DNA of 64,000 nt from Synechococcus sp. M44_DOE_062 (GTDB lineage: Bacteria > Cyanobacteriota > Cyanobacteriia > Thermostichales > Thermostichaceae): NCBI GenBank assembly GCA_015295985.1, contig DVDX01000049.1, positions 18,764 through 82,763 of the forward strand, written 5' to 3'. Positions 1 to 64,000 of this stretch are shown piece by piece. Position 1 is the first letter of the stretch. Each line of letters begins with the position of its first letter. Both the position numbers and the translations under genes were made by a program. A model generated the notes under the pieces. The model was not told the origin of the DNA. It was given only the letters and a program-made list of their open reading frames with translations, and made no database searches.

Positions 1-168
1 GGTGGCGAAGGGCGAGCCCCCATAGGCCGCAGTACCCCCGTCACCCCTTGGGGTAAGCCCACCCTGGGGTACAAGACTCGCAAGCGCAACAAGCCCAGCA
101 ACAAGTTCATCGTGCGCGGTCGCCGTCGCGGGGGCCGTCGGGACAAGGGCGGAAGGGCTGTTCAATAG
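1..168 (+). CDS. rplB: 50S ribosomal protein L2, 3' end only (truncated by window start)
   Basis: Frame 1 translation [55 protein letters not shown] is the L2 C-terminus; followed by rpsS. Confidence 0.95.
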
Positions 169-235
169 CCGTCTGGCCATTCCCTCCCCGAAGCTTTTTC
201 GATAGTGAATTGCTTGTCAAACGGTTGAGGTTCTT

Positions 236-517
236 ATGGGACGTTCGCTGAAAAAAGGCCCTTTTGTGGATGCCAAGCTGCTTCTCAAGGTGGAGAAGAT
301 GAATGAGCGCAACGAGAAGCACATGATCAAGACCTGGTCGCGGGCCAGCACCATCTTGCCCGTCATGATTGGCCACACTATTGCCGTTCACAACGGCAAG
401 CAGCACGTGCCCATCTACATCACCGATCAGATGGTGGGCCACAAGCTGGGGGAATTCGTCCCCACCCGTACCTTCCGCGGCCACGCAGGTAGCGACAAAA
501 AAGCCGCTCGCCGTTGA
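236..517 (+). CDS. rpsS: 30S ribosomal protein S19
   Basis: [16 protein letters not shown]...; canonical S10 operon order. Confidence 0.98.
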
Positions 518-554
518 AACGAGTAGGACAGTATCGAGTAGGAAGGAGAGCGCC

Positions 555-929
555 ATGGCTGATTCATCCCCTGAGGTTAAAGCGGTAGCCCGCTACATCC
601 GCATGTCCCCCTTCAAAGTGCGGCGGGTGCTGGATCAGATCCGCGGGCGCACCTATGCCGATGCCCTCATCTTGCTGGAGTTTATGCCCTACGCTGCCTG
701 TGAGCCGGTTCGTAAGGTGCTGCGCTCGGCGGTGGCCAACGCGGAGCACAACAACGGCCTGGATCCCCGGGATTTGGTGATTAGCCAAGCCTACGCCGAT
801 CAGGGGCCTGTGCTGAAACGGTTTCGCCCCCGCGCCCAAGGGCGAGCTTACCCCATTCGCAAGCGCACCTGTCACATCACCATTGCTGTCCGGCCCATAG
901 AAGAAGCTAAAGCGGCGACAGCCTCCTAA
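555..929 (+). CDS. rplV: 50S ribosomal protein L22
   Basis: [31 protein letters not shown]; start chosen inside the longer ORF 369-929. Confidence 0.97.
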
Positions 930-971
930 CCTTCCGTATTCCCAGACCTCTACCCCTCAACCGACACCACC

Positions 972-1721
972 ATGGGACAGAAGATCCACCCCACCGGTTT
1001 CCGCCTCGGCGTGATTAAAGAGCATCGCAGCCGCTGGTTTGCCGATCCGGCCCGCTACCCGGCCTTGATACAGGAGGACGACCAGATTCGCGCCTACCTG
1101 ACCAAGCAATTGAGCAGTGCTGGCTTGGCCGATATCCAAATTGAGCGCAAAGCGGATCAAATTGACCTAGAGATCCGCGCTGCTCGCCCTGGGGTGGTCG
1201 TGGGTCGGGGCGGATCTGGCTTAGAGACTTTGCGCCAAGGTCTACAAAAAGAGCTGAGTTCACGAGGTGGCGGTGAACGAACCATTCGCATCAACGTAGT
1301 AGAGGTTACCCGTGCCGATGCCGAAGCGTCCTTGCTGGCAGAAAATATTGCCCAACAGTTGGAACGGCGGATTGCCTTTCGCCGCATCGTGCGCCAGGTG
1401 ATCCAACGGGCCCAGCGGGCAGGTGTACAAGGGATCAAAATCCAAATTGCCGGTCGCCTCAACGGGGCCGAGATTGCCCGCACCGAATGGACGCGGGAGG
1501 GGCGGATTCCTTTGCACACCTTGCGGGCCGACATCGACTACGCCGAGCACCTCGCCCATACCACCTTCGGCATCATCGGAGTCAAAGTTTGGGTCTTCAA
1601 AGGGGAAGTTCTGCCCGGGCAGGAACGTCACGAACAAAAGTTTCCCCTGCAACAGCCCAAACGTCGGCAGCAGCGGCGGCGGCCCACCTTTGAAGATCGC
1701 TCGGCTCAAGCAGAGGCTTGA
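972..1721 (+). CDS. rpsC: 30S ribosomal protein S3
   Basis: [27 protein letters not shown] domain; operon position. Confidence 0.98.
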
Positions 1722-1779
1722 CCGCTGGTTTGGCAATGCCCAGGGATCCCCATCGGTTACCCATGATTGAGGAACGGCC

Positions 1780-2247
1780 ATGTTAAGCCCCAAACGCACC
1801 AAGTACCGCAAGCAACAGCGCGGGCGCATGAAAGGCAAAGCGACCCGTGGCAACCGCATCAACTTTGGGGAATACGGCCTTGTGGCCCTAGAACCCGCCT
1901 GGATTACAGCTCGACAGATCGAAGCCAGCCGTCGGGCCATGACCCGCTACGTCCGGCGGGGCGGCCAAATCTGGATCCGCATCTTTCCCGACAAGCCCGT
2001 TACCCAGCGAGCTGCGGAAACCCGCATGGGATCCGGCAAAGGCAACCCTGAGTACTGGGTTTGCGTCGTCAAGCCAGGCCGTATCCTCTTCGAAATGGGG
2101 GGAGTGGCAGAGCCCATCGCCCGAGAAGCCATGCGGCTTGCCGCTCAGAAGCTACCGATTAAAGTCAAGTTTGTAACCAAAGCCGACTTTGAAAAGCCAG
2201 AGCCCGCCCAGGCAGCGGCTTCAGAAGCGGCCACCAGCAGCGTATGA
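1780..2247 (+). CDS. rplP: 50S ribosomal protein L16
   Basis: [25 protein letters not shown]. Confidence 0.98.
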
Positions 2248-2260
2248 GGAGAGTCCAGCC

Positions 2261-2482
2261 ATGCCCATGCCCAAAATTGCCGATGCCCGTGCCCTATCGG
2301 ATGAAGAGCTGAGCAAGGAAATCTACGCGGTCAAGAAAGAGCTGTTCGAGCTGCGCTTGCAGCAGGCCACGCGGCAGTTGAACCAGCCCCATCTCATCCG
2401 GCTGCGCAAACACAAGTTGGCACAATTGTTAACCGTAGAGGCAGAACGCAAGCAGGGCAAGCGCCCAACCCAGGAGGAGTAA
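2261..2482 (+). CDS. rpmC: 50S ribosomal protein L29
   Basis: [40 protein letters not shown]. Confidence 0.96.
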
Positions 2483-2733
2483 TGGCTGTTCGGGAGAAGA
2501 TTGGCATTGTGGTCAGCAACAAGATGCAGAAAACGGTGGTTGTTGCCGTAGAAAGCCGCGTTGCTCACCCGAAGTACGGCAAGATCGTCGTCAAAACCAA
2601 GAAGTTTAAGGCCCACGACGAGGAAAACCGCTGTCAAGAAGGGGATCTGGTGCGCATCACGGAAACCCGTCCCCTCAGCCGCACCAAGCGTTGGCAAGTT
2701 GCCGAAATCCTGAGGGAGGTGAAGAAACTATGA
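2482..2733 (+). CDS. rpsQ: 30S ribosomal protein S17
   Basis: [36 protein letters not shown]. Confidence 0.97.
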
Positions 2734-3098
2734 TTCAGCAGCAAACCATGCTAACGGTGGCCGACAACACCGGCGCCCGCAAAATGATGTGCATTCGCGT
2801 GCTGGGCAGCAGTGGCCGTCGCTACGCCAGCTTGGGCGACGTGATCATCGGCGTTGTCAAAGATGCCTTGCCCAACATGCCCGTCAAAAAATCCGATGTC
2901 GTCAAGGCTGTTGTCATCCGCACTGTCGACACGGTACGTCGCCCCGACGGCATGTGCATCCGCTTCGACGACAACGCCGCCGTGATCATCAACAACGACG
3001 GCAACCCCCGTGGAACTCGCGTTTTCGGCCCTGTAGCCCGTGAGCTGCGGGAGAAAAACTTCACCAAGATCATCTCCCTTGCCCCGGAGGTACTCTGA
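2730..3098 (+). CDS. rplN: 50S ribosomal protein L14
   Basis: [30 protein letters not shown] overlap with rpsQ. Confidence 0.98.
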
Positions 3099-3496
3099 TG
3101 GTTCGCCCCCTCAAACCCAGCCAAATTCGGCGCTTAGTTCGGCGACCGGGCATTCGCAAGCACCGCAACAGCCTGCGCTACAAAATGCGTATCAAGCAAG
3201 GGGATACCGTGCAGGTGATCTCCGGCGATGACAAAGGCAAAATCGGCGAGGTGCTGCGGGTCTTTCCCGAACGCAACATGGTTTTGGTGGAAGGGGTTAA
3301 CATTGTTACCTACCACCGCAAACCCCAGCGAGAAGGGGAAAGTGGCCGGATTGAGACCAAGGAAGCCCCCATTCCCGTCTGCAAAGTGATGGCCTATTCC
3401 AAGAAGCAGGAAGTGGCCAGCCGCATCGGCTATCAAATCACCGCCGATGGTCGCAAAGTCCGCGTCCTTAAGAAAACAGGCGAGATCCTCGACTAG
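3098..3496 (+). CDS. rplX: 50S ribosomal protein L24
   Basis: [39 protein letters not shown]; the start may instead be internal at about 3185. Confidence 0.95.
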
Positions 3497-3564
3497 GCAT
3501 TACATTCTTTTTTTCATCATTGGTTTGGCTCTGACCCAGCCCAGAGCCGCAAGGAGAAGCCACC

Positions 3565-4107
3565 ATGCCCCAACGTCTGCAAATCCTCTACAACACCGTC
3601 ATCGTCCCCAAGCTGCAAAAGGAGTTGGGCTACACCAACATCCACCAGGTGCCCCGCCTGGAGAAGATCGTCATCAACCGCGGCTTGGGGGAAGCTTCCC
3701 AAAATGCTAAAGCTCTGGAATCTTCCATTGCCGAGATCAGCGCCATCACCGGTCAGCGTCCGGTGATCACCCGCGCCAAAAAGGCAATTGCCAGCTTCAA
3801 GATTCGCAAAGGCATGCCGGTTGGCCTGATGGTAACCCTACGGCGGGAGCGCATGTATGCGTTTTTGGATCGCCTGATCAACATTGCCTTGCCCCGTATC
3901 CGTGACTTCCGCGGCGTCAGCCCCAAAGCCTTTGATGGACGGGGCAACTACACCCTTGGCATCCGTGAACAACTGATTTTTCCCGAAATCAACTATGACT
4001 CTGTGGATCAGTTGCGAGGTATGGATATTTCAATTGTGACCACTGCTAAAACCGATGAAGAGGGCCGTGCCCTGCTCAAAGCGTTTGGCATGCCCTTTGC
4101 CTCCTAG
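3565..4107 (+). CDS. rplE: 50S ribosomal protein L5
   Basis: [42 protein letters not shown]. Confidence 0.98.
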
Positions 4108-4165
4108 GTCTACTCACCCTAAGTTTTCTTGCTTGATCGATCTTCCGAGGAGCACTGACCCACCG

Positions 4166-4576
4166 ATGGCCCACACCAACGACACGATCGCCGATATGCT
4201 CACCCGCATTCGCAATGCCACCATGGCTCGGCACGAGTCGGTGGCAGTTCCGGCCACGCGCATGACCCGCAGCATTGCTCGTGTTCTTCATGAGGAAGGG
4301 TTTGTCAGCGAATGGAGGGAGGAGGGAGAAGGGATCCAAGCCCGGGTGGTGTTGCGATTGAAGTACAAAGGCAAAGGCCGCAACTGCAGACCCATCATCA
4401 ATGGTCTGAAGCGGGTGAGCCGACCGGGCCTGCGGGTTTACCGCAACCACAAAGAGCTGCCCCGAGTGCTGGGGGGAATCGGGATCGCCATCATCTCCAC
4501 CTCCAACGGCATCATGACCGACCGGGAGGCTCGTAAGCAGGGCATTGGCGGCGAAGTCCTCTGCCTTGTCTACTAG
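4166..4576 (+). CDS. rpsH: 30S ribosomal protein S8
   Basis: [32 protein letters not shown]. Confidence 0.97.
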
Positions 4577-4608
4577 ACTTTAAGTTTCTCTGGTCAGGAG
4601 TTTTTCCC

Positions 4609-5154
4609 ATGTCCCGTATCGGTAGACGCCCCATCGCCCTTCCTGCCAAGGTGGAGATCCAGATCGATGGCCAGCACATTGCGGTGAAAGGACCGAAAGG
4701 TCAACTGTCCCGCAATTTGCCACCCTTGATCACGGTTCAGCAAAATGCTCAGACGCTCACAGTCAGCCGTCTCAACGATTCCCGTCCTGCCCGCCAACTG
4801 CACGGCCTCTGCCGCACCTTGGTTGCCAACATGGTCGACGGAGTATCCAAGGGGTTTGAGCGACGCCTGGAGTTGGTGGGTGTGGGCTACCGGGCTGCCA
4901 TCCAAGGCAGCAAGTTGGTTTTGAACGTCGGCTATAGCCACCCTGTGGAGATCCCCTTCCCCCCTGGCATCCAAATTGCCGTTGAGGGAAACAACGTCAT
5001 AGTTGTCTCAGGCACAGATAAAGAACTGGTGGGCAACACTGCCGCCCGCATTCGAGCTGTCCGACCCCCAGAGCCCTACAAGGGGAAAGGGATCCGCTAT
5101 CTAGGGGAGCAAGTTCGCCGCAAGGCAGGTAAATCCGGGAAAGCGAAGAAGTAA
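4609..5154 (+). CDS. rplF: 50S ribosomal protein L6
   Basis: [35 protein letters not shown]. Confidence 0.98.
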
Positions 5155-5161
5155 CTAGCCT

Positions 5162-5530
5162 ATGAAAACCAGCCGCAAAATCACCACCCAACGCCGTCAT
5201 CGACGCATTCGCCGCAAGGTCTTTGGCACTGCCGAGCGGCCTCGCCTGGCCGTGTTTCGCTCCCATCGACACATCTACGCCCAGGTGATCGACGATGTAG
5301 CCCAGCATACCTTAACCTCTGCCTCCACGTTGGACAGAGAGCTGCGCGAAAAATTCAAAGAAACCGGGACGGCCACTCAAGAAGCGGCTGCCTTGGTGGG
5401 CCGCTCAGTTGCTGAACGAGCTTTACAAATGGGCATTTCCCGCGTGGTTTTCGATCGGGGGGGCAAGCTTTATCACGGGCGCGTTCAAGCCCTGGCAGAA
5501 GCTGCCCGAGAGGCAGGATTACAGTTCTAG
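5162..5530 (+). CDS. rplR: 50S ribosomal protein L18
   Basis: [20 protein letters not shown]...[27 protein letters not shown]. Confidence 0.97.
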
Positions 5531-5548
5531 CTACTGAGGACATAGCAC

Positions 5549-6085
5549 ATGGCTGAGCAGAGGGAACGTCGCAGAAGCAAAAAAAGCCGCGAAGAACAAC
5601 CCACGGAGTGGCAAGAGCGGGTCATCCAAATCCGGCGCGTCACCAAGGTGGTCAAGGGTGGCAAAAAGTTGAGCTTCCGCGCTGTGGTGGTGGTCGGCAA
5701 CGAGCGCGGCCAAGTCGGGGTCGGCGTGGGCAAAGCCAACGACGTGATTGGAGCGGTGCGCAAGGGGGTTGTGGACGGTAAAAAACACCTCATTGAGGTG
5801 CCCCTCACCAAAGGCTTGTCTGTGCCCCATCCCATGCAGGGGGCAGGCGGCGGTGCCACCGTCTTGGTCATGCCAGCAGCTCCCGGCACAGGCGTCATTG
5901 CAGGGGGGGCGGTTCGCACCGTTCTGGAGCTGGCAGGTGTACGCAACAGCTTGGCCAAGCAACTGGGATCCAGCAACCCCCTCAACAATGCCCGTGCCAC
6001 CATCGATGCGCTGCGGCGGATGCGTACCTTTAAGCAGGTGGCCCAAGACCGAGACATCGATGTGCGCCGCCTATTGAGCAAGTGA
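5549..6085 (+). CDS. rpsE: 30S ribosomal protein S5
   Basis: [43 protein letters not shown]. Confidence 0.98.
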
Positions 6086-6123
6086 TGGACAGGTGATATT
6101 GAGCAAGTGAGCCAGAGGTAGAC

Positions 6124-6576
6124 ATGCGACTGGAAGACATTCGGCCTCAAGCAGGTTCGACGCGGCGGCGGCGGCGGCTAGGTCGTGGCGTCTCTGCCGG
6201 GCAGGGGGCCTCCTGTGGCAAGGGGATGCGGGGGCAAAAGGCCCGCAAGGGAGGCGGTACGCGACCCGGCTTTGAAGGGGGCCAGACTCCCCTCTACCGG
6301 CGTTTGCCCAAGCTTAAGCATTTCCCCCGCTACACGCAGCGTCTGGAATATACCCTGGTTAACCTGCGCGCCTTGGCGGATCTGCCTGCCGGCAGCGAGG
6401 TCAGCCTGCAAAGCTTAATGGAACGAGGGATCGTCACCACCAACGATGGCCCGCTGAAGATCTTGGGCGATGGGGAAGTCAGGGTGCCCCTGACGATCAG
6501 GGCGGCGGCCATTACCGCTTCAGCCAAAGCCAAGGTCGAGGCAGCCGGAGGTCGGGTGGAAATTTTGGGATCCTAG
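6124..6576 (+). CDS. rplO: 50S ribosomal protein L15
   Basis: [41 protein letters not shown]. Confidence 0.97.
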
Positions 6577-6728
6577 ACCCCTGCTTCCTGTTGCTCTGGC
6601 CAGCTTCTGCGGGGTGGTGTTGAGTTGCAGTTTTTTGATTTTGCTGAGGTTTTGCCGACTGCTCCACCAGCAGCGTAGAGTGGTAGATAGCTCACCTTGC
6701 CTTTTGCTCCCGCGAGACTCTCTTCCCT

Positions 6729-8027
6729 ATGGTTGACACACGAGGTTCCGCCCCCTCTGCCCAAGAGACCTTCATGCAGATGGCTATGGCCTCTGGCTTG
6801 CGCAGCCGTCTGTTTCTCACCCTGGGCTTGCTGCTGTTGGTCAGATTGGGCATTTACATCCCCATTCCCGGTATCGATCGGGTTCGCTTTGCCGCCGAAG
6901 CTGCCAATAGCCCTGTGTTTGGTTTGTTGGATGTCTTCTCCGGCGGGGGGATTTCTGCTCTGGGGATTTTCGCCCTTGGGATCCTGCCCTTCATCAACGC
7001 CTCAATCATCATGCAGTTGCTGATCCCGGCCATTCCTGCCTTGGAGAACCTCCAGAAAAACGAGGGAGAACAGGGGCGGCGGCAGATTTCTCAGTACACC
7101 CGCTATGTCACCTTAGCCTGGGCCATTATCCAGGGCATTGGCATTTCCTTTTGGGTGCGGGAGTTTGCCAGTACCACCAACGAGTTGGCCTTCATGGCCT
7201 CCACCACCTTGGCTCTGGCGGCGGGATCCCTGTTTGTGATGTGGCTGGGAGAGATGATCACGGAGAAGGGGGTAGGAAGTGGCCCTTCGCTCTTGATCTT
7301 CGTCAACATTGTTGCCACCCTGCCCCGTGCCCTCGGACAGACCATCAGCTTGGCCCGTGCCGATAGCAGCACCATCGGCGGCATCTTGCTGTTGACAGCA
7401 ATCTTTTTGGCCACCATTGTCGGCATTGTCTTCGTCCAAGAGGGCAGCCGCAAGATCCCGATTGTTTATGCCAAGCGCCAGGTGGGCAACAAGCTGTTCC
7501 GCGAGCAGAAAAGCTATCTGCCCCTGAGGCTGAACCAGGGGGGCGTGATGCCGATCATCTTCGCCTACTCGGTGATGTCTCTGCCTTTGGCCTTGGCCCA
7601 GTACACCCAAAACCTGACCTTGGTGCAGGTGGCCAACTTCCTATCCCCCACCTCCTGGTTCTACATTCCCTTCTATTTCGTGCTGATCCTCTTTTTCAGC
7701 TACTTCTACACCTCTTTGCTCATCAACCCGGTGGATCTGGCTCAGAACTTGAAGAAGATGGGGGCCAGCATTCCAGGGGTACGTCCGGGTAAGGCTACTG
7801 CCGAGTATGTCGAAGGGATCCTCAACCGCCTGACGCTGCTGGGGGCTCTATTCCTGTGCGCAGTGGCCATCATCCCGACGACGGTGGAACGGGCAACCGG
7901 CATCACCACTTTCCAAGGTTTGGGGGCGACCTCGCTGCTGATTTTGGTGGGGGTGGCGATCGAGACCTCCAAGCAGATCCAGACTTATGTCATCTCACAA
8001 CGCTACGAAGGGATGGTCAAACAGTAG
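6729..8027 (+). CDS. secY: Protein translocase subunit SecY
   Basis: 432 aa multi-TM protein; [45 protein letters not shown]. Confidence 0.98.
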
Positions 8028-8608
8028 TGCCAAGGTTAATCTTTCTGGGGCCGCCGGGGGCGGGCAAAGGTACACAGGCGGAGCGGCTAGCAGCCATTTA
8101 CCACACGCCCAAAATTTCCACGGGCGATCTGCTGCGGGCCGAGGTCAAGGCTCAGACACCGCTGGGATGCCAAGCCAAGGTTTACATGGATGCGGGAGAG
8201 CTGGTGCCCGACGAGGTGCTGATTGGGATGGTGAAAGGGCAGTTGCAGCAGTCTCCAGAGGAGGGTTGGATCCTGGATGGATTTCCTCGCACCCTAGCCC
8301 AGGCAGAAGCCTTGGAGGAGCTGCTGCAAGAGCTGGGACAAGATTACGACTACGTCCTCAACTTGGAGGTGCCCGACGAGGTGGTGGTGGCCCGTCTCCT
8401 GGCCCGTGGCAAGGAGCAGGGGCGCAGCGATGATGCGGATCGGTCGGTGATTCTCAAGCGGCTGGAGGTCTATCGGCAGCAGACAGCTCCCTTAATCGAT
8501 TTTTATGAGGCCAAGGGGCGCTTGCAGCGGGTTAACGGCAACCAGCCGATGGAATCCGTACAAGAACATCTGCAGGCTCTTTTGGAAGGCTTCAGGAGGA
8601 CGGCGTGA
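8027..8608 (+). CDS. adk: Adenylate kinase (GTG start overlapping the secY stop)
   Basis: [41 protein letters not shown]-loop and LID features. Confidence 0.93.
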
Positions 8609-9420
8609 TCAGGGCAGGAGCTGGAAATTCCCCCCAGCGGCGGGGCATGCAGCTCATCGAGATCAAATCTCGCCGCGAAGTAGAGAAAATGCGGCGGGCT
8701 GGTCGGGTGGTGGCCCAAGTATTGCAGGAGATTGCAGAGCGCCTGGAGCCGGGCTGGACCACGGCAGATATCGATGCCTATGCCGAGAGACGGGTGGCCC
8801 AACTCAATGCTTTGCCCAGTTTCAAGGGCTACTACGGCTTTCCCGCCTGCGTCTGTGTCAGTGTCAACCATGAGGTGGTGCACGGGATCCCCAGTCCCCG
8901 CAAAGTGGTGCAGCCGGGAGATGTGGTTAAGGTGGATTTTGGTGCCGTTGTCGAGGGCTGGCATGCGGATTCCTGTATCACCATTGGCCTGGAACCCCTG
9001 AGCGACGCAGCCCGGGATCTGATCGATACAGCGGCCAAGGCCCTGCAGACGGGCATCGACCACGTGCGCCACGGCGTTTGGCTTCAGGATGTCTCAGGCG
9101 CCATTGAAGATTACATCGAGGGGCGGGGCTATTCCGTGGTGAAGCAGTATGTCGGCCACGGGGTGGGGCGCAATCTGCACGAAGAGCCACAATTTCCCAA
9201 CTATCGCACCCGCGATCTGCCCAATCCCAAGCTGCGCTCCGGCATGACGGTGGCCATTGAGCCGATGGTGAATGCGGGGGGAGAGGCAACCCGAGTGTTG
9301 CCAGACCAGTGGACGGTGGTCACGGTGGATGGCTCTTGGTCGGCTCAGTTTGAGCACACGGTCTTGGTTACCGAGTCTGGAGCAGAAATTTTGACCGATC
9401 GCACGCCTTTTCAGTCCTAA
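8605..9420 (+). CDS. map: Type I methionine aminopeptidase (start may be 8647)
   Basis: [43 protein letters not shown]...[13 protein letters not shown]. Confidence 0.96.
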
Positions 9421-9549
9421 GGGATCCCCTGATGAAGGACTGCAACAGTTAGGATAGAAGAGATGGAATCTGTTTTCATTTCTTAACAGCGCACGTCGTT
9501 GCGGCTGTGAGCTGTTGTGCTTTTGTTGTGTCGTTTTGGGGAGGGTTCA

Positions 9550-9774
9550 TTGTCTAAGGAAGATGCCATTGAAATGGAGGGGGTCGTTACCGAATCCCTG
9601 CCCAACGCTATGTTCCGAGTGGATCTGGATAACGGCTTCAACGTGCTCGCTCATATCTCCGGCAAAATTCGCCGCAACTACATCAAGATCTTGCCCGGCG
9701 ACCGGGTCAAGGTGGAGCTGAGCCCCTATGACCTCAACAAAGGGCGCATCACCTACCGCCTTAAGAAAAAGTAA
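9550..9774 (+). CDS. infA: Translation initiation factor IF-1 (TTG start likely)
   Basis: (TTG)[61 protein letters not shown]. Confidence 0.96.
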
Positions 9775-9797
9775 GTCCCCCAGCCGAGCTGCTGAGC

Positions 9798-10778
9798 ATG
9801 AAAGAGCTGAGCCAGGTTCTCAAGACCGGCCTCTGGGTTGCTGTCAGTGGCCTGGGGGCTCTAGCTGTCCTCAACGCTTGGATCTCTTCCCAAACGCAGC
9901 CTCTGCAGAGCCTGTTGCCGGGAGAGGAGAGGCATCACTTCTGGCGGGGTCATCGCCTGTTTTACAAGGTCATGGGATCCGGCCAGCCGTTGTTGCTGGT
10001 GCACGGCATTGGGGCAGGCTCCTCCAGCTATGAGTTTCGTGCGATTATGGCGGAGCTGGGGCAGCACTATCAGGTCTATGCTCTGGATTTGTTGGGGTGG
10101 GGCAACTCAGAACGTCCAGATTTGGAGTACACCGGCAGCCTCTACGCCGAGATGATCGGGGATTTTGTCCAGCAGGTGATCGGGCGACCCTGTCATGTCA
10201 TTGCCAACTCTCTCTCGGCAGGGTTTGTGCTGCGCTCCGCCCGCCTACAGCCTCACCATTGGCAGAAGCTGCTGCTCATTGCTCCTCTGGGAGACAACAG
10301 TCTCATCCCCGACGCCCTCGGGATCCCTTTGGCTCAGATTGCTTATGGATTCCTCAGCCTGCCCGTTTTGGGGTTGGCCTTCTACAACGGCATCACCACT
10401 CCCTGGAGTGTACGCTTGTTTACGGAGCAGAGCTTGTTCTCCCCCGGCTATGCCTTGGATGATGCGGTGGTGGATTACTATTACCGGGCGGCTCACCAGG
10501 CGGGGGCCCAGTTTGCTCCTCGCTCTTTTCTCACCGGCAAGCTCAATTTGCCCATCCAAGACGACTTTCGCGTAGTGGCCAAGCCTATGGTTCTGGTCTG
10601 GGGAGAACAGAACCGCCTCACCGGCCCAGAACAGGCAGAGCGATATCGCACTTTGCGCCCGGAGGTGCCGATTTACCGATTGCCGGGGGCTGCTTTTCCA
10701 CACATTGAAGTGCCGCAGACCTTTTTGTCGGTGGCTTTGCGCTTCTTGGCCGAAGCCGAGCCTGCTCTACCGGGATAA
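9798..10778 (+). CDS. Alpha/beta fold hydrolase
   Basis: HRLFYKVMGSGQPLLLVHGIGAGSSSYEFR; nucleophile region IANSLSAGF; C-terminal His in FPHIEVP. Confidence 0.88.
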   Translation: MKELSQVLKTGLWVAVSGLGALAVLNAWISSQTQPLQSLLPGEERHHFWRGHRLFYKVMGSGQPLLLVHGIGAGSSSYEFRAIMAELGQHYQVYALDLLGWGNSERPDLEYTGSLYAEMIGDFVQQVIGRPCHVIANSLSAGFVLRSARLQPHHWQKLLLIAPLGDNSLIPDALGIPLAQIAYGFLSLPVLGLAFYNGITTPWSVRLFTEQSLFSPGYALDDAVVDYYYRAAHQAGAQFAPRSFLTGKLNLPIQDDFRVVAKPMVLVWGEQNRLTGPEQAERYRTLRPEVPIYRLPGAAFPHIEVPQTFLSVALRFLAEAEPALPG

Positions 10779-10935
10779 CAGAGGGGGGATCCCTTCACCC
10801 GTTGGAAGAAAAAAAGTGGGAGATTGGCGCAAGAAGCAGCCCTGAGGCCAGGGGTAACGACCGTGCTCTCGGTTGACATGGCTATCCCGAGCGCCTCTCC
10901 CGAGGGCAGAGGGGAGTTGGTACAAGTCCGGCAAC

Positions 10936-11880
10936 TCAAGTAGGCTCCCCAGCCTTATCTTCCCAGGGATCACTATCCACAGGAGTGGAGCTGGAAGGAG
11001 GAGGGGCAGGCTCAGAAGGAGGGGCCTCTTCTTTGGCATACTCCTGTTCCCAAGCCGGCTGTTCGGGGGCGGGTGCGGGCCCAGGCGGGCGTGGACGCAC
11101 AGGCTGCGGCTCAGGTTCAGGCTCTTCTTCTGCGTAAACGTCTTCTTCTTCGGCTTCGTATTCCTCGTCGTACTCTTCTTCGTAATCCTCCTCAGCGGCG
11201 GAACTCTCGACGGCACTGGGCAGGGCAGGAGCCGGGCTGACTCCGGCTTCCCAAGGGGGCTTACCGATTCCCAGAGTTTCCAAAATCCCCTTGGCCAGTT
11301 GGGTCAGGCGAGTCTCGGCGCCATCGGCAACAATGAGGCGATCCCCGCCCACAGAAACAATCTCATCGGTGGAGAGCAGATAGGTGCTGAGGATAAAGCC
11401 GGGCAAAAAGGTGAGGCCGAGGTTGGAGAGCACCAAACCCGTGATGATGCCGGAAACGGAGTTGAACTCAAAATCTTTAACTTTGCCAAGGCGGATCCCT
11501 TCTTCGGTCACCACCTCGCTGCCGACTACCCGACTCAGACCCTCCAAATCCAAGTTATCGAAAACTTCTTCGCTGGGGACAAGAACTGCATCCTGACCCA
11601 AAGCCGTTACCTGCCGCAGCTCCATCAAACGGGGGGATCCGGCAAAGGCCTTTTCCAGCACCCCCAGTACCAAGACTTGCTTGGCTTCAAGATCCGCCCA
11701 AACTTCGCTGACTACCCCAAGCCGGGCTGCGTTGCCCTGGCTGATCACCTGCGTTCCCAGAACCTGTGACCGCCGACGAACCTCTGATCGCACCAGCGCA
11801 ACAGATCCTTTCCCAGTCGTCATGGTGGTTTCCCCGTCGTAAGTCAAAACATTCGCGTTGTTGGGCTGCATGTCTGGCAC
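10936..11880 (-). CDS. PRC-barrel domain protein with acidic/Pro-rich C-terminal tail
   Basis: Two PRC-barrel-like segments (RRRSQVLGTQVISQGNAARLGVVSEVWAD and LEGLSRVVGSEVVTEEGIRLGKVKDF), then a low-complexity E/Y/P tail. Confidence 0.8.
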   Translation of the reverse strand: MPDMQPNNANVLTYDGETTMTTGKGSVALVRSEVRRRSQVLGTQVISQGNAARLGVVSEVWADLEAKQVLVLGVLEKAFAGSPRLMELRQVTALGQDAVLVPSEEVFDNLDLEGLSRVVGSEVVTEEGIRLGKVKDFEFNSVSGIITGLVLSNLGLTFLPGFILSTYLLSTDEIVSVGGDRLIVADGAETRLTQLAKGILETLGIGKPPWEAGVSPAPALPSAVESSAAEEDYEEEYDEEYEAEEEDVYAEEEPEPEPQPVRPRPPGPAPAPEQPAWEQEYAKEEAPPSEPAPPPSSSTPVDSDPWEDKAGEPT

Positions 11881-11897
11881 AGTTCGCCAAAATTAAG

Positions 11898-13046
11898 TTA
11901 ATGGTACCATTGCCTGTCTCCTCCCTCGCGGGCTGCCCAGGTGGGATCCCGGTCAATCTGCCTGCTCCAGGCCAGAAACCGCTCTGCCATCGCGCTCAGG
12001 GAATAGTGCTGTTCTGCCCGTTGCCGACAGCGGCTCCTATCGATGTGATCTAGGCGCTCCACAGCCTCTGCCAAAGCTGCCACGTTGTCCGGCTCGACAA
12101 TCCAGCCGGTCTCTCCATCACTGACAATTTCCGCCGGCCCCCCCCGACGGTAGGTGATCACCGGCACGCCACAGGCCAAAGCTTCCACCGCCACCAGGCC
12201 AAAGGCCTCCACCCACTTGGGGGTCATGATCAAGGCCGAGCATTGCCCCAAGATCCGCTGCATTTGTGGGGTGGGCAAAAACCCTCGGTAATCCAATTGG
12301 GCATGTGGGTACTGCTCTTGGATCTGCTGCCAGTAGCCTGGCTCTTGCAGGTGGCCTAGGATCACCACCGGTCTTCCCGTCTGCTCGGCCAGGGCAGCAC
12401 AGTCTTCCAGGCCCTTCTCCGGGGCAATGCGCCCAATCCAACACAGGGATCCATTTCCCTTTGGCACAAAGTCGTAGAGGCGCAGATCCACCCCGCAGGG
12501 CAGATAGACGAAGGGATCCCGGCCTGCAGCCATTTCGGCTCGGGCAAAGGCAAAGGTCTGGGCTTGCGCCCGCGAATGCACCGCCAGCCGGCCAGGGTAG
12601 CGATGGGCAATGTGCTCTAGAGCCTGATCGACAGCATCGCTGAGGGATCCCATGCTGACGATGTGGGCCACGGGGGTACGGAAAAAATCCGTCAAATAAA
12701 ATGAGAGCCAATCGTAGCTCCAGTTCACGATTAGATTGAACTGGTCTTGCAGGTGGGCAGCCCGCTGCCACAGGTTGGCCAGCAGAGAGGGGGTGTGGAT
12801 CAGAACCGGCTGATCGCGGCGCTGGGTTTGCGCATAGGCCGGGGGAAGGCCCGCCACCGGCTCGATCACCTCCTCCGGCAACTCCGCCATTCGGGATCCC
12901 ACAGGGGCCAACACCCGCACTTGGGATCCCATCTGGAGTAAGACACGAGTCAGGTTGGCCAGATTGAGCTCCACCCCACCACCGGCCCCGGATCCCAGAG
13001 GCCCAACGGGGGTGGAGAGGAAGAGGTAGCGGTAAGGGCAAGCCAT
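11898..13046 (-). CDS. Glycosyltransferase family 4-like protein
   Basis: GGGVELNLANLTRVLLQMGSQVRVLAP...IGRIAPEKGLED...PKWVEAFGLVAVEALACGVPVITYRRGGPAEIV. Confidence 0.9.
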   Translation of the reverse strand: MACPYRYLFLSTPVGPLGSGAGGGVELNLANLTRVLLQMGSQVRVLAPVGSRMAELPEEVIEPVAGLPPAYAQTQRRDQPVLIHTPSLLANLWQRAAHLQDQFNLIVNWSYDWLSFYLTDFFRTPVAHIVSMGSLSDAVDQALEHIAHRYPGRLAVHSRAQAQTFAFARAEMAAGRDPFVYLPCGVDLRLYDFVPKGNGSLCWIGRIAPEKGLEDCAALAEQTGRPVVILGHLQEPGYWQQIQEQYPHAQLDYRGFLPTPQMQRILGQCSALIMTPKWVEAFGLVAVEALACGVPVITYRRGGPAEIVSDGETGWIVEPDNVAALAEAVERLDHIDRSRCRQRAEQHYSLSAMAERFLAWSRQIDRDPTWAAREGGDRQWYH

Positions 13047-13139
13047 CGGGAGAGTCTCGGCAGCTCAGCCCATTATCTTCTCAATCCGGATACCCGACTC
13101 CTTTTGCCTGGTCTCAGAGCCCCCAGCCTGCCCAGAACT

Positions 13140-13598
13140 TTATGAGGCTTTGGCTACAAAAATTTCTCCCTTCTCCACCTTGACCTTGTAGCTGGTCAAG
13201 TTTTCCTTGGCCGGGCCACGGGTACGGCTGCCATCGGCAGCAAAAGCCGCGCCGTGACAGGGGCAGACAAAGTTCTCACCCCGCCAGTTCACATCACACC
13301 CCTCATGGGGACAGGCGGCATCCAAAGCCAGCAGAGAATCTTCTTTTTGTGGATCCCCTACCAACCAGAGGGTGACGGTGTTTTTCCCAAAGGCGTTTTC
13401 CACCTTGAAGGGCCCATCTTTGAGATCGGCCAGGGTGGCAACTTTCACAAACTCCGGCTCAGAAGCCTTAGAGCCAGAAGCAGTTCCCTGGGCCAGGGCA
13501 AAACGGCGCCGGGCAAACCCAGGTAACCAACCCACCAATGAGCCAAACCCGAGAGCCAGCCAGCGAAGAAAACCACGACGATTGTTGTACATGGCCAT
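13140..13598 (-). CDS. Rieske [2Fe-2S] domain protein with N-terminal signal/TM segment
   Basis: Rieske motifs CPHEGC and CPCHG; N-terminal RRGFLRWLALGFGSLVGWLPGFA. Confidence 0.9.
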   Translation of the reverse strand: MAMYNNRRGFLRWLALGFGSLVGWLPGFARRRFALAQGTASGSKASEPEFVKVATLADLKDGPFKVENAFGKNTVTLWLVGDPQKEDSLLALDAACPHEGCDVNWRGENFVCPCHGAAFAADGSRTRGPAKENLTSYKVKVEKGEIFVAKAS

Positions 13599-13838
13599 GT
13601 GTCCTTGGAGGTGTGCAAAATGTACGTCATGAGCCAGCAAAAGACCGGCCCCTTCAGAAGGGATCCCTGTGCAAATGCTGCCCTTAGCATCTTATTACAC
13701 CGGTTATTACACCGGAACAGTTTCGGCCAGGGCCGAACCGCACTTTTTCCGGCTAGAGTAGGCAGCAGCAGGCACCCTGGCTGCTTGAGTATCGGGTTGG
13801 CGGGAGGGGATCCCTTTGGGCTGGTGCACGACTGGAGC

Positions 13839-14408
13839 CTAGGGTCGGGAGGTAAACAGCTCAGCAACCGTGCAAACAAAGCCAGGCAACAGAGGGGAAG
13901 ACAGGGAATCCTGAGCCAACAGCGTTTCTACCAAGACCAACTGGGCCTGTTGTCGGCGATACACCTCTACTCTCTGAGCCAGCCGATCGACGATCCAGTA
14001 CTCCTGCACCCCATGCACAGAGTAGAGTTTCCGTTTTGCCAAGCGGTCTCGATCCTCATGAACTTTTCCAGGCGATAGGACTTCAACCACCAGCTCAGGG
14101 GCACCCCGAAAATGTCCTGCTTCATCTTGAATCTGTGATAGCCGCTCATAACTAACCCAAACAACATCGGGAGATACACTGTCCGAGTCAGAAAAAACGA
14201 GACCTGGCATAATGGAAGGCTCGCCCAGCCCAGTCTCGAGCGACCATTGATCCAGCAGTGAGAAAATCCGCCCGGCCAGGTGCTGATGTTTGTGATGAGG
14301 AGAGCGAGTCACCAGCAGTTCTCCGTCGATGATCTCGTAGCGGATCCATTCATTCTCTGGCAGAGCCTCGATATCCCGAATAGTCCAGCGTACTTCTGTG
14401 GCAGTCAT
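13839..14408 (-). CDS. Uma2-family (DUF820) putative endonuclease
   Basis: YEIIDGELLVTRSPHHKHQHLAGRIFSLL...PDVVWVSYERL...PELVVEVLSPGKVHEDRDRLAKRKLYSVHGVQEYWIVD. Confidence 0.9.
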   Translation of the reverse strand: MTATEVRWTIRDIEALPENEWIRYEIIDGELLVTRSPHHKHQHLAGRIFSLLDQWSLETGLGEPSIMPGLVFSDSDSVSPDVVWVSYERLSQIQDEAGHFRGAPELVVEVLSPGKVHEDRDRLAKRKLYSVHGVQEYWIVDRLAQRVEVYRRQQAQLVLVETLLAQDSLSSPLLPGFVCTVAELFTSRP

Positions 14409-14545
14409 TGGCTATCCCTATAGCGATGGATGCGCTATGCCCAGGGCACCCTGCTGCTATACCTACGGCACTGGGCCGACAACTGCAACGCTGTCGCAAC
14501 GGCGGGAACCACACTTGGCATAGCCAAATCCTAACCCAGGATCCC

Positions 14546-14569
14546 GTTCACAGAAGCGGGACGGAGTCC
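14546..14569 (-). repeat. Mini-hairpin dispersed repeat, GGAC-TCC-GTCC class
   Basis: gttcacagaagcgggacggagtcc (reverse complement orientation). Confidence 0.65.
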
Positions 14570-14644
14570 TTCCTCTCTGGCCACGACGGCTCAATGGGTA
14601 GAGCTTCTACGGAGCTGAACTATTGGTTGAGCTATCGTGGGGGG

Positions 14645-16579
14645 CTAGTTGGGATAGATGCGCAAGCGGCGGTTGGGCTCTTCCCCAAAGCTTTGGGCCC
14701 GCAGGTGGTAATGTTCCACCAACTGGTGTTGGAGCTTGCGGATCAGAGGCGAACGGGGCAAAAGTTCCACCGGCTGAGACTTGGGAATGACGATCTGCTC
14801 CACCGCCAGGCGGGCCTCTTCCAGAGCTTCGGTTTCATCACCTGAGCTGGCGCGAATGAACAGCTCCAGGTCGGAGTCGGATCCATCTTCGCTTTGGATG
14901 TTGAGGATGTGGCGCAGGGCACGGGCCAAGGCAATTAGGGTATTGGCCTTGACGGTATGAATCGGGATCTGGCGGGAGTGGGCCATCTGCTGGATCTTGG
15001 AGCGGCTGCGCACCTGGGATCGCAAAGCCAAGACAATATCTGCCCCATCCAGGTCTTTGGTGACATCCGCCGGCAGTTTCAGGGTTTGGATCACCTGCTC
15101 CAGGTAGAAGCGGCTCACGCCGTAGGGGTAGATCATCAGTGGCCCATCGGGATTCTGCTGCCGTTCTGTCGGGGCCAGGGCGGATCCCTCCCAGTCCAAA
15201 TCTTCTTCTTCGTCAGAGGCGGATTCTGCTCTGGATTCAGCCACCACTTGAGCTGCAGGACGGGATCCCGCTGGCGTCAACGGGACAGAGTTTTCTGGTC
15301 TCCTATCCAGGAGCCCCGCTTCTCCTCGCTGCTGCGGGCGACTTTCGAGGGGTTCTGAGGGCAGAGCTTCCATCTGTCCAGAGCGTTGCCATCCTCCCCG
15401 CTCCCGTGCTGCGGAGATTGGGCTGCCGACAGGGGGCCATTGGGGGCCGGATAGGGCCGAGCGCCCGTTCGCGCCAGCGTTGCTCCGCACTATCACCACC
15501 TGGCCGCGTTCGTCTAGACTGCGGGTTTGGGTCAGGGGCTCGCGGTTGCGCAAGAGGCGATCCACAGTGGCAGCCACATCTTCATGGATGACCCAGCGGG
15601 ATCGCTCCAGCATCTCTATGGCAATCTCAAACGTGGGGGGGGCTTTGCGCTCCAACACACTCTTTTGAGAGCCGCGCCGCCGTGCCTCTTCATCTCCCAG
15701 GGTGACGGATTGGATCCCGCCCACCAAGTCCGAGAGGGTGGGATTTTTGATCAGGTTGTCAATGCGATTGCCATGGGCAGTCGCCACCAGTTGCACCCCC
15801 CGTTCGGCAATGGTACGAGAGGCCAAGGCCTCCAGTTCGGTGCCGATCTCGTCGATGACCACCACTTCGGGCATGTGGTTTTCCACTGCCTCAATCATCA
15901 CCTTGTGCTGCAGCTCTGGGCTGGCCACCTGCATCCGCCTGGCGCGGCCAATGCCTGGATGGGGCACGTCGCCATCGCCCGCAATCTCATTGGAAGTGTC
16001 GATAATAACCACTCGTTTGCCCAGATCATCCGCCAGTACACGGGCAATTTCCCGCAAGGCCGTGGTTTTACCCACCCCCGGTCGGCCCAGCAACAGCATG
16101 GAGCGCCCCTGCTCCACCAAATCGCGGATCATGCTGATCACGCCGATAACGCAGCGACCCACTCGACAGGTGAGGCCGATGATGGTGCCTTGGCGGTTGC
16201 GAATGGCACTGATCCGGTGCAGGGTAGAGGCAATGCCTGCGCGGTTGTCGCTGCTGAACTCTCCAACCCGGCTGATTACCTGATCCAAGTCAGCCCGGGT
16301 GATCACGTCTTCTGAGAGGTAATCGGCAAAGCCAGGGAAGCGGGCTTCGGGACGGCGGCCCAAATCCAACACCACCTCCAGCAATCGATCCAGGTGGGGA
16401 TGCTGTTCTAGGCGCTGGCGAATTGGAGCCGGCAGGATATCCAAAAGTTTGCCCAGGTCGTCGCTGTATTGAACTTGGCCGGGAAAAAAGTGCTCCGCAC
16501 CGCTGACGCAAACGGCACGTTCAGCACTTTCCGAATCCACCGACGGACTTGAGGTTGAGGGCTGTACGGGGAAACTCAT
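14645..16579 (-). CDS. Ycf45-like AAA ATPase with C-terminal R3H-type region
   Basis: [24 protein letters not shown]...[33 protein letters not shown]; cyanobacterial/plastid Ycf45 pattern. Confidence 0.85.
16490..16513 (+). repeat. Mini-hairpin dispersed repeat, GTGC-TCC-GCAC class, inside the ycf45-like ORF
   Basis: gtgctccgcaccgctgacgcaaac. Confidence 0.85.
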
Positions 16580-16594
16580 GGCTGAGCAACGTCG

Positions 16595-17659
16595 TTAAAC
16601 GCAGGAAAAACAGGTTTGCTTATCAGCAATGGAAAGTGCTCCGCACCGCTGACGGGAACGCCGCTTCACTTGCTGCACCAACTGCTTGGCCAACGGGATC
16701 CCTGCCGCCAATCCAGGATGCCATCCCGACTCCGATGAGCTGTGAGCTGGCCCTTCCAGATAAGCTGACACCAACTGCCGCGCATAGCTGCCGAAGGCTA
16801 CCCCTGCCACCGGCCACCGGGGATCCAACAGCGGCACCGTTTGGGCGTTGGTTCCTCCTGCCAATTGCACATAGCCTGGCAGACCCATATTCAGTACCTT
16901 CTCGGCCAACTTTAGGGCAGCTTTGCCGGTGCCAGCTCCAATATCCCCACTCATAGGCCGACCATCCACCTGCCAGATCAACACCTCCGGCAAGGGATCC
17001 ATAAGAGCCAACAGATCCCTCAAATAAGCCTCTAGGCCCGGACCATCGTTAAAGCTAATCGAGATGGCCTGGAGCTGGGGGAGCCAGGGCTTCAGGGATC
17101 CCCACAATTGCTCGAATGGCCCCTGGCGACCGATGCAGGTGTGGATCTCCACTGCCTGAATGCCCAGCTCGACCAAAGGCGGCAAAACCTCCGACAAAGG
17201 GACTTGGTAACCGAAGGTGGCAATGCGCCGGTGGGGGCAAACCGGCTCGCAGCGCCCACAGCCGTAGCACAGCTCTGTCTGGATGTGGACTTGAGCAGGA
17301 AGGGCTGCCTGAGTCAAAGCATGAGGGGGACAAACTGCCAGACAAGGCTGAGGACAGTCGGCAGGACAGGCGGAAGCCGTTAGCACTGCCTTGCGGAAAT
17401 GCACATCTTCACCGTCATTGACGCTGACCATCAGCCAAGGGGATCCCGCCTGGGGATCTTCGGCTTGTGCCCGCTGGATTCCTTGTTGAGCGGCCCGCAC
17501 AATGGCCGGATCGGCAGCAACATCAATGCAGTCTGCCCCGGCCAGCGTGTAAAGGAAGGCCAGCTCCCGAACCGAGGGCAAGTGGTGGAGACTTGCGCCA
17601 CAGATCAACTTAAACCAAGTACCCTGTTGCAGCGAGGCGGTTGGCAAGGTCACAGGCAA
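16595..17659 (-). CDS. ldpA: Light-dependent period protein LdpA-like Fe-S protein
   Basis: TWFKLICGASLHHLPSVRELAFLYTLAGADCIDVAADPAIV plus two Cys clusters; immediately downstream of ndhN. Confidence 0.85.
   Translation of the reverse strand: MPVTLPTASLQQGTWFKLICGASLHHLPSVRELAFLYTLAGADCIDVAADPAIVRAAQQGIQRAQAEDPQAGSPWLMVSVNDGEDVHFRKAVLTASACPADCPQPCLAVCPPHALTQAALPAQVHIQTELCYGCGRCEPVCPHRRIATFGYQVPLSEVLPPLVELGIQAVEIHTCIGRQGPFEQLWGSLKPWLPQLQAISISFNDGPGLEAYLRDLLALMDPLPEVLIWQVDGRPMSGDIGAGTGKAALKLAEKVLNMGLPGYVQLAGGTNAQTVPLLDPRWPVAGVAFGSYARQLVSAYLEGPAHSSSESGWHPGLAAGIPLAKQLVQQVKRRSRQRCGALSIADKQTCFSCV
16636..16659 (+). repeat. Mini-hairpin dispersed repeat, GTGC-TCC-GCAC class, inside the ldpA ORF
   Basis: gtgctccgcaccgctgacgggaac. 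Confidence 0.85.
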
Positions 17660-17747
17660 GAGAAACCGCTAGCAGGATGGAAATCTGAGCTGCCGGCCAT
17701 CTACTTGAGATGGTAGCAAAGAAACTTCGAGGATCCTGAAGAGAGGT

Positions 17748-18191
17748 TCAGGCGCTCTGCAGAGGTTGCCAGCGAATTGACCGTTCTCGGCCCAGCTCCA
17801 CGACAAACTTCACTCCCCTGTCTTCCCGGCTCAGCTTCACCAGGTAGGAGAGTTCCTGCTGGCTGAACACATGCCCTTCGTAAAACCAGAACACCAACCC
17901 CTTGGCCTTGGGGGGCAAGGTGGCCCGATACTGCTCGATCAACGCCGGAAAGAAATAGGTGCGCCGCTCCGATTTGCCCAGCGTGGCCGGCCGTACCCCA
18001 TGAGTGCACGTCAAATAGCTGGCCAGATCCCCGATTCCCTTGCTGGAGAGCGTGACCACCTCATACCCAGCTCCGCGCAGCCGCCGCAGGTAATGTCCTT
18101 CGGATCCCCCTTCTGGGGTTACAAAGATGGCCAAAGCCCCAGCTTGCTCCAGTTGCTGCACAAACTTTGCACCTGAGCCGACCAGCAGCAT
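17748..18191 (-). CDS. ndhN: NAD(P)H-quinone oxidoreductase subunit N
   Basis: MLLVGSGAKFVQQLEQAGALAIFVTPEGGSEGHYLRRLRGAGYEVVTLSSKGIGDLASYLT. Confidence 0.9.
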   Translation of the reverse strand: MLLVGSGAKFVQQLEQAGALAIFVTPEGGSEGHYLRRLRGAGYEVVTLSSKGIGDLASYLTCTHGVRPATLGKSERRTYFFPALIEQYRATLPPKAKGLVFWFYEGHVFSQQELSYLVKLSREDRGVKFVVELGRERSIRWQPLQSA

Positions 18192-18453
18192 AGGAAGAAC
18201 TCCATGACTCGTCTACGGTTGGACAAGCAGCCCGCCTGCGCCCATTGTAGCGGGATGAGGTCTGAAGCCGGGGATAGAAGCTGCTGATGGAACCCATAGA
18301 ACATTTGCTATCTCCCTGCTTTGTGGAAGGAACCGTAAAGAAGAGTTAAGATACGGGTATCTGCTTGCAGGTCTCAACCCCCAGGTGACGGAAAAGGCGG
18401 ATGGATCCCCCCAGGTAGGGATGACCCCTCTGTCACTTACACAGTGGCCCCAG

Positions 18454-18957
18454 ATGAACCTCACTATGCGACGACGCGAGCTATTGACTTTGGCGGTGGC
18501 CGGGTTCATCACAGCACCCCTCAGCTTGGCAGGAGAGCAAAGAGCAATGGCCCAACAGACTTATCCCTTCACCAAAACCGACGCCGAGTGGCGGCAACTG
18601 CTCACCGAAGAGCAATACTATGTGCTGCGCCAAGAGGGCACTGAACCCCCCTTCCGCAACGCTTACTATGACAACAAGGCCCCAGGCATCTACGTCTGTG
18701 CTGGCTGTGGGCAGGAGCTGTTTTCCTCAGCGGCCAAGTACGACAGTGGCACCGGTTGGCCCAGCTTTTGGGAACCCATTGCTCCTCATGTGATCGGCAC
18801 CAAGACAGACTGGAAATTGTTTGTGCCCCGCACAGAAGTCCACTGCTCCAACTGCGGCGGGCATCTGGGGCACGTGTTTCGGGATGGCCCCCCGCCCACG
18901 GGTTTGCGCTACTGTATCAATTCTGCTGCCCTCAAGTTCATCCCAGCCAACACCTAG
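18454..18957 (+). CDS. msrB: Peptide-methionine (R)-S-oxide reductase with N-terminal twin-Arg-like signal
   Basis: MsrB motifs CAGCG...SGTGWPSFW...[14 protein letters not shown]...[10 protein letters not shown]-terminus [30 protein letters not shown]. Confidence 0.92.
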
Positions 18958-19006
18958 AAATCCTCTTGGCCCCAGCTAGAACTGAGCCACCTGTCTGGGT
19001 AAGCCC

Positions 19007-19807
19007 ATGTCGGACTACACTTTCTTAGATGCCGCTGCGATCCTGCTGCGGGAGGGCCTAGAAGCTCTCTTGGTGCTGGTGGCGCTGCTGGCTCTTTTGA
19101 GCAGGAGTGGACAATCGGCTCAGAAGCGCTGGGTGTGGCTAGGGGGATCCGCGGGCTTGCTGGCAGCGGTGATGCTTGGCCTGCTGGTGAAGCTGTTTTT
19201 CCAGCAGATGCTTACCCACACGCGGCAAGAGGTGCTGGAAGGGATCACCGGGCTGGTGGCAGCAGGTTTGTTGTTTTCGGTCAGCCTTTGGTTGCACCGC
19301 CGGGCTGCAGTGGCTTCTTGGCAAACCTTTGTGCAGGAACAGGCGCAGGCGGCACTGGCCACCGGTCAAGTGTTTTCCTTGGCTTTTCTGGCGTTTATGG
19401 CGGTGTTTCGCGAGGGGGTGGAAACGGTGCTGTTTTATGTAGGGTTGGCCTCTTCCCTCTCGGCAAAGGATTTTTGGGCGGGGATCGGCCTGGGATCCCT
19501 GGTGTTGGTGGGGGTGGCGATCTTGTTGCTGCAGGTGGGGCTGAAATTGCCGCTGGGAGTTTTTTTCCGAGGTCTAAGTCTGCTGATTTTCTATTTGGGC
19601 TTTAAGTTTTTGGGCAGTGGCTTGCACGCTTTGCAGGTGGCAGACTGGCTGCCCATCACTCCTCTAGCGGGGATCCCAAAGCTGCGCTGGCTGGGCATAT
19701 ATCCCACTTGGCAGACGCTGCTCCCCCAACTGGTGCTGCTGGGAATGGCTCTCGCCTTGTGGGTGGGGCAATGGCTGCGGGCTGATCCTGCTCGGAAGCT
19801 TTCTTGA
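19007..19807 (+). CDS. FTR1-family high-affinity iron permease
   Basis: Multi-TM; AAAILLREGLEALLVLVAL and FREGVETVLFYVG carry the REGLE-type motif. Confidence 0.9.
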   Translation: MSDYTFLDAAAILLREGLEALLVLVALLALLSRSGQSAQKRWVWLGGSAGLLAAVMLGLLVKLFFQQMLTHTRQEVLEGITGLVAAGLLFSVSLWLHRRAAVASWQTFVQEQAQAALATGQVFSLAFLAFMAVFREGVETVLFYVGLASSLSAKDFWAGIGLGSLVLVGVAILLLQVGLKLPLGVFFRGLSLLIFYLGFKFLGSGLHALQVADWLPITPLAGIPKLRWLGIYPTWQTLLPQLVLLGMALALWVGQWLRADPARKLS

Positions 19808-19903
19808 AAAATGCTCTCCAGCAGCACTGGGGATCCCACAAGCCATAAGTTTGACGGATCCCTATCCTGCTTTTGATGGATGGCAATGATGCAGGTCACA
19901 ATT

Positions 19904-19952
19904 TTATAGTCGTTTCAGGTTAGGACATTTATAGTCGTTTCAGGTTGGGACA
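19904..19952. repeat. 25-bp-period tandem duplication TTATAGTCGTTTCAGGTTRGGACA x2
   Basis: Copies at 19904-19927 and 19929-19952 differ at one base; core matches the reverse complement of 63057-63070. Confidence 0.85.
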
Positions 19953-20233
19953 AGGCGACCGAGGTACTGGGAAAAGCCTTCTGGCCCTCTGCATCTAGTG
20001 TTTTAAGTGCGAGTGCAGTGTCCTAGTTTGAATCAACAAAATGACCCTAAAGAGAAATCGCTCTGTACGTTGCGCCTGAAACCGCACCCAGTCAAGCCTT
20101 CTGGCCCAAGAAAGCAAAGCCCACCGGCAGGGATCCGGCAGGCCGCTGGATTTTGTCGGAGATCCCCGGTAGGAACTCCTGGCGACCGCTACGGAATCGA
20201 CAGAGAGCATCCACACTATAGGGTTTCCGAGAA

Positions 20234-20446
20234 TCAGGTGTCGTAGACCCGGCACTCAACCGCATCTGGGTTTTCGGCGCAGTGTTGCTCTAGGCTGCTG
20301 GGAGTCCTTGGCTGGTGGCTACGAGCTGCCAGCACTTCTTCAACTGCGTCCCAGGCCGCACGGCAGTGGGGATCCCCTTCGCCGTACTCAGAGCAGACGT
20401 TGCGAGCATTTTCCAGCTCTTTGGCGATCACTTCAGACAGTCCCAT
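20234..20446 (-). CDS. cp12: CP12 (Calvin cycle regulatory protein)
   Basis: ENARNVCSEYGEGDPHCRAAWDAVEEVLA...CAENPDAVECRVYDT; two Cys pairs and the AAWD(A)VEE core. Confidence 0.93.
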   Translation of the reverse strand: MGLSEVIAKELENARNVCSEYGEGDPHCRAAWDAVEEVLAARSHQPRTPSSLEQHCAENPDAVECRVYDT

Positions 20447-20702
20447 GTTCTCAAGCTCCTTTAGACTAGATGGGGCCGGTGGCCCGCCAATGTAACCGGT
20501 TGACGCAGATCTGCAAAGATCTGGTGTAATCGCGGATCAACAGGTAGAAACCAGCCGATCCAGACGGGGAATGAGTCCAGGATAATGACCTCGTGCCAAC
20601 CGAGTTGATCACTTGGATACATTCACTATTCTAAACAGGGGCACCAGGGGGGTGCAGCTACGCTTTTGCGATCTCTTTGGGATCAGGATACGCAGGGATC
20701 TC

Positions 20703-21383
20703 TTAGGTTCCAAACAGTTGTTCAATCCGTTGTCGCACTTGCTGCGGGGATCCCTGTTGACGCACTTGACCTTCCGAGAGAAAAATCGCTCCGTCTGCCC
20801 ACTCCAGTTCCGCCAGCCGATGGGTTACCCAGAGGGCGGTGATGCCCTCTTGATCCACCAGTTGCCGGATGCACCGCAGCAAGTCCGCCTGGCTATCGGG
20901 ATCCAACAGAGCTGTCGGCTCGTCCAAAAGCAGCACCTCACTGCGCCGGGCCAAGGCCCCTGCCACCGCCACCCGTTGCTTCTGTCCGCCGCTGAGGCCG
21001 TGGATGGGCCGACGGATCAGGTGCTTCAATCCCACCTGCTCCAAAGCTGTTTCCACTCGCCGGTGAATTTCCGCCAAGGTCATAGCTTCTGCCCCCAAGC
21101 CAAAGGCTACATCGGCTCCCACGGTGGGCATGAACAGTTGGTGATCCGGATTTTGAAACACATAGCCCAGCCGACCGCGAATCTCCAGGTGGCCCGAAAG
21201 GGGCTGGGGATGGGTCAGGGATCCGGACAACAACTGCAGCAGAGTGGACTTGCCGCTGCCATTGGGCCCCAACAGCATCCACAACTGGCCCTTGGGGATG
21301 ACAAAACTGCATGCCTGTAAAACCGGCGGACGTTCCGGCCAAGCAAAGGTCAGGCCCTCCACCCGAATGGCCACCTCAGACAT
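20703..21383 (-). CDS. ABC transporter ATP-binding protein (ECF/cobalt-type)
   Basis: Walker A GPNGSGKSTLL; LSGGQKQRVAVAGALA signature; VLLLDEPTALLD. Confidence 0.93.
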   Translation of the reverse strand: MSEVAIRVEGLTFAWPERPPVLQACSFVIPKGQLWMLLGPNGSGKSTLLQLLSGSLTHPQPLSGHLEIRGRLGYVFQNPDHQLFMPTVGADVAFGLGAEAMTLAEIHRRVETALEQVGLKHLIRRPIHGLSGGQKQRVAVAGALARRSEVLLLDEPTALLDPDSQADLLRCIRQLVDQEGITALWVTHRLAELEWADGAIFLSEGQVRQQGSPQQVRQRIEQLFGT

Positions 21384-21418
21384 GGGGATCCCTTGCGGCA
21401 GAGAGAAAGGAGCTGTCC

Positions 21419-21688
21419 TCAGCTTTGCAACTGGGCCAAAAAACCGGGACGGGCTCCCATGGGGCTGGCGCTGCCCGACTTAGGAGTCATTTGCACGCCA
21501 CACAGCTCACCGGTGAGCAGGAACACCTTTTTGCCGGTGCGGTCGCAGGTCAGCTCCAAACTCTGGGGGGATCCGCTCCGCAAAGCATTGACGATGCTTT
21601 GGTAGGCCCGGTTGGCCGCTTCTTCCTCTTTTTGGTGGACAACGATAGGGGCAGGGTTCCCTTTCAGGAGCAGTTCCAGAGTGTACAT
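21419..21688 (-). CDS. UPF0367-like conserved cyanobacterial protein
   Basis: MYTLELLLKGNPAPIVVHQKEEEAANRAYQSIVNALRSGSPQSLELTCDRTGKKVFLLTGELCGVQM. Confidence 0.8.
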   Translation of the reverse strand: MYTLELLLKGNPAPIVVHQKEEEAANRAYQSIVNALRSGSPQSLELTCDRTGKKVFLLTGELCGVQMTPKSGSASPMGARPGFLAQLQS

Positions 21689-21824
21689 GGCTGACCGTTG
21701 TGTAGTGGGCCGTGGATAGAAGAGAGGCACCAAGAGGGCCCCGTTCGTGACAGCAGGACAGAGTCTTTTTCCAGTATCGCAGGTTGGGCCAGGATACCGG
21801 GATAGGAGAATTTCTCTCGCCAGA

Positions 21825-22283
21825 CTAGGCCAGGCCCGTGCCGAGAAAAGGCAGCAGGCTGATCAGCAATAGGCCCAAAGTAGCTAGGGATCCCGCCAAA
21901 AAGGAGAGGGAGCGCCCAATGGGAATATCGGCAATGTAGAAAAAGTTGTAGAGCAGCCGCGCCAGCAGAAACACCCCACACAACACGGCTACCCCTTCGT
22001 CGCCGCTGAGGCCAAAATACCAGGGATCCGAGTGGGGGCCAGTGATGTAGGCAATCAACGCTGCTGCCGCAAACGTCCCAAAGGTCTCAAACCCGTTGGC
22101 ATGAGCCCAGGTGGCCCGCTGTCCATAGGGAGGTAGCCTATCGAACATAGCCCGAGGGGCATGCAGGTCGTAGCCAACGCGGGCACGGGCATAGCCCACC
22201 ACCCCCATAGGCAAATAGACCAAGAGCATGGCTGCCGCGATAGAGAACAGGGGGATAGCTGCGAGAGGAAGGCTTGGCAACAT
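21825..22283 (-). CDS. MAPEG-family membrane protein
   Basis: Four predicted TM segments; ATWAHANGFETFGTFAAAALIAYI...LLARLLYNFFYIADIPIGRSLSF. Confidence 0.85.
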   Translation of the reverse strand: MLPSLPLAAIPLFSIAAAMLLVYLPMGVVGYARARVGYDLHAPRAMFDRLPPYGQRATWAHANGFETFGTFAAAALIAYITGPHSDPWYFGLSGDEGVAVLCGVFLLARLLYNFFYIADIPIGRSLSFLAGSLATLGLLLISLLPFLGTGLA

Positions 22284-22428
22284 AAGGCAAAAGGACGGTG
22301 CAAGATAACAGGGGAGAGGAAGGAGCCCAGCTCGGGCAGGAGCTATTGCCGGGAAAATCAACACCAGGATCATTATCTACCGGGCTGGCTAGCCGGGCAG
22401 AAGCCTGATTGGGTGATTGATGCTTGCG

Positions 22429-22866
22429 TCAGGAGATCTTGCGGATTTGCCGGCGGCGCTCCTCATATTCAGCGCGGGTGATCAAGCCCTGTTTCAACAG
22501 GCTTTCCAACTGCTGTTCGGGATCCCGAGCTTCTCGGCCTTCCACACTCGTCCACTCCAGCTCGATCAACCCTCGATTGAATCGAAAATCGAAATCGGCA
22601 TTGCTCATGGTCAGGATCCACAGCCCTTCCAGCAAACAAAGGGCGCGTACCCCGTAGCTGAGGATCTGCAGCGGGATGGAAGGAACGAACACCATCAGCC
22701 CCGCCACCAAGTAGCCCCAGCCCCAGCGTTGGTGCCCCATATAGAAGCGCTGCAACCCTGGGATCAGCACCCCCAGCATCGCCAGCCAACCGGCCACCTC
22801 TCGGATCAACCGCCGACGATCCTGTGGGGGCGTATCAGGATCCCTGCTCTCGGCCATAACCTGCAC
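22429..22866 (-). CDS. Small membrane protein with C-terminal SHOCT-like segment
   Basis: Hydrophobic N-terminal half; C-terminal LESLLKQGLITRAEYEERRRQI. Confidence 0.7.
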   Translation of the reverse strand: MQVMAESRDPDTPPQDRRRLIREVAGWLAMLGVLIPGLQRFYMGHQRWGWGYLVAGLMVFVPSIPLQILSYGVRALCLLEGLWILTMSNADFDFRFNRGLIELEWTSVEGREARDPEQQLESLLKQGLITRAEYEERRRQIRKIS

Positions 22867-22996
22867 CCGCTAGATGTGCCATTAAGCTAGCTCAGTTTTG
22901 GCCCCATCAGGAACTTGGATCAAACCTCAGACTACTTTTGAGCAGAATCCTGCCGCCTATACTTGATGCTTGATGGGGGCAGTTCGGGGAAGGAAC

Positions 22997-24913
22997 ATGG
23001 CAGAGCGGGAGCTATCGGTAGCGATCTTGGCAGCAGGCAAAGGCACCCGGATGCGGTCGCGGTTGCCCAAGGTGCTGCACAAGTTGGGATCCCTGTCTTT
23101 GATCGAGCGGCTGCTGCGCACGGTGCTAACCTTGAAACCCCACCGCTGTCTGGTGATTGTGGGTTATGAACAGGAGCAGGTGCGCCAAGCCCTGCGGGAG
23201 TACCCGGTTGAATTTGTGGAGCAGGCCCAGCAACTGGGCACCGGACACGCCGTTCAACAACTGTTGCCCGTCTTGGGCGAGTTTCAGGGGGATCTGCTGG
23301 TGATCAATGGGGATGTGCCCCTGCTGCGGGTGGAAACCCTGCAAGCTTTGGTGGAGCACCACCGCCGGATGAACCCAGCGGTAACCTTGCTCTCGGCTCA
23401 GGTGGTGGATCCCTATGGCTACGGACGGGTGTTTTGCGACGCCCAACAGCGGGTGCTGGAACTGGTGGAAGAGCGAGACTGCACCCCGGCCCAACGGCAA
23501 AATCGCCGCATCAACAGTGGGGTGTATTGCTTCCACTGGCCGGCTCTGGCTCAGGTTTTGCCCCATCTCAACCGCAACAACGCGCAGCAGGAGTACTACC
23601 TAACGGATGCCGTCAAGCGGGTGGGCAAAGCCATCGCTCTGGATGTTGCCGATCCGCAAGAAATTGTGGGCATCAACGACCGCCGCCAACTGGCCCAGGC
23701 GTACCAGATTTTGCAGGATCGCCTCAAAGAAGACTGGATGGAAGCCGGGGTCACCTTTGTGGATCCCGATAGCAGCAGCCTGGAGGAAACGGTGGAATTG
23801 GCCCCCGATGTGATCATCGAGCCGCAAACCCATCTGCGAGGGGTGTGCCGCATTGGGCCGGGAACCCGCCTGGGGCCAGGCAGTTGGATCGAGTCCAGCG
23901 AGATTGGATCCGGCTGTCACATTCTCTACTCGGTGGTTAGCCACAGCCGCATCGGCAACCAGGTTTGGATAGGCCCCTACGCCCACGTGCGCCCCCACAG
24001 CCAGATTGGGGATCATTGCCGCATCGGCAACTTTGTCGAAACCAAAAACGCTCAGATTGGATCCCACAGCAATGCTGCCCACCTGGCCTACCTGGGAGAT
24101 GCCAAGCTGGGATCCCAGGTCAACATCGGCGCGGGCACCATCATCGCCAACTACGACGGCCAGCAAAAACACTTTACTGAAATTGGGGATCGCAGCAAAA
24201 CAGGCGCCAACTCGGTGTTGGTAGCTCCTTTGCAGGTGGGATCCGATGTCACCATTGCTGCCGGCTCCACTATCCCTGCCCGCTACCCCCTGCCGGATGA
24301 CTGCTTGGTGATCGCTCGCTCCCGCCCGGTGGTCAAGCCTGGTTGGCGACTTGGGATCCGCTCCTCCCGCCCCCAGGAGCCCCAGCCCATTCCGCCGGGA
24401 TCCCTCAAGATTTATCCCTTGCGCCTTTTCCCCGGCCAAGATCTCAAGCAGGAACTGGAGCGAGTGGCCCGGCAGCAGCCCTTGCAAGCGGGGTTTGTCC
24501 TCAGCGCCGTCGGCAGCCTCAGCCAAGCCACCCTGCGCCTGGCCGACCAAACGGAGGATCACCTGTTGTCGGAACGCCTGGAGATCCTGGCCCTGAGTGG
24601 ATCCCTGTGCCCTGACGGAGTCCATCTCCATCTCACCGTTGCCGATGCCCGAGGCCAAACCTGGGGGGGACACCTGCGCCCCGGCTGCCTCATCTACACC
24701 ACCGCCGAAATTGTCCTCGCCGACAGCCCGGAGTATCGCTTCTCCCGTCAACCGGATCCGGCCACCGGCTACCCGGAGTTGCACATCCAACCCGTGGCAG
24801 GGGATCCCTACTGGTCGTCCCCACTCTCTCAACCCAAGCAAAACCCGCAGACAAAAGAGGACTCCGTCCCGCTGACGCGAACAGAGGACACGGTGACCGG
24901 GATCCCTTCTTGA
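22997..24913 (+). CDS. glmU: Bifunctional GlmU with C-terminal PPC/DUF296-like extension
   Basis: [25 protein letters not shown]; left-handed beta-helix hexapeptides; extra ~180 aa beginning about [48 protein letters not shown]. Confidence 0.93.
24859..24882 (+). repeat. Mini-hairpin dispersed repeat, GGAC-TCC-GTCC class, at the 3' end of glmU
   Basis: ggactccgtcccgctgacgcgaac. Confidence 0.85.
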
Positions 24914-25028
24914 GCCCCCACTGCCGGTGAACGAGGGTATATTGGCTAACATGTAGCAGTGGGTCATCAGTACCCCGTTGAGCAGTTAGAAATTATTAAG
25001 CTTAACGCACGGATGGCAGTATCCGGCC

Positions 25029-25475
25029 ATGCCCCGAGTGACAACTGCTGACGAGCTGCTGACGGAATACGCCTCTGGCGAGCGCAACTTTCAGGAATCC
25101 AACCTGGTGGGGGTGGACTTGGTGCGCTCCAACTTGCAAGGGGTGAATCTGAGAGGGGCCAACCTCTCCTTTGGCAAGCTGAGTGGCATCAACCTGCAGG
25201 AAGCCGATTTGCGCGGCGCCGATCTCAGCTCGGCCAACTTGATGGGGGCCAACCTCCGCGGGGCCAATCTTTGGGAAGCCAACTTAATCGGCGCGGATCT
25301 CAGCTTTGCCGACTTGCGGGAAGCCAACTTGCACGGTGCCTACCTTTGGGAAGCCAAGCTAACCCGTGCACAACTGCAGGGATCCGATCTCAGCGGGGCA
25401 AAAATCGGCGGAGCAGTGCTGACCGGCGCTGACCTCAGCGGAGCCATCCTACCCGACGGGAGTGTGCGGGCTTGA
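25029..25475 (+). CDS. Pentapeptide repeat protein
   Basis: Tandem A(D/N)LxxA repeats: NLRGANLSFGKLSGINLQEADLRGADLSSANLMGANLRGANL. Confidence 0.93.
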   Translation: MPRVTTADELLTEYASGERNFQESNLVGVDLVRSNLQGVNLRGANLSFGKLSGINLQEADLRGADLSSANLMGANLRGANLWEANLIGADLSFADLREANLHGAYLWEAKLTRAQLQGSDLSGAKIGGAVLTGADLSGAILPDGSVRA

Positions 25476-25494
25476 GCCACCCGCTCCGAAAGAC

Positions 25495-25749
25495 CTATAC
25501 AACACTGTTCGCGCAGCGTCGCGTAGCGACAACGCAGTCCAGCCCTTTCAGCGTTGTTCTTTCAGCGTTGTTGCTTTCTTCCTGCTTCCACGACTCATAG
25601 CTAGTAGTAGGCTGTAAACCTACAATCCCGCCAGAGGAATCTCCACAGGCGTAACTTCCCCCAGAGCTTGGGGTAGTTGTGTACAGGTTGAGTGCGGCGC
25701 TTAAGTCGCAGTCCAGCTCAAAACCGCAGCGCTTTGTCCACCGCTCCAT
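25495..25749 (-). pseudogene. C-terminal remnant of an IS200/IS605-type TnpB (OrfB)
   Basis: KRCGFELDCDLSAALNLYTTTPSSGGSYACGDSSGG resembles the TnpB C-terminal CG(Y/F)E.DRDLNAA.N motif; N-terminal two-thirds absent. Confidence 0.75.
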
Positions 25750-25797
25750 AAATAAAAAAAAATAGCATCAGTTCCCGCCAGTCGCAGTCGCGGCAGC

Positions 25798-25851
25798 GTT
25801 GCGTAGCAACATAGCGGTGCGTAGCACTGTCGCGGTAGCGGCGCGGAGCGC
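25798..25851. repeat. Cluster of 3-nt-loop mini-hairpins (GTTGC-GTA-GCAAC, GTGC-GTA-GCAC, GCGC-GGA-GCGC)
   Basis: Read directly: 25798-25810, 25817-25827, 25841-25851; related GTCGC-GTA-GCGAC at 25518-25530. Confidence 0.8.
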
Positions 25852-25939
25852 TAAAGTCCAGTAAAGTTCAGTCCACGCTGGATTAGAGGTTGTCCCCCAG
25901 CAGGCAAGGCAGAATAGAACTGTTGCAACGGGATCCCCA

Positions 25940-26215
25940 ATGCTACTGCTGTTCAACTTGGTCTTGACACTGCTGCTGGCTTTGGCAGTGGCAGTCCTGG
26001 CCGGACAAAACCCCACCACCCTGACTGTACATTTTTTGATGTGGCGCTCGGTGGAGCTGCCTTTGGGATTCGTCATCGCCGTGGCCGTTGGCCTAGGTCT
26101 GTTGACGGTGGGGCTGGGCTCTCTCCTCTGGCCTGGGCGCAGCTTTTCTGCCACCGCCCGCCAATTACAAGAGCGGGTGCGCCAACTGGAAATGCAGGAT
26201 CAACCGCCCCAATAA
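25940..26215 (+). CDS. LapA/DUF1049-like membrane protein
   Basis: LALAVAVLAGQNPTTLTVHFLMWRSVELPLGFVIAVAVGLGLL plus C-terminal coiled coil. Confidence 0.75.
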   Translation: MLLLFNLVLTLLLALAVAVLAGQNPTTLTVHFLMWRSVELPLGFVIAVAVGLGLLTVGLGSLLWPGRSFSATARQLQERVRQLEMQDQPPQ

Positions 26216-26412
26216 CGCACAATTCCCAAAGGGATCCCCCTGCTTTCTGGCTTTGGCTCAACGGCTTCGCTCCCGCCGTTAACTTGCTGGATGATCTTGT
26301 GGGTGGCCCTGAGGAAAGCGTGCCGAAATAGCTCGCCGACCGAGACTGGGCGTAAGCTGAGAAAGGATCCCTTCGCCGTCTGCTTGAACAGTGCGTATCT
26401 CCAACCGTAACC

Positions 26413-27672
26413 ATGGCTGATTCCCAACCCACTTCTCTCGATAGCTCTCCCCAAGACCCACGGGCTCTGCGCAAAGCCCTGCGCGGATCCAGCACCTACT
26501 TTGCCAAGGGGTTTGAAGAACACAAGGATCAAGCTCAACTGGAGCTGCAAACCACCTACAAAAGCCCCCTTGTGGAGCAAATCCGCGCCCAGGCTTACCG
26601 CTATCAGCGGGGTGACATCACCATTCACCTGGCCAAAGCCTTTGGCTTTTGCTGGGGTGTGGAACGGGCGGTGGAATATGCCTACGAAGCGCGGCGGCGC
26701 TTTCCGGATCGGCAACTGTGGATCACCAACGAGATCATCCACAACCCTTTGGTGAACCAGCACCTGAAGGAGATGGGGATCCGCTTTGTGGAGAAAGGCC
26801 CGGACGGCAAGAAGGACTTTTCTCAGATCCGGCCCCAAGATGTGGTGATCTGGCCTGCTTTTGGGGCGAGTGCCTCGGAAATGGCGTTTTTCCGGTCGCA
26901 GGGCAATGAGATCGTCGATACCACCTGCCCCTGGGTTTCCCGTGTGTGGAACCAAGTGGACAAGCACCGCGCGGCTCAATTCACCTCTGTGATCCACGGC
27001 AAGTACAACCACGAGGAAACCGTAGCCACCAGCTCCTTTGCCGAAAAATATCTGGTGGTGCTGAACCTGGAAGAAGCAGAATGGGTCGCTCGCTACATTT
27101 TGCAAGGCGGAGATGCGGCAGAATTTCGGCGGCGCTTTGGCAAGGCCACTTCCCCCGGTTTTGATCCGGATCGCGATCTAGAGCGGATCGGCATCGCCAA
27201 CCAAACCACCATGCTAGAGGGGGAGACCCGCGCCATTGCCAAGCTCTTTGAGACCACCATGCTGCGCAAATATGGCCCCCAGGAGTTGGACAACCACTTC
27301 ATGAGCTTCAACACCATCTGCAATGCCACCCAAGAGCGGCAGGATGCCATGTTCGAGCTGCTCGAGCAGCCTTTGGATGTGGTGGTGGTGATCGGGGGGT
27401 TTAATTCCTCGAATACCACCCACCTGCAGGAAATTGCTCTGGCTAAGGGCCTGCCCTCCTTTCATATCGATGGTCCTGACTGCATCCAACCCGACAACCG
27501 CATCCGCCACAAGCCCCTTCACCAAGACCCAACAGTTACCGAAGGGTGGCTGCCCGCTGGGCCAGTGCAAATTGGCATTACCTCCGGCGCCTCTACCCCA
27601 GACCGCGTTGTCGAAGAGGTAATTCAACGCATTTTCGCCCTGCGTGAAGAACCCTGGCGGATCCCTGCCTAG
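26413..27672 (+). CDS. ispH: 4-hydroxy-3-methylbut-2-enyl diphosphate reductase
   Basis: [50 protein letters not shown]; cyanobacterial-type length (419 aa). Confidence 0.95.
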
Positions 27673-27692
27673 GGATCCCTTCCCTCTCCCTC

Positions 27693-28649
27693 TTGAGCGT
27701 GCTCAACACCCTTTTTCAGGTTTATCCTCCCTTGCTGGGCTGGACGCTGCTGGGTTTTTTGCTCCAGAAGGGGCTGCCCGGCGGCTGGAAGCGTTGGCTG
27801 GATCCCCACGCCCTAGGGCGGTTCATGTTCTGGGTGGGGGTGCCCCTCAGCATTGTTGGGTTTATGCAGGGGGTGGATCTGTCGGGCCAACTCTGGGTCG
27901 CCCCTCTGATCTGTTGGCTGTCGGTGGGGCTGGGGTTTGCCTTGACCAGCGCCTGGATGTGGTGGCAGCACCGTGGTGTGGGGGATGTCCCCAACTGTTG
28001 GAGCAGCGCACAGCAGGGCAGCTTTCACCTGACCGCCACTCTGGGGAACACCGGGTATTTGGGCTATCCCATCTGCTTGGCTGTGGCCGGAAGGGCTTAC
28101 TTTGGCTGGGCCCTGTTTTATGATCTGCTGGGCACTCTGTTCATGGCCTACGGGTTTGGCGTGTGGGTGGCCAGCCGCCATGGCAGTTCCCATGCTCAAC
28201 CCTGGCAGGTGGGCCTCCACATTTTGCGCACCCCTGCTCTTTGGTCGTTTGCGATGGGCCTGCTGCTGACGCGCGAACCCCTGCCGGGTTGGCTCTCTCA
28301 AGCGTTGGCGGCTTTTGCCTGGAGCATGATCCCGCTTAGCTTGATGATCCTGGGGATGCGGCTGGCCCAGGTGAAGCGCTGGGGATCCTTTCTTCCCGCC
28401 GGAGTGGCCCTCTTGATCAAGATTGTGATCGTGCCGCTCTTGGTGGGAATCGGCCTCGCCTTCACCCCCTATCCGCCTCTGGCCAAGCTGGTGCTGATCC
28501 TGCAGACCGGCATGCCTCCCGCCATCGCCACCCTGGTGCTCACGGAAGAGTACGACTTGGATCGGGAAATTACCGTCACCGCCTTGGCCGTGGGGTACTT
28601 GGCCGCCTTGCTGACCTTGCCCCTCTGGCTGGGGCTATGGGGATCCTAG
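27693..28649 (+). CDS. AEC-family (auxin efflux carrier-like) transporter
   Basis: Multi-TM; FHLTATLGNTGYLGYPI and LILQTGMPPAIATLVLTEEYDLD. Confidence 0.85.
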   Translation: MSVLNTLFQVYPPLLGWTLLGFLLQKGLPGGWKRWLDPHALGRFMFWVGVPLSIVGFMQGVDLSGQLWVAPLICWLSVGLGFALTSAWMWWQHRGVGDVPNCWSSAQQGSFHLTATLGNTGYLGYPICLAVAGRAYFGWALFYDLLGTLFMAYGFGVWVASRHGSSHAQPWQVGLHILRTPALWSFAMGLLLTREPLPGWLSQALAAFAWSMIPLSLMILGMRLAQVKRWGSFLPAGVALLIKIVIVPLLVGIGLAFTPYPPLAKLVLILQTGMPPAIATLVLTEEYDLDREITVTALAVGYLAALLTLPLWLGLWGS

Positions 28650-28888
28650 TAGGCCAGATGAGACAAGGTTTGCTCAAGGTAGTGATGCACGAGTTGATCC
28701 AGCTCCGCTTCCTGGCTGGGCAACTCCCGTCCCTGGAGCCATCCTCGAAAACCTGAGCTTTCCACAATGGCCTGTCGCAAGGGCTTCCAAACCGCTTGCG
28801 CGCGCAGTGCTGCCAAGGCCTCTGGCCCGCTAAAGTGCTCCGCACCGCTATCGCGAGTGTGAACGGAGCTGAGAGCAGGATTGGTCAT
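28646..28888 (-). CDS. Small hypothetical protein; N-terminus partly encoded by a dispersed repeat
   Basis: 80 aa ORF; HTRDSGAEHFSG lies over the repeat at 28835-28860. Confidence 0.4.
   Translation of the reverse strand: MTNPALSSVHTRDSGAEHFSGPEALAALRAQAVWKPLRQAIVESSGFRGWLQGRELPSQEAELDQLVHHYLEQTLSHLAY
28835..28860 (+). repeat. Mini-hairpin dispersed repeat, GTGC-TCC-GCAC class
   Basis: gtgctccgcaccgctatcgcgagtgt. Confidence 0.8.
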
Positions 28889-29059
28889 GAGAGGAAGGTG
28901 AGTAGGAGTGATTCACCCTCAGAATAGCCTGGATCCCAGTTGGCTTTGGCTCTCTGGGATACAAATCTCCCCCTCTGTTCTGAACAAGCCTTCTCTCAAT
29001 CGCTCAAGCAAAACGAATCCATCACCATCAACTAACTGGCGCAAGAGGCCCAGGGATCC

Positions 29060-30595
29060 CTAAACAAACAATTGGCTGCGCTGCTCGACCCGCAAAGTTG
29101 GCCCCAAGGCATTGAGAAGAGAGACGCCGTAGCTGCGGGCAATGATGCGGCTATCCAAAATGGCCACCCATCGGGTGGGTGAGCTGGACTCTTCACGGGA
29201 ATCAGGGCCCTGCCGCAGAGGGGCGACAGCCCGTTGCAACTGGGCAGCGGCCACCGGCAAAAGGTACTGACGGAACCAGTCCTGCTGGGTGCGTTGCAGA
29301 TATTGTACCCGTCCGGCCACCCTTGGGTCTTCCACAGAAGGGAAAGGCAAAGTGGCAATCACCATCAGCTCAGGGCGCGGCAAGCCGGCCTTGTGGTGCA
29401 GCCAGTAGGGCCAGTCGCAGACCAAAATGCCCTTTTCGCCGGGGAACGGGCTGTTTACCCGCACCCGTGAGCCGAATTCGGCAGCCAAAGCCGCTCCCAC
29501 CTGGGCTTGCAGAGGCTGATCCGACACCAACACCACCACAAAGCCTTGCGCCTGAGGGATCAGCTTTTTCAGCTCTTGCAGCAGGTGATCCCGAAATAGA
29601 GGGCTGTTGGGCAAGGGCAGGCGCGGCAAGTAGAGGGACAGCTCCGCCCCGCCGGAACGGGGCCAACCCTCGCCTGAGGCAAACCGCAACGGCGTCAGAT
29701 CCGGCAAGCCCAACCGTCGCCGGTAGGTTTCCGCCTGGCGATCCAGATCCAGCGCTTCCCCGATAATCACCACCGGCTGTGTGGCCCAAATGGGGGCCAG
29801 CCAATCGTGCAGAGCCGTCGGGCTGTGGTGAAGGCTGAGGCGACCGGTTTCTCGGTCGGTTTCGGCCCACCAAATCCAGTGGGAAACGGGATCCCGCTCA
29901 GAGCTGAGCCGCCAGCGGATCTGATCCCAGGGATCCGGCAACCAGCCGGGGTAGCCTGTCACCAAAGACAGCGCAGCATCCAGGTGAACCAGTTCATCCG
30001 CTTGGAGCAGACAGCGGGCAAGAGGTCGCCGCAAAAGCTGCAGGGACAAATTGACCTGAACCTGGGAGAGCTGCTCTGCCTCAGCAGGGAAGAGCTGCCG
30101 GAGCTGTTGCCAATGGCTGGCTTCCAGGGTCACTGTCAGCGCCTGGTAGGCCCAATCCTCCAGGTCTTCGGCTCCGTCGAGGATCAGAGGGATCCCTGTT
30201 GGCACTTGCGAGGATCCCTTTCTCAGGCGAGCTTGCAGCCAATCCAAGGGATCCACCAACAGCAGCCCCTGGAAATCGGGATCCGGCCAGCGGTCTTTTT
30301 GCAGGACGGGCTTATGCAACTGCAGGGTGTGCTGTAGCCAGGGGATCTCTTCCCCCAAAATTTGCGCCTGCACAGGAGCTGTAGCGCAGAGCAAGGTGGG
30401 GTTGGGCCACATTAGGGCTGGCAGCAGGTAACTGAGGCGGTGCTGACCCCCGGCAGGCACCTGGATCAAGGTGCTGCGACCCAACCGCAACCCTCGCGCC
30501 ACCATGCGAGCCATTGTTAACTGGTGGGGCCACAGGGCTTCGGGAGACTGCCGCAAAAGCTGCCGCAACTGTTGGTGGACTTCAACCTCGATCAC
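29060..30595 (-). CDS. DinG-like helicase-related protein with degenerate ATPase motifs
   Basis: N-terminal RQSPEALWPHQLTMARMVARGL and C-terminal LPFPSVEDPRVAGRVQYLQ...QYLLPVAAAQLQRAVAPL...WVAILDSRIIARSYG match DinG architecture. Confidence 0.7.
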   Translation of the reverse strand: MIEVEVHQQLRQLLRQSPEALWPHQLTMARMVARGLRLGRSTLIQVPAGGQHRLSYLLPALMWPNPTLLCATAPVQAQILGEEIPWLQHTLQLHKPVLQKDRWPDPDFQGLLLVDPLDWLQARLRKGSSQVPTGIPLILDGAEDLEDWAYQALTVTLEASHWQQLRQLFPAEAEQLSQVQVNLSLQLLRRPLARCLLQADELVHLDAALSLVTGYPGWLPDPWDQIRWRLSSERDPVSHWIWWAETDRETGRLSLHHSPTALHDWLAPIWATQPVVIIGEALDLDRQAETYRRRLGLPDLTPLRFASGEGWPRSGGAELSLYLPRLPLPNSPLFRDHLLQELKKLIPQAQGFVVVLVSDQPLQAQVGAALAAEFGSRVRVNSPFPGEKGILVCDWPYWLHHKAGLPRPELMVIATLPFPSVEDPRVAGRVQYLQRTQQDWFRQYLLPVAAAQLQRAVAPLRQGPDSREESSSPTRWVAILDSRIIARSYGVSLLNALGPTLRVEQRSQLFV

Positions 30596-30689
30596 AGTTC
30601 AGTACGTCGGGGATCTGCCACAGACGGTAGGGTGAACTAGCCTATTCTAGGGTAGAGAAGAAAACCAAATCCCATCTCTGGGGCGAGCG

Positions 30690-31682
30690 ATGTCTCTTCT
30701 TTCTGCTGTTCCCACAGAGAGCCAAGCCACTGCACAGACGGGATCCCTGCTCCTAGACCGCTCCGGGTGGGGCCGTTTGCGTATGCGAGGATCCCCAGGC
30801 TTGGACTACTTGCACAACCAAAGCACTCAAAATCTGAAGGTTCTCCAGCCAGGGCAGGGGGCTGACACCGTTTTTGTAACTCCCACCGCCGGCATCCTGG
30901 ATCTGGCAACGGTGTACGTGGGAGAAGAAGACTGCTGGATCTGGACCTCACCCCAGCGGCGCAGCCTGCTGATGCAGAGTTTGAGGCGCATGCTGCCTTT
31001 GGTGCGGGGAGCAGAGTTGAAAGATGAGACAGACCAGACCTTTGGTTTTGGGTTGCTGGGTTCCCAAAGTCAGGCTCTCCTGGAGAAGGTGGTGGGCTCA
31101 GAAGGGATCCCAACCGGCCCCTATGAGCACCGCACCGTGGAGATCCAGGGGATCCCTGTCCATCTGGCTTGGGGCACGGGTCTTGCCCAAGCGGGGTTTA
31201 CCCTCTGGGGCACTATTGACCGAAAAGCAGCTCTTGAGGAATGCTTGCTCCAAGCCGGGGCCAAGCTGGCCGCACCTGAGCTGTGGGAAGCCCTGCGCCT
31301 AGAAGCGGGTCGCCCTGCTGCCGACCAAGAGCTGACCCCAGACTACAACCCCCTAGAAGCTGGCCTGTGGCAGGCTGTTTCCCTTGGCAAAGGTTGCTAC
31401 GTTGGCCAGGAAGTCTTGGCCAAGCAAGTGACCTACAAGCGCATTCGGCAAACCCTGTGGGGGATCTCCCTTCAAGGAGAAGCTCATCCTGGCACAGAGA
31501 TTTTGCGGCAGGGGGAAAAGATTGGGCTGCTGACCAGTGCGGGCCTAACTTCGCAAGGGTACTTGGGATTGGGATACGTGCGCACCAAATTCAATCCTGC
31601 CGAGGGCTTGGAAGTTGAAGTCGGCTCAGTGCCAGGAGTGCTGACCCGAATGCCGTTTTTGAGCTTCCCGCCCATTGTCTAG
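30690..31682 (+). CDS. YgfZ/GcvT-like folate-binding protein
   Basis: LWQAVSLGKGCYVGQEVLAKQVTYKRIRQTL: the K-GC-x-GQE motif of YgfZ. Confidence 0.9.
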   Translation: MSLLSAVPTESQATAQTGSLLLDRSGWGRLRMRGSPGLDYLHNQSTQNLKVLQPGQGADTVFVTPTAGILDLATVYVGEEDCWIWTSPQRRSLLMQSLRRMLPLVRGAELKDETDQTFGFGLLGSQSQALLEKVVGSEGIPTGPYEHRTVEIQGIPVHLAWGTGLAQAGFTLWGTIDRKAALEECLLQAGAKLAAPELWEALRLEAGRPAADQELTPDYNPLEAGLWQAVSLGKGCYVGQEVLAKQVTYKRIRQTLWGISLQGEAHPGTEILRQGEKIGLLTSAGLTSQGYLGLGYVRTKFNPAEGLEVEVGSVPGVLTRMPFLSFPPIV

Positions 31683-31751
31683 GATTGTTTTTGCGGCAGA
31701 AACCTCTCCTCTCCCACTGCAAGGGAGAAACACGGGCAAAGGATCCAGAAC

Positions 31752-32009
31752 TCATAGGTCAAAGTGGCGGCGAAAGCGGGGATCCCGTTGATCCTTTTTG
31801 CGTCGGTTGCAGGTTTTGCACAACGTTTGCAGATTGCTGATATCGTTACTGCCCCCTTGGGCAATGGGGATGATGTGATCGATCTGAAGCTGAACCTCTG
31901 TGGACGATTTTCCGCAACTGCGGCAGCGGAAGCCATCTCTTTGGAAGACATACTCCCGCACGGATGCTGGAATTGGGATCCTCTTGCCAGATTTTCTCTC
32001 TTCCATCAT
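31752..32009 (-). CDS. HNH endonuclease
   Basis: YVFQRDGFRCRSCGKSSTEVQLQIDHIIPIAQGGSNDISNLQTLCKTCNRRK; CxxC...DHIIP...N...LCxxCN; 4-nt overlap with the upstream ORF. Confidence 0.92.
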   Translation of the reverse strand: MMEERKSGKRIPIPASVREYVFQRDGFRCRSCGKSSTEVQLQIDHIIPIAQGGSNDISNLQTLCKTCNRRKKDQRDPRFRRHFDL

Positions 32010-32422
32010 TCATCCATGTTGCGCAGATCGTCCAGTGGAGACTCTTCATTTAGAGATTCTGACATCTCCTGTTCAGGCTCTTTTGTCAGAAACTCAGGAT
32101 TGTCACGATAAAAGTCAATCGTAACTTCTACCCTTACTTTAACTCTACCGGTCTGCCAACAGTTGGTTTTAGGGGAAAGAACCGAGCATGGAACTCCTTT
32201 GTAGAAAAAATGAACTTTATCTTCAGGGGGGAGACCTGTTTGGATCTCAGACGAACTTAAGTAACTGTCTAGTCCACTTCCCATTTGGTCAAACCTTAGG
32301 AAATAGGAATGAATAAAGTCGCAAAGCTTAGAAATCAGGTAGACTCTGTTTTTGTTAACAAAAGTGATGACTCCGTCTCCCAGTTGGCTAAGATTGATGG
32401 ATGTTTTTGTCATTTTATTCAC
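32006..32422 (-). CDS. KGK-like domain small protein 1 with near-C-terminal SPLDDLR motif
   Basis: KGVPCSVLSPKTNCWQTGRVKVRVEVTIDFYRDN...EESPLDDLRNMDE. Confidence 0.7.
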   Translation of the reverse strand: MNKMTKTSINLSQLGDGVITFVNKNRVYLISKLCDFIHSYFLRFDQMGSGLDSYLSSSEIQTGLPPEDKVHFFYKGVPCSVLSPKTNCWQTGRVKVRVEVTIDFYRDNPEFLTKEPEQEMSESLNEESPLDDLRNMDE

Positions 32423-32423
32423 C

Positions 32424-32822
32424 TCAAGACGTAGAGACAGCTTGAATAACCCGTAAATCGTCCAGTATAGAATCTCCTGACTTTCTAGGAATGCTATCTT
32501 GAGCTACTGCTCCAGAGTCTGTAGGTTGGTCATCGGGAACAAACTCGAAATAAACCTTGACCGATATTTTGCCAGAGATCCATGACTTTCTGGGCCGCAA
32601 GACTCGAGATTTTTCCCCATTTAAGAGAGTTGTAATACCTACTCGAACACTTCTCGAGTGAAGATGACTGTTTATCCGGTATGTCTCTGCAAAAAAATAA
32701 GAGGTAATTGCACTGTGCAAGGTACTTGGAAAGTAGATTTGATCACCAATCTCAACAACAGTTTCCCTATCATCCTCTCTCAGGACTATCGGATCAACCA
32801 CTGTATTACCTCCTATTTTCAC
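32424..32822 (-). CDS. KGK-like domain small protein 2 with C-terminal-region SILDDLR motif
   Basis: SRVLRPRKSWISGKISVKVYFEFVPDDQP...GDSILDDLRVIQAVSTS. Confidence 0.7.
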   Translation of the reverse strand: MKIGGNTVVDPIVLREDDRETVVEIGDQIYFPSTLHSAITSYFFAETYRINSHLHSRSVRVGITTLLNGEKSRVLRPRKSWISGKISVKVYFEFVPDDQPTDSGAVAQDSIPRKSGDSILDDLRVIQAVSTS

Positions 32823-33283
32823 AGACTTTGCGAACCAACATCTTCACGAAGGTCATCCAGAGGGGATCCGCTGCTGCCCTCTGAGACTGTATCCTCTGGC
32901 TCAAACTCTACAGTGATCCGCAATCTGACTCTGCCTTTTTCCCAATCTTTCTTGCCCGGCACCAAGAGCTGACAAGCAAGTCCCTGCCCAAACCACTTCG
33001 CTTCTTGCATCAACTTTTCTTCTGGCTTGGGAGCAAGAAGGCTACTGGCAATGTTGAGCAAGTCTTCCGGCGGCAGGATCCCTGAGGATCTCAAGGCCGC
33101 GATGAACAAGCGATGCAGCTCTTCTTTCTTGGTCAAGTCCTCTTGGGCCGCTTTGACCAAGTTGGCAACCTTAAAAGTTTTCTCCCCTACGGAGAGGATC
33201 CCTTCTGGGTGCTGCTGTAGAGGTATCGATTTGGATCCCATGACTTTATCTCGATCAAGTGAAAGGCAAAAAACTAAAGACAA
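32819..33283 (-). CDS. KGK-like domain small protein 3 with C-terminal-region SPLDDLR motif
   Basis: GLACQLLVPGKKDWEKGRVRLRITVEFEPEDT...GSPLDDLREDVGSQSL. Confidence 0.7.
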   Translation of the reverse strand: MSLVFCLSLDRDKVMGSKSIPLQQHPEGILSVGEKTFKVANLVKAAQEDLTKKEELHRLFIAALRSSGILPPEDLLNIASSLLAPKPEEKLMQEAKWFGQGLACQLLVPGKKDWEKGRVRLRITVEFEPEDTVSEGSSGSPLDDLREDVGSQSL

Positions 33284-33289
33284 GACGCT

Positions 33290-35824
33290 CTATCTCAAAT
33301 CATCGAGGATGCTATCTAATTCTGGAAAACTCCCGTCTATGGGTGTAGAACGACTAAGAGCGCCTGCTTCGCTTGCACTGCTTTCACCTACTTGCTGTTC
33401 AGGAAGACTTGCCAAAATCTGAACTGACTCGCCAACAGAGGAAGGCTCAGGACGAGTAATCAAGGGCAGCATCTCGCGATTGAGGCCCAAAGCTTGCAGG
33501 CAGAGGTTGATCCCAGAAACAGCTTGGTTGTACTTGTCTATGTTTGCCTCCAGTTCTTTCAGCCGCTGTTGGTTAAGCGCAATTTTCTCTTCAGCTTCTT
33601 TTCTGAGAGTTGCTTCCATGAACTGCTTTGCTTCTGGGTACTTTTGTAAAATCTCATCGGCTACTTGCTTGGCAACCGGTAATAGCTGAGTTTTTAGAGT
33701 ATTGTTGGTCTCTTGTCGAAAGCTAGAACGCACTGTCTGGCTAATTTTCGGCTCGAAGTCAAGCTTAAGTAATTGTCGGATTCCAGGCTCTGCGTCTTGA
33801 ATGGCAGAGATGTCGTATGATTGGCTGGTTTGTCTTAGGACTTCTCGAAACTGGTAGATCGAGAATGTTCCTTCGTCGTAGAAGCGGGGACTTTCTCTGA
33901 GGTAGCGGTCGCACTCCTTTCGAGCACCATTGACGAGAGAACTCAAAGTTACCTCTTTAACCAAAAGAAGCTTTTTCTCCAAGTCCCCATCGGATCCCAG
34001 TAAGCGAAACAACTGCCTGTAGTAGCTCGAGCTGCGAACGTCATCAACAAGGCGACGAAAGAAGTTCTCTACAAGCGTGCTGGCTGATTCTACCAGGATG
34101 TCCTCCAGATGGTTGGATAAATAGTAAAAGGCTTCGACCAACACAGCTAAAAATGGGGCTGTGGAGTTGCGGGGACGGATGCGAACAGCTTGACTGTAAA
34201 CATTGTCCAACGAAAAAGTATCCAAAAGCTCATCTAGCCTTCGTACCATCCTAGCCTGCAACTTGCGGAAGTCATTCTCAAATTCTTTGTTTTCTCTATT
34301 GATAACTTTATTGACTACTGTCTGGATATGCTCGTCGAACTCTCGGCCAATACTGGCTAGCTGCTGATTAATCAGCGCCAGCTCATAGGAAATCATACTG
34401 TCAATATCTTTGGGCTGGCTATCAATGTCTCGGTAGAGATCTAGATAGGACTTCCTCACCTCGATGCAGAGAGGTTGCAAATCATCGGCCAGCGCGGAAA
34501 ATAGCTGTGGCCGCTTTTCTTCCGTTAAATAACGAGTGATCCCAGCCCGAAAGTCTTCAATACCGCTATCCTTAATCATATACTCAATCAAAGGTTTTCC
34601 CCACTCTCTCAGAATCCGAATGTAATTATTGATTGGTGTATCGTACCCATGCACAGAAGGACGAAATGGGGATCCAACCAACCTACCTGACGTGCAGTAC
34701 TTGTTAAACTCGCTAACAAACTGGGGTGTTTCTTCCTCACCACCCAATTCTTTGATGCTTTCTGAAAAAATCGTATCCAGTCCAAATCGATCCTCAGGGG
34801 TAGTTGTCTTGATCTGGGAACCATAGAAGCCGAGAAGGCCGCTTGTCTTGAATACGCGGAGCTGACGAAACTGCTGGTCGATAATGTTTTCCAGTCTCTG
34901 CTTTAGTTGCGCGTTGTACCAAGTCTCATCAATCCGGTTAAATACGTAGAAGACGCGGTCTCTAATGCTATCATTACCTTGAATATGCTCAATAAGCTCT
35001 GTCTCTTCCTTGGTCAGCTCACCCGTTGCAGCACACTTGAGAACGCAAACAACTGCGGACGTATCCGGATCGGCAATTTTTCGATAAGTACGCTCTGCAT
35101 CCGCTTTGACTGGAGCATCGATCCCAGGAGTATCAACAATAACGTTCCCATCTTCCAGCAAGGGGTGGTGGCAATAGTATTCCACCTTTCGCAAAACTGC
35201 ACTATTAGCACCGCGCCGGGCAAAACCCGCAGCTTCTCTCAGGTTGCCGAAGTTGAGCTGCTCCATTGAGAAAACTTTGTTCTCGGTAGAGTGAATTTTG
35301 TCCCGGTTCTGCTGGAAACCTGTAATCAACAAGCGAAGTGCATCCGCCTGCTTCGCCCGCTCTGACTTGCTTTTGCCTCCCTCCTGCTGAATAATAGCCT
35401 CAGCACGCTCCTTCAGGGGATTCAGTGCAGTGTCTTCCAGCCTGCTGAGTGACGGAGCCAAGTTTAGGAAAGCGCAGAAGGCGGTCATCTGTTCTTGCAC
35501 TTCCTGCTCGCTAAGAAAAGTGAGCACTACCCTCTCCGCATTTGGCTCTGCGTAGGCGATGTAGCACTCTGTCCCTGTGGCGTGTCCCTCGGCGCTGTAG
35601 AGAAGCTCTCTTTCTAAGAGGGCATTGATTAGCATAGACTTGCCAGCACTGAAAGCACCGGCAAAGACAATCTCGAAGGTTGGAGAAATAGCTTTGCTGA
35701 GGGAAGCTTGAATCCGAGTGGTATCTTGCTTGCCTGAAAAAGTGGAATCCTGATGCCAGAGTTGCAGGATAGCTTCAACCTGCTCTTTCAAGTTCTCACA
35801 CTGAGGCAGGAGCTTTACAGACAT
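33290..35824 (-). CDS. Dynamin-like GTPase ending in SILDDLR
   Basis: G1 GAFSAGKSMLINALL, G2 region GHATGTECYIAY, G3 DTPGID, G4 FNRID; long helical C-terminal half; terminal LDSILDDLR*. Confidence 0.88.
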   Translation of the reverse strand: MSVKLLPQCENLKEQVEAILQLWHQDSTFSGKQDTTRIQASLSKAISPTFEIVFAGAFSAGKSMLINALLERELLYSAEGHATGTECYIAYAEPNAERVVLTFLSEQEVQEQMTAFCAFLNLAPSLSRLEDTALNPLKERAEAIIQQEGGKSKSERAKQADALRLLITGFQQNRDKIHSTENKVFSMEQLNFGNLREAAGFARRGANSAVLRKVEYYCHHPLLEDGNVIVDTPGIDAPVKADAERTYRKIADPDTSAVVCVLKCAATGELTKEETELIEHIQGNDSIRDRVFYVFNRIDETWYNAQLKQRLENIIDQQFRQLRVFKTSGLLGFYGSQIKTTTPEDRFGLDTIFSESIKELGGEEETPQFVSEFNKYCTSGRLVGSPFRPSVHGYDTPINNYIRILREWGKPLIEYMIKDSGIEDFRAGITRYLTEEKRPQLFSALADDLQPLCIEVRKSYLDLYRDIDSQPKDIDSMISYELALINQQLASIGREFDEHIQTVVNKVINRENKEFENDFRKLQARMVRRLDELLDTFSLDNVYSQAVRIRPRNSTAPFLAVLVEAFYYLSNHLEDILVESASTLVENFFRRLVDDVRSSSYYRQLFRLLGSDGDLEKKLLLVKEVTLSSLVNGARKECDRYLRESPRFYDEGTFSIYQFREVLRQTSQSYDISAIQDAEPGIRQLLKLDFEPKISQTVRSSFRQETNNTLKTQLLPVAKQVADEILQKYPEAKQFMEATLRKEAEEKIALNQQRLKELEANIDKYNQAVSGINLCLQALGLNREMLPLITRPEPSSVGESVQILASLPEQQVGESSASEAGALSRSTPIDGSFPELDSILDDLR

Positions 35825-35989
35825 AAGAGAGCAATCTCCAGAAAGGCTGCTGGGATTATAACTTGCCTATGCTTGAAGTGAGGATCCCTACAGGAATTTT
35901 CTTCAGTGCTGGAGCTGTTCGAGATTTCGACCTAAGTCTAAGTCCAGATACCTACCTGAGCTCCTAAGTGAGAGCAAGGTTTTTTGTTG

Positions 35990-36385
35990 GCCAACACCGG
36001 GAAACTTCGCTGCCATCGTGACCCTCTCCGCCAGCACCCCAGATCTGGCAACGACGTAGATGGATCCCAAGCCGGGGCGGAGCTGGCCCTGACAAAATTT
36101 TTGGGAATCTCTATGCCTAGAAGCTGGTCACCCCCCCCCACCGAGCAAGAGCTGGCTCCAGACTACAGACTCCAAAAGGCAGTCTTGTGGCAGGCTGCTT
36201 CGCTTGGCAAAAGTTGCTGTATTGGCCAGGAAGTCTTGGCCAAGGGAGGGATGTATGGACACCCTGTAGGGGATCCGTCCTGGCGCAGAGGTTTTGCGGC
36301 AGGGGGAAAGGATTGGTCTGCTGGCCGGTGCTGGCTTGACTTCGTAGGGGTGCCTGAGATTGTGCGCCAAGAAAGAAATTCTTAA
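35990..36385 (+). pseudogene. Decayed partial second copy of the YgfZ/GcvT-like gene
   Basis: EQELAPDYRLQKAVLWQAASLGKSCCIGQEVLAKG aligns to [35 protein letters not shown] at 31320-31430, with internal deletions/frameshifts. Confidence 0.88.
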
Positions 36386-36551
36386 AAAGCCTTCGCCAGC
36401 CTTAAAACCGCATTTAGGATTGGCTTCTAGGGTTCGTTAGTGAGCAGCCTGCGTCTTTGTTCGCAGATGACCCGATACCGAACTGGCTAGGCTTTGTCAG
36501 CCCAGCCTGTTTTTCAGTGCAGGTGCTCGAGCCGTCAGCTTAGTCTTTGCG

Positions 36552-37574
36552 ATGCCTTCAACTGCGATGGACTCTTCGATCTCTCAATCCCAACCTTCTT
36601 CCCGGCGGGATCCCGTGTCCCTAGGTAAGCTTTCCCTGCGCATGGGGCAAGCCCTGCTGGGGTTAGCCTTGGCTACTTGGCTGCTGATGGGGCTGGGCAG
36701 TGCCACCCGTGTCATGAATGCTGGGCTTTCCTGTCCAGATTGGCCCCTTTGCTATGGAGCAATTGTGCCCAGCCAGCAGATGAACCTGCAAGTTTTTTTG
36801 GAATGGTTTCACCGCATGGTGGCTTCTGGGGTAGGCTTGGCTACCCTGGTTCTGATGGGGTTCGCTTGGCTGAAGCGCCAGGTATTGCCTGCGTGGCTGC
36901 CCTGGGGTTTGAGCTTGGCTTTTGTTCTGGTTTTGGTGCAAGGGATCCTGGGCGGGCTGACGGTCACGGAGCTGCTGCGCTTTGACATTGTGACGGCGCA
37001 CTTGGGCACGGGCCTGCTGTTTTTTGCCACTTTGCTCACCTTGGGATTAATGGTTCTGACAAGAGCCAGTTCTAGGGACTCGGTTCTGTGGGCGCGAATG
37101 GGCAAAGGGTCATTTTCCGTTGGCTACTTGCCTTGGTTGGGCTTGGGGGCGGTGCTGCTGGTGTATGTCCAGAGCCTTCTCGGCGCCTTGGTGGCCTCCC
37201 AATGGGCTTTGCATCAATGCTTTGCTGCCGGCGAGCTGTGCTGGGTGATGAATAGCCACTTGCTGGGGGTTGCTCCGGCCACCCTCGGGGTGTTGGCAGT
37301 AGCGGTAGCTACCGGGCTACGGCGCAAGTGGATCCCCCGGCTTCTCAAGTTCTTGGGTCATGGGTCTGTCGGCCTGCTGTTGGCCCAGGTGGGGATCGGC
37401 ATCTTGACCTATCGTTACCGGCTGCAGGTGGAGCCCCTGACGGTGGCCCATCAGATGGTGGGGGCAGCTTTGCTGGCTTGTCTGCTGGCTTTTACGGTGC
37501 TGGCCTGGCAAATGCGAACCCAGAGGGAAGAAGCCCGGTGGATGGCTGTGACTGCAGAAATGACCGGTGAGTGA
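36552..37574 (+). CDS. ctaA: Heme A synthase (CtaA/COX15)
   Basis: GSATRVMNAGLSCPDWPLCYG...EWFHRMVASGVGLATL; adjacent to ctaB. Confidence 0.93.
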   Translation: MPSTAMDSSISQSQPSSRRDPVSLGKLSLRMGQALLGLALATWLLMGLGSATRVMNAGLSCPDWPLCYGAIVPSQQMNLQVFLEWFHRMVASGVGLATLVLMGFAWLKRQVLPAWLPWGLSLAFVLVLVQGILGGLTVTELLRFDIVTAHLGTGLLFFATLLTLGLMVLTRASSRDSVLWARMGKGSFSVGYLPWLGLGAVLLVYVQSLLGALVASQWALHQCFAAGELCWVMNSHLLGVAPATLGVLAVAVATGLRRKWIPRLLKFLGHGSVGLLLAQVGIGILTYRYRLQVEPLTVAHQMVGAALLACLLAFTVLAWQMRTQREEARWMAVTAEMTGE

Positions 37575-37580
37575 ATTTCC

Positions 37581-38648
37581 ATGCAAAATAGCGTTTTAAC
37601 TAGCCACCTAGCTTCCTACCAGGAGCCAATAGGGGGTATCTCTTCTGAGGAGAGCCAATGTGCTCTAGGGTGCGAGCGCCAGGCGCTTGTCCGGGTTTTG
37701 CGCAGCTACAGCCAGTTGGTGAAGCCAAAGATCATCGCTCTCTTGCTGATGACGACGGCTGGGGCCATGTGGATGGCAGGCAACACCGACCTGTTTAGGT
37801 TTTTCATCACCCTTTTGGGGGGGGGAATGGCAGCGGCGGCAGCTAACGTCATCAACATGGTGTATGACGCCGATATCGATCGGATGATGGAGCGAACCCG
37901 TCATCGCCCTCTGCCTTCCGGTCGAATTCGGGCGCGGGATGCTTTGATTTTTGCCGGGATCCTGGCTTTGACTGCTTTTGGGCTGTTGGCTATTTTCACC
38001 AACCTGCTGGCTGCCGGTTTGGCCATGTTGGGGATCCTGGTGTACGTGGGGGTCTATACCCACTGGCTGAAGCGTTCCAGCACGCAAAATATCGTCATCG
38101 GTGGAGCGGCAGGAGCCATCCCGCCTTTGGTGGGCTGGGCAGCGACCACAGGCGAGCTGAGCTGGGCCGCTTGGGTGATGTTTGCCATCATCTTTTTGTG
38201 GACTCCACCCCACTTCTGGGCTTTGGCCATTCTAAAGCGAGAAGACTATGCCCGTGCCGGGGTACCCATGCTGCCAGTGGTGGCGGGCGAAAGACTCACC
38301 GCTGCGCAGATTTTGCTCTATGCACTGCTGATGGTTCCGGTCAGCCTGCTGCTGGTTTACCCCTTGGGAATGCTGGGATCCTTTTATCTAAGCGCGGCGG
38401 TGCTGCTGGGATCCCTCTTGGTTATGAAGGCGGTGCAGTTGCTGCAGGATCCCTGCAACCGAGAGCGGGCAGCCTCGCTCTTCACGTTTGCCAACCTATA
38501 CTTGCTGCTGCTGTGCGCAGCCATGGGTCTGGATAGGTGGTCGTTAACCCACACCCTCTGGAGCCAGGCCACTGCATCCCTACAAGGGATTTGCACCACC
38601 CTAATAGCCTTGGCTAGCCACTTTGCGCAGGGGGGATCCCTGGGTTGA
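37581..38648 (+). CDS. ctaB: Protoheme IX farnesyltransferase (heme O synthase)
   Basis: SQLVKPKIIALLLMTTAGAMWMAG...NVINMVYDADIDRMMERTRHRPLPSGRI. Confidence 0.95.
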   Translation: MQNSVLTSHLASYQEPIGGISSEESQCALGCERQALVRVLRSYSQLVKPKIIALLLMTTAGAMWMAGNTDLFRFFITLLGGGMAAAAANVINMVYDADIDRMMERTRHRPLPSGRIRARDALIFAGILALTAFGLLAIFTNLLAAGLAMLGILVYVGVYTHWLKRSSTQNIVIGGAAGAIPPLVGWAATTGELSWAAWVMFAIIFLWTPPHFWALAILKREDYARAGVPMLPVVAGERLTAAQILLYALLMVPVSLLLVYPLGMLGSFYLSAAVLLGSLLVMKAVQLLQDPCNRERAASLFTFANLYLLLLCAAMGLDRWSLTHTLWSQATASLQGICTTLIALASHFAQGGSLG

Positions 38649-38764
38649 CAACCCACGTTGGCCGACCCGTTCTTCCTCAAAATTGCGGCCCATTCTAGAG
38701 AGTGACGCCTCATGCCGTGCAGAGTAGGATGGACTGACCATCGCTAAGCGAGACGCACCCGGCC

Positions 38765-39043
38765 ATGACGAATGAAGAGATTGAGACGCGGTTTGTCCAG
38801 TTGGCCGAAGCTGTGACCAGGGTAGCCGATACAGTTGCTAAGGTTACCGATGCTCAGCTTGCCTTACAGACCCTTTCCGGGCGTCTCGCTGAAGTTGTCC
38901 TGGAATTGAGGCAGGAAGTGCGGGAATTACGGCAGGAGCTGAGAGAATTGAGGCAGCGGCAGGCTGAATCGGATCAACGCTTTGAGGTTCTCCTTCAGGA
39001 AATCCGCTTTTTGATCCGCCGCCAGGGAGAAGGGGAACCATGA
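38765..39043 (+). CDS. Small coiled-coil protein
   Basis: 92 aa; heptad-like VLELRQEVRELRQELRELRQRQAESDQRFEVLLQEI. Confidence 0.6.
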   Translation: MTNEEIETRFVQLAEAVTRVADTVAKVTDAQLALQTLSGRLAEVVLELRQEVRELRQELRELRQRQAESDQRFEVLLQEIRFLIRRQGEGEP

Positions 39044-39098
39044 CCGAGTCTCTCACGGGGCCACGGATTGCTTGGTCGAACTCGAGCTTCTGAGGATG

Positions 39099-41390
39099 TC
39101 AATTTTGGGATGCAATCGGCTGCGGCGGCTGCCATTTCAGCACTAAGGTGGAAAGTTGCGGCAGGCAGAGCTCGAGGGAGTAGGGCAAGTTGTGGTAGGC
39201 CCAGTCGTCTGTCCACTTGCCCCCCAAATTGCCTACCCCGCTGCCCCAAAACTCCACAGCATCGCTGTTGAGCAGCTCTCGATAAAAACCTCGCTCCGGC
39301 ACCCCAATGCGGTAATTGGGCCAGATCACCGGTGTGAAGTTACAAACCACCACCACCCACTCGCTGGGATCCTCCCCGTAGCGGATGAAGGAAACGATAC
39401 CGCGATGGTCGCTGCAGTCGATCCAGCGGAACCCTTCTGGCTTGGTGTCTTGGGTGTACAGGGCAGGTTCGGAGCGCAACAGGTGATTTAGGCTGGCCAC
39501 GTAGTGGCGCAACTTGGCGTGCGGTTCATACTGCAGCAGCTCCCAGTCCAGGTCTGCCCAAACATTCCACTCATTCCACTGACCAAACTCCATGCTCATG
39601 AATAGGGTTTTCTTGCCAGGGTGGGTGAACATGTAGCCGTATAAAGCCCGCAGACTGGCGAACTTATGCCAATGATCCCCCGGCATTTTGCCCAACATGT
39701 GGCTTTTGCCATGCACCACCTCGTCGTGAGAAAAGGCCAGCATGTAATTTTCACTGAAGGCATACATGAGGCTGAAGGTAACCAAATGGGGATGGAACTG
39801 GCGGAACCAGGGATCCATGTGGAAATAGTCCAACATGTCGTGCATCCAACCCATGTTCCACTTCAAGTTGAAGCCCAGTCCACCCACATGGGTTGGCCAA
39901 GTCACCATCGGCCAAGCGGTAGATTCTTCGGCAATGGAAAGTGCACCGGGGTTGTATTTGAAAATGAGGGTATTGAGCTGTCGGAAAAAGTCGATGGCTT
40001 CGAGGTGTTCCCGCCCGCCATAGGGGTTGGGGATCCACTCTTTGCGGTCATAATCCAGATAAAGCATCGAGGCCACCGCGTCCACCCGGATCCCGTCGAT
40101 GTGATACTTTTCAAACCAAAAAAGGGCATTGGCCACCAGATAATTGCGTACCTCATTGCGGCCATAATTAAAGACCAAAGTGCCCCAACCTTGGTGCTCG
40201 CCTTTGCGAGGGTCGGCATATTCGTACAGGTGGGTACCGTCGAAAAAGGCCAGTCCATGCCCATCTTTGGGGAAATGTCCGGGCACCCAATCGACAATCA
40301 CGCCAATCCCGGCTTGGTGGGCCCGATCGACAAAGTACATAAAGTCTTGCGGGGATCCATAGCGGGATGTCACGGCGTAGTAGCCGATCACCTGATAGCC
40401 CCAAGAACCATCGAAGGGGTGTTCTGCCACCGGCAACAGCTCGATGTGGGTAAAGCCCAGCTCCTTCACATAGGGGATCAGTTTGTCTGCCAGCTCGCGG
40501 TAGGTGAGGAAGCGAGTATTGGGCTTTTGATCCACCAGCACACTTTGCCCTTCGGCAGGTGGATCCTCAGCCGAGGCGTGCATCCAGGATCCCAGATGCA
40601 CCTCGTAAACCGAAATCGGCGAGCGCAGGGGATCGGTGGCGGCGCGTTTTTCCAGCCAGGCTTGGTCGTGCCAGGTGTAGGTGTTGAGGTCGGCTACAAT
40701 GGAGCCCGTCTTCGGTCGCACCTCCTGTTGAAAGCCGTAGGGATCCGACTTTTCGTAGATATCCCCCCAGGAAGTTTTCACTTCGTACTTGTAGATGGCG
40801 CCTGGCCCTACGCCGGGGATGAACACTGCCCAGATCCCGCTTTCTCCCAGCCGCTTCATCTGGTGTTGGCGCCCGTCCCAGTGGTTGAAATCGCCGATAA
40901 CGCTGACGTTGCGGGCATTGGGAGCCCAAACGGCGAAATGCACCCCCTTCACCCCATCCACCGTGATGAGATGGGCGCCCAGCTTGTCGTAGATGCGGTG
41001 GTGATTCCCCTCATTGAACAGGTAGCGATCCAGCTCGCCGATGTGGTTGACCTTCTCCAGAGGAAAGCGGTAGGGATCCTCCCACTCTTCCAGGTGTTCT
41101 CCCTGGGGATCCCAGACCCGTTGCGCCCGCAAAAAATAATCCGGCAGAGGGGTTCCCGGCTCAAAACGCAGCTCGAATAGCGTTTCCGGGTGCAGCGGCT
41201 GCATCGGATGAGCCTGTCCGGTGGCGCGTTCCACCAGCCAAACCTGCCGGGCATTGGGCACAAGGGCGCGCACCAACCCAAAGGATTTCCCGCCCTCTTC
41301 TATCTGCTGGGGGCCCAAAACGGCATAGGGATCCTGCCATTGGTTGGAGACAAACTGACCCACTTGTTCAGCAGACAGGAGAAAGCCCAT
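39099..41390 (-). CDS. glgB: 1,4-alpha-glucan branching enzyme
   Basis: VHFAVWAPNARNVSVIGDFNHWDGR...GIRVDAVASMLYLDYDRK...EESTAWP; GH13 motifs. Confidence 0.97.
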   Translation of the reverse strand: MGFLLSAEQVGQFVSNQWQDPYAVLGPQQIEEGGKSFGLVRALVPNARQVWLVERATGQAHPMQPLHPETLFELRFEPGTPLPDYFLRAQRVWDPQGEHLEEWEDPYRFPLEKVNHIGELDRYLFNEGNHHRIYDKLGAHLITVDGVKGVHFAVWAPNARNVSVIGDFNHWDGRQHQMKRLGESGIWAVFIPGVGPGAIYKYEVKTSWGDIYEKSDPYGFQQEVRPKTGSIVADLNTYTWHDQAWLEKRAATDPLRSPISVYEVHLGSWMHASAEDPPAEGQSVLVDQKPNTRFLTYRELADKLIPYVKELGFTHIELLPVAEHPFDGSWGYQVIGYYAVTSRYGSPQDFMYFVDRAHQAGIGVIVDWVPGHFPKDGHGLAFFDGTHLYEYADPRKGEHQGWGTLVFNYGRNEVRNYLVANALFWFEKYHIDGIRVDAVASMLYLDYDRKEWIPNPYGGREHLEAIDFFRQLNTLIFKYNPGALSIAEESTAWPMVTWPTHVGGLGFNLKWNMGWMHDMLDYFHMDPWFRQFHPHLVTFSLMYAFSENYMLAFSHDEVVHGKSHMLGKMPGDHWHKFASLRALYGYMFTHPGKKTLFMSMEFGQWNEWNVWADLDWELLQYEPHAKLRHYVASLNHLLRSEPALYTQDTKPEGFRWIDCSDHRGIVSFIRYGEDPSEWVVVVCNFTPVIWPNYRIGVPERGFYRELLNSDAVEFWGSGVGNLGGKWTDDWAYHNLPYSLELCLPQLSTLVLKWQPPQPIASQN

Positions 41391-41450
41391 CGGGAACCCT
41401 CAGCAAGCGACTGATTCCAGTCTAGCGGTGGCCGACCTCCGGTTTGCGCT

Positions 41451-42926
41451 TTAGCTCCAGGCCCGCCTCCAGGCAAAGAATCCCTGCAAGGCGTTCTGCA
41501 GGCGGGGGTTGGTAGCCAATTGTTGCTTGCGATGCTGCAGGGCCGCCTTGGCATTCACCTCCGAGCGGGTGGGGTAGATGTGGATCCCGGTCAGGGCAGA
41601 GACGGGCAACCGCCGGCTCATGGCCAAAACCACCTCGTGAATCAGCTCTCCCGCCTGGGATCCCACCAGGTGCGCCCCCAAAATCTGGCCGTTGCGCCGA
41701 CAGATCAACTTGGCAAAGCCCAGGGGGGCAGCTTCTGCCTGGGCCCGATCCACATCGGCAAACTCCTGTTTGAGCACCACCACATCCTTGCCGTATTGCT
41801 GCCGGGCTTCGCTTTCGGTAAGGCCCACGCGGGCCAGCTCCGGCTCGGTAAAGATGGCCCAGGGAATGACCCGATAACGCGCTTGGCTGAGGGGGAAAAA
41901 CAGGGCATTGACCAGGGCCACTGCTGCTTCGTAGGCCGCCACATGGGTGAATTGCGGCCCGCCGATGACATCCCCACAGGCGTAGATGCGGGGATTGCGG
42001 GTTTGCAACTTGGCATTTACCTGGATCCCTTGGGGGGTGTACTGCACGCCGGCGGCCTCTAGGCCCAGCGCTTCCACATTCGGGATCCGACCGGCGGCCA
42101 CCAAAATCGCTTCTGCGCGGATCACCGGGTCACCTGTAGCGGCGGAGCCTGCCCCAGGGTTGGCCTTTAGGTAAAGCAGCTTTGCCCCCTGCTCTTGGCC
42201 GACTGCGGTGGCGCGTACCCGGGTGAGGATGCGGATCCCATCTTGGGCCAACTGTTGCTGCACCACCTGGGCGGCTTCGGGATCCTCCTTGGGCAAGATG
42301 CGCTCGCGGCTGGCAATGAGGGTCACCTCGGATCCCAGACGGGCCAGAGCTTGGCTTAACTCGCAGCCTACCGGCCCCGCCCCAATCACCGCCACCGATT
42401 TGGGCAAACGGGTTAAGTCAAAGATCGATTCGTTGGTCAGATAGCCCGCCTCGGCCAAGCCTGGCAAGGGGGGAACCCAAGGACGGGATCCGGTGGCGAT
42501 GACAAAAGCCCGCGCCTGTACCTGCCTTCCTGCCACCGCAAAGGTGCGCCCATCCACAAAGTGGCCCTTGGCAAACACCATCTCCACCCCCAGTTGGCGG
42601 AAGCGATCCGGCGAATCGGCGTGGTTGGCAATGTAGCTCTGGGCGGAGCGAATGTGCTCGTACACCTTGAGGTAATCCACCGCAATCCCTGCTGGACCGG
42701 GGAGAGTCACCCAACCGGCAGCAATGGCCTGGCGCAGCCGATGGACAGTGTGGGCCACGTGGAGAAGGGCTTTGCTGGGCACACAGCCATACCAGAGGCA
42801 ATCTCCGCCCAAGCGGTCACTTCCTTCCACCAGCAGCACCTTGGCCTTCAGTTGGGCAGCAGCGGTGGCCACCACCAGGCCCGCCGCGCCGGCACCGATG
42901 ACCACAATATCGTAGGGGACAGGCAT
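41451..42926 (-). CDS. FAD-dependent pyridine nucleotide-disulfide oxidoreductase (mercuric reductase/Lpd-like)
   Basis: MPVPYDIVVIGAGAAGLVVATAAAQLKAKVLLVEGSDRLGGDCLWYGCVPSKALLH; redox-active CLWYGC. Confidence 0.92.
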   Translation of the reverse strand: MPVPYDIVVIGAGAAGLVVATAAAQLKAKVLLVEGSDRLGGDCLWYGCVPSKALLHVAHTVHRLRQAIAAGWVTLPGPAGIAVDYLKVYEHIRSAQSYIANHADSPDRFRQLGVEMVFAKGHFVDGRTFAVAGRQVQARAFVIATGSRPWVPPLPGLAEAGYLTNESIFDLTRLPKSVAVIGAGPVGCELSQALARLGSEVTLIASRERILPKEDPEAAQVVQQQLAQDGIRILTRVRATAVGQEQGAKLLYLKANPGAGSAATGDPVIRAEAILVAAGRIPNVEALGLEAAGVQYTPQGIQVNAKLQTRNPRIYACGDVIGGPQFTHVAAYEAAVALVNALFFPLSQARYRVIPWAIFTEPELARVGLTESEARQQYGKDVVVLKQEFADVDRAQAEAAPLGFAKLICRRNGQILGAHLVGSQAGELIHEVVLAMSRRLPVSALTGIHIYPTRSEVNAKAALQHRKQQLATNPRLQNALQGFFAWRRAWS

Positions 42927-43149
42927 AGCTTTTTTAAACGTTTTAAACAGGAGAATCGGGCAAGGGATCCCAGGAATCGGCAAAAGATAGCACCATCCTA
43001 TGTCTTGAGTGGGCCAGGGGCAGGATGGGAGGGGGGGGATCCCTTTCCACACCCTTTCTGGATGGGAGAGGAACTTGTTAGAGTGGGAGCGATTGACCTC
43101 TTGTAAACGGGGTTGATTCCTCTGTTCTACCTTCAAGTTTTGGGGACTT

Positions 43150-43395
43150 ATGACTATTCTGCTGCCGAGCGAACCTATCCTGGCCGTGAGCATCTTCGGC
43201 ATGGGCCTGCCAGAGCTGGCCGTGATTGGGGTGATCGCGGTGGTTGTGTTTGGCCCCAAGAAGCTACCCGAGTTGGGCAGTGCCTTTGGCAAAGCGTTGC
43301 GGAGTTTCAAACAAGAGATGAACAACCCCAGCAGCGATGACGAGCCTGCCAGCACAGGAAAGGCGGAGAAGGTGGTCGAGAAGGATGCCGCCTAA
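43150..43395 (+). CDS. tatA: Sec-independent protein translocase subunit TatA/E
   Basis: GMGLPELAVIGVIAVVVFGPKKLPELGSAFGKALRSFKQEM. Confidence 0.93.
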   Translation: MTILLPSEPILAVSIFGMGLPELAVIGVIAVVVFGPKKLPELGSAFGKALRSFKQEMNNPSSDDEPASTGKAEKVVEKDAA

Positions 43396-43620
43396 GAGCC
43401 GCGGAGAGGGGTGGGGTCCCAACTCCTGCAAGGAAAGTGCTGCCGGAACAGGGAGCTTGTCGAGAGGGGGGATCCAAACCAGCGTTAGATGAGGGGTGAA
43501 GTCAGCTCACAAAGGAACCGGCTCCAGGGCTAGTGTATAGTTCTGGAAAGTTCCCCAGCCTAGCGCTACCGGCTGAGCCAGGATCAGCCTAGATAGGCTC
43601 ATCGAATGCTGCAGAGGTGT

Positions 43621-44457
43621 ATGGCTGAGCTGACCGATTTCGAGTTGATGCACCAGATCCAACTGCGGGATCGCCGCAGCCACTTTTTGCTCAAGGATCG
43701 CTACCAGAAGCGCCTGCTGGATATTGCCTTGGCCATTCTCAAGCAACCTCACCAGGCGGAAGAGGTGGTGCGGCAGGTGTTTGAGTTTTGCTGGAAACAC
43801 GCCGATGCCTTTGATCTACAACGGGATCGCTCGGTGGCCCTGTGGCTCTACGAATTGACGGCCTTTCAAGCCAGGGAACGGCTGCGGCGTTGGGCATGGC
43901 TACCTGCCCCCCTCTCCATTCCAACCTCAGTCCCTCTGTGGCCGCGACGTCTCCTCTGGAGCAGCCTGGCGGTGCTGGGGATCTACGCGGTGGCCATAAC
44001 AGCGGCCTACTGGCGGCTGCGCTGGCAGTGGGGATCCCCCCTCGAGGGAGAGTCAGCGGCGCTTCAACGGCTCTACCAAGAGTGGCAACGGCAACCGCAG
44101 GTGCAGCGAACCCTGCTGCGGGATCCCAGCTTCAGCACTCCCCTGTTGGTGCAAGCCCTCTGGTCACCCCGTACCAAGCAGGTGCTGCTCTTGGCCTCAG
44201 AGATGACCCCTGCTCCTCCAGGGGGCACCTATCAACTGTGGCTGGAGTCGGATATCCAGGGAGGGGGGCGACTGCTGGAAAGTGCTGGCACTTTTGCCGT
44301 CAATGCGGAAGGATCCCTGCAGTGGCTCAGTCAACCCCTTCATTCTGAGCAGCCGACCCGCCTTCTCGTCACCCTTGAACCGGCAGGAGGGAGCGAATCC
44401 CCCACAGGCCCGCCTCTGCTGCAGAGCAGTTTTTGGATCCCTACCGCCCAGCCATGA
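43621..44457 (+). CDS. Sigma-70 region 2-like domain fused through a TM segment to an RskA/anti-sigma-K-like domain
   Basis: N-term HFLLKDRYQKRLLDIALAILKQPHQAEEVVRQVFEFCWKHADAFDLQRDRSVALWLYELTAFQARERLRR; TM LLWSSLAVLGIYAVAITAAYWRL; C-term LLLASEMTPAPPGGTYQLWLESD...AGTFAVNAEG. Confidence 0.78.
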   Translation: MAELTDFELMHQIQLRDRRSHFLLKDRYQKRLLDIALAILKQPHQAEEVVRQVFEFCWKHADAFDLQRDRSVALWLYELTAFQARERLRRWAWLPAPLSIPTSVPLWPRRLLWSSLAVLGIYAVAITAAYWRLRWQWGSPLEGESAALQRLYQEWQRQPQVQRTLLRDPSFSTPLLVQALWSPRTKQVLLLASEMTPAPPGGTYQLWLESDIQGGGRLLESAGTFAVNAEGSLQWLSQPLHSEQPTRLLVTLEPAGGSESPTGPPLLQSSFWIPTAQP

Positions 44458-44509
44458 CTAGGAGGGATTGGGGAATGGCTGGGGAGCTTGTCTCCCGCTT
44501 TTGCGCCGC

Positions 44510-45001
44510 TTAGTGCGATCCCCGCAAGCGCACCTTGAGACGGTAGCGAACCGTTTCGTGCACGACCTTATAGGAGGCATCCACACCGTGAACTTCCCGC
44601 AGCCATTCCCGGATGTCGCTGTAGGTACGGAATCGACCAGGCTGATGCAGCTCCTGCTGGAGGATTTCCAAAACCGGCTTAGGGATGAGGGGCTTGCGCC
44701 CTTGGTTGCGGGGCACCGTCAACATGCCCTCTAGCCCCTTGGCCTTGTAGCGTTGAAACCATCGAAAAATCGTTGAGATGTCCCGACCCAAAATTTCAGC
44801 CAAGCCTGTCATTGTCTTGACTTTTCCAATCTTGAGCAGGTAGAGAGCTTGAACCCGCTCCTTCCCGGTCGGTGTAGACTGCTTGCCAAGTAGGGATTTG
44901 AGCTCTTCAGCCGATTCCTGAATGTCGAGCTTGAGGACTCCAGCCATGTCGAGGTATCGCAGAACGGCGTTGAATTTGTGGCCTGGCTGAGAGTGTACCA
45001 C
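44510..45001 (-). pseudogene. N-terminal HTH portion of an IS630-like transposase (catalytic domain missing)
   Basis: VQALYLLKIGKVKTMTGLAEILGRDISTIFRWFQRYKAKGLEGML...SDIREWLREVHGVDASYKVVHETVRYRLKVRLRGSH; no downstream DDE region visible. Confidence 0.7.
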
Positions 45002-45184
45002 AGTACCTTCGGGTTTTGGAAGGCGTTCGTGAAGTTTGCCTGGGCATTGCTTGACATTTACAGAATCTCGAACTGAAAAATCTCTAACAGGCTACCCTCG
45101 TCGCTTTTCAGGATGGTCGGGCAAGGGATCCCCTCTTGGGCGACAGGCTGTAGGATTAGAGGGCAAGCTTGCCGACGTTGCATC

Positions 45185-46078
45185 ATGGTTCTTCGCAAGT
45201 ATCTCGCAGGAGAGGGGCTGCGTTGGTTTCGCCTGGCCCTGCAGTTGCAAGGATCGGTTGTACCGGCAGTGCTTCCCCGCGCCTTTATCTGCGGCTTGGT
45301 CGGGGTGCTGGTTTCGATTCTGTATAAGTTGGGGCTGCCCTTGGCACTGTCGTCGTTGGTGGCATTTGTGCCCAACATCGTTTTGGGTCTGATGCTGGTG
45401 TTTCGGACAAACACCGCCTACGAACGATTTTGGGAGGGGCGGAAAGCTTGGGGAGCCGTGGTGAATGACGTGCGCAATTTGGCCCGCCTAATTTGGGTAG
45501 CCATTGAAGAAAAACAGCCTGGCGACCGGGAAGAGAAGATCCAAACTCTATATCTATTGCCCGCTTTTGCCATGGCCATGAAACAGCACCTGCGCCAGGA
45601 ACCTCTGCTGGATGAGATTCAGCCCCTGCTCAGCCCGGAGCAGTTGCAACGTCTCCAAAGCCTCAAACACCCCCCCTTGCAAATTGCCTTTTGGATCGGA
45701 GATTACTTACAGCGACAATACCAAAAGGGCCGCGTTGAGGTCTACCAGCTCACGATCATGGTGGAGCGGCTCAACAGCATGGTGGATGCGCTGGGGGCTT
45801 GCGAGCGCATTCTCATGACCCCGATGCCCATGGCTTATGCCCTGCACTTGAAGCAGTTGTTACTGCTCTACTGTTTATCTTTGCCGTTTCAGATGGTGGA
45901 AGGTTTGGGTTGGATGACCGGCCCCATTGTGGGATGGCTGAGCTTTATGTTGTTTGGCGTTGAAGAGATCGGCATCGAAATTGAAAATCCCTTTGGCCGG
46001 GATCCCAATGATCTGCCCCTCGATAACATTTGCAACAAGATGAAGCACAATATTGCCGATTTGATCACTTCCACCTGA
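45185..46078 (+). CDS. Bestrophin-family (YneE-like) channel protein
   Basis: LGLMLVFRTNTAYERFWEGRKAWGAVVNDVRNLAR; ILMTPMPMAYALHLKQLL. Confidence 0.9.
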   Translation: MVLRKYLAGEGLRWFRLALQLQGSVVPAVLPRAFICGLVGVLVSILYKLGLPLALSSLVAFVPNIVLGLMLVFRTNTAYERFWEGRKAWGAVVNDVRNLARLIWVAIEEKQPGDREEKIQTLYLLPAFAMAMKQHLRQEPLLDEIQPLLSPEQLQRLQSLKHPPLQIAFWIGDYLQRQYQKGRVEVYQLTIMVERLNSMVDALGACERILMTPMPMAYALHLKQLLLLYCLSLPFQMVEGLGWMTGPIVGWLSFMLFGVEEIGIEIENPFGRDPNDLPLDNICNKMKHNIADLITST

Positions 46079-46258
46079 GGGAACTCTCGGCATTCCGGAT
46101 GGCAGAGCAGCCGCCCATTTCAGATCCTCAGTCGGCACCTACCCCTAGTGGAGATAGCCGGCCTGAACCCAAGGATTGAGGGGAAGGGATCCCTATATCT
46201 GAGTAGGGAACAAGATGAGTTTGCTAAACTGTGGGCAATCTGCCGAGGTGCTCTGGGG

Positions 46259-47527
46259 ATGGCCTGCTCAACCTGCACATTTTTACACCTGGCCGATGTG
46301 CATCTGGGCTATGACCGCTACGACAGCCCGGAGCGGAGCAAGGATTTCTTTTTGGCTTTTCGGGATGTTGTCCGGCGCTATGCCATTCAGGATCCGGTGG
46401 ACTTCGTGCTCATTGCCGGGGATCTGTTCGAGCATCGGCAAATTCAGCCCGGTGTTCTCAACCAAGCCCAGATTGTCTTGCGGGAGCTGCAGCAGGCCGG
46501 GATCCCGGTGTTGGCCATTGAGGGCAACCACGACAACCGCCCCTATGGCGTGAAAACCAGTTGGCTGAGGTACTTGGCCGATCACGGGGAGTTGATATTG
46601 CTGGAGCCTGAGGAAGGGGAAGAGGGACTGGAGCTGCGCCCCTGGTCAGGTCGGCGGGGTGGGTATCTGGATCTGCCCTGCGGGGTGCGGGTAATCGGAT
46701 CTCAGTGGTATGGATCGGCAGCCCCCCGGTCGATTGAGCAGTTGGCGGCGGCCATTCGACGGTTGCCCCCCGGCCCAGAACGGGTGGTGTTGATGTTCCA
46801 CCACGGTCTAGAGGGCCAAATTGCCCGTTACCAAGGCGCTCTGCGCTACAAAGATCTGCTGCCCCTGCGGGAGGCGGGGGTGGGCTACCTGGCCTTGGGA
46901 CACATTCACAAAAGCTATTCCGAGGGTGGGTGGATCTTCAATCCGGGATCCCTGGAGGCCAACAGCACCGCCGAATGGGACTTTCAACGAGGGGCCTACC
47001 GCGTCCGCTGGGGAGATGGCCCGCCACAGGCGGAGCTGGTGCAGGATTACCATCAGCGGCCCCGCCGCCGGCTCTACCTGGAGGCCAAGGGCAGAGAAAC
47101 CCCCGAACAAATTGCTGCAGCAGCCATTGCCTTGGCTGAGGGATCCCGTTTTCAGGAAGGTGAAATAGAGCCGATGGTGGAGGTAAGGCTGGTGGGACAG
47201 GTGGGGTTTGCCAAGCACGAGCTGGATAGTCGCGCTCTTCAGAAGCAGATTCAGCAGATCACCGGTGCCTTGCTCGTCCTCTTTCGCTTCGAGGCCACTG
47301 CTCTGGAAATCGGGTCGGCTGCCCTTTCGCTGGAAGAAGAGGAGCAAAGGCTACAAATCGAAGAAAAAATCTACAGGGATCTGCTGAGCAGCCATGCCCA
47401 CTACCGCAAACGCAGTGAAGAGCTGGCGCGGCTGCTTTTGGATCTCAAAGAAAAGGTTTTGGATAGGCAAGGAGAATCGGAAGTGTATGCTCACCTAAAG
47501 GGAGCTTTTTTGGGAGCAGAAGACTGA
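46259..47527 (+). CDS. sbcD: SbcD/Mre11-like DNA repair exonuclease
   Basis: FLHLADVHLGYDRYDSPERSKDFFLAFRDVV; AGDLFEH; EGNHDN; GHIHKS metallophosphoesterase motifs. Confidence 0.92.
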   Translation: MACSTCTFLHLADVHLGYDRYDSPERSKDFFLAFRDVVRRYAIQDPVDFVLIAGDLFEHRQIQPGVLNQAQIVLRELQQAGIPVLAIEGNHDNRPYGVKTSWLRYLADHGELILLEPEEGEEGLELRPWSGRRGGYLDLPCGVRVIGSQWYGSAAPRSIEQLAAAIRRLPPGPERVVLMFHHGLEGQIARYQGALRYKDLLPLREAGVGYLALGHIHKSYSEGGWIFNPGSLEANSTAEWDFQRGAYRVRWGDGPPQAELVQDYHQRPRRRLYLEAKGRETPEQIAAAAIALAEGSRFQEGEIEPMVEVRLVGQVGFAKHELDSRALQKQIQQITGALLVLFRFEATALEIGSAALSLEEEEQRLQIEEKIYRDLLSSHAHYRKRSEELARLLLDLKEKVLDRQGESEVYAHLKGAFLGAED

Positions 47528-47529
47528 TT

Positions 47530-50500
47530 ATGCGGATCCTCTCGCTTGCTTTGCAAAACTTCAAATCTCATGAGGATGCCGTCTTCACGTTTGAGCCAGG
47601 TATTAACGCCATTTGCGGAGAAAACGGAGCGGGCAAAACCAGCATTTTGGAGGCCATTGCCTGGGTTTTGTTTGACTACTGCCCCTACAGCCAAGAAGAA
47701 ATCATTCGCTCCGGTGCCAACGACGCGGTGGTGACTGTGCAATTTATCTCCCAATGGGATCAGCGCACCTACGATGTTCGCCGCAGCGTAACCCAGGGAT
47801 ATCGTCTCTTCGATCCCCAACTGAAGCGGCGCCTGGAGTATGAGCGCAAATCCGATGTGCTGCCGTGGCTGAGGCAACATTTGGGCGTACCTGCCGGTAC
47901 CGACCTGGCGCGGCTCTTTGCCACAACAATTGGGGTACCCCAGGGGACTTTTACGGCAGACTTTCTCAAAACCGGTCGAGATCGCAAAGAAGTTTTCGAT
48001 CGCATCTTAAAGGTAGAAGAGTACCAGCAGGTGGCCAGAGATCTGTTAGCGGTTGAAAAATACAGCGAGGCGCAAGTCCAGGCCATTCATCATCAAATTG
48101 AGTTGCTCCATCAACAGCTACAGGAGTGGGATCCACTCCAAGCGGAGCGGCAGAAAATTCAACAAGAACTCAGTTACTGGCAAGAGCGCTTGCGTCAATC
48201 CATCCATACCCTAGACCAGGCTAAGCTTAAGATTGAGCAACTGGAGAAATGGCTTGAGCAAATTCAAACTTTGGATCACCAAATCGCCCAACTGGAGCAA
48301 AAGGGATCCCTGCTGGATGTATCTCTTGAGCAGGCGGAAAAGCTATGGGCGGAAGCCAGACAAGCACAAGCCCAGCAACGTCAGTATCAAGAGGGATCCC
48401 AGCGTTTTTTAGCTACAGAAGCTCGCTTGCGGGAGCTGGAAAAACAGCAGCAGCAACGCTTGCAGTGGCTGAAGCAGCGGGATGCCTTGCTCTCGCAAAA
48501 ACAGCACCTTGAAAACCAACGGGCAAGACTTCAGGAAAAGTTAAGCCAACAGCAGCGCTGGAAGCAGGAGCTGGAGGAGCTAACTCCGCAAATTCGAGCC
48601 CAAGAGGAGCTAGAGCGTCAGCAGACCTATTGGACTCAGCAGCTCAATACTTTGCTACACCTATACCGCGAATGGGAACAGATCCAGGCAGAATGGGCAG
48701 TCCATGCCGGGCGATGTCAACTGCTACAAAGCCGAGTGCAAGAAGCGGAACAGGCTCAGGCCACCTGTCAGCAGCACCAATCCGCCTACAACCGCTATTT
48801 GCAGTTGGAAACCCTCATTGCAGAGCAGGAAGCGCTGCGGCAAACTCGACAGACTTTACTGGCTCAACGGGAAACTTTACAACACCAACTCCATCGATTA
48901 GAGCTGCAGGGATCCGAATATCAGCAACGGCTCCAGATCTTTCAAAAAATGGAGGCGGAAAAACTGGAGCTGCAACCCCTGTGTGAACAGCAGGCTTCCC
49001 TAGAGCAGCGCCACTCCCAACTGGGCGAGAAGTTGGCTTCCTTTCAAGCCCTGCGTCTTGAACTCAAACAACGGGAAACAGAGCAGGAACAAGGTCAAGT
49101 CCAGTTGGAACAACTGCAGCTCCAACTGAGACAACGGCAGGCGAATTTGGATCGGGTAGCCGCCATTCCTGCGCTCGAAGCTCAACAGGAGCGACTGCAA
49201 ATTCAGCTCAGCCGCATTGCCGCAGCTCGTCAATTTCAGCAGGAGCTACAAACCCTTTTCGAGCAGGGCTCGGAGCAGTTGGCCCAACACCATCACAGCA
49301 TCCGACAGCTTTTGAGCGAATTGGCAGCCCAGCAACACCACTATCCCCAGCTTCAACCTCTGTGGCAGCGGATCCCGGAGGTGCTTGCCCAATCTTCAGC
49401 CCTCAACCAGCAGTTGCTCCAGTCCATCCATCACATTTTGCAGGATCTGGCTCCCCAAACTTCCGAAGCCCACCTTCGTCAGCAGTTGGCCGACATCCAA
49501 AAGCAACTTAAGACTTTGCAATCTTTGCTCGGCCTAACCGCACAAATTCCCGATTTGGAAGCCCAAATGGAACGGCTGCTGCAATTACAAGCCGAACGAC
49601 AAAGCAGAATTGATGACCTTCACTGGGGCCTCGAGGCGGAGCCCACCTTCCTTCGGCAACAACAGGAAATCGGTCAGGCGCTACAAGCTCTAGGGGATCC
49701 CAGAGGACAGATCCAACGCCTGCAAAAAGAGCTGAATGGCAAGCCCAGAGTGGAGCAAGAATATCAACAGCTCACAGAACAGATTCGCCAACTCCAACAC
49801 CAGATCCAAAATCTAGAACGACAGCTTGAGCCCTTGCGGGATCTAGAGGAGAGAATTGCCAATTTGCGGGAAGAGCAAAGAAGCCACCGCAGCGGCTATG
49901 AAACGGTTATCCGCTTGCAGGCTCTTGCCCAAAGCTTGCCACAACGAAAAGATGAACTCAAAACTGCCCAATCGACGCTGGAGCAACTCCAAAAAGCCGA
50001 ACAAGAGAAACAGGCCCGAATTGGCGAATGGGAAAAGGCTCATGGTTCAAGAGATCACCTACAAGCCCAAATCGAAAAAGCCGCCGAAACCTTGAAATCT
50101 CTGGGGGATCCCAAAAACCAAGCCGAACGGCTCAAAGCAGAGTTAAAACAGGAAAAGCAGTATTTACAAATGCAGGCCGACTGCCTGCAGCAGCTTCAGG
50201 ATTTGGAAGCAGCACTCAGCCCCATTGACGAGGCTCTATCCCAAACCGAGCACCTGGATCGGGAGGTGGGATCCCTGCAGGAAGAACGGGAACGATACCG
50301 CGCAGATCACGAGCGCTACTTACAGGCAGAACCCATTGCCAAATTGCTTCCCCAACGGGAACAAGAACTGGCCGAGCTAAACGCCCAACGGCAGCACCTG
50401 CAAACTCAGCTCTCCCAACTTCGCGCAGCACGGGATCCCTTGGCTGCTCTGTATCGACCGCAGGAGCACGAGCATCTTCGATCCCTTTTGCAGGCCACCG

Positions 50501-51120
50501 CAATCCAAAAAGCCGAAGCCCAAGCCCGCCTGGAGAGCTTAGCTCTTCAACTGAGCAAAGTTGAGGAAAAGTTGCGGCAATTGGAGCAGGCCAAGGCCAG
50601 CTTAAAGCAAGTCGAGGCCGAAAAAACTGAGAGAGAACGCCTGCACCGCTTTATCAAATTCAGCCGAGAGACCTACAGAAAAGCCGGCCCCCAAGTTACC
50701 CAATACTACCTGCAGCAGATTAACCATACCGCCGATCACCTCTTCCGAGAAATTCTCAACCGTCCCAACGTCACCCTGACCTGGGAAGCCGATTATGAGA
50801 TCCGCGTTCAAGAAGCCGGCAGCCCCAAACGACGGTTTGCCAGCCTTTCCGGGGGAGAGCAAATGTCGGCGGCCTTGGCAGTGCGCTTGGCTTTGCTCAA
50901 GGTGTTGGGACAACTGAATATTGCCTTTTTCGATGAGCCCACCACCAATATGGATGCTCAACGGCGACAGCGGCTGGCAGAAGCCATCACCAACCTGCGA
51001 TCTTTTGAGCAGCTATTTGTCATCAGCCACGATGATACCTTTGAGCAAATGACGGAAAATGTTATTCGGGTGGAAAGGCACTCCAGTTGGCTGAGGAGGG
51101 ATCCCGCCTATGGTGTTTAG
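47530..51120 (+). CDS. sbcC: SbcC/Rad50-like SMC ATPase
   Basis: INAICGENGAGKTSILEAIAWVLFDY Walker A; long Gln-rich coiled coil; C-terminal LSGGEQMSAALAVRLALL...FFDEPTTNMD. Confidence 0.95.
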   Translation: MRILSLALQNFKSHEDAVFTFEPGINAICGENGAGKTSILEAIAWVLFDYCPYSQEEIIRSGANDAVVTVQFISQWDQRTYDVRRSVTQGYRLFDPQLKRRLEYERKSDVLPWLRQHLGVPAGTDLARLFATTIGVPQGTFTADFLKTGRDRKEVFDRILKVEEYQQVARDLLAVEKYSEAQVQAIHHQIELLHQQLQEWDPLQAERQKIQQELSYWQERLRQSIHTLDQAKLKIEQLEKWLEQIQTLDHQIAQLEQKGSLLDVSLEQAEKLWAEARQAQAQQRQYQEGSQRFLATEARLRELEKQQQQRLQWLKQRDALLSQKQHLENQRARLQEKLSQQQRWKQELEELTPQIRAQEELERQQTYWTQQLNTLLHLYREWEQIQAEWAVHAGRCQLLQSRVQEAEQAQATCQQHQSAYNRYLQLETLIAEQEALRQTRQTLLAQRETLQHQLHRLELQGSEYQQRLQIFQKMEAEKLELQPLCEQQASLEQRHSQLGEKLASFQALRLELKQRETEQEQGQVQLEQLQLQLRQRQANLDRVAAIPALEAQQERLQIQLSRIAAARQFQQELQTLFEQGSEQLAQHHHSIRQLLSELAAQQHHYPQLQPLWQRIPEVLAQSSALNQQLLQSIHHILQDLAPQTSEAHLRQQLADIQKQLKTLQSLLGLTAQIPDLEAQMERLLQLQAERQSRIDDLHWGLEAEPTFLRQQQEIGQALQALGDPRGQIQRLQKELNGKPRVEQEYQQLTEQIRQLQHQIQNLERQLEPLRDLEERIANLREEQRSHRSGYETVIRLQALAQSLPQRKDELKTAQSTLEQLQKAEQEKQARIGEWEKAHGSRDHLQAQIEKAAETLKSLGDPKNQAERLKAELKQEKQYLQMQADCLQQLQDLEAALSPIDEALSQTEHLDREVGSLQEERERYRADHERYLQAEPIAKLLPQREQELAELNAQRQHLQTQLSQLRAARDPLAALYRPQEHEHLRSLLQATAIQKAEAQARLESLALQLSKVEEKLRQLEQAKASLKQVEAEKTERERLHRFIKFSRETYRKAGPQVTQYYLQQINHTADHLFREILNRPNVTLTWEADYEIRVQEAGSPKRRFASLSGGEQMSAALAVRLALLKVLGQLNIAFFDEPTTNMDAQRRQRLAEAITNLRSFEQLFVISHDDTFEQMTENVIRVERHSSWLRRDPAYGV

Positions 51121-52303
51121 AGCCGACCGGATCCTGGCGGTCTTGCAGCAAAAGCGGGAAGCCTTTGCCACTTTTGATCAAGGGCTGTCGGAGCGCAGAG
51201 CATACTATAAGCAGGCCATGGAAAGCTTGTGCAAGTGGTCGAGCTTAGAGATTGCCGAAAAAACAGCTCGATTTCCTTTTCCGGGCGCTTTACCCACTGA
51301 AGAGTGGGATCGCCACTCCAATTGGAAAATCCCTTTTGAGCAGGAATGGGCCAACTACGAGGAAAGCCGCGAGTGGGCGAAGTCAGTTATCGAAAACATC
51401 CCTACCTTTGCCGTGGATGGATCCCAGATTTATCCCAGCAAAGATCTGTCAATACCGGTGGCGCTCGTGCAAATCGGCTGGTATGAAAACTATCACTGCG
51501 CAGCAGGCTTGTACGAAAAAGACATCCAAGTGGATGTATTGACGCCAAGGGACTTGGGATCCGACAGCAACGGCGAACCGAAAGAGCGAATGGTTAACAT
51601 GCGCCGCTTTCAAATGGAAATGGAGAGACTTGTAGAATACATTCAAAAATCCCAACCGGGATCCCGAAAGTTGGCCTTTTTGGACGGGGCGCTGGTAGCT
51701 ACTTTTGCCGAAGTCTTTGAGCCAGAAGCCCAAGATTTCTATGTGCAGTGTTTGCTCCAGCTTTTGCGGGCCAGCGAGCAAAGCCGGATCCCCATTGTGG
51801 CCTACATAGACACCACCTACACTTCCGATCTGGTGGCGTTGCTGAAGCATTGTTTTGACCTACCCGAAGCTCCACAGCTTCACGATGCGCAACTGCTCAG
51901 CCCCTGGTTGGACTGGGGGGATCGCACACCTTTTTTCATCTGTGCCCGTGGCGGCAGCCTCAACCCCCAAGATGGGATCCTCAATCGCTACCAAGAAATG
52001 CGGGAGCGAGTGGGGTTTGTTTACCTGCGCACCAATGACAACTTTCCAGCCCGCTTGGAAATACCCGTTTGGATTTATGAGGCAGGACTGTTGGACTGGT
52101 TGGTGGATCTGGTTCGCTGTGAGGTGGTGATTGGGCGAGGTTATCCTTATGTGTTGGAGACAGCCGATCAAATAGCCGTTATTCGCAATGAGGATCGCAA
52201 CCTTTTCTTGCGCCTCATGCAAGATTGGGCCACTCGTGAAAAGCTGAACCTAAGGTTATCTCGGAAAACAGCAAGTAAATTGCAGCGGAGACGAGTCCGA
52301 TGA
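51110..52303 (+). CDS. nurA: NurA-like 5'-3' nuclease
   Basis: FAVDGSQIYPSKDLSIPVALVQIGW; LAFLDGALVATFAE; position between sbcC and herA. Confidence 0.85.
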   Translation: MVFRADRILAVLQQKREAFATFDQGLSERRAYYKQAMESLCKWSSLEIAEKTARFPFPGALPTEEWDRHSNWKIPFEQEWANYEESREWAKSVIENIPTFAVDGSQIYPSKDLSIPVALVQIGWYENYHCAAGLYEKDIQVDVLTPRDLGSDSNGEPKERMVNMRRFQMEMERLVEYIQKSQPGSRKLAFLDGALVATFAEVFEPEAQDFYVQCLLQLLRASEQSRIPIVAYIDTTYTSDLVALLKHCFDLPEAPQLHDAQLLSPWLDWGDRTPFFICARGGSLNPQDGILNRYQEMRERVGFVYLRTNDNFPARLEIPVWIYEAGLLDWLVDLVRCEVVIGRGYPYVLETADQIAVIRNEDRNLFLRLMQDWATREKLNLRLSRKTASKLQRRRVR

Positions 52304-52893
52304 GATTAGGCAGGGTGGTTCGCTCCAACAATCACTGTGATTACGTGGTGCAGGTGGACGATGCTTTGGAGGTCAAAAATCCGCCGGCTCCCGATGACTA
52401 TGGCTTCGGCAGCTTTGTCAAGCTGGAAAGCGACCGGCGACACTGGGCCGTAGGTCTGGTTTACAATACCCAACTCCTGAACCCCATGTTCCTCAACTCT
52501 GGGCCCCGCCTTTCCAGCCAGCCGGATCCCTATTTTTCCCCCGATTTGCAGAATGAGGTGCGCACGCTGCTGTCGGTGGTTTTGATCGGGGCCTTGGATG
52601 AAGAGCGCCACTGTGGCCGGCAAGGGATCCCACGCGTGGTGGTGCCTGTAAATACGCCCGTTTTTCGCATGAGCCAGGAAGAGATCCTGCGCTTTCACCA
52701 GGATCCCCAAGGTCAAACCCAATTTTCCTACTATGGTTTGCTGCTGAGTAGTGGCGGCAACTTTGCCGATCACTTGATCTACCAAGTCTTGAATGACATT
52801 ACGCCGATGTTTGCCGAGCCAGCCCAACGGCGAGCCCTGCAAATCTTAAGCAAAGAACTGGCCTGGAAAATGACTGTAGGAGCGATGCGCTGA
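52300..52893 (+). CDS. Uncharacterised protein of the herA-nurA cluster, HAS-barrel-like N-terminus
   Basis: MRLGRVVRSNNHCDYVVQVDDALEV...YGFGSFVKLESDRRHWAVGLVYNTQLLNP; 4-nt overlap with nurA; herA begins at the last base of its stop codon. Confidence 0.65.
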   Translation: MRLGRVVRSNNHCDYVVQVDDALEVKNPPAPDDYGFGSFVKLESDRRHWAVGLVYNTQLLNPMFLNSGPRLSSQPDPYFSPDLQNEVRTLLSVVLIGALDEERHCGRQGIPRVVVPVNTPVFRMSQEEILRFHQDPQGQTQFSYYGLLLSSGGNFADHLIYQVLNDITPMFAEPAQRRALQILSKELAWKMTVGAMR

Positions 52894-54599
52894 TGCCCCA
52901 AAAAATCACTGTCAATGGCCACTACCCAGAAGCCAACCTCTCTCCAACTGAGGACTCTCCAGAGGTAATTGGCACTGTCAAAGGGCCTGGGGAAACTTCT
53001 AACCAATATGTTTTCATCACTTCCAATACCCAAGCGGTAAAGGTGGGTGATTTTGTCTATTACGAAGTCCAGGATCCCCAATCGCAAACCCTGCAAATCT
53101 TGGGCAAAATTAGCCAGGTTCAGCTCCTCGACCACATTCCCGATCGCATCTTTGCCGATACCGAAATCGATCCCAGCACTATTGTGGCTTTGGTGGGCTT
53201 TACCCATCCCAATCCGGAAATCTATGCCGTTACCGTCGAGGTCATCGGCTACTTCCATCGGGCTATGGGCTTTATTAACCCCCGCCGCGCTCCGGATCCC
53301 GGTGCCAAGGTCTTTTTAGCCTCTAATCGTTTGCTGAAATCGATTTTGAACAAACGAGATGAAACAGCCATCGGGGGGGCTCACTTGGGCAGCCTGTTGT
53401 TGCGCGATGAGGGGGCGGTGCCTGTGGTGCTGGATGTCAAGGAAATGGTCAGCACCCATCTAGCTATTTTGGCGGGGACAGGATCCGGCAAATCTTATAC
53501 GGCAGGGGTTTTGATCGAAGAGCTATTGTTGCCCAAAAATCGAGCCGCCGTTCTCATTTTCGATCCCCACGGGGAATACCATACGCTGGCAGAGATGCAG
53601 TCCCACCCCAAGTTTTTAGGGGAAGACGGCTACCGACCCAAAGTCAAGGTTCTTTCACCGCAGGAAATTAAGATTCGCGTATCTTCTCTCAACTTCTTTG
53701 ATATTCTGACCCTGCTGCCGGAAACCACTGATCGGCAAAAATCTTTTCTGGAAAAAGCCTTCCGCAGAACAACTCAATTTAACCCGCTCCGTTGGACGAT
53801 TCAGGATTTAATCGATGCCGTAAACGAGGCCGATTCTGCAGAGGATGGATCCCAGGGATCCTCAGCCGCTGCTTTGGAGTGGAAATTAGAACAGATCGAC
53901 CGCTCTCCTTATTTCAGCAATGTGGAACACCTAGCTCCCAAAGACTTGTTTGAACCGGGGCAGGTAACCATCCTACAAATGCACGAGATCAGCCAGGAAG
54001 AACAGCAGGTGATCGCCGCTGCCATCTTGCGTCAGGCCAACTATGCTCGCATCAATACCCAAAAAGGCAAGATCCAGGCAGGGGACGAAAATTACTTGCC
54101 CTACCCCGTCTTTATTTTGCTGGAAGAAGCCCATCGGTTTGCCCCTGCCCACGAGCCTTCTCGTTGCAAACAGGTGCTGCGCACCATCCTCAGCGAAGGG
54201 CGTAAATTTGGTCTGGGAGTAGGGCTCATCACGCAGCGTCCTGGCAAGTTGGACTCGGACATTCTATCTCAATGCATGAGCCAGTTTCTAATGCGAATTG
54301 TCAACCCTTCCGATCAAGAAAATCTGCGCCACAGTGTTGAGGCTGCTGGGCGGGATCTGCTACAGGAATTGCCCGCTTTGAGCAAAGGTCAGGTGATTGT
54401 CTCCGGTGTGTGCGTCAATACCCCTGTATTGTGTAAAGTGCGACAGCGCTATACGCAGCATGGCGGCGAAACGTTGGATATTCTCGGCCTCTGGCAAAGG
54501 CATTCTCAAGAGCACCACCAACGGGATCGCTTGGCCCATTCGGCCCCTCTCAAACCGCGTCCTCAACCTCAGGTGGTGGATGGACTCAGCATTGATTAG
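52893..54599 (+). CDS. herA: HerA-like hexameric ATPase (DUF87 family)
   Basis: HLAILAGTGSGKSYTAGVLIEELL Walker A; VFILLEEAHRFAPAHEPSRCKQVLRTILSEGRKFGLGVGLITQRPGKLDSDILSQC. Confidence 0.92.
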   Translation: MPQKITVNGHYPEANLSPTEDSPEVIGTVKGPGETSNQYVFITSNTQAVKVGDFVYYEVQDPQSQTLQILGKISQVQLLDHIPDRIFADTEIDPSTIVALVGFTHPNPEIYAVTVEVIGYFHRAMGFINPRRAPDPGAKVFLASNRLLKSILNKRDETAIGGAHLGSLLLRDEGAVPVVLDVKEMVSTHLAILAGTGSGKSYTAGVLIEELLLPKNRAAVLIFDPHGEYHTLAEMQSHPKFLGEDGYRPKVKVLSPQEIKIRVSSLNFFDILTLLPETTDRQKSFLEKAFRRTTQFNPLRWTIQDLIDAVNEADSAEDGSQGSSAAALEWKLEQIDRSPYFSNVEHLAPKDLFEPGQVTILQMHEISQEEQQVIAAAILRQANYARINTQKGKIQAGDENYLPYPVFILLEEAHRFAPAHEPSRCKQVLRTILSEGRKFGLGVGLITQRPGKLDSDILSQCMSQFLMRIVNPSDQENLRHSVEAAGRDLLQELPALSKGQVIVSGVCVNTPVLCKVRQRYTQHGGETLDILGLWQRHSQEHHQRDRLAHSAPLKPRPQPQVVDGLSID

Positions 54600-54723
54600 C
54601 GACGGCCCAAAACTCCGACTGTGGCCTGATCTCAATCTCTGAATCTGCCAAATCTACAATCCGAAACCACTGCTTGATTGCAATACAATTCATTTCACAG
54701 AAACAAGTTTTGGGGCGAGCAGG

Positions 54724-55293
54724 ATGAGGAGACAAGCCCTTTTGCCAAGTCTGCTGGGCATTGCCGTTGCGGTTCTGCTGGGATCCGGGCCTGCCTATGC
54801 CCAGTTGCGGCTGATCCCCGAAGCGGCGCGGCGAGTGTACGAGGCATTGCCGGATCTGCCGTTGGAAAATATTTACACCCCCCTCAATCCCAATGACGGC
54901 GGCCCCACGCCTGAGGAAGATACCTTGGTGCGGCGGATGATGGTTTATCATCTGCAGGTGGCTGGTCGCTCCCCAACTGATCGCTTCGACTGGCAACTGA
55001 CGCTGGCGGACTATTTTGATGCCAATGAGCCGATCATCGCCCAACGGTACCCCGGTGCCGACCGTCTCACGGTCAACCCCTACGCCCAAGACAAAGCCGT
55101 GGTGCAATCCCTAAACCGGCAACAGCGGCAAGCCCTGCTGGAAGCCCTTGTGCTGGCCTTCGGTGGGGATCCCAACCCAACGCCCCTCTACATTCCCACC
55201 GACGGGGATCCTGCCCCTACCCGTCCCACCCCAGAACCTATGAAGCCCTTGCTGCTTCCCGGCAGCGGATCCGCTGACTTACTCAGGCCCTAG
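54724..55293 (+). CDS. Putative secreted hypothetical protein
   Basis: N-terminal signal MRRQALLPSLLGIAVAVLLGSGPAYAQ; no recognised domain. Confidence 0.65.
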   Translation: MRRQALLPSLLGIAVAVLLGSGPAYAQLRLIPEAARRVYEALPDLPLENIYTPLNPNDGGPTPEEDTLVRRMMVYHLQVAGRSPTDRFDWQLTLADYFDANEPIIAQRYPGADRLTVNPYAQDKAVVQSLNRQQRQALLEALVLAFGGDPNPTPLYIPTDGDPAPTRPTPEPMKPLLLPGSGSADLLRP

Positions 55294-55306
55294 CCGAGGT
55301 TTCCCG

Positions 55307-56497
55307 CTAACTCAAGGCTTGCCCGGTGTAGTTCTCAATGCAGCGTAGGAACAGCTCTACCCCAATGCCAAGGGCAGCTTCATCGAAGTCGAAGCGGGGG
55401 TGGTGGTGGGGGTAGTGCAGGCCCTTTTCGGGGTTGGCGGATCCCAGGAAAAAGTAGCAGCCGGGCACCTCATTCAGGAAAAACGAGACATCCTCTCCGC
55501 CCATGGTCATCTCTGGGATGATCCTCACCTCTGGCCCAAACACCTCGCGGGCAGACTGTTCCACCAGAGCTGCCATAGCAGGATCGTTTTGAACCGCCGG
55601 ATAGCCCCGCTCGAATCGAAACTCATAGGTGGCTCCGTAGGCTTGGCAAATGCCAGCAACAATTTCTTCCAGGCGCTTTGGGATCAAATCGGCCACTTCA
55701 GGGTGAAAACTGCGCACAGTACCCCAAATTTCTGCGCTTGGGGCGATAACGTTAAAGGCATCGCCGGCCCGGAAACGGCCCACCGTCACCACCGCCGGCA
55801 GCATCGGATCCACATTGCGGGAGACGATGGTCTGCAAAGCATTGACAATGTGGGATCCCACCACAATGGCATCCACCGTTTGCTGGGGAAGGGCAGCATG
55901 TCCGCCTCGCCCGATCACCTGGATCTGAAAGCGGTCGGCAAAGGCCATCGAGGGGCCACTTTTCACACCAATAGTGCCCAGAGGGCGGTTATTCCACAGG
56001 TGTAGGCCGAGGATGGCTTCCACATCCGGGTTTTTCAGCACCCCCGCCTCTAGCATCGGCTTGGCTCCGCCGGGGCCTTCTTCGGCAGGTTGAAAAATGA
56101 CCTTGACCGTGCCCTTGAGGTGTTGGCGGTGCTGTTGCAGCAACTTGGCGGTGCCCATAGCAATGGCTGTATGGCCGTCGTGGCCGCAGGCGTGCATAAC
56201 GTTGGGGATGGCGGAGCGGTACTCGACCTCATTGGCCTCGTGAATGGGCAGGGCATCCATATCGGCCCGCAGCGCCAAAACCGGCCCCGGCTGCTCTCCC
56301 TCAATGGTGGCCACAATGCCGGTGTGGGCAATGCCGGTTTGGTGAGGGATCCCCCAACTTTTCAGGCGCTGGCTGATGTAGGCAGCAGTTTGCTTCTCCT
56401 GGAAGCCCAGCTCGGGGTACTTGTGGATGTGGCGGCGCCAGGTCACCAACTCGGGTTGTAAAGCTTGAACAGCAGGGCGAAGCACAGGAACGGACAT
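55307..56497 (-). CDS. M20-family amidohydrolase/peptidase
   Basis: WRRHIHKYPELGFQEKQTAAYI...MHACGHDGHTAIAMGTAKLL...IFQPAEEGPGGAKPMLEAGVL. Confidence 0.95.
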   Translation of the reverse strand: MSVPVLRPAVQALQPELVTWRRHIHKYPELGFQEKQTAAYISQRLKSWGIPHQTGIAHTGIVATIEGEQPGPVLALRADMDALPIHEANEVEYRSAIPNVMHACGHDGHTAIAMGTAKLLQQHRQHLKGTVKVIFQPAEEGPGGAKPMLEAGVLKNPDVEAILGLHLWNNRPLGTIGVKSGPSMAFADRFQIQVIGRGGHAALPQQTVDAIVVGSHIVNALQTIVSRNVDPMLPAVVTVGRFRAGDAFNVIAPSAEIWGTVRSFHPEVADLIPKRLEEIVAGICQAYGATYEFRFERGYPAVQNDPAMAALVEQSAREVFGPEVRIIPEMTMGGEDVSFFLNEVPGCYFFLGSANPEKGLHYPHHHPRFDFDEAALGIGVELFLRCIENYTGQALS

Positions 56498-56631
56498 GGC
56501 TTGAAAAACCAAAATGTCTTGGAAAACCCTCACCAGCGGCTGGTGTCGTCGCAGGAAGTTGCCTGTCGGTTTCACCCAGTATGGCAGAGGTTTTGCCAGG
56601 GCTGTTTTCCACTCGAGGTTTGGGTGGATAT

Positions 56632-57417
56632 CTAGGCCCACAGGGATCCGGTTTCCGGCGGTAGATCTTGCCAGCGGCCCGGCCCCACAGCTCGCAAAGC
56701 CTCCTGCAACGAGATTGCCCCTGAGTAGAGGGCTTTACCCAAAATGGCCCCCGTCAAACCGGGCAAGCTCAACAAAGCCAGCAAATCCGTTAGCGAGCCG
56801 ATCCCCCCCGAAGCAATCACAGGCAGGCGGGAGATGGCGAGGATCTCCTGCAACTGTTGTAGGTTGGGGCCGGCCAGGGTGCCATCCCGGCCAATGTCGG
56901 TGTAGATGATGCCGGCGACGCCCTGTTCCCCCACCCGCTGCACCAATTCGGTGGCCCGCAGGGGAGTGGTGCTCAGCCAGCCGCGGGTGGCCACTTGCCC
57001 TTGTCGAGCGTCGATCCCCACCCAAACCCGACCGGGCAACGCTTGGGTCATCGTCTCCAGGGTGACGGGATCCTCTGCGGCCAGGGTGCCGACGATCACC
57101 CGATCCACCCCCAAATCCAGCAACTGCCGCGCCCGTTCCAGGGATCGGATCCCACCTCCCACCTGAATCGGGATGGCCAGTTGGCGCACCAGGCGCTCGA
57201 TGGTGGGCAGGTTAATCGGATCCCCGCTTTTGGCCCCGTCCAAATCCACCACATGCAGGCGAGGAGCACCCTGTGCCGCCCAAGCTTCGGCCTGTTGGAT
57301 CGGGTCGTCGGCTACCTGTTCTGCCTGGGCGTAATCCCCCTGGTAAAGGCGCACGGCGCGGCCCTGCAAAAGGTCGATGGCGGGGATCACCTCCAGAAAA
57401 GCAGTTGAGTAAGGCAT
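56632..57417 (-). CDS. hisA: HisA phosphoribosylformimino-AICAR ribotide isomerase
   Basis: FLEVIPAIDLLQGRAVRLYQGDY...IQVGGGIRSLERARQLLDLGVDRVIVGT...TDIGRDGTLAGPN. Confidence 0.96.
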   Translation of the reverse strand: MPYSTAFLEVIPAIDLLQGRAVRLYQGDYAQAEQVADDPIQQAEAWAAQGAPRLHVVDLDGAKSGDPINLPTIERLVRQLAIPIQVGGGIRSLERARQLLDLGVDRVIVGTLAAEDPVTLETMTQALPGRVWVGIDARQGQVATRGWLSTTPLRATELVQRVGEQGVAGIIYTDIGRDGTLAGPNLQQLQEILAISRLPVIASGGIGSLTDLLALLSLPGLTGAILGKALYSGAISLQEALRAVGPGRWQDLPPETGSLWA

Positions 57418-57483
57418 GATGGGATCCCTTGAGGGGCTTTTCCAGTATCGCCTGGGATCAGCCTTTCTCCAGCGGAGATCAAA

Positions 57484-57505
57484 GTGCTCTGTACTACCGA
57501 CGCAA
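57484..57505 (+). repeat. Degenerate copy of the dispersed repeat at the rsmB 5' end
   Basis: gtgctctgtactaccgacgcaa. Confidence 0.55.
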
Positions 57506-58908
57506 TGGGAAAACCTCCTGAGATGGCCAGGAACGCGCGCCAACTGGCTCTGTTGGCTCTGCAGAAAATCGAGCGCCAAAACGCCTATGCCGACGTAGTT
57601 CTGGGGCATTTGTTGGCTAACAGCAGCCTGATCCCTGCCGACCGGCATCTGGTCAGCGAGCTGGTGTATGGCATTACCCGCCGTCGCCGCACCCTCGATG
57701 CCCTGATCGATTGCTTTGCCCAACGTCCTGCCCACAAGCAGCCCCCCGATTTGCGGCTGATTTTGCATCTTGGCCTCTACCAACTGGCCTTTTTGGATCA
57801 GATCCCGGCCAGTGCTGCCATCCATAGCAGCGTGGAATTGGCCCGCCAGATGGGGCTGGGATCCCTGACAGGGGTGGTGAACGGCATTTTGCGAGCCTAT
57901 CAACGGCAGGTGCTGGATCAAGCCGGAAAGGATCCCCTCAAGCCTTTGCGAGATGCCCGGCAGACAGCGGCGCGGAGCCCTATTCAGACTCTCGGGATCC
58001 TGCACAGCTTTCCGGACTGGTTGGTGAGCCTATGGTGGGAGCGCCTGGGGCCGGTGGAAACGGAGCAGTTGTGTGCTTGGTTTAACCAGCCGCCCCACCT
58101 GGATTTGCGGGTCAACCCACTGCGGGCAGATGTGGACAGGGTTCTTCAAGCCTTGGCAGCAGCCGGGATCCCTGCCTTCGCCATCTCCGAGGTGCCGGGT
58201 GCCCTACGACTGCAGGAGCATGCTGGCGACATCACGGCCCTGCCCGGTTTTGTCCAGGGTTGGTGGAGCGTTCAGGATGCCAGTGCCCAGCAGGTGGTGC
58301 ATTGCCTGGATCCCCAGCCGGGAGAGCGGGTGATCGACTGCTGCGCCGCTCCGGGCGGCAAGACCACCCAAATAGCCCAACACATGCAGGATCGAGGGGA
58401 GATTTGGGCTTTGGATCGCCACCCCCACCGTCTGCGGCGCCTAGAGGAAAATGCCCATCGCCTGGGCTTGACTTCGATTCGTCCCCTGGCCATCGACCTA
58501 TTGCCGCTGAGTACCGCTGCCGATCGCGTCAGCGGGACGGAGTCCTTACCCCCTGCCCCCTTGCCCCCCTGGCACAGCGCCGACCGGGTTTTGCTGGATG
58601 CCCCCTGCTCCGGCTTGGGAACCCTGCACCGCCATGCCGATGCCCGCTGGCGACAAACCCCAGAGCGGATCCCAGAGTTGGCCCACCTGCAAGCCCAGCT
58701 CCTGCAAGTGGCAGCCCGTTGGCTGAAGCCGGGGGGAGTGTTGGTGTACGCCACCTGCACGCTGCATCCTGCCGAAAACGAGGAGATCATACAAGCCTTT
58801 CTTGGCAGCCATCCCAATTGGGCTGCAGAAGGGGATCCCGTACTCATTTGGCCCCACCGACAGAATCGGGATGGATTTTTTATCCAACGGCTGCGTCGAT
58901 GTGGTTAA
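57505..58908 (+). CDS. rsmB: 16S rRNA (cytosine-967-C5)-methyltransferase RsmB
   Basis: NusB-like N-terminus; CCAAPGGKTTQIAQHM; VLLDAPCSGLGTLHRHADARW; YATCTLHPAENEE. Confidence 0.93.
   Translation: MGKPPEMARNARQLALLALQKIERQNAYADVVLGHLLANSSLIPADRHLVSELVYGITRRRRTLDALIDCFAQRPAHKQPPDLRLILHLGLYQLAFLDQIPASAAIHSSVELARQMGLGSLTGVVNGILRAYQRQVLDQAGKDPLKPLRDARQTAARSPIQTLGILHSFPDWLVSLWWERLGPVETEQLCAWFNQPPHLDLRVNPLRADVDRVLQALAAAGIPAFAISEVPGALRLQEHAGDITALPGFVQGWWSVQDASAQQVVHCLDPQPGERVIDCCAAPGGKTTQIAQHMQDRGEIWALDRHPHRLRRLEENAHRLGLTSIRPLAIDLLPLSTAADRVSGTESLPPAPLPPWHSADRVLLDAPCSGLGTLHRHADARWRQTPERIPELAHLQAQLLQVAARWLKPGGVLVYATCTLHPAENEEIIQAFLGSHPNWAAEGDPVLIWPHRQNRDGFFIQRLRRCG
58524..58545 (-). repeat. Mini-hairpin dispersed repeat, GGAC-TCC-GTCC class, inside the rsmB ORF
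   Basis: tcgcgtcagcgggacggagtcc (reverse complement orientation). Confidence 0.8.
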
Positions 58909-58924
58909 AACTTCCTTGCAAAAA

Positions 58925-58949
58925 GTGCTCCGTGCCGCTGTCGCGAACG
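58925..58949 (+). repeat. Mini-hairpin dispersed repeat, stem with wobble pairs, just after rsmB
   Basis: gtgctccgtgccgctgtcgcgaacg. Confidence 0.75.
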
Positions 58950-59115
58950 ATTCAATACCCATAAAGCGAGGTTTGTATAGGACTGCTGAAAACTTGTGTA
59001 TCAATGGCGATGGCAATGGGGTGGCGAATATTCTCAGGAAAGTAGCGGCAACTTTGGGACTATATCTCAAGGGAGTCGGTAGGGGCGGTTTGTGCACACC
59101 TCTGAGGGTTCAGTT

Positions 59116-59964
59116 ATGGACTCACTCAAGAATCCCCTGCCTTTAGGCATGGGGAGTATCAACAGCCCGAAAAACCCCTGGATCCGAAAGTTACGGCAGT
59201 TGCACCGCAGTAAAGGTCGGCGAGAACAGGGCGCCTTTTTGGTAGAGGGATCCCATCTCATCGAAGAAGCCCTGCGGGTCGGCTGGCCTCTGCAAGCCCT
59301 CTGCTACACGCCCGACTGGGCCAACCGTCACCCTCTCCTGCTGTCCGATCTGCCCAAGGGCCTACGGCGGCAACCTGTCAGCCCAGAAGTCATGGCAGCC
59401 CTCTGTACCACTGAGTCTCCCGAAGGAGCTGTGGCCGTGGCCGTCAGTCGGCAGATTCCCCCTCCCCCCTTGTCCGGGGTACGTTTGGGCCTCGTGGTGG
59501 AAACGCTGCAAGATCCGGGCAATTTGGGATCCCTCCTCCGAGTCGTGGCCGCTACAGGAGCCGATGGCCTTTGGCTCAGCGCAGACAGCGTGGATCCGGA
59601 AAACCCCAAAGTCTTGCGGGCCTCAGCCGGCCAGTGGTTTCGCCGTCCGCCCCAAGTGTTGCCGGATTTGTTCACTTGGATCCAAGCCTGTCGTCGCCAA
59701 GGGATCCAAGTCTTGGCCGCTACCCTCTCCCCCACAGCCAGCTGTTACTGGGATCTAGATCTCACTCGCCCAACCCTCTTTCTCCTGGGCAACGAAGGGG
59801 CCGGTCTGAGGGAATCGACCATTCAACAGGCCGATGCACAGGTGCGGATCCCCATGGCCGAGGATGTGAACTCCCTCAATGTGGCCATGACGGGTGGGCT
59901 GCTGCTCTACGAAGCCCTTAGACAGAGACGAAAGCTGCTAGAGAGTTTTTCTCGACTGGAGTAG
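59116..59964 (+). CDS. TrmH/SpoU-family RNA 2'-O-methyltransferase
   Basis: GAFLVEGSHLIEEAL; VVETLQDPGNLGSLLRVVAATGADGL; LFLLGNEGAGLRES; IPMAEDVNSLNVAMTGGLLLYEALRQR. Confidence 0.93.
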   Translation: MDSLKNPLPLGMGSINSPKNPWIRKLRQLHRSKGRREQGAFLVEGSHLIEEALRVGWPLQALCYTPDWANRHPLLLSDLPKGLRRQPVSPEVMAALCTTESPEGAVAVAVSRQIPPPPLSGVRLGLVVETLQDPGNLGSLLRVVAATGADGLWLSADSVDPENPKVLRASAGQWFRRPPQVLPDLFTWIQACRRQGIQVLAATLSPTASCYWDLDLTRPTLFLLGNEGAGLRESTIQQADAQVRIPMAEDVNSLNVAMTGGLLLYEALRQRRKLLESFSRLE

Positions 59965-59975
59965 CCCGCTTCGTC

Positions 59976-61103
59976 TCAAAACTCGTCATCGCCCTCAAAG
60001 ATCACGCCGTCAGTTTCCTCCTCTCCGTCTTCCATTCCCCCCGGTTGGCTGGCAGAAACGGGTACTCCAGAAGACAGCTTCTCCCGCACAGCCCCTTCCA
60101 CCTCTGCCAAGATCTCGGGATTTTCTTCCAAGTAAACGACCAAATTGTCCCGCCCTTGGGCAACATTTTCTTCTTTGTAGCTGTACCAAGAGCCGCGCCG
60201 CTTCAGAATACCCATCTCCTCTGCCAGATCGATGATGCAGCCAATGTTGGAGATGCCCTGCCCAAAGATGATGTCAAACTCTGCCCGCCGGAAAGGGGGG
60301 GCAACTTTGTTTTTCACCACCTTGACCCGCGCTCGGATCCCGTATTCTTCAGCGCCTTTTTTCAGGGTTTGAACCCGCCGAATATCCAGCCGCACCGATG
60401 CATAAAACTTGAGGGCATTGCCGCCGGTGGTGGTCTCCTGCGGGCCATAGCCCACACCACCAATTTTGGAGCGCAATTGGTTTAAGAAAAGAACAATGGA
60501 TCCGGTTTTGCTGACGTTTCCAGCAATCTTGCGCAGCGCTTGGCTCATCAGGCGGGCCTGCAATCCCACGTGGGCATCCCCCATATCCCCCTCAATCTCG
60601 GCGCGGGGCACCAACGCTGCCACCGAATCCACCACCACAATATCCACAGCCGCAGAGCGCACCAACTGATCGACAATCTCCAGAGCTGCCTCTCCCGTAT
60701 CCGGCTGGGAGATCAACAGGTTTTGAATATCAACCCCCAAAGCTGCTGCGTAAGTGGGATCCAGCGCATGTTCCGCATCCACGAAAGCTGCCGTTCCCCC
60801 TTGTTTTTGCACTTCGGCGATGGCATGTAGGGCAATTGAGGTTTTCCCAGAAGATTCCGGCCCAAAGACTTCAATAATCCGCCCTTTTGGGTAGCCTCCG
60901 CCCAAGGCCAAGTCGAGGGTAATGGCCCCACTGGGTATAGTCTCCACCCGCATCTGGGTGGCATCTCCCAGGCGCATGATCGCCCCTTTGCCGAAATTCC
61001 GCTCGATCTGGCTTAACACCTGCTCCAGGGCTTTGCGTTTCTCTGACTTCAACTTGTCCGAGTCATCAGCAGCGTTCACAGCAGCGGCTTTGCTTCGGGC
61101 CAT
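59976..61103 (-). CDS. recA: Recombinase RecA
   Basis: [71 protein letters not shown]. Confidence 0.98.
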
Positions 61104-61346
61104 AACCCGCACACCCCCCAGGAGTCGTGGTGGAAAATCGAGCCTGCATTCTAACATTGTCGCCTTGCCCTGAGCGGATCCCTGTCCTCCTTCTGGATCT
61201 GCTGCTGCGGCAGTGGATAAAAACCCCGCGGAAGCGACTTAGCCAAGCTCTCCTCGCCCTTCGGGAGAGGGGCTGGAGGTAGGTCTTCTGCATAGCCTTG
61301 CAGAGCAGGTAGAGTGTGCTAGAGGGATCTGTTCAGGAATGTCCCT

Positions 61347-62198
61347 GTGTTCATGACTTTGGTCTTGCGCTCCCCCGGCCCGATTGTGTTCAGTTGGGGG
61401 CCGCTTAGCCTGCGCTGGTATGGCTTATTGATTGGCCTGGCAATGGTGTTGGGCTTGCTCCTGGCTCGCCATCTGGCGGCTCGGCGTGGTCTTCCCCCCA
61501 ATTCCATGTCCGATTTGCTGGTGTGGTTGGTGGCTGGATCCCTACCCCTTGCCCGTCTGTACTACGTGGCCTTTGAATGGGAACGCTATCGAGATGGCCC
61601 CTGGTGGCAGGTCTTGGCCCTCTGGCAGGGGGGCATGGCCATTCACGGTGCCTTGATCGGGGGCAGTGCAGCACTTTACCTTTTTGCCCGGCGGCATCGA
61701 CTTGACTTTTGGCTGCTGGCAGACTGTATAGTTCCCTCGGTCATCCTCGGTCAGGGCATCGGGCGTTGGGGCAACTTTTTCAACAACGAAGCCTATGGGC
61801 AGGTTTTGCCGCCAGACAGCCCTCTGTGGGTGCAACTGCAACTCCCCGACGGCTCTCGGGTACACCCCGCCTTCTTGTACGAATCCCTCTGGAACTTTGG
61901 CCTCTTTGGGATCTTGCTCTTCTTGAGCTATCGACGCGATCCCCCGCCGGGTAGACTTCTTGGTCTTTATCTACTGGGGTATAGCCTGGGGCGTCTCTGG
62001 ATCGAAGGGCTGCGCACCGATAGCCTCATGCTGGGGCCGTTGCGGGTAGCCCAGGGTGTGAGCTTGTTGCTCATTGGCGTTGGCTTGGCCGTGATGATCA
62101 TGGCCCAGAGACGGGCTTCTGCTCGCCTGAGCAGAGTGGCCTCCTCACGGGATTTCTCGGCAGGGATCCCTGCCCCTGAGCAAGCTCAGAAGGAATGA
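61347..62198 (+). CDS. lgt: Prolipoprotein diacylglyceryl transferase
   Basis: SLRWYGLLIGLAMVLGLLLARHLA; GGMAIHGALIGG; GQGIGRWGNFFNNEAYG. Confidence 0.96.
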   Translation: MFMTLVLRSPGPIVFSWGPLSLRWYGLLIGLAMVLGLLLARHLAARRGLPPNSMSDLLVWLVAGSLPLARLYYVAFEWERYRDGPWWQVLALWQGGMAIHGALIGGSAALYLFARRHRLDFWLLADCIVPSVILGQGIGRWGNFFNNEAYGQVLPPDSPLWVQLQLPDGSRVHPAFLYESLWNFGLFGILLFLSYRRDPPPGRLLGLYLLGYSLGRLWIEGLRTDSLMLGPLRVAQGVSLLLIGVGLAVMIMAQRRASARLSRVASSRDFSAGIPAPEQAQKE

Positions 62199-62833
62199 CG
62201 ATCATGCAAGGTGAGGAACTTTGGCAGGAAACCTTTCCTCTTGTGTTGCCCTCGGCTGCTGCCACCCAGTCTCTGGCCGCTTTGGTAGGACAGATGGCTG
62301 TTCGCCTCTTGGGCTCTTCGGCTCAGCAACCCACCTTCCATTGCACGAGCACGATAGAGTCCTTCCCCGGCTTGGTGATCCTTTTAGAGGGCGATCTGGG
62401 CAGTGGCAAAACCACCTTTGTGCAGGGGCTGGGGCAGGGCTTAGAGATCCCTGAACCCATCGACAGCCCCACCTTCGTGCTGGTACAGGAATACCGCAGC
62501 GGGCGGATCCCTCTCTTCCATTGCGATCTCTACCGTCTGGATCCCTCTTCTGCCGCTCGCGCCGGTGGGAGAGAGTCCACACTCCTGGAAGACCTAGGGC
62601 TAGAAGAACTTTGGAGCCAAGGTGGGATCACCGCCATTGAGTGGCCCCAGTACCTCTGCCATCTGCCTGCGACCTACCTCTGGCTGTACCTACAGCCACA
62701 TCCCCAACAGGAAGGAGCCCGCCTCCTGTACGCCAAAGGAAAGGGATCCCAGACTGCTCAACTTTGGCAGCAAGTTCTTTCTCAGTTCACTCAGCAAGAC
62801 CCTGAAGAAAAAAGGATCCACTTCTCCTCCTGA
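62195..62833 (+). CDS. tsaE: tRNA threonylcarbamoyladenosine biosynthesis ATPase TsaE
   Basis: ILLEGDLGSGKTTFVQGLGQGLEIPEPIDSPTFVLVQEYRSGRIPLFHCDLYRL. Confidence 0.93.
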   Translation: MTIMQGEELWQETFPLVLPSAAATQSLAALVGQMAVRLLGSSAQQPTFHCTSTIESFPGLVILLEGDLGSGKTTFVQGLGQGLEIPEPIDSPTFVLVQEYRSGRIPLFHCDLYRLDPSSAARAGGRESTLLEDLGLEELWSQGGITAIEWPQYLCHLPATYLWLYLQPHPQQEGARLLYAKGKGSQTAQLWQQVLSQFTQQDPEEKRIHFSS

Positions 62834-63008
62834 AAGACTTGAAAGCAGCAGAAAAAGTTGGGATCCCAAAAGACCTATGGCCACCTCGATTCGAACTGAG
62901 ACACTGCGCCCACACCCGAAGCGTCGGTCGCGCCTTCGCGTTAGCGTTGCGGTTCCCGTCAGGGTGCCGTAGGCATAGCAATAATGCACAGGTCAGAAGG
63001 CTTTTCAA

Positions 63009-63030
63009 GGACTCCGTCCCGCTGGCGCGA
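63009..63030 (+). repeat. Mini-hairpin dispersed repeat, GGAC-TCC-GTCC class, tsaE-pirin intergenic
   Basis: ggactccgtcccgctggcgcga; a TGCC-GTA-GGCA mini-hairpin lies nearby at 62965-62975. Confidence 0.8.
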
Positions 63031-63111
63031 CCAGTAGCCCGGACGTCTCACCCCAGCCTGAAACGACTATGAGCTCGAGGCAAACGGCCAGAACTTAGCC
63101 AAAAGTCATCC

Positions 63112-63829
63112 TCAGGCCAAATCAAACAGCAGCACCTCAGCACCTTTCTCACTGAAAAGGTTGAGCTCGCTTTCCTCAGCAATAGCTACGCCATCTCCTT
63201 CTCGCAAAAACAAGCCATTTAGGGTCACATCGCCGCGAGCCACCTGCAGCCATCCGTAGCGCTTCTCATCCAAATGTTGGCAGATGGTGTGTCCCGGCTC
63301 GATCAACCCTGCGTAGAGATTCACATCCTGATGCACAATCACGGATCCCTGGCGCCCATCCCGAGAGGCAATTAAACAAAACGCATTGGGATGCTCTGCC
63401 AAACCCGTCGCTTTTTGTTCATAGCTGGGCTCTAGGTTTTCCTGCTCCGGCAAAATCCAAATTTGCAAATCCAAATTTGCAACAGATGAACCTCCTCATC
63501 CGCCGAGTGATTGTACTCGCTGTGGCGGATCCCTGTGCCTGCCGTCATCCGCTGAATTTCTCCAGGACGAATCACAGATCCTGTGCCCAAGCTGTCTTTG
63601 TGCTCAAGGATCCCTTCCAAAACATAAGTTAAGTAACGATCTCCATGTCTCGGTGCCCATGGGTCGGAAAGCCAGCACTCGGGCGGATTCGATCATCGTT
63701 AATTACCCGCAAAGCGCAGAAGCCCATGTAGCGAGGGTCGTAGTATTCCCCAAAAGAAAACGAGTGGTAACTATCAAGCCAACTAAGCTTGACATGACCC
63801 CTCTCTTCCCGCTTGCGCAAAGTCAGCAT
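63112..63829 (-). pseudogene. Pirin-family protein, split into three frames by two tandem microduplications
   Basis: Three consecutive ORFs [37 protein letters not shown]...GHRDMEIVT / [38 protein letters not shown].. / [18 protein letters not shown]..; duplications at 63625-63634 and 63455-63482. Confidence 0.88.
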
Positions 63830-64000
63830 CACAGTTTCTCCAAAACCTGACCCTTGCAACCACTTTATTAACTCTGTAGGCAGATAGTCAATATGCAAAT
63901 AGTTTTACTTCTCTCTTTTCCTGCCACCCCCACCAGAGGCTTGCCAAAAATTTTGGGTATGGGGGTATTGACGGGGTGGTGGGGGAGGGGATAGGGTAGT

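Follow-up and report, generated by a model that had tools for sequence, protein, structure and literature searches.

A cyanobacterial gene module of a SynDLP-type dynamin, KGK proteins and a small HNH protein, with a shared LDDLR tail that may serve in docking

The closest described system is that of SynDLP (Slr0869; PDB 7ZW6), the only member of its clade for which GTPase activity, oligomerisation and membrane fusion have been published (PMC10104851, PMC9950537); it has been proposed to act in the dynamics or the repair of thylakoids under stress (PMC9950537). The occurrence of KGK genes downstream of the cyanobacterial dynamin is likewise published (Jilly 2018 and SynDLP 2023; PMC5827413, PMC10104851). 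In a lexA mutant, slr0868-slr0871 are up-regulated 6- to 16-fold (PMC4759255); the cyanobacterial LexA box (RGTACNNNDGTWCB) has no match in 109 regions upstream of dynamin genes, and the response to the loss of lexA may accordingly be indirect.

A SynDLP ortholog followed by three KGK genes and an HNH gene

The window (the whole 64,000-nucleotide stretch of Synechococcus sp. M44_DOE_062 DNA that was analysed) contains a dynamin locus that the first-pass annotation had described as five closely packed minus-strand ORFs, four with LDDLR tails and the fifth, an HNH protein, without; our ORF calls re-find all of these features. In transcription order (GTPase, KGK3, KGK2, KGK1, HNH) the spacings are +6, −4, +1 and −4 nt (gaps positive, overlaps negative), that is, the three KGK genes lie directly downstream of the dynamin gene with gaps of at most 6 nt.

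The GTPase (33290..35824, minus strand; 844 aa) matches Dynamin_N (9.5e-16) and aligns with SynDLP over residues 4-799 with 1024 bits; its AF2 model matches 7zw6 in Foldseek with an e-value of 4.8e-68. It shares the sequence and the fold (G domain, BSE and stalk) of SynDLP and is its ortholog, a KGK-clade dynamin; by analogy with SynDLP, the module of the window is probably membrane associated. The LDDLR motif (33293..33307, minus strand) is located at the extreme C-terminus, on a disordered tail of ~50 residues (pLDDT <50 for residues 793-844) that includes a short helix (residues 836-843), as expected of a linear motif. In the AF2 model of the whole protein, docking of the tail on the dynamin's own body is not seen; the tail stays disordered.

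The three small proteins, all encoded on the minus strand, are KGK3 (32819..33283; 154 aa from a TTG start; PF08872, 1.5e-20, 74.2 bits), KGK2 (32424..32822; 132 aa, GTG start; 1.3e-9, 38.9 bits) and KGK1 (32006..32422; 138 aa, GTG start; 3e-16, 60.4 bits); the profile search that the first-pass annotation proposed thus places all three in the KGK family, each score exceeding the curated cut-off (25.6 bits). KGK3 also has an alternative ATG start 14 codons downstream of the TTG. Their LDDLR motifs, on the same strand, are located at 32846..32860 (KGK3; within the Pfam match, residues 27-147), 32451..32465 (KGK2) and 32021..32035 (KGK1). The tails of these "otherwise different" proteins are real, but the proteins are paralogs of one Pfam family whose match runs through the tail.

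The last ORF (31752..32009, minus strand) encodes a small HNH protein of 85 aa that lacks the tail motif and is co-inherited with the dynamin (vide infra). It matches HNH_5 (6.2e-21), and its zinc-binding cysteines (C29, C32, C64 and C67) and catalytic-type residues (D44, H45 and N59) are 97-100% conserved in 75 relatives; we assume that it is active as a nuclease.

Distribution of the tail among KGK proteins, dynamins and other families

The SPLDD[IL]R tail is found in 120 of 128 KGK ORFs, and its columns S140, L142, D143 and R146, located behind a variable linker, are among the most conserved of the family; it is a feature of the KGK family as such, and finding it in three paralogs is no surprise. 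Searches of the KGK fold against PDB structures gave no significant match, and the KGK profile found none among PDB sequences.

Outside these two families the motif is scarce. Among the 6,489 complete ORFs (60 aa or longer) of 101 cyanobacterial loci, [ST]xLD[DE][ILVF]R occurs in the last 30 residues of KGK and dynamin ORFs only; these tail statistics rest on patterns and loci, not on whole proteomes. The first-pass annotation would have given up its idea if LDDLR tails were no more frequent near KGK and dynamin genes than in random proteomes; examined with these patterns and loci, the motif is highly specific to the module, and the idea survives. In Okeania, most PLDDL[RK] matches lie within the dynamin/KGK locus; a recurrent match elsewhere in these genomes has a different end, PFDDL[SN].

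A general LDDLR tag used across the proteome is rejected for the genome of the window, where the loose pattern LD[DE]xR, searched in the DNA of the whole genome, has 35 matches versus 44 for the reversed control, that is, no genome-wide excess. Thirty of these matches were retrieved; all four operon copies are C-terminal, one other match is a near-end motif in a plausible gene with a coiled-coil-like tail (LDDLRAEVAQLRSELQKYRSRNA), and the remaining near-stop matches are in short or doubtful frames.

On the dynamin the tail is rare, being present in 9 of 129 proteins and missing from the other 120. In the dynamin tree the tailed proteins have two separate origins (five in Thermostichales and four in Okeania), and every sampled member of both clades with a readable end carries the tail; the SM2_3_1 dynamin (L085), whose reading frame is broken before its end, was left out of the tail states. 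The tail on the dynamin is thus rare and convergent, gained at least twice independently, and appears to be new. Two independent gains are as predicted by a shared short linear docking tag, and they suggest that this tag, a normal feature of KGK proteins that the dynamin has acquired on two or more occasions, keeps the module together by serving as a docking handle.

The proposal that LDDLR is a short linear tag bound by a common partner accordingly stands in part: the specificity of the motif and its two gains on the dynamin speak for it, but in KGK proteins the tail is the conserved end of a family, and most dynamins do without it. Those last two observations are what would be expected if the motif has no docking role, that is, if it is a structural element of KGK proteins (it lies inside the Pfam model) and the dynamin copy arose by chance or by functionless gene conversion; the Okeania dynamin end resembles KGK ends, so copying from the neighbouring gene is plausible. 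We regard this explanation as improbable: chance or conversion would have to account for two separate gains retained by all readable members of both clades and for the absence of the motif from every other family of the loci sampled, and KGK tails accompany the presence of the dynamin. Tailed KGK proteins are found in 39 of 48 dynamin-positive genomes versus 2 of 10 dynamin-negative genomes.

The same distribution bears on a different receptor. Were the KGK domain the binding site of the motif, KGK proteins would form head-to-tail chains, and a tailed dynamin would be an extra link, a client rather than the receptor. Such chains would fit the tail's universal presence in small KGK proteins (as a helix predicted by AF2 with moderate confidence) and the tandem KGK genes of many operons, and they would provide a direct reason for a dynamin to gain a KGK tail. 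However, in many other operons KGK is a single gene (20 named loci), and in genomes that lack the dynamin most of the KGK domains that persist have no canonical tail, so the tail goes with the dynamin rather than with KGK; we therefore consider KGK chains rather unlikely.

Co-inheritance of the HNH protein with the dynamin

Among 292 cyanobacterial genomes, 72 encode the dynamin, 73 KGK proteins and 65 the HNH protein, with all three in 54; at the level of genera, dynamin and HNH occur together in 37, singly in 5 and 2, and are both missing from 71, co-occurrence statistics that ignore shared ancestry. The order dynamin-KGK-HNH is conserved across loci, and the HNH gene is downstream of the dynamin gene in 44 of 60 genomes. 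The first-pass annotation would also have fallen had the gene neighbourhood been absent from other genomes; this is not so, and the five-gene unit, including HNH, is conserved. KGK is lacking from 10 of the 72 dynamin-positive genomes and HNH from 11, so neither is strictly required. The module was lost jointly in one Thermostichus genome (G296) and partially deleted in another (G297).

Small HNH genes are common, and the dynamin-KGK pair does without one in those 11 genomes, so the HNH gene could be a passenger that stays beside the pair through inherited gene order. This is the least probable of the alternatives considered here, since 61 of the 65 genomes with this HNH subfamily also have the dynamin, and the subfamily is kept in the 16 genomes in which it is unlinked or not close downstream and retains a family-specific D-x-R-F-x-R end; also, dynamin-HNH pairs exist without KGK, and the outer neighbours, metabolic or regulatory genes, are not conserved. 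As a third partner of the dynamin-KGK pair the small HNH protein is genuine, and in that role it appears to be new. The "new system" of the first-pass annotation is not new as a whole, the dynamin-KGK pair being published already.

A nuclease next to a membrane GTPase also has the architecture of an anti-phage system, in which the dynamin would sense phage damage at the membrane, KGK would relay the signal and HNH would degrade nucleic acid; the presence of the module is patchy across the phylum, and Bacillus subtilis DynA is described as conferring phage tolerance (PMC8844932). The possible defence role put forward in the first-pass annotation gained no positive support. We find no dynamin homologs on viral contigs or plasmids and no KGK3 homologs in phages; the dynamin is single-copy in all but a few of the genomes that have it, and its tree largely follows taxonomy. 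No recognised defence family is represented among 20 outer neighbours, so the context is not that of a mobile element or defence island, and the PADLOC matches are partial, at the level of the G-domain or HNH-domain, none of them pairing the greater part of a protein with a described defence system. Filing the module as a defence system is rejected on these partial matches and this context; as an explanation of its function, defence is kept but is improbable.

A working model and its relation to known systems

We favor a chromosomal, mostly vertically inherited three-part module with an intramodular docking tail, KGK adaptors on a dynamin coat and a stress-engaged HNH nuclease, and assign this reading a probability of about 0.5. 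Its parts would be a membrane-fusing dynamin of the SynDLP type, one or several KGK proteins and the small HNH nuclease. In each KGK protein a variable linker would join a globular domain to a docking motif at the C-terminus (S-x-L-D-[DE]-[IL]-R), whose binding site we infer to lie within the module; the dynamin oligomer is the likeliest receptor, followed by the KGK domain of an adjacent subunit. Once recruited, the KGK proteins could serve the membrane coat as adaptors or regulators, and the Thermostichales and Okeania dynamins, having gained the motif on their own disordered tails, might occupy that site in cis or in trans. The HNH nuclease would work once membrane stress engages the dynamin; its trigger and target, and the stress function, are likewise putative. 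The stronger version, in which cyanobacteria have a motif dedicated to docking, S-x-L-D-D-[IL]-R, that brings KGK adaptors to the dynamin coat at membranes, couples the coat to the HNH nuclease and moved onto the dynamin at least twice, is offered tentatively.

If true, a membrane-remodelling machine would be tied to nucleic-acid cleavage. SynDLP has been solved structurally and forms eukaryote-like oligomers; the nuclease partner and the portable motif make questions about its cellular role testable, that is, which partner the tail binds and why a membrane-fusing GTPase travels with a nuclease. In Thermostichales and Okeania, the tailed dynamins amount to natural experiments in motif gain.

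The HNH protein shares Zn-binding Cys pairs and a DH...N core with HNH_5 endonucleases and the HNH domains of IscB and Cas9. Its similarity to IscB (NCBIfam, 68.9 bits; PDB 9k2z, 6e-7) covers the HNH part only and falls far below the NCBIfam equivalog cut-off of 175 bits, so we reject its assignment as an RNA-guided IscB; the window family is instead stand-alone (80-100 aa), has its own conserved D-x-R-F end and lacks both guide RNA and RuvC parts. B. subtilis DynA, tied to membrane damage as well as phage tolerance, and LeoA/LeoBC belong with the window dynamin to the bacterial dynamin superfamily, but the similarity is partial for both LeoA (6e-10) and the DynA model (40.7 bits; cut-off 1600). 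The small proteins of the window do not differ in kind from the KGK family (PF08872), tail included, whereas long acidic KGK proteins elsewhere have a different end, an FDDVWQD-type motif. The nearest relatives are the SynDLP/KGK-clade dynamins, which share with the window the orthologous residues 4-799, the fold and the KGK genes that follow the dynamin (Jilly et al. 2018); the SynDLP papers (Jilly 2018; SynDLP 2023) do not mention an HNH partner, and most dynamins of the clade lack the KGK tail, whereas that of the window carries one.

Gene identities and layout of the operon

Translation of the window reproduced the five ORFs and four tails described in the first-pass annotation (minus strand, 35824-31752). 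The GTPase gene is separated from KGK3 by 6 nt and KGK2 from KGK1 by 1 nt; KGK3/KGK2 and KGK1/HNH each overlap by 4 nt. KGK3 is called from a TTG whose use as start codon is uncertain; an alternative ATG, 14 codons further on, would give MGSKSIP. The GTPase is an ortholog of SynDLP (Slr0869; 1024 bits to PDB 7zw6), and a structural comparison of its AF2 model likewise ranks 7zw6 first. Each of the three small proteins scores above the curated cut-off for the Pfam KGK family (PF08872), with the LDDLR tail within the match, and we found no other KGK genes in this genome; an AF2 KGK model (pLDDT 80) matched no solved fold. The fifth product is an 85-residue HNH protein that retains zinc and catalytic-type residues and is probably an active nuclease. 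An intact YgfZ/GcvT-like gene (30690-31682, plus strand) and a decayed partial copy (36018-36362, plus strand) flank the operon; the two form direct repeats, in segments of 31-111 nt with 74-84% identity, that may be the trace of operon insertion or of regional duplication.

Association of the dynamin, KGK and HNH genes

We searched 292 cyanobacterial genomes for the dynamin with a C-terminal query, leaving out two marginal matches (G073 and G114, E about 7-9e-4), and kept HNH subfamily members at about 2e-20 or better. The dynamin occurs in 72 genomes, KGK in 73, the HNH subfamily in 65 and all three in 54. At the genus level (n = 115), dynamin and HNH are both present in 37 genera, one alone in 5 and 2, and neither in 71; for dynamin and KGK the counts are 38, 4 and 5, and 68. 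Both are strong associations only, with p-values that assume independence. Loss of the module is visible within the window's genus: G296 lacks all three components, and in G297 (locus L289, 590-1498) dynamin residues 1-220, interrupted by two stop codons early in the frame, directly abut an HNH gene whose reading frame is complete and still open, the remaining dynamin and all KGK genes having been deleted.

For 59 named loci the sequence extends at least 4 kb beyond the dynamin on its downstream side; of these, 30 have both KGK and HNH there, 5 KGK only, 5 HNH only and 19 neither. In the 292-genome set, 44 of the 60 genomes with compared positions encode HNH no more than 6 kb downstream of the dynamin and in the same orientation; 16 genomes retain it where it is not close downstream. 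The outer neighbors (metabolic, signaling or unknown) vary by lineage, so the linkage is more than inherited order of the whole region. In three genomes (G002, G066, G207) the dynamin adjoins HNH with no detectable KGK, so KGK is not indispensable. In family f2 (L214, L215, L216) the dynamin and HNH genes lie side by side or overlap and no KGK gene separates them, which may represent a simpler version of the module.

The shared tail as a proposed docking motif

Under a relaxed pattern, the tail (S-x-L-D-[DE]-[IL]-R) ends 120 of 128 KGK ORFs, and several of the others carry near variants. In an alignment of 65 KGK sequences, S140 and L142 are invariant (100%), R146 is 98% and D143 95% conserved; the tail columns are as conserved as the KGK core, and the linker ahead of them is variable. 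Across the sampled loci (6,489 ORFs), the motif was found in no family other than KGK and dynamin. The proposal that a shared tail links these products survived the refutation tests set beforehand (motif specificity and neighborhood conservation). Docking inside the module is the best explanation for the overall pattern. With a KGK model from which the tail had been left out, we found tailed KGK proteins in 39 of 48 dynamin-positive versus 2 of 10 dynamin-negative genomes (p = 4e-4, ancestry uncorrected); of the two exceptions, G149 is stop-interrupted and G237 looks decayed, and in dynamin-free genomes the remaining KGK proteins either have no canonical tail or form segments of long proteins. 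Because the KGK tail goes with dynamin presence, this distribution favors the dynamin as putative receptor; the main alternative is that the tail binds the KGK domain instead.

Long KGK proteins (248-640 residues; L164, L165, L166, L167) have an acidic, repetitive, probably disordered region, FG-nucleoporin-like by score in one of them; their conserved C-terminal motif is a different one (e.g., LFDDVWQDMNE). In Okeania genomes (G299:C773, G302:C702) the KGK arrays are expanded and hold numerous copies of the tail, some of them in short, disrupted frames.

The dynamin itself is tailed in 9 of 129 distinct sequences: the window, G177, G295, G298 and SM2_3_2 (Thermostichales and relatives), and four from Okeania. 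When the tree is built from sequences stripped of their tails, its supported branches require two changes of tail state. The Thermostichales tail terminates at LDDLR; in Okeania the dynamin ends in EEVSPLDDLRQQMNLNS, which resembles the KGK ends of that genus, EVSPLDDLRQKFNQEN, so that copying from a neighboring KGK gene is plausible. In the AF2 model the last 50 residues are disordered except for a helix over SILDDLR, which fits the expectation for a presented linear motif. Okeania also encodes a long unrelated protein (L241, L247, L248, L250) that ends in VVPPPPPxLPFDDL[SN], superficially motif-like and without the Arg.

Regulation and relation to known systems

Transcripts of slr0868-slr0871 rise 6- to 16-fold in a Synechocystis lexA mutant (PMC4759255); the RNA-seq table of that source lists the SynDLP gene and its neighbors among the strongly raised transcripts, and the passages found do not discuss them. 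SynDLP is reported to fuse membranes and has been proposed to serve thylakoid dynamics or repair during stress (PMC9950537), and slr0869 is down in two triple sigma-factor mutants, from which the authors infer SigC or SigE control (PMC8875361). Together these data favor a function in stress. No LexA box was found in 109 dynamin upstream regions; the effect of the lexA mutation may therefore be indirect. The phage-defense role first suggested as a possibility is possible but gained no positive support from comparison with described defense systems, from searches of viral contigs and plasmids with the dynamin and of phages with KGK3, or from the outer neighbors.

In the open-access literature searched, only two papers name PF08872. 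As for the novelty initially proposed for the system, the dynamin-KGK pair was already known: Jilly et al. 2018 (PMC5827413) had defined the cyanobacterial dynamins followed by a KGK gene as a KGK clade, to which the SynDLP structure paper assigns SynDLP (PMC10104851). The word HNH is absent from the text of both papers. Both the HNH partner and the convergently acquired, putative docking tail of the dynamin appear to be new.
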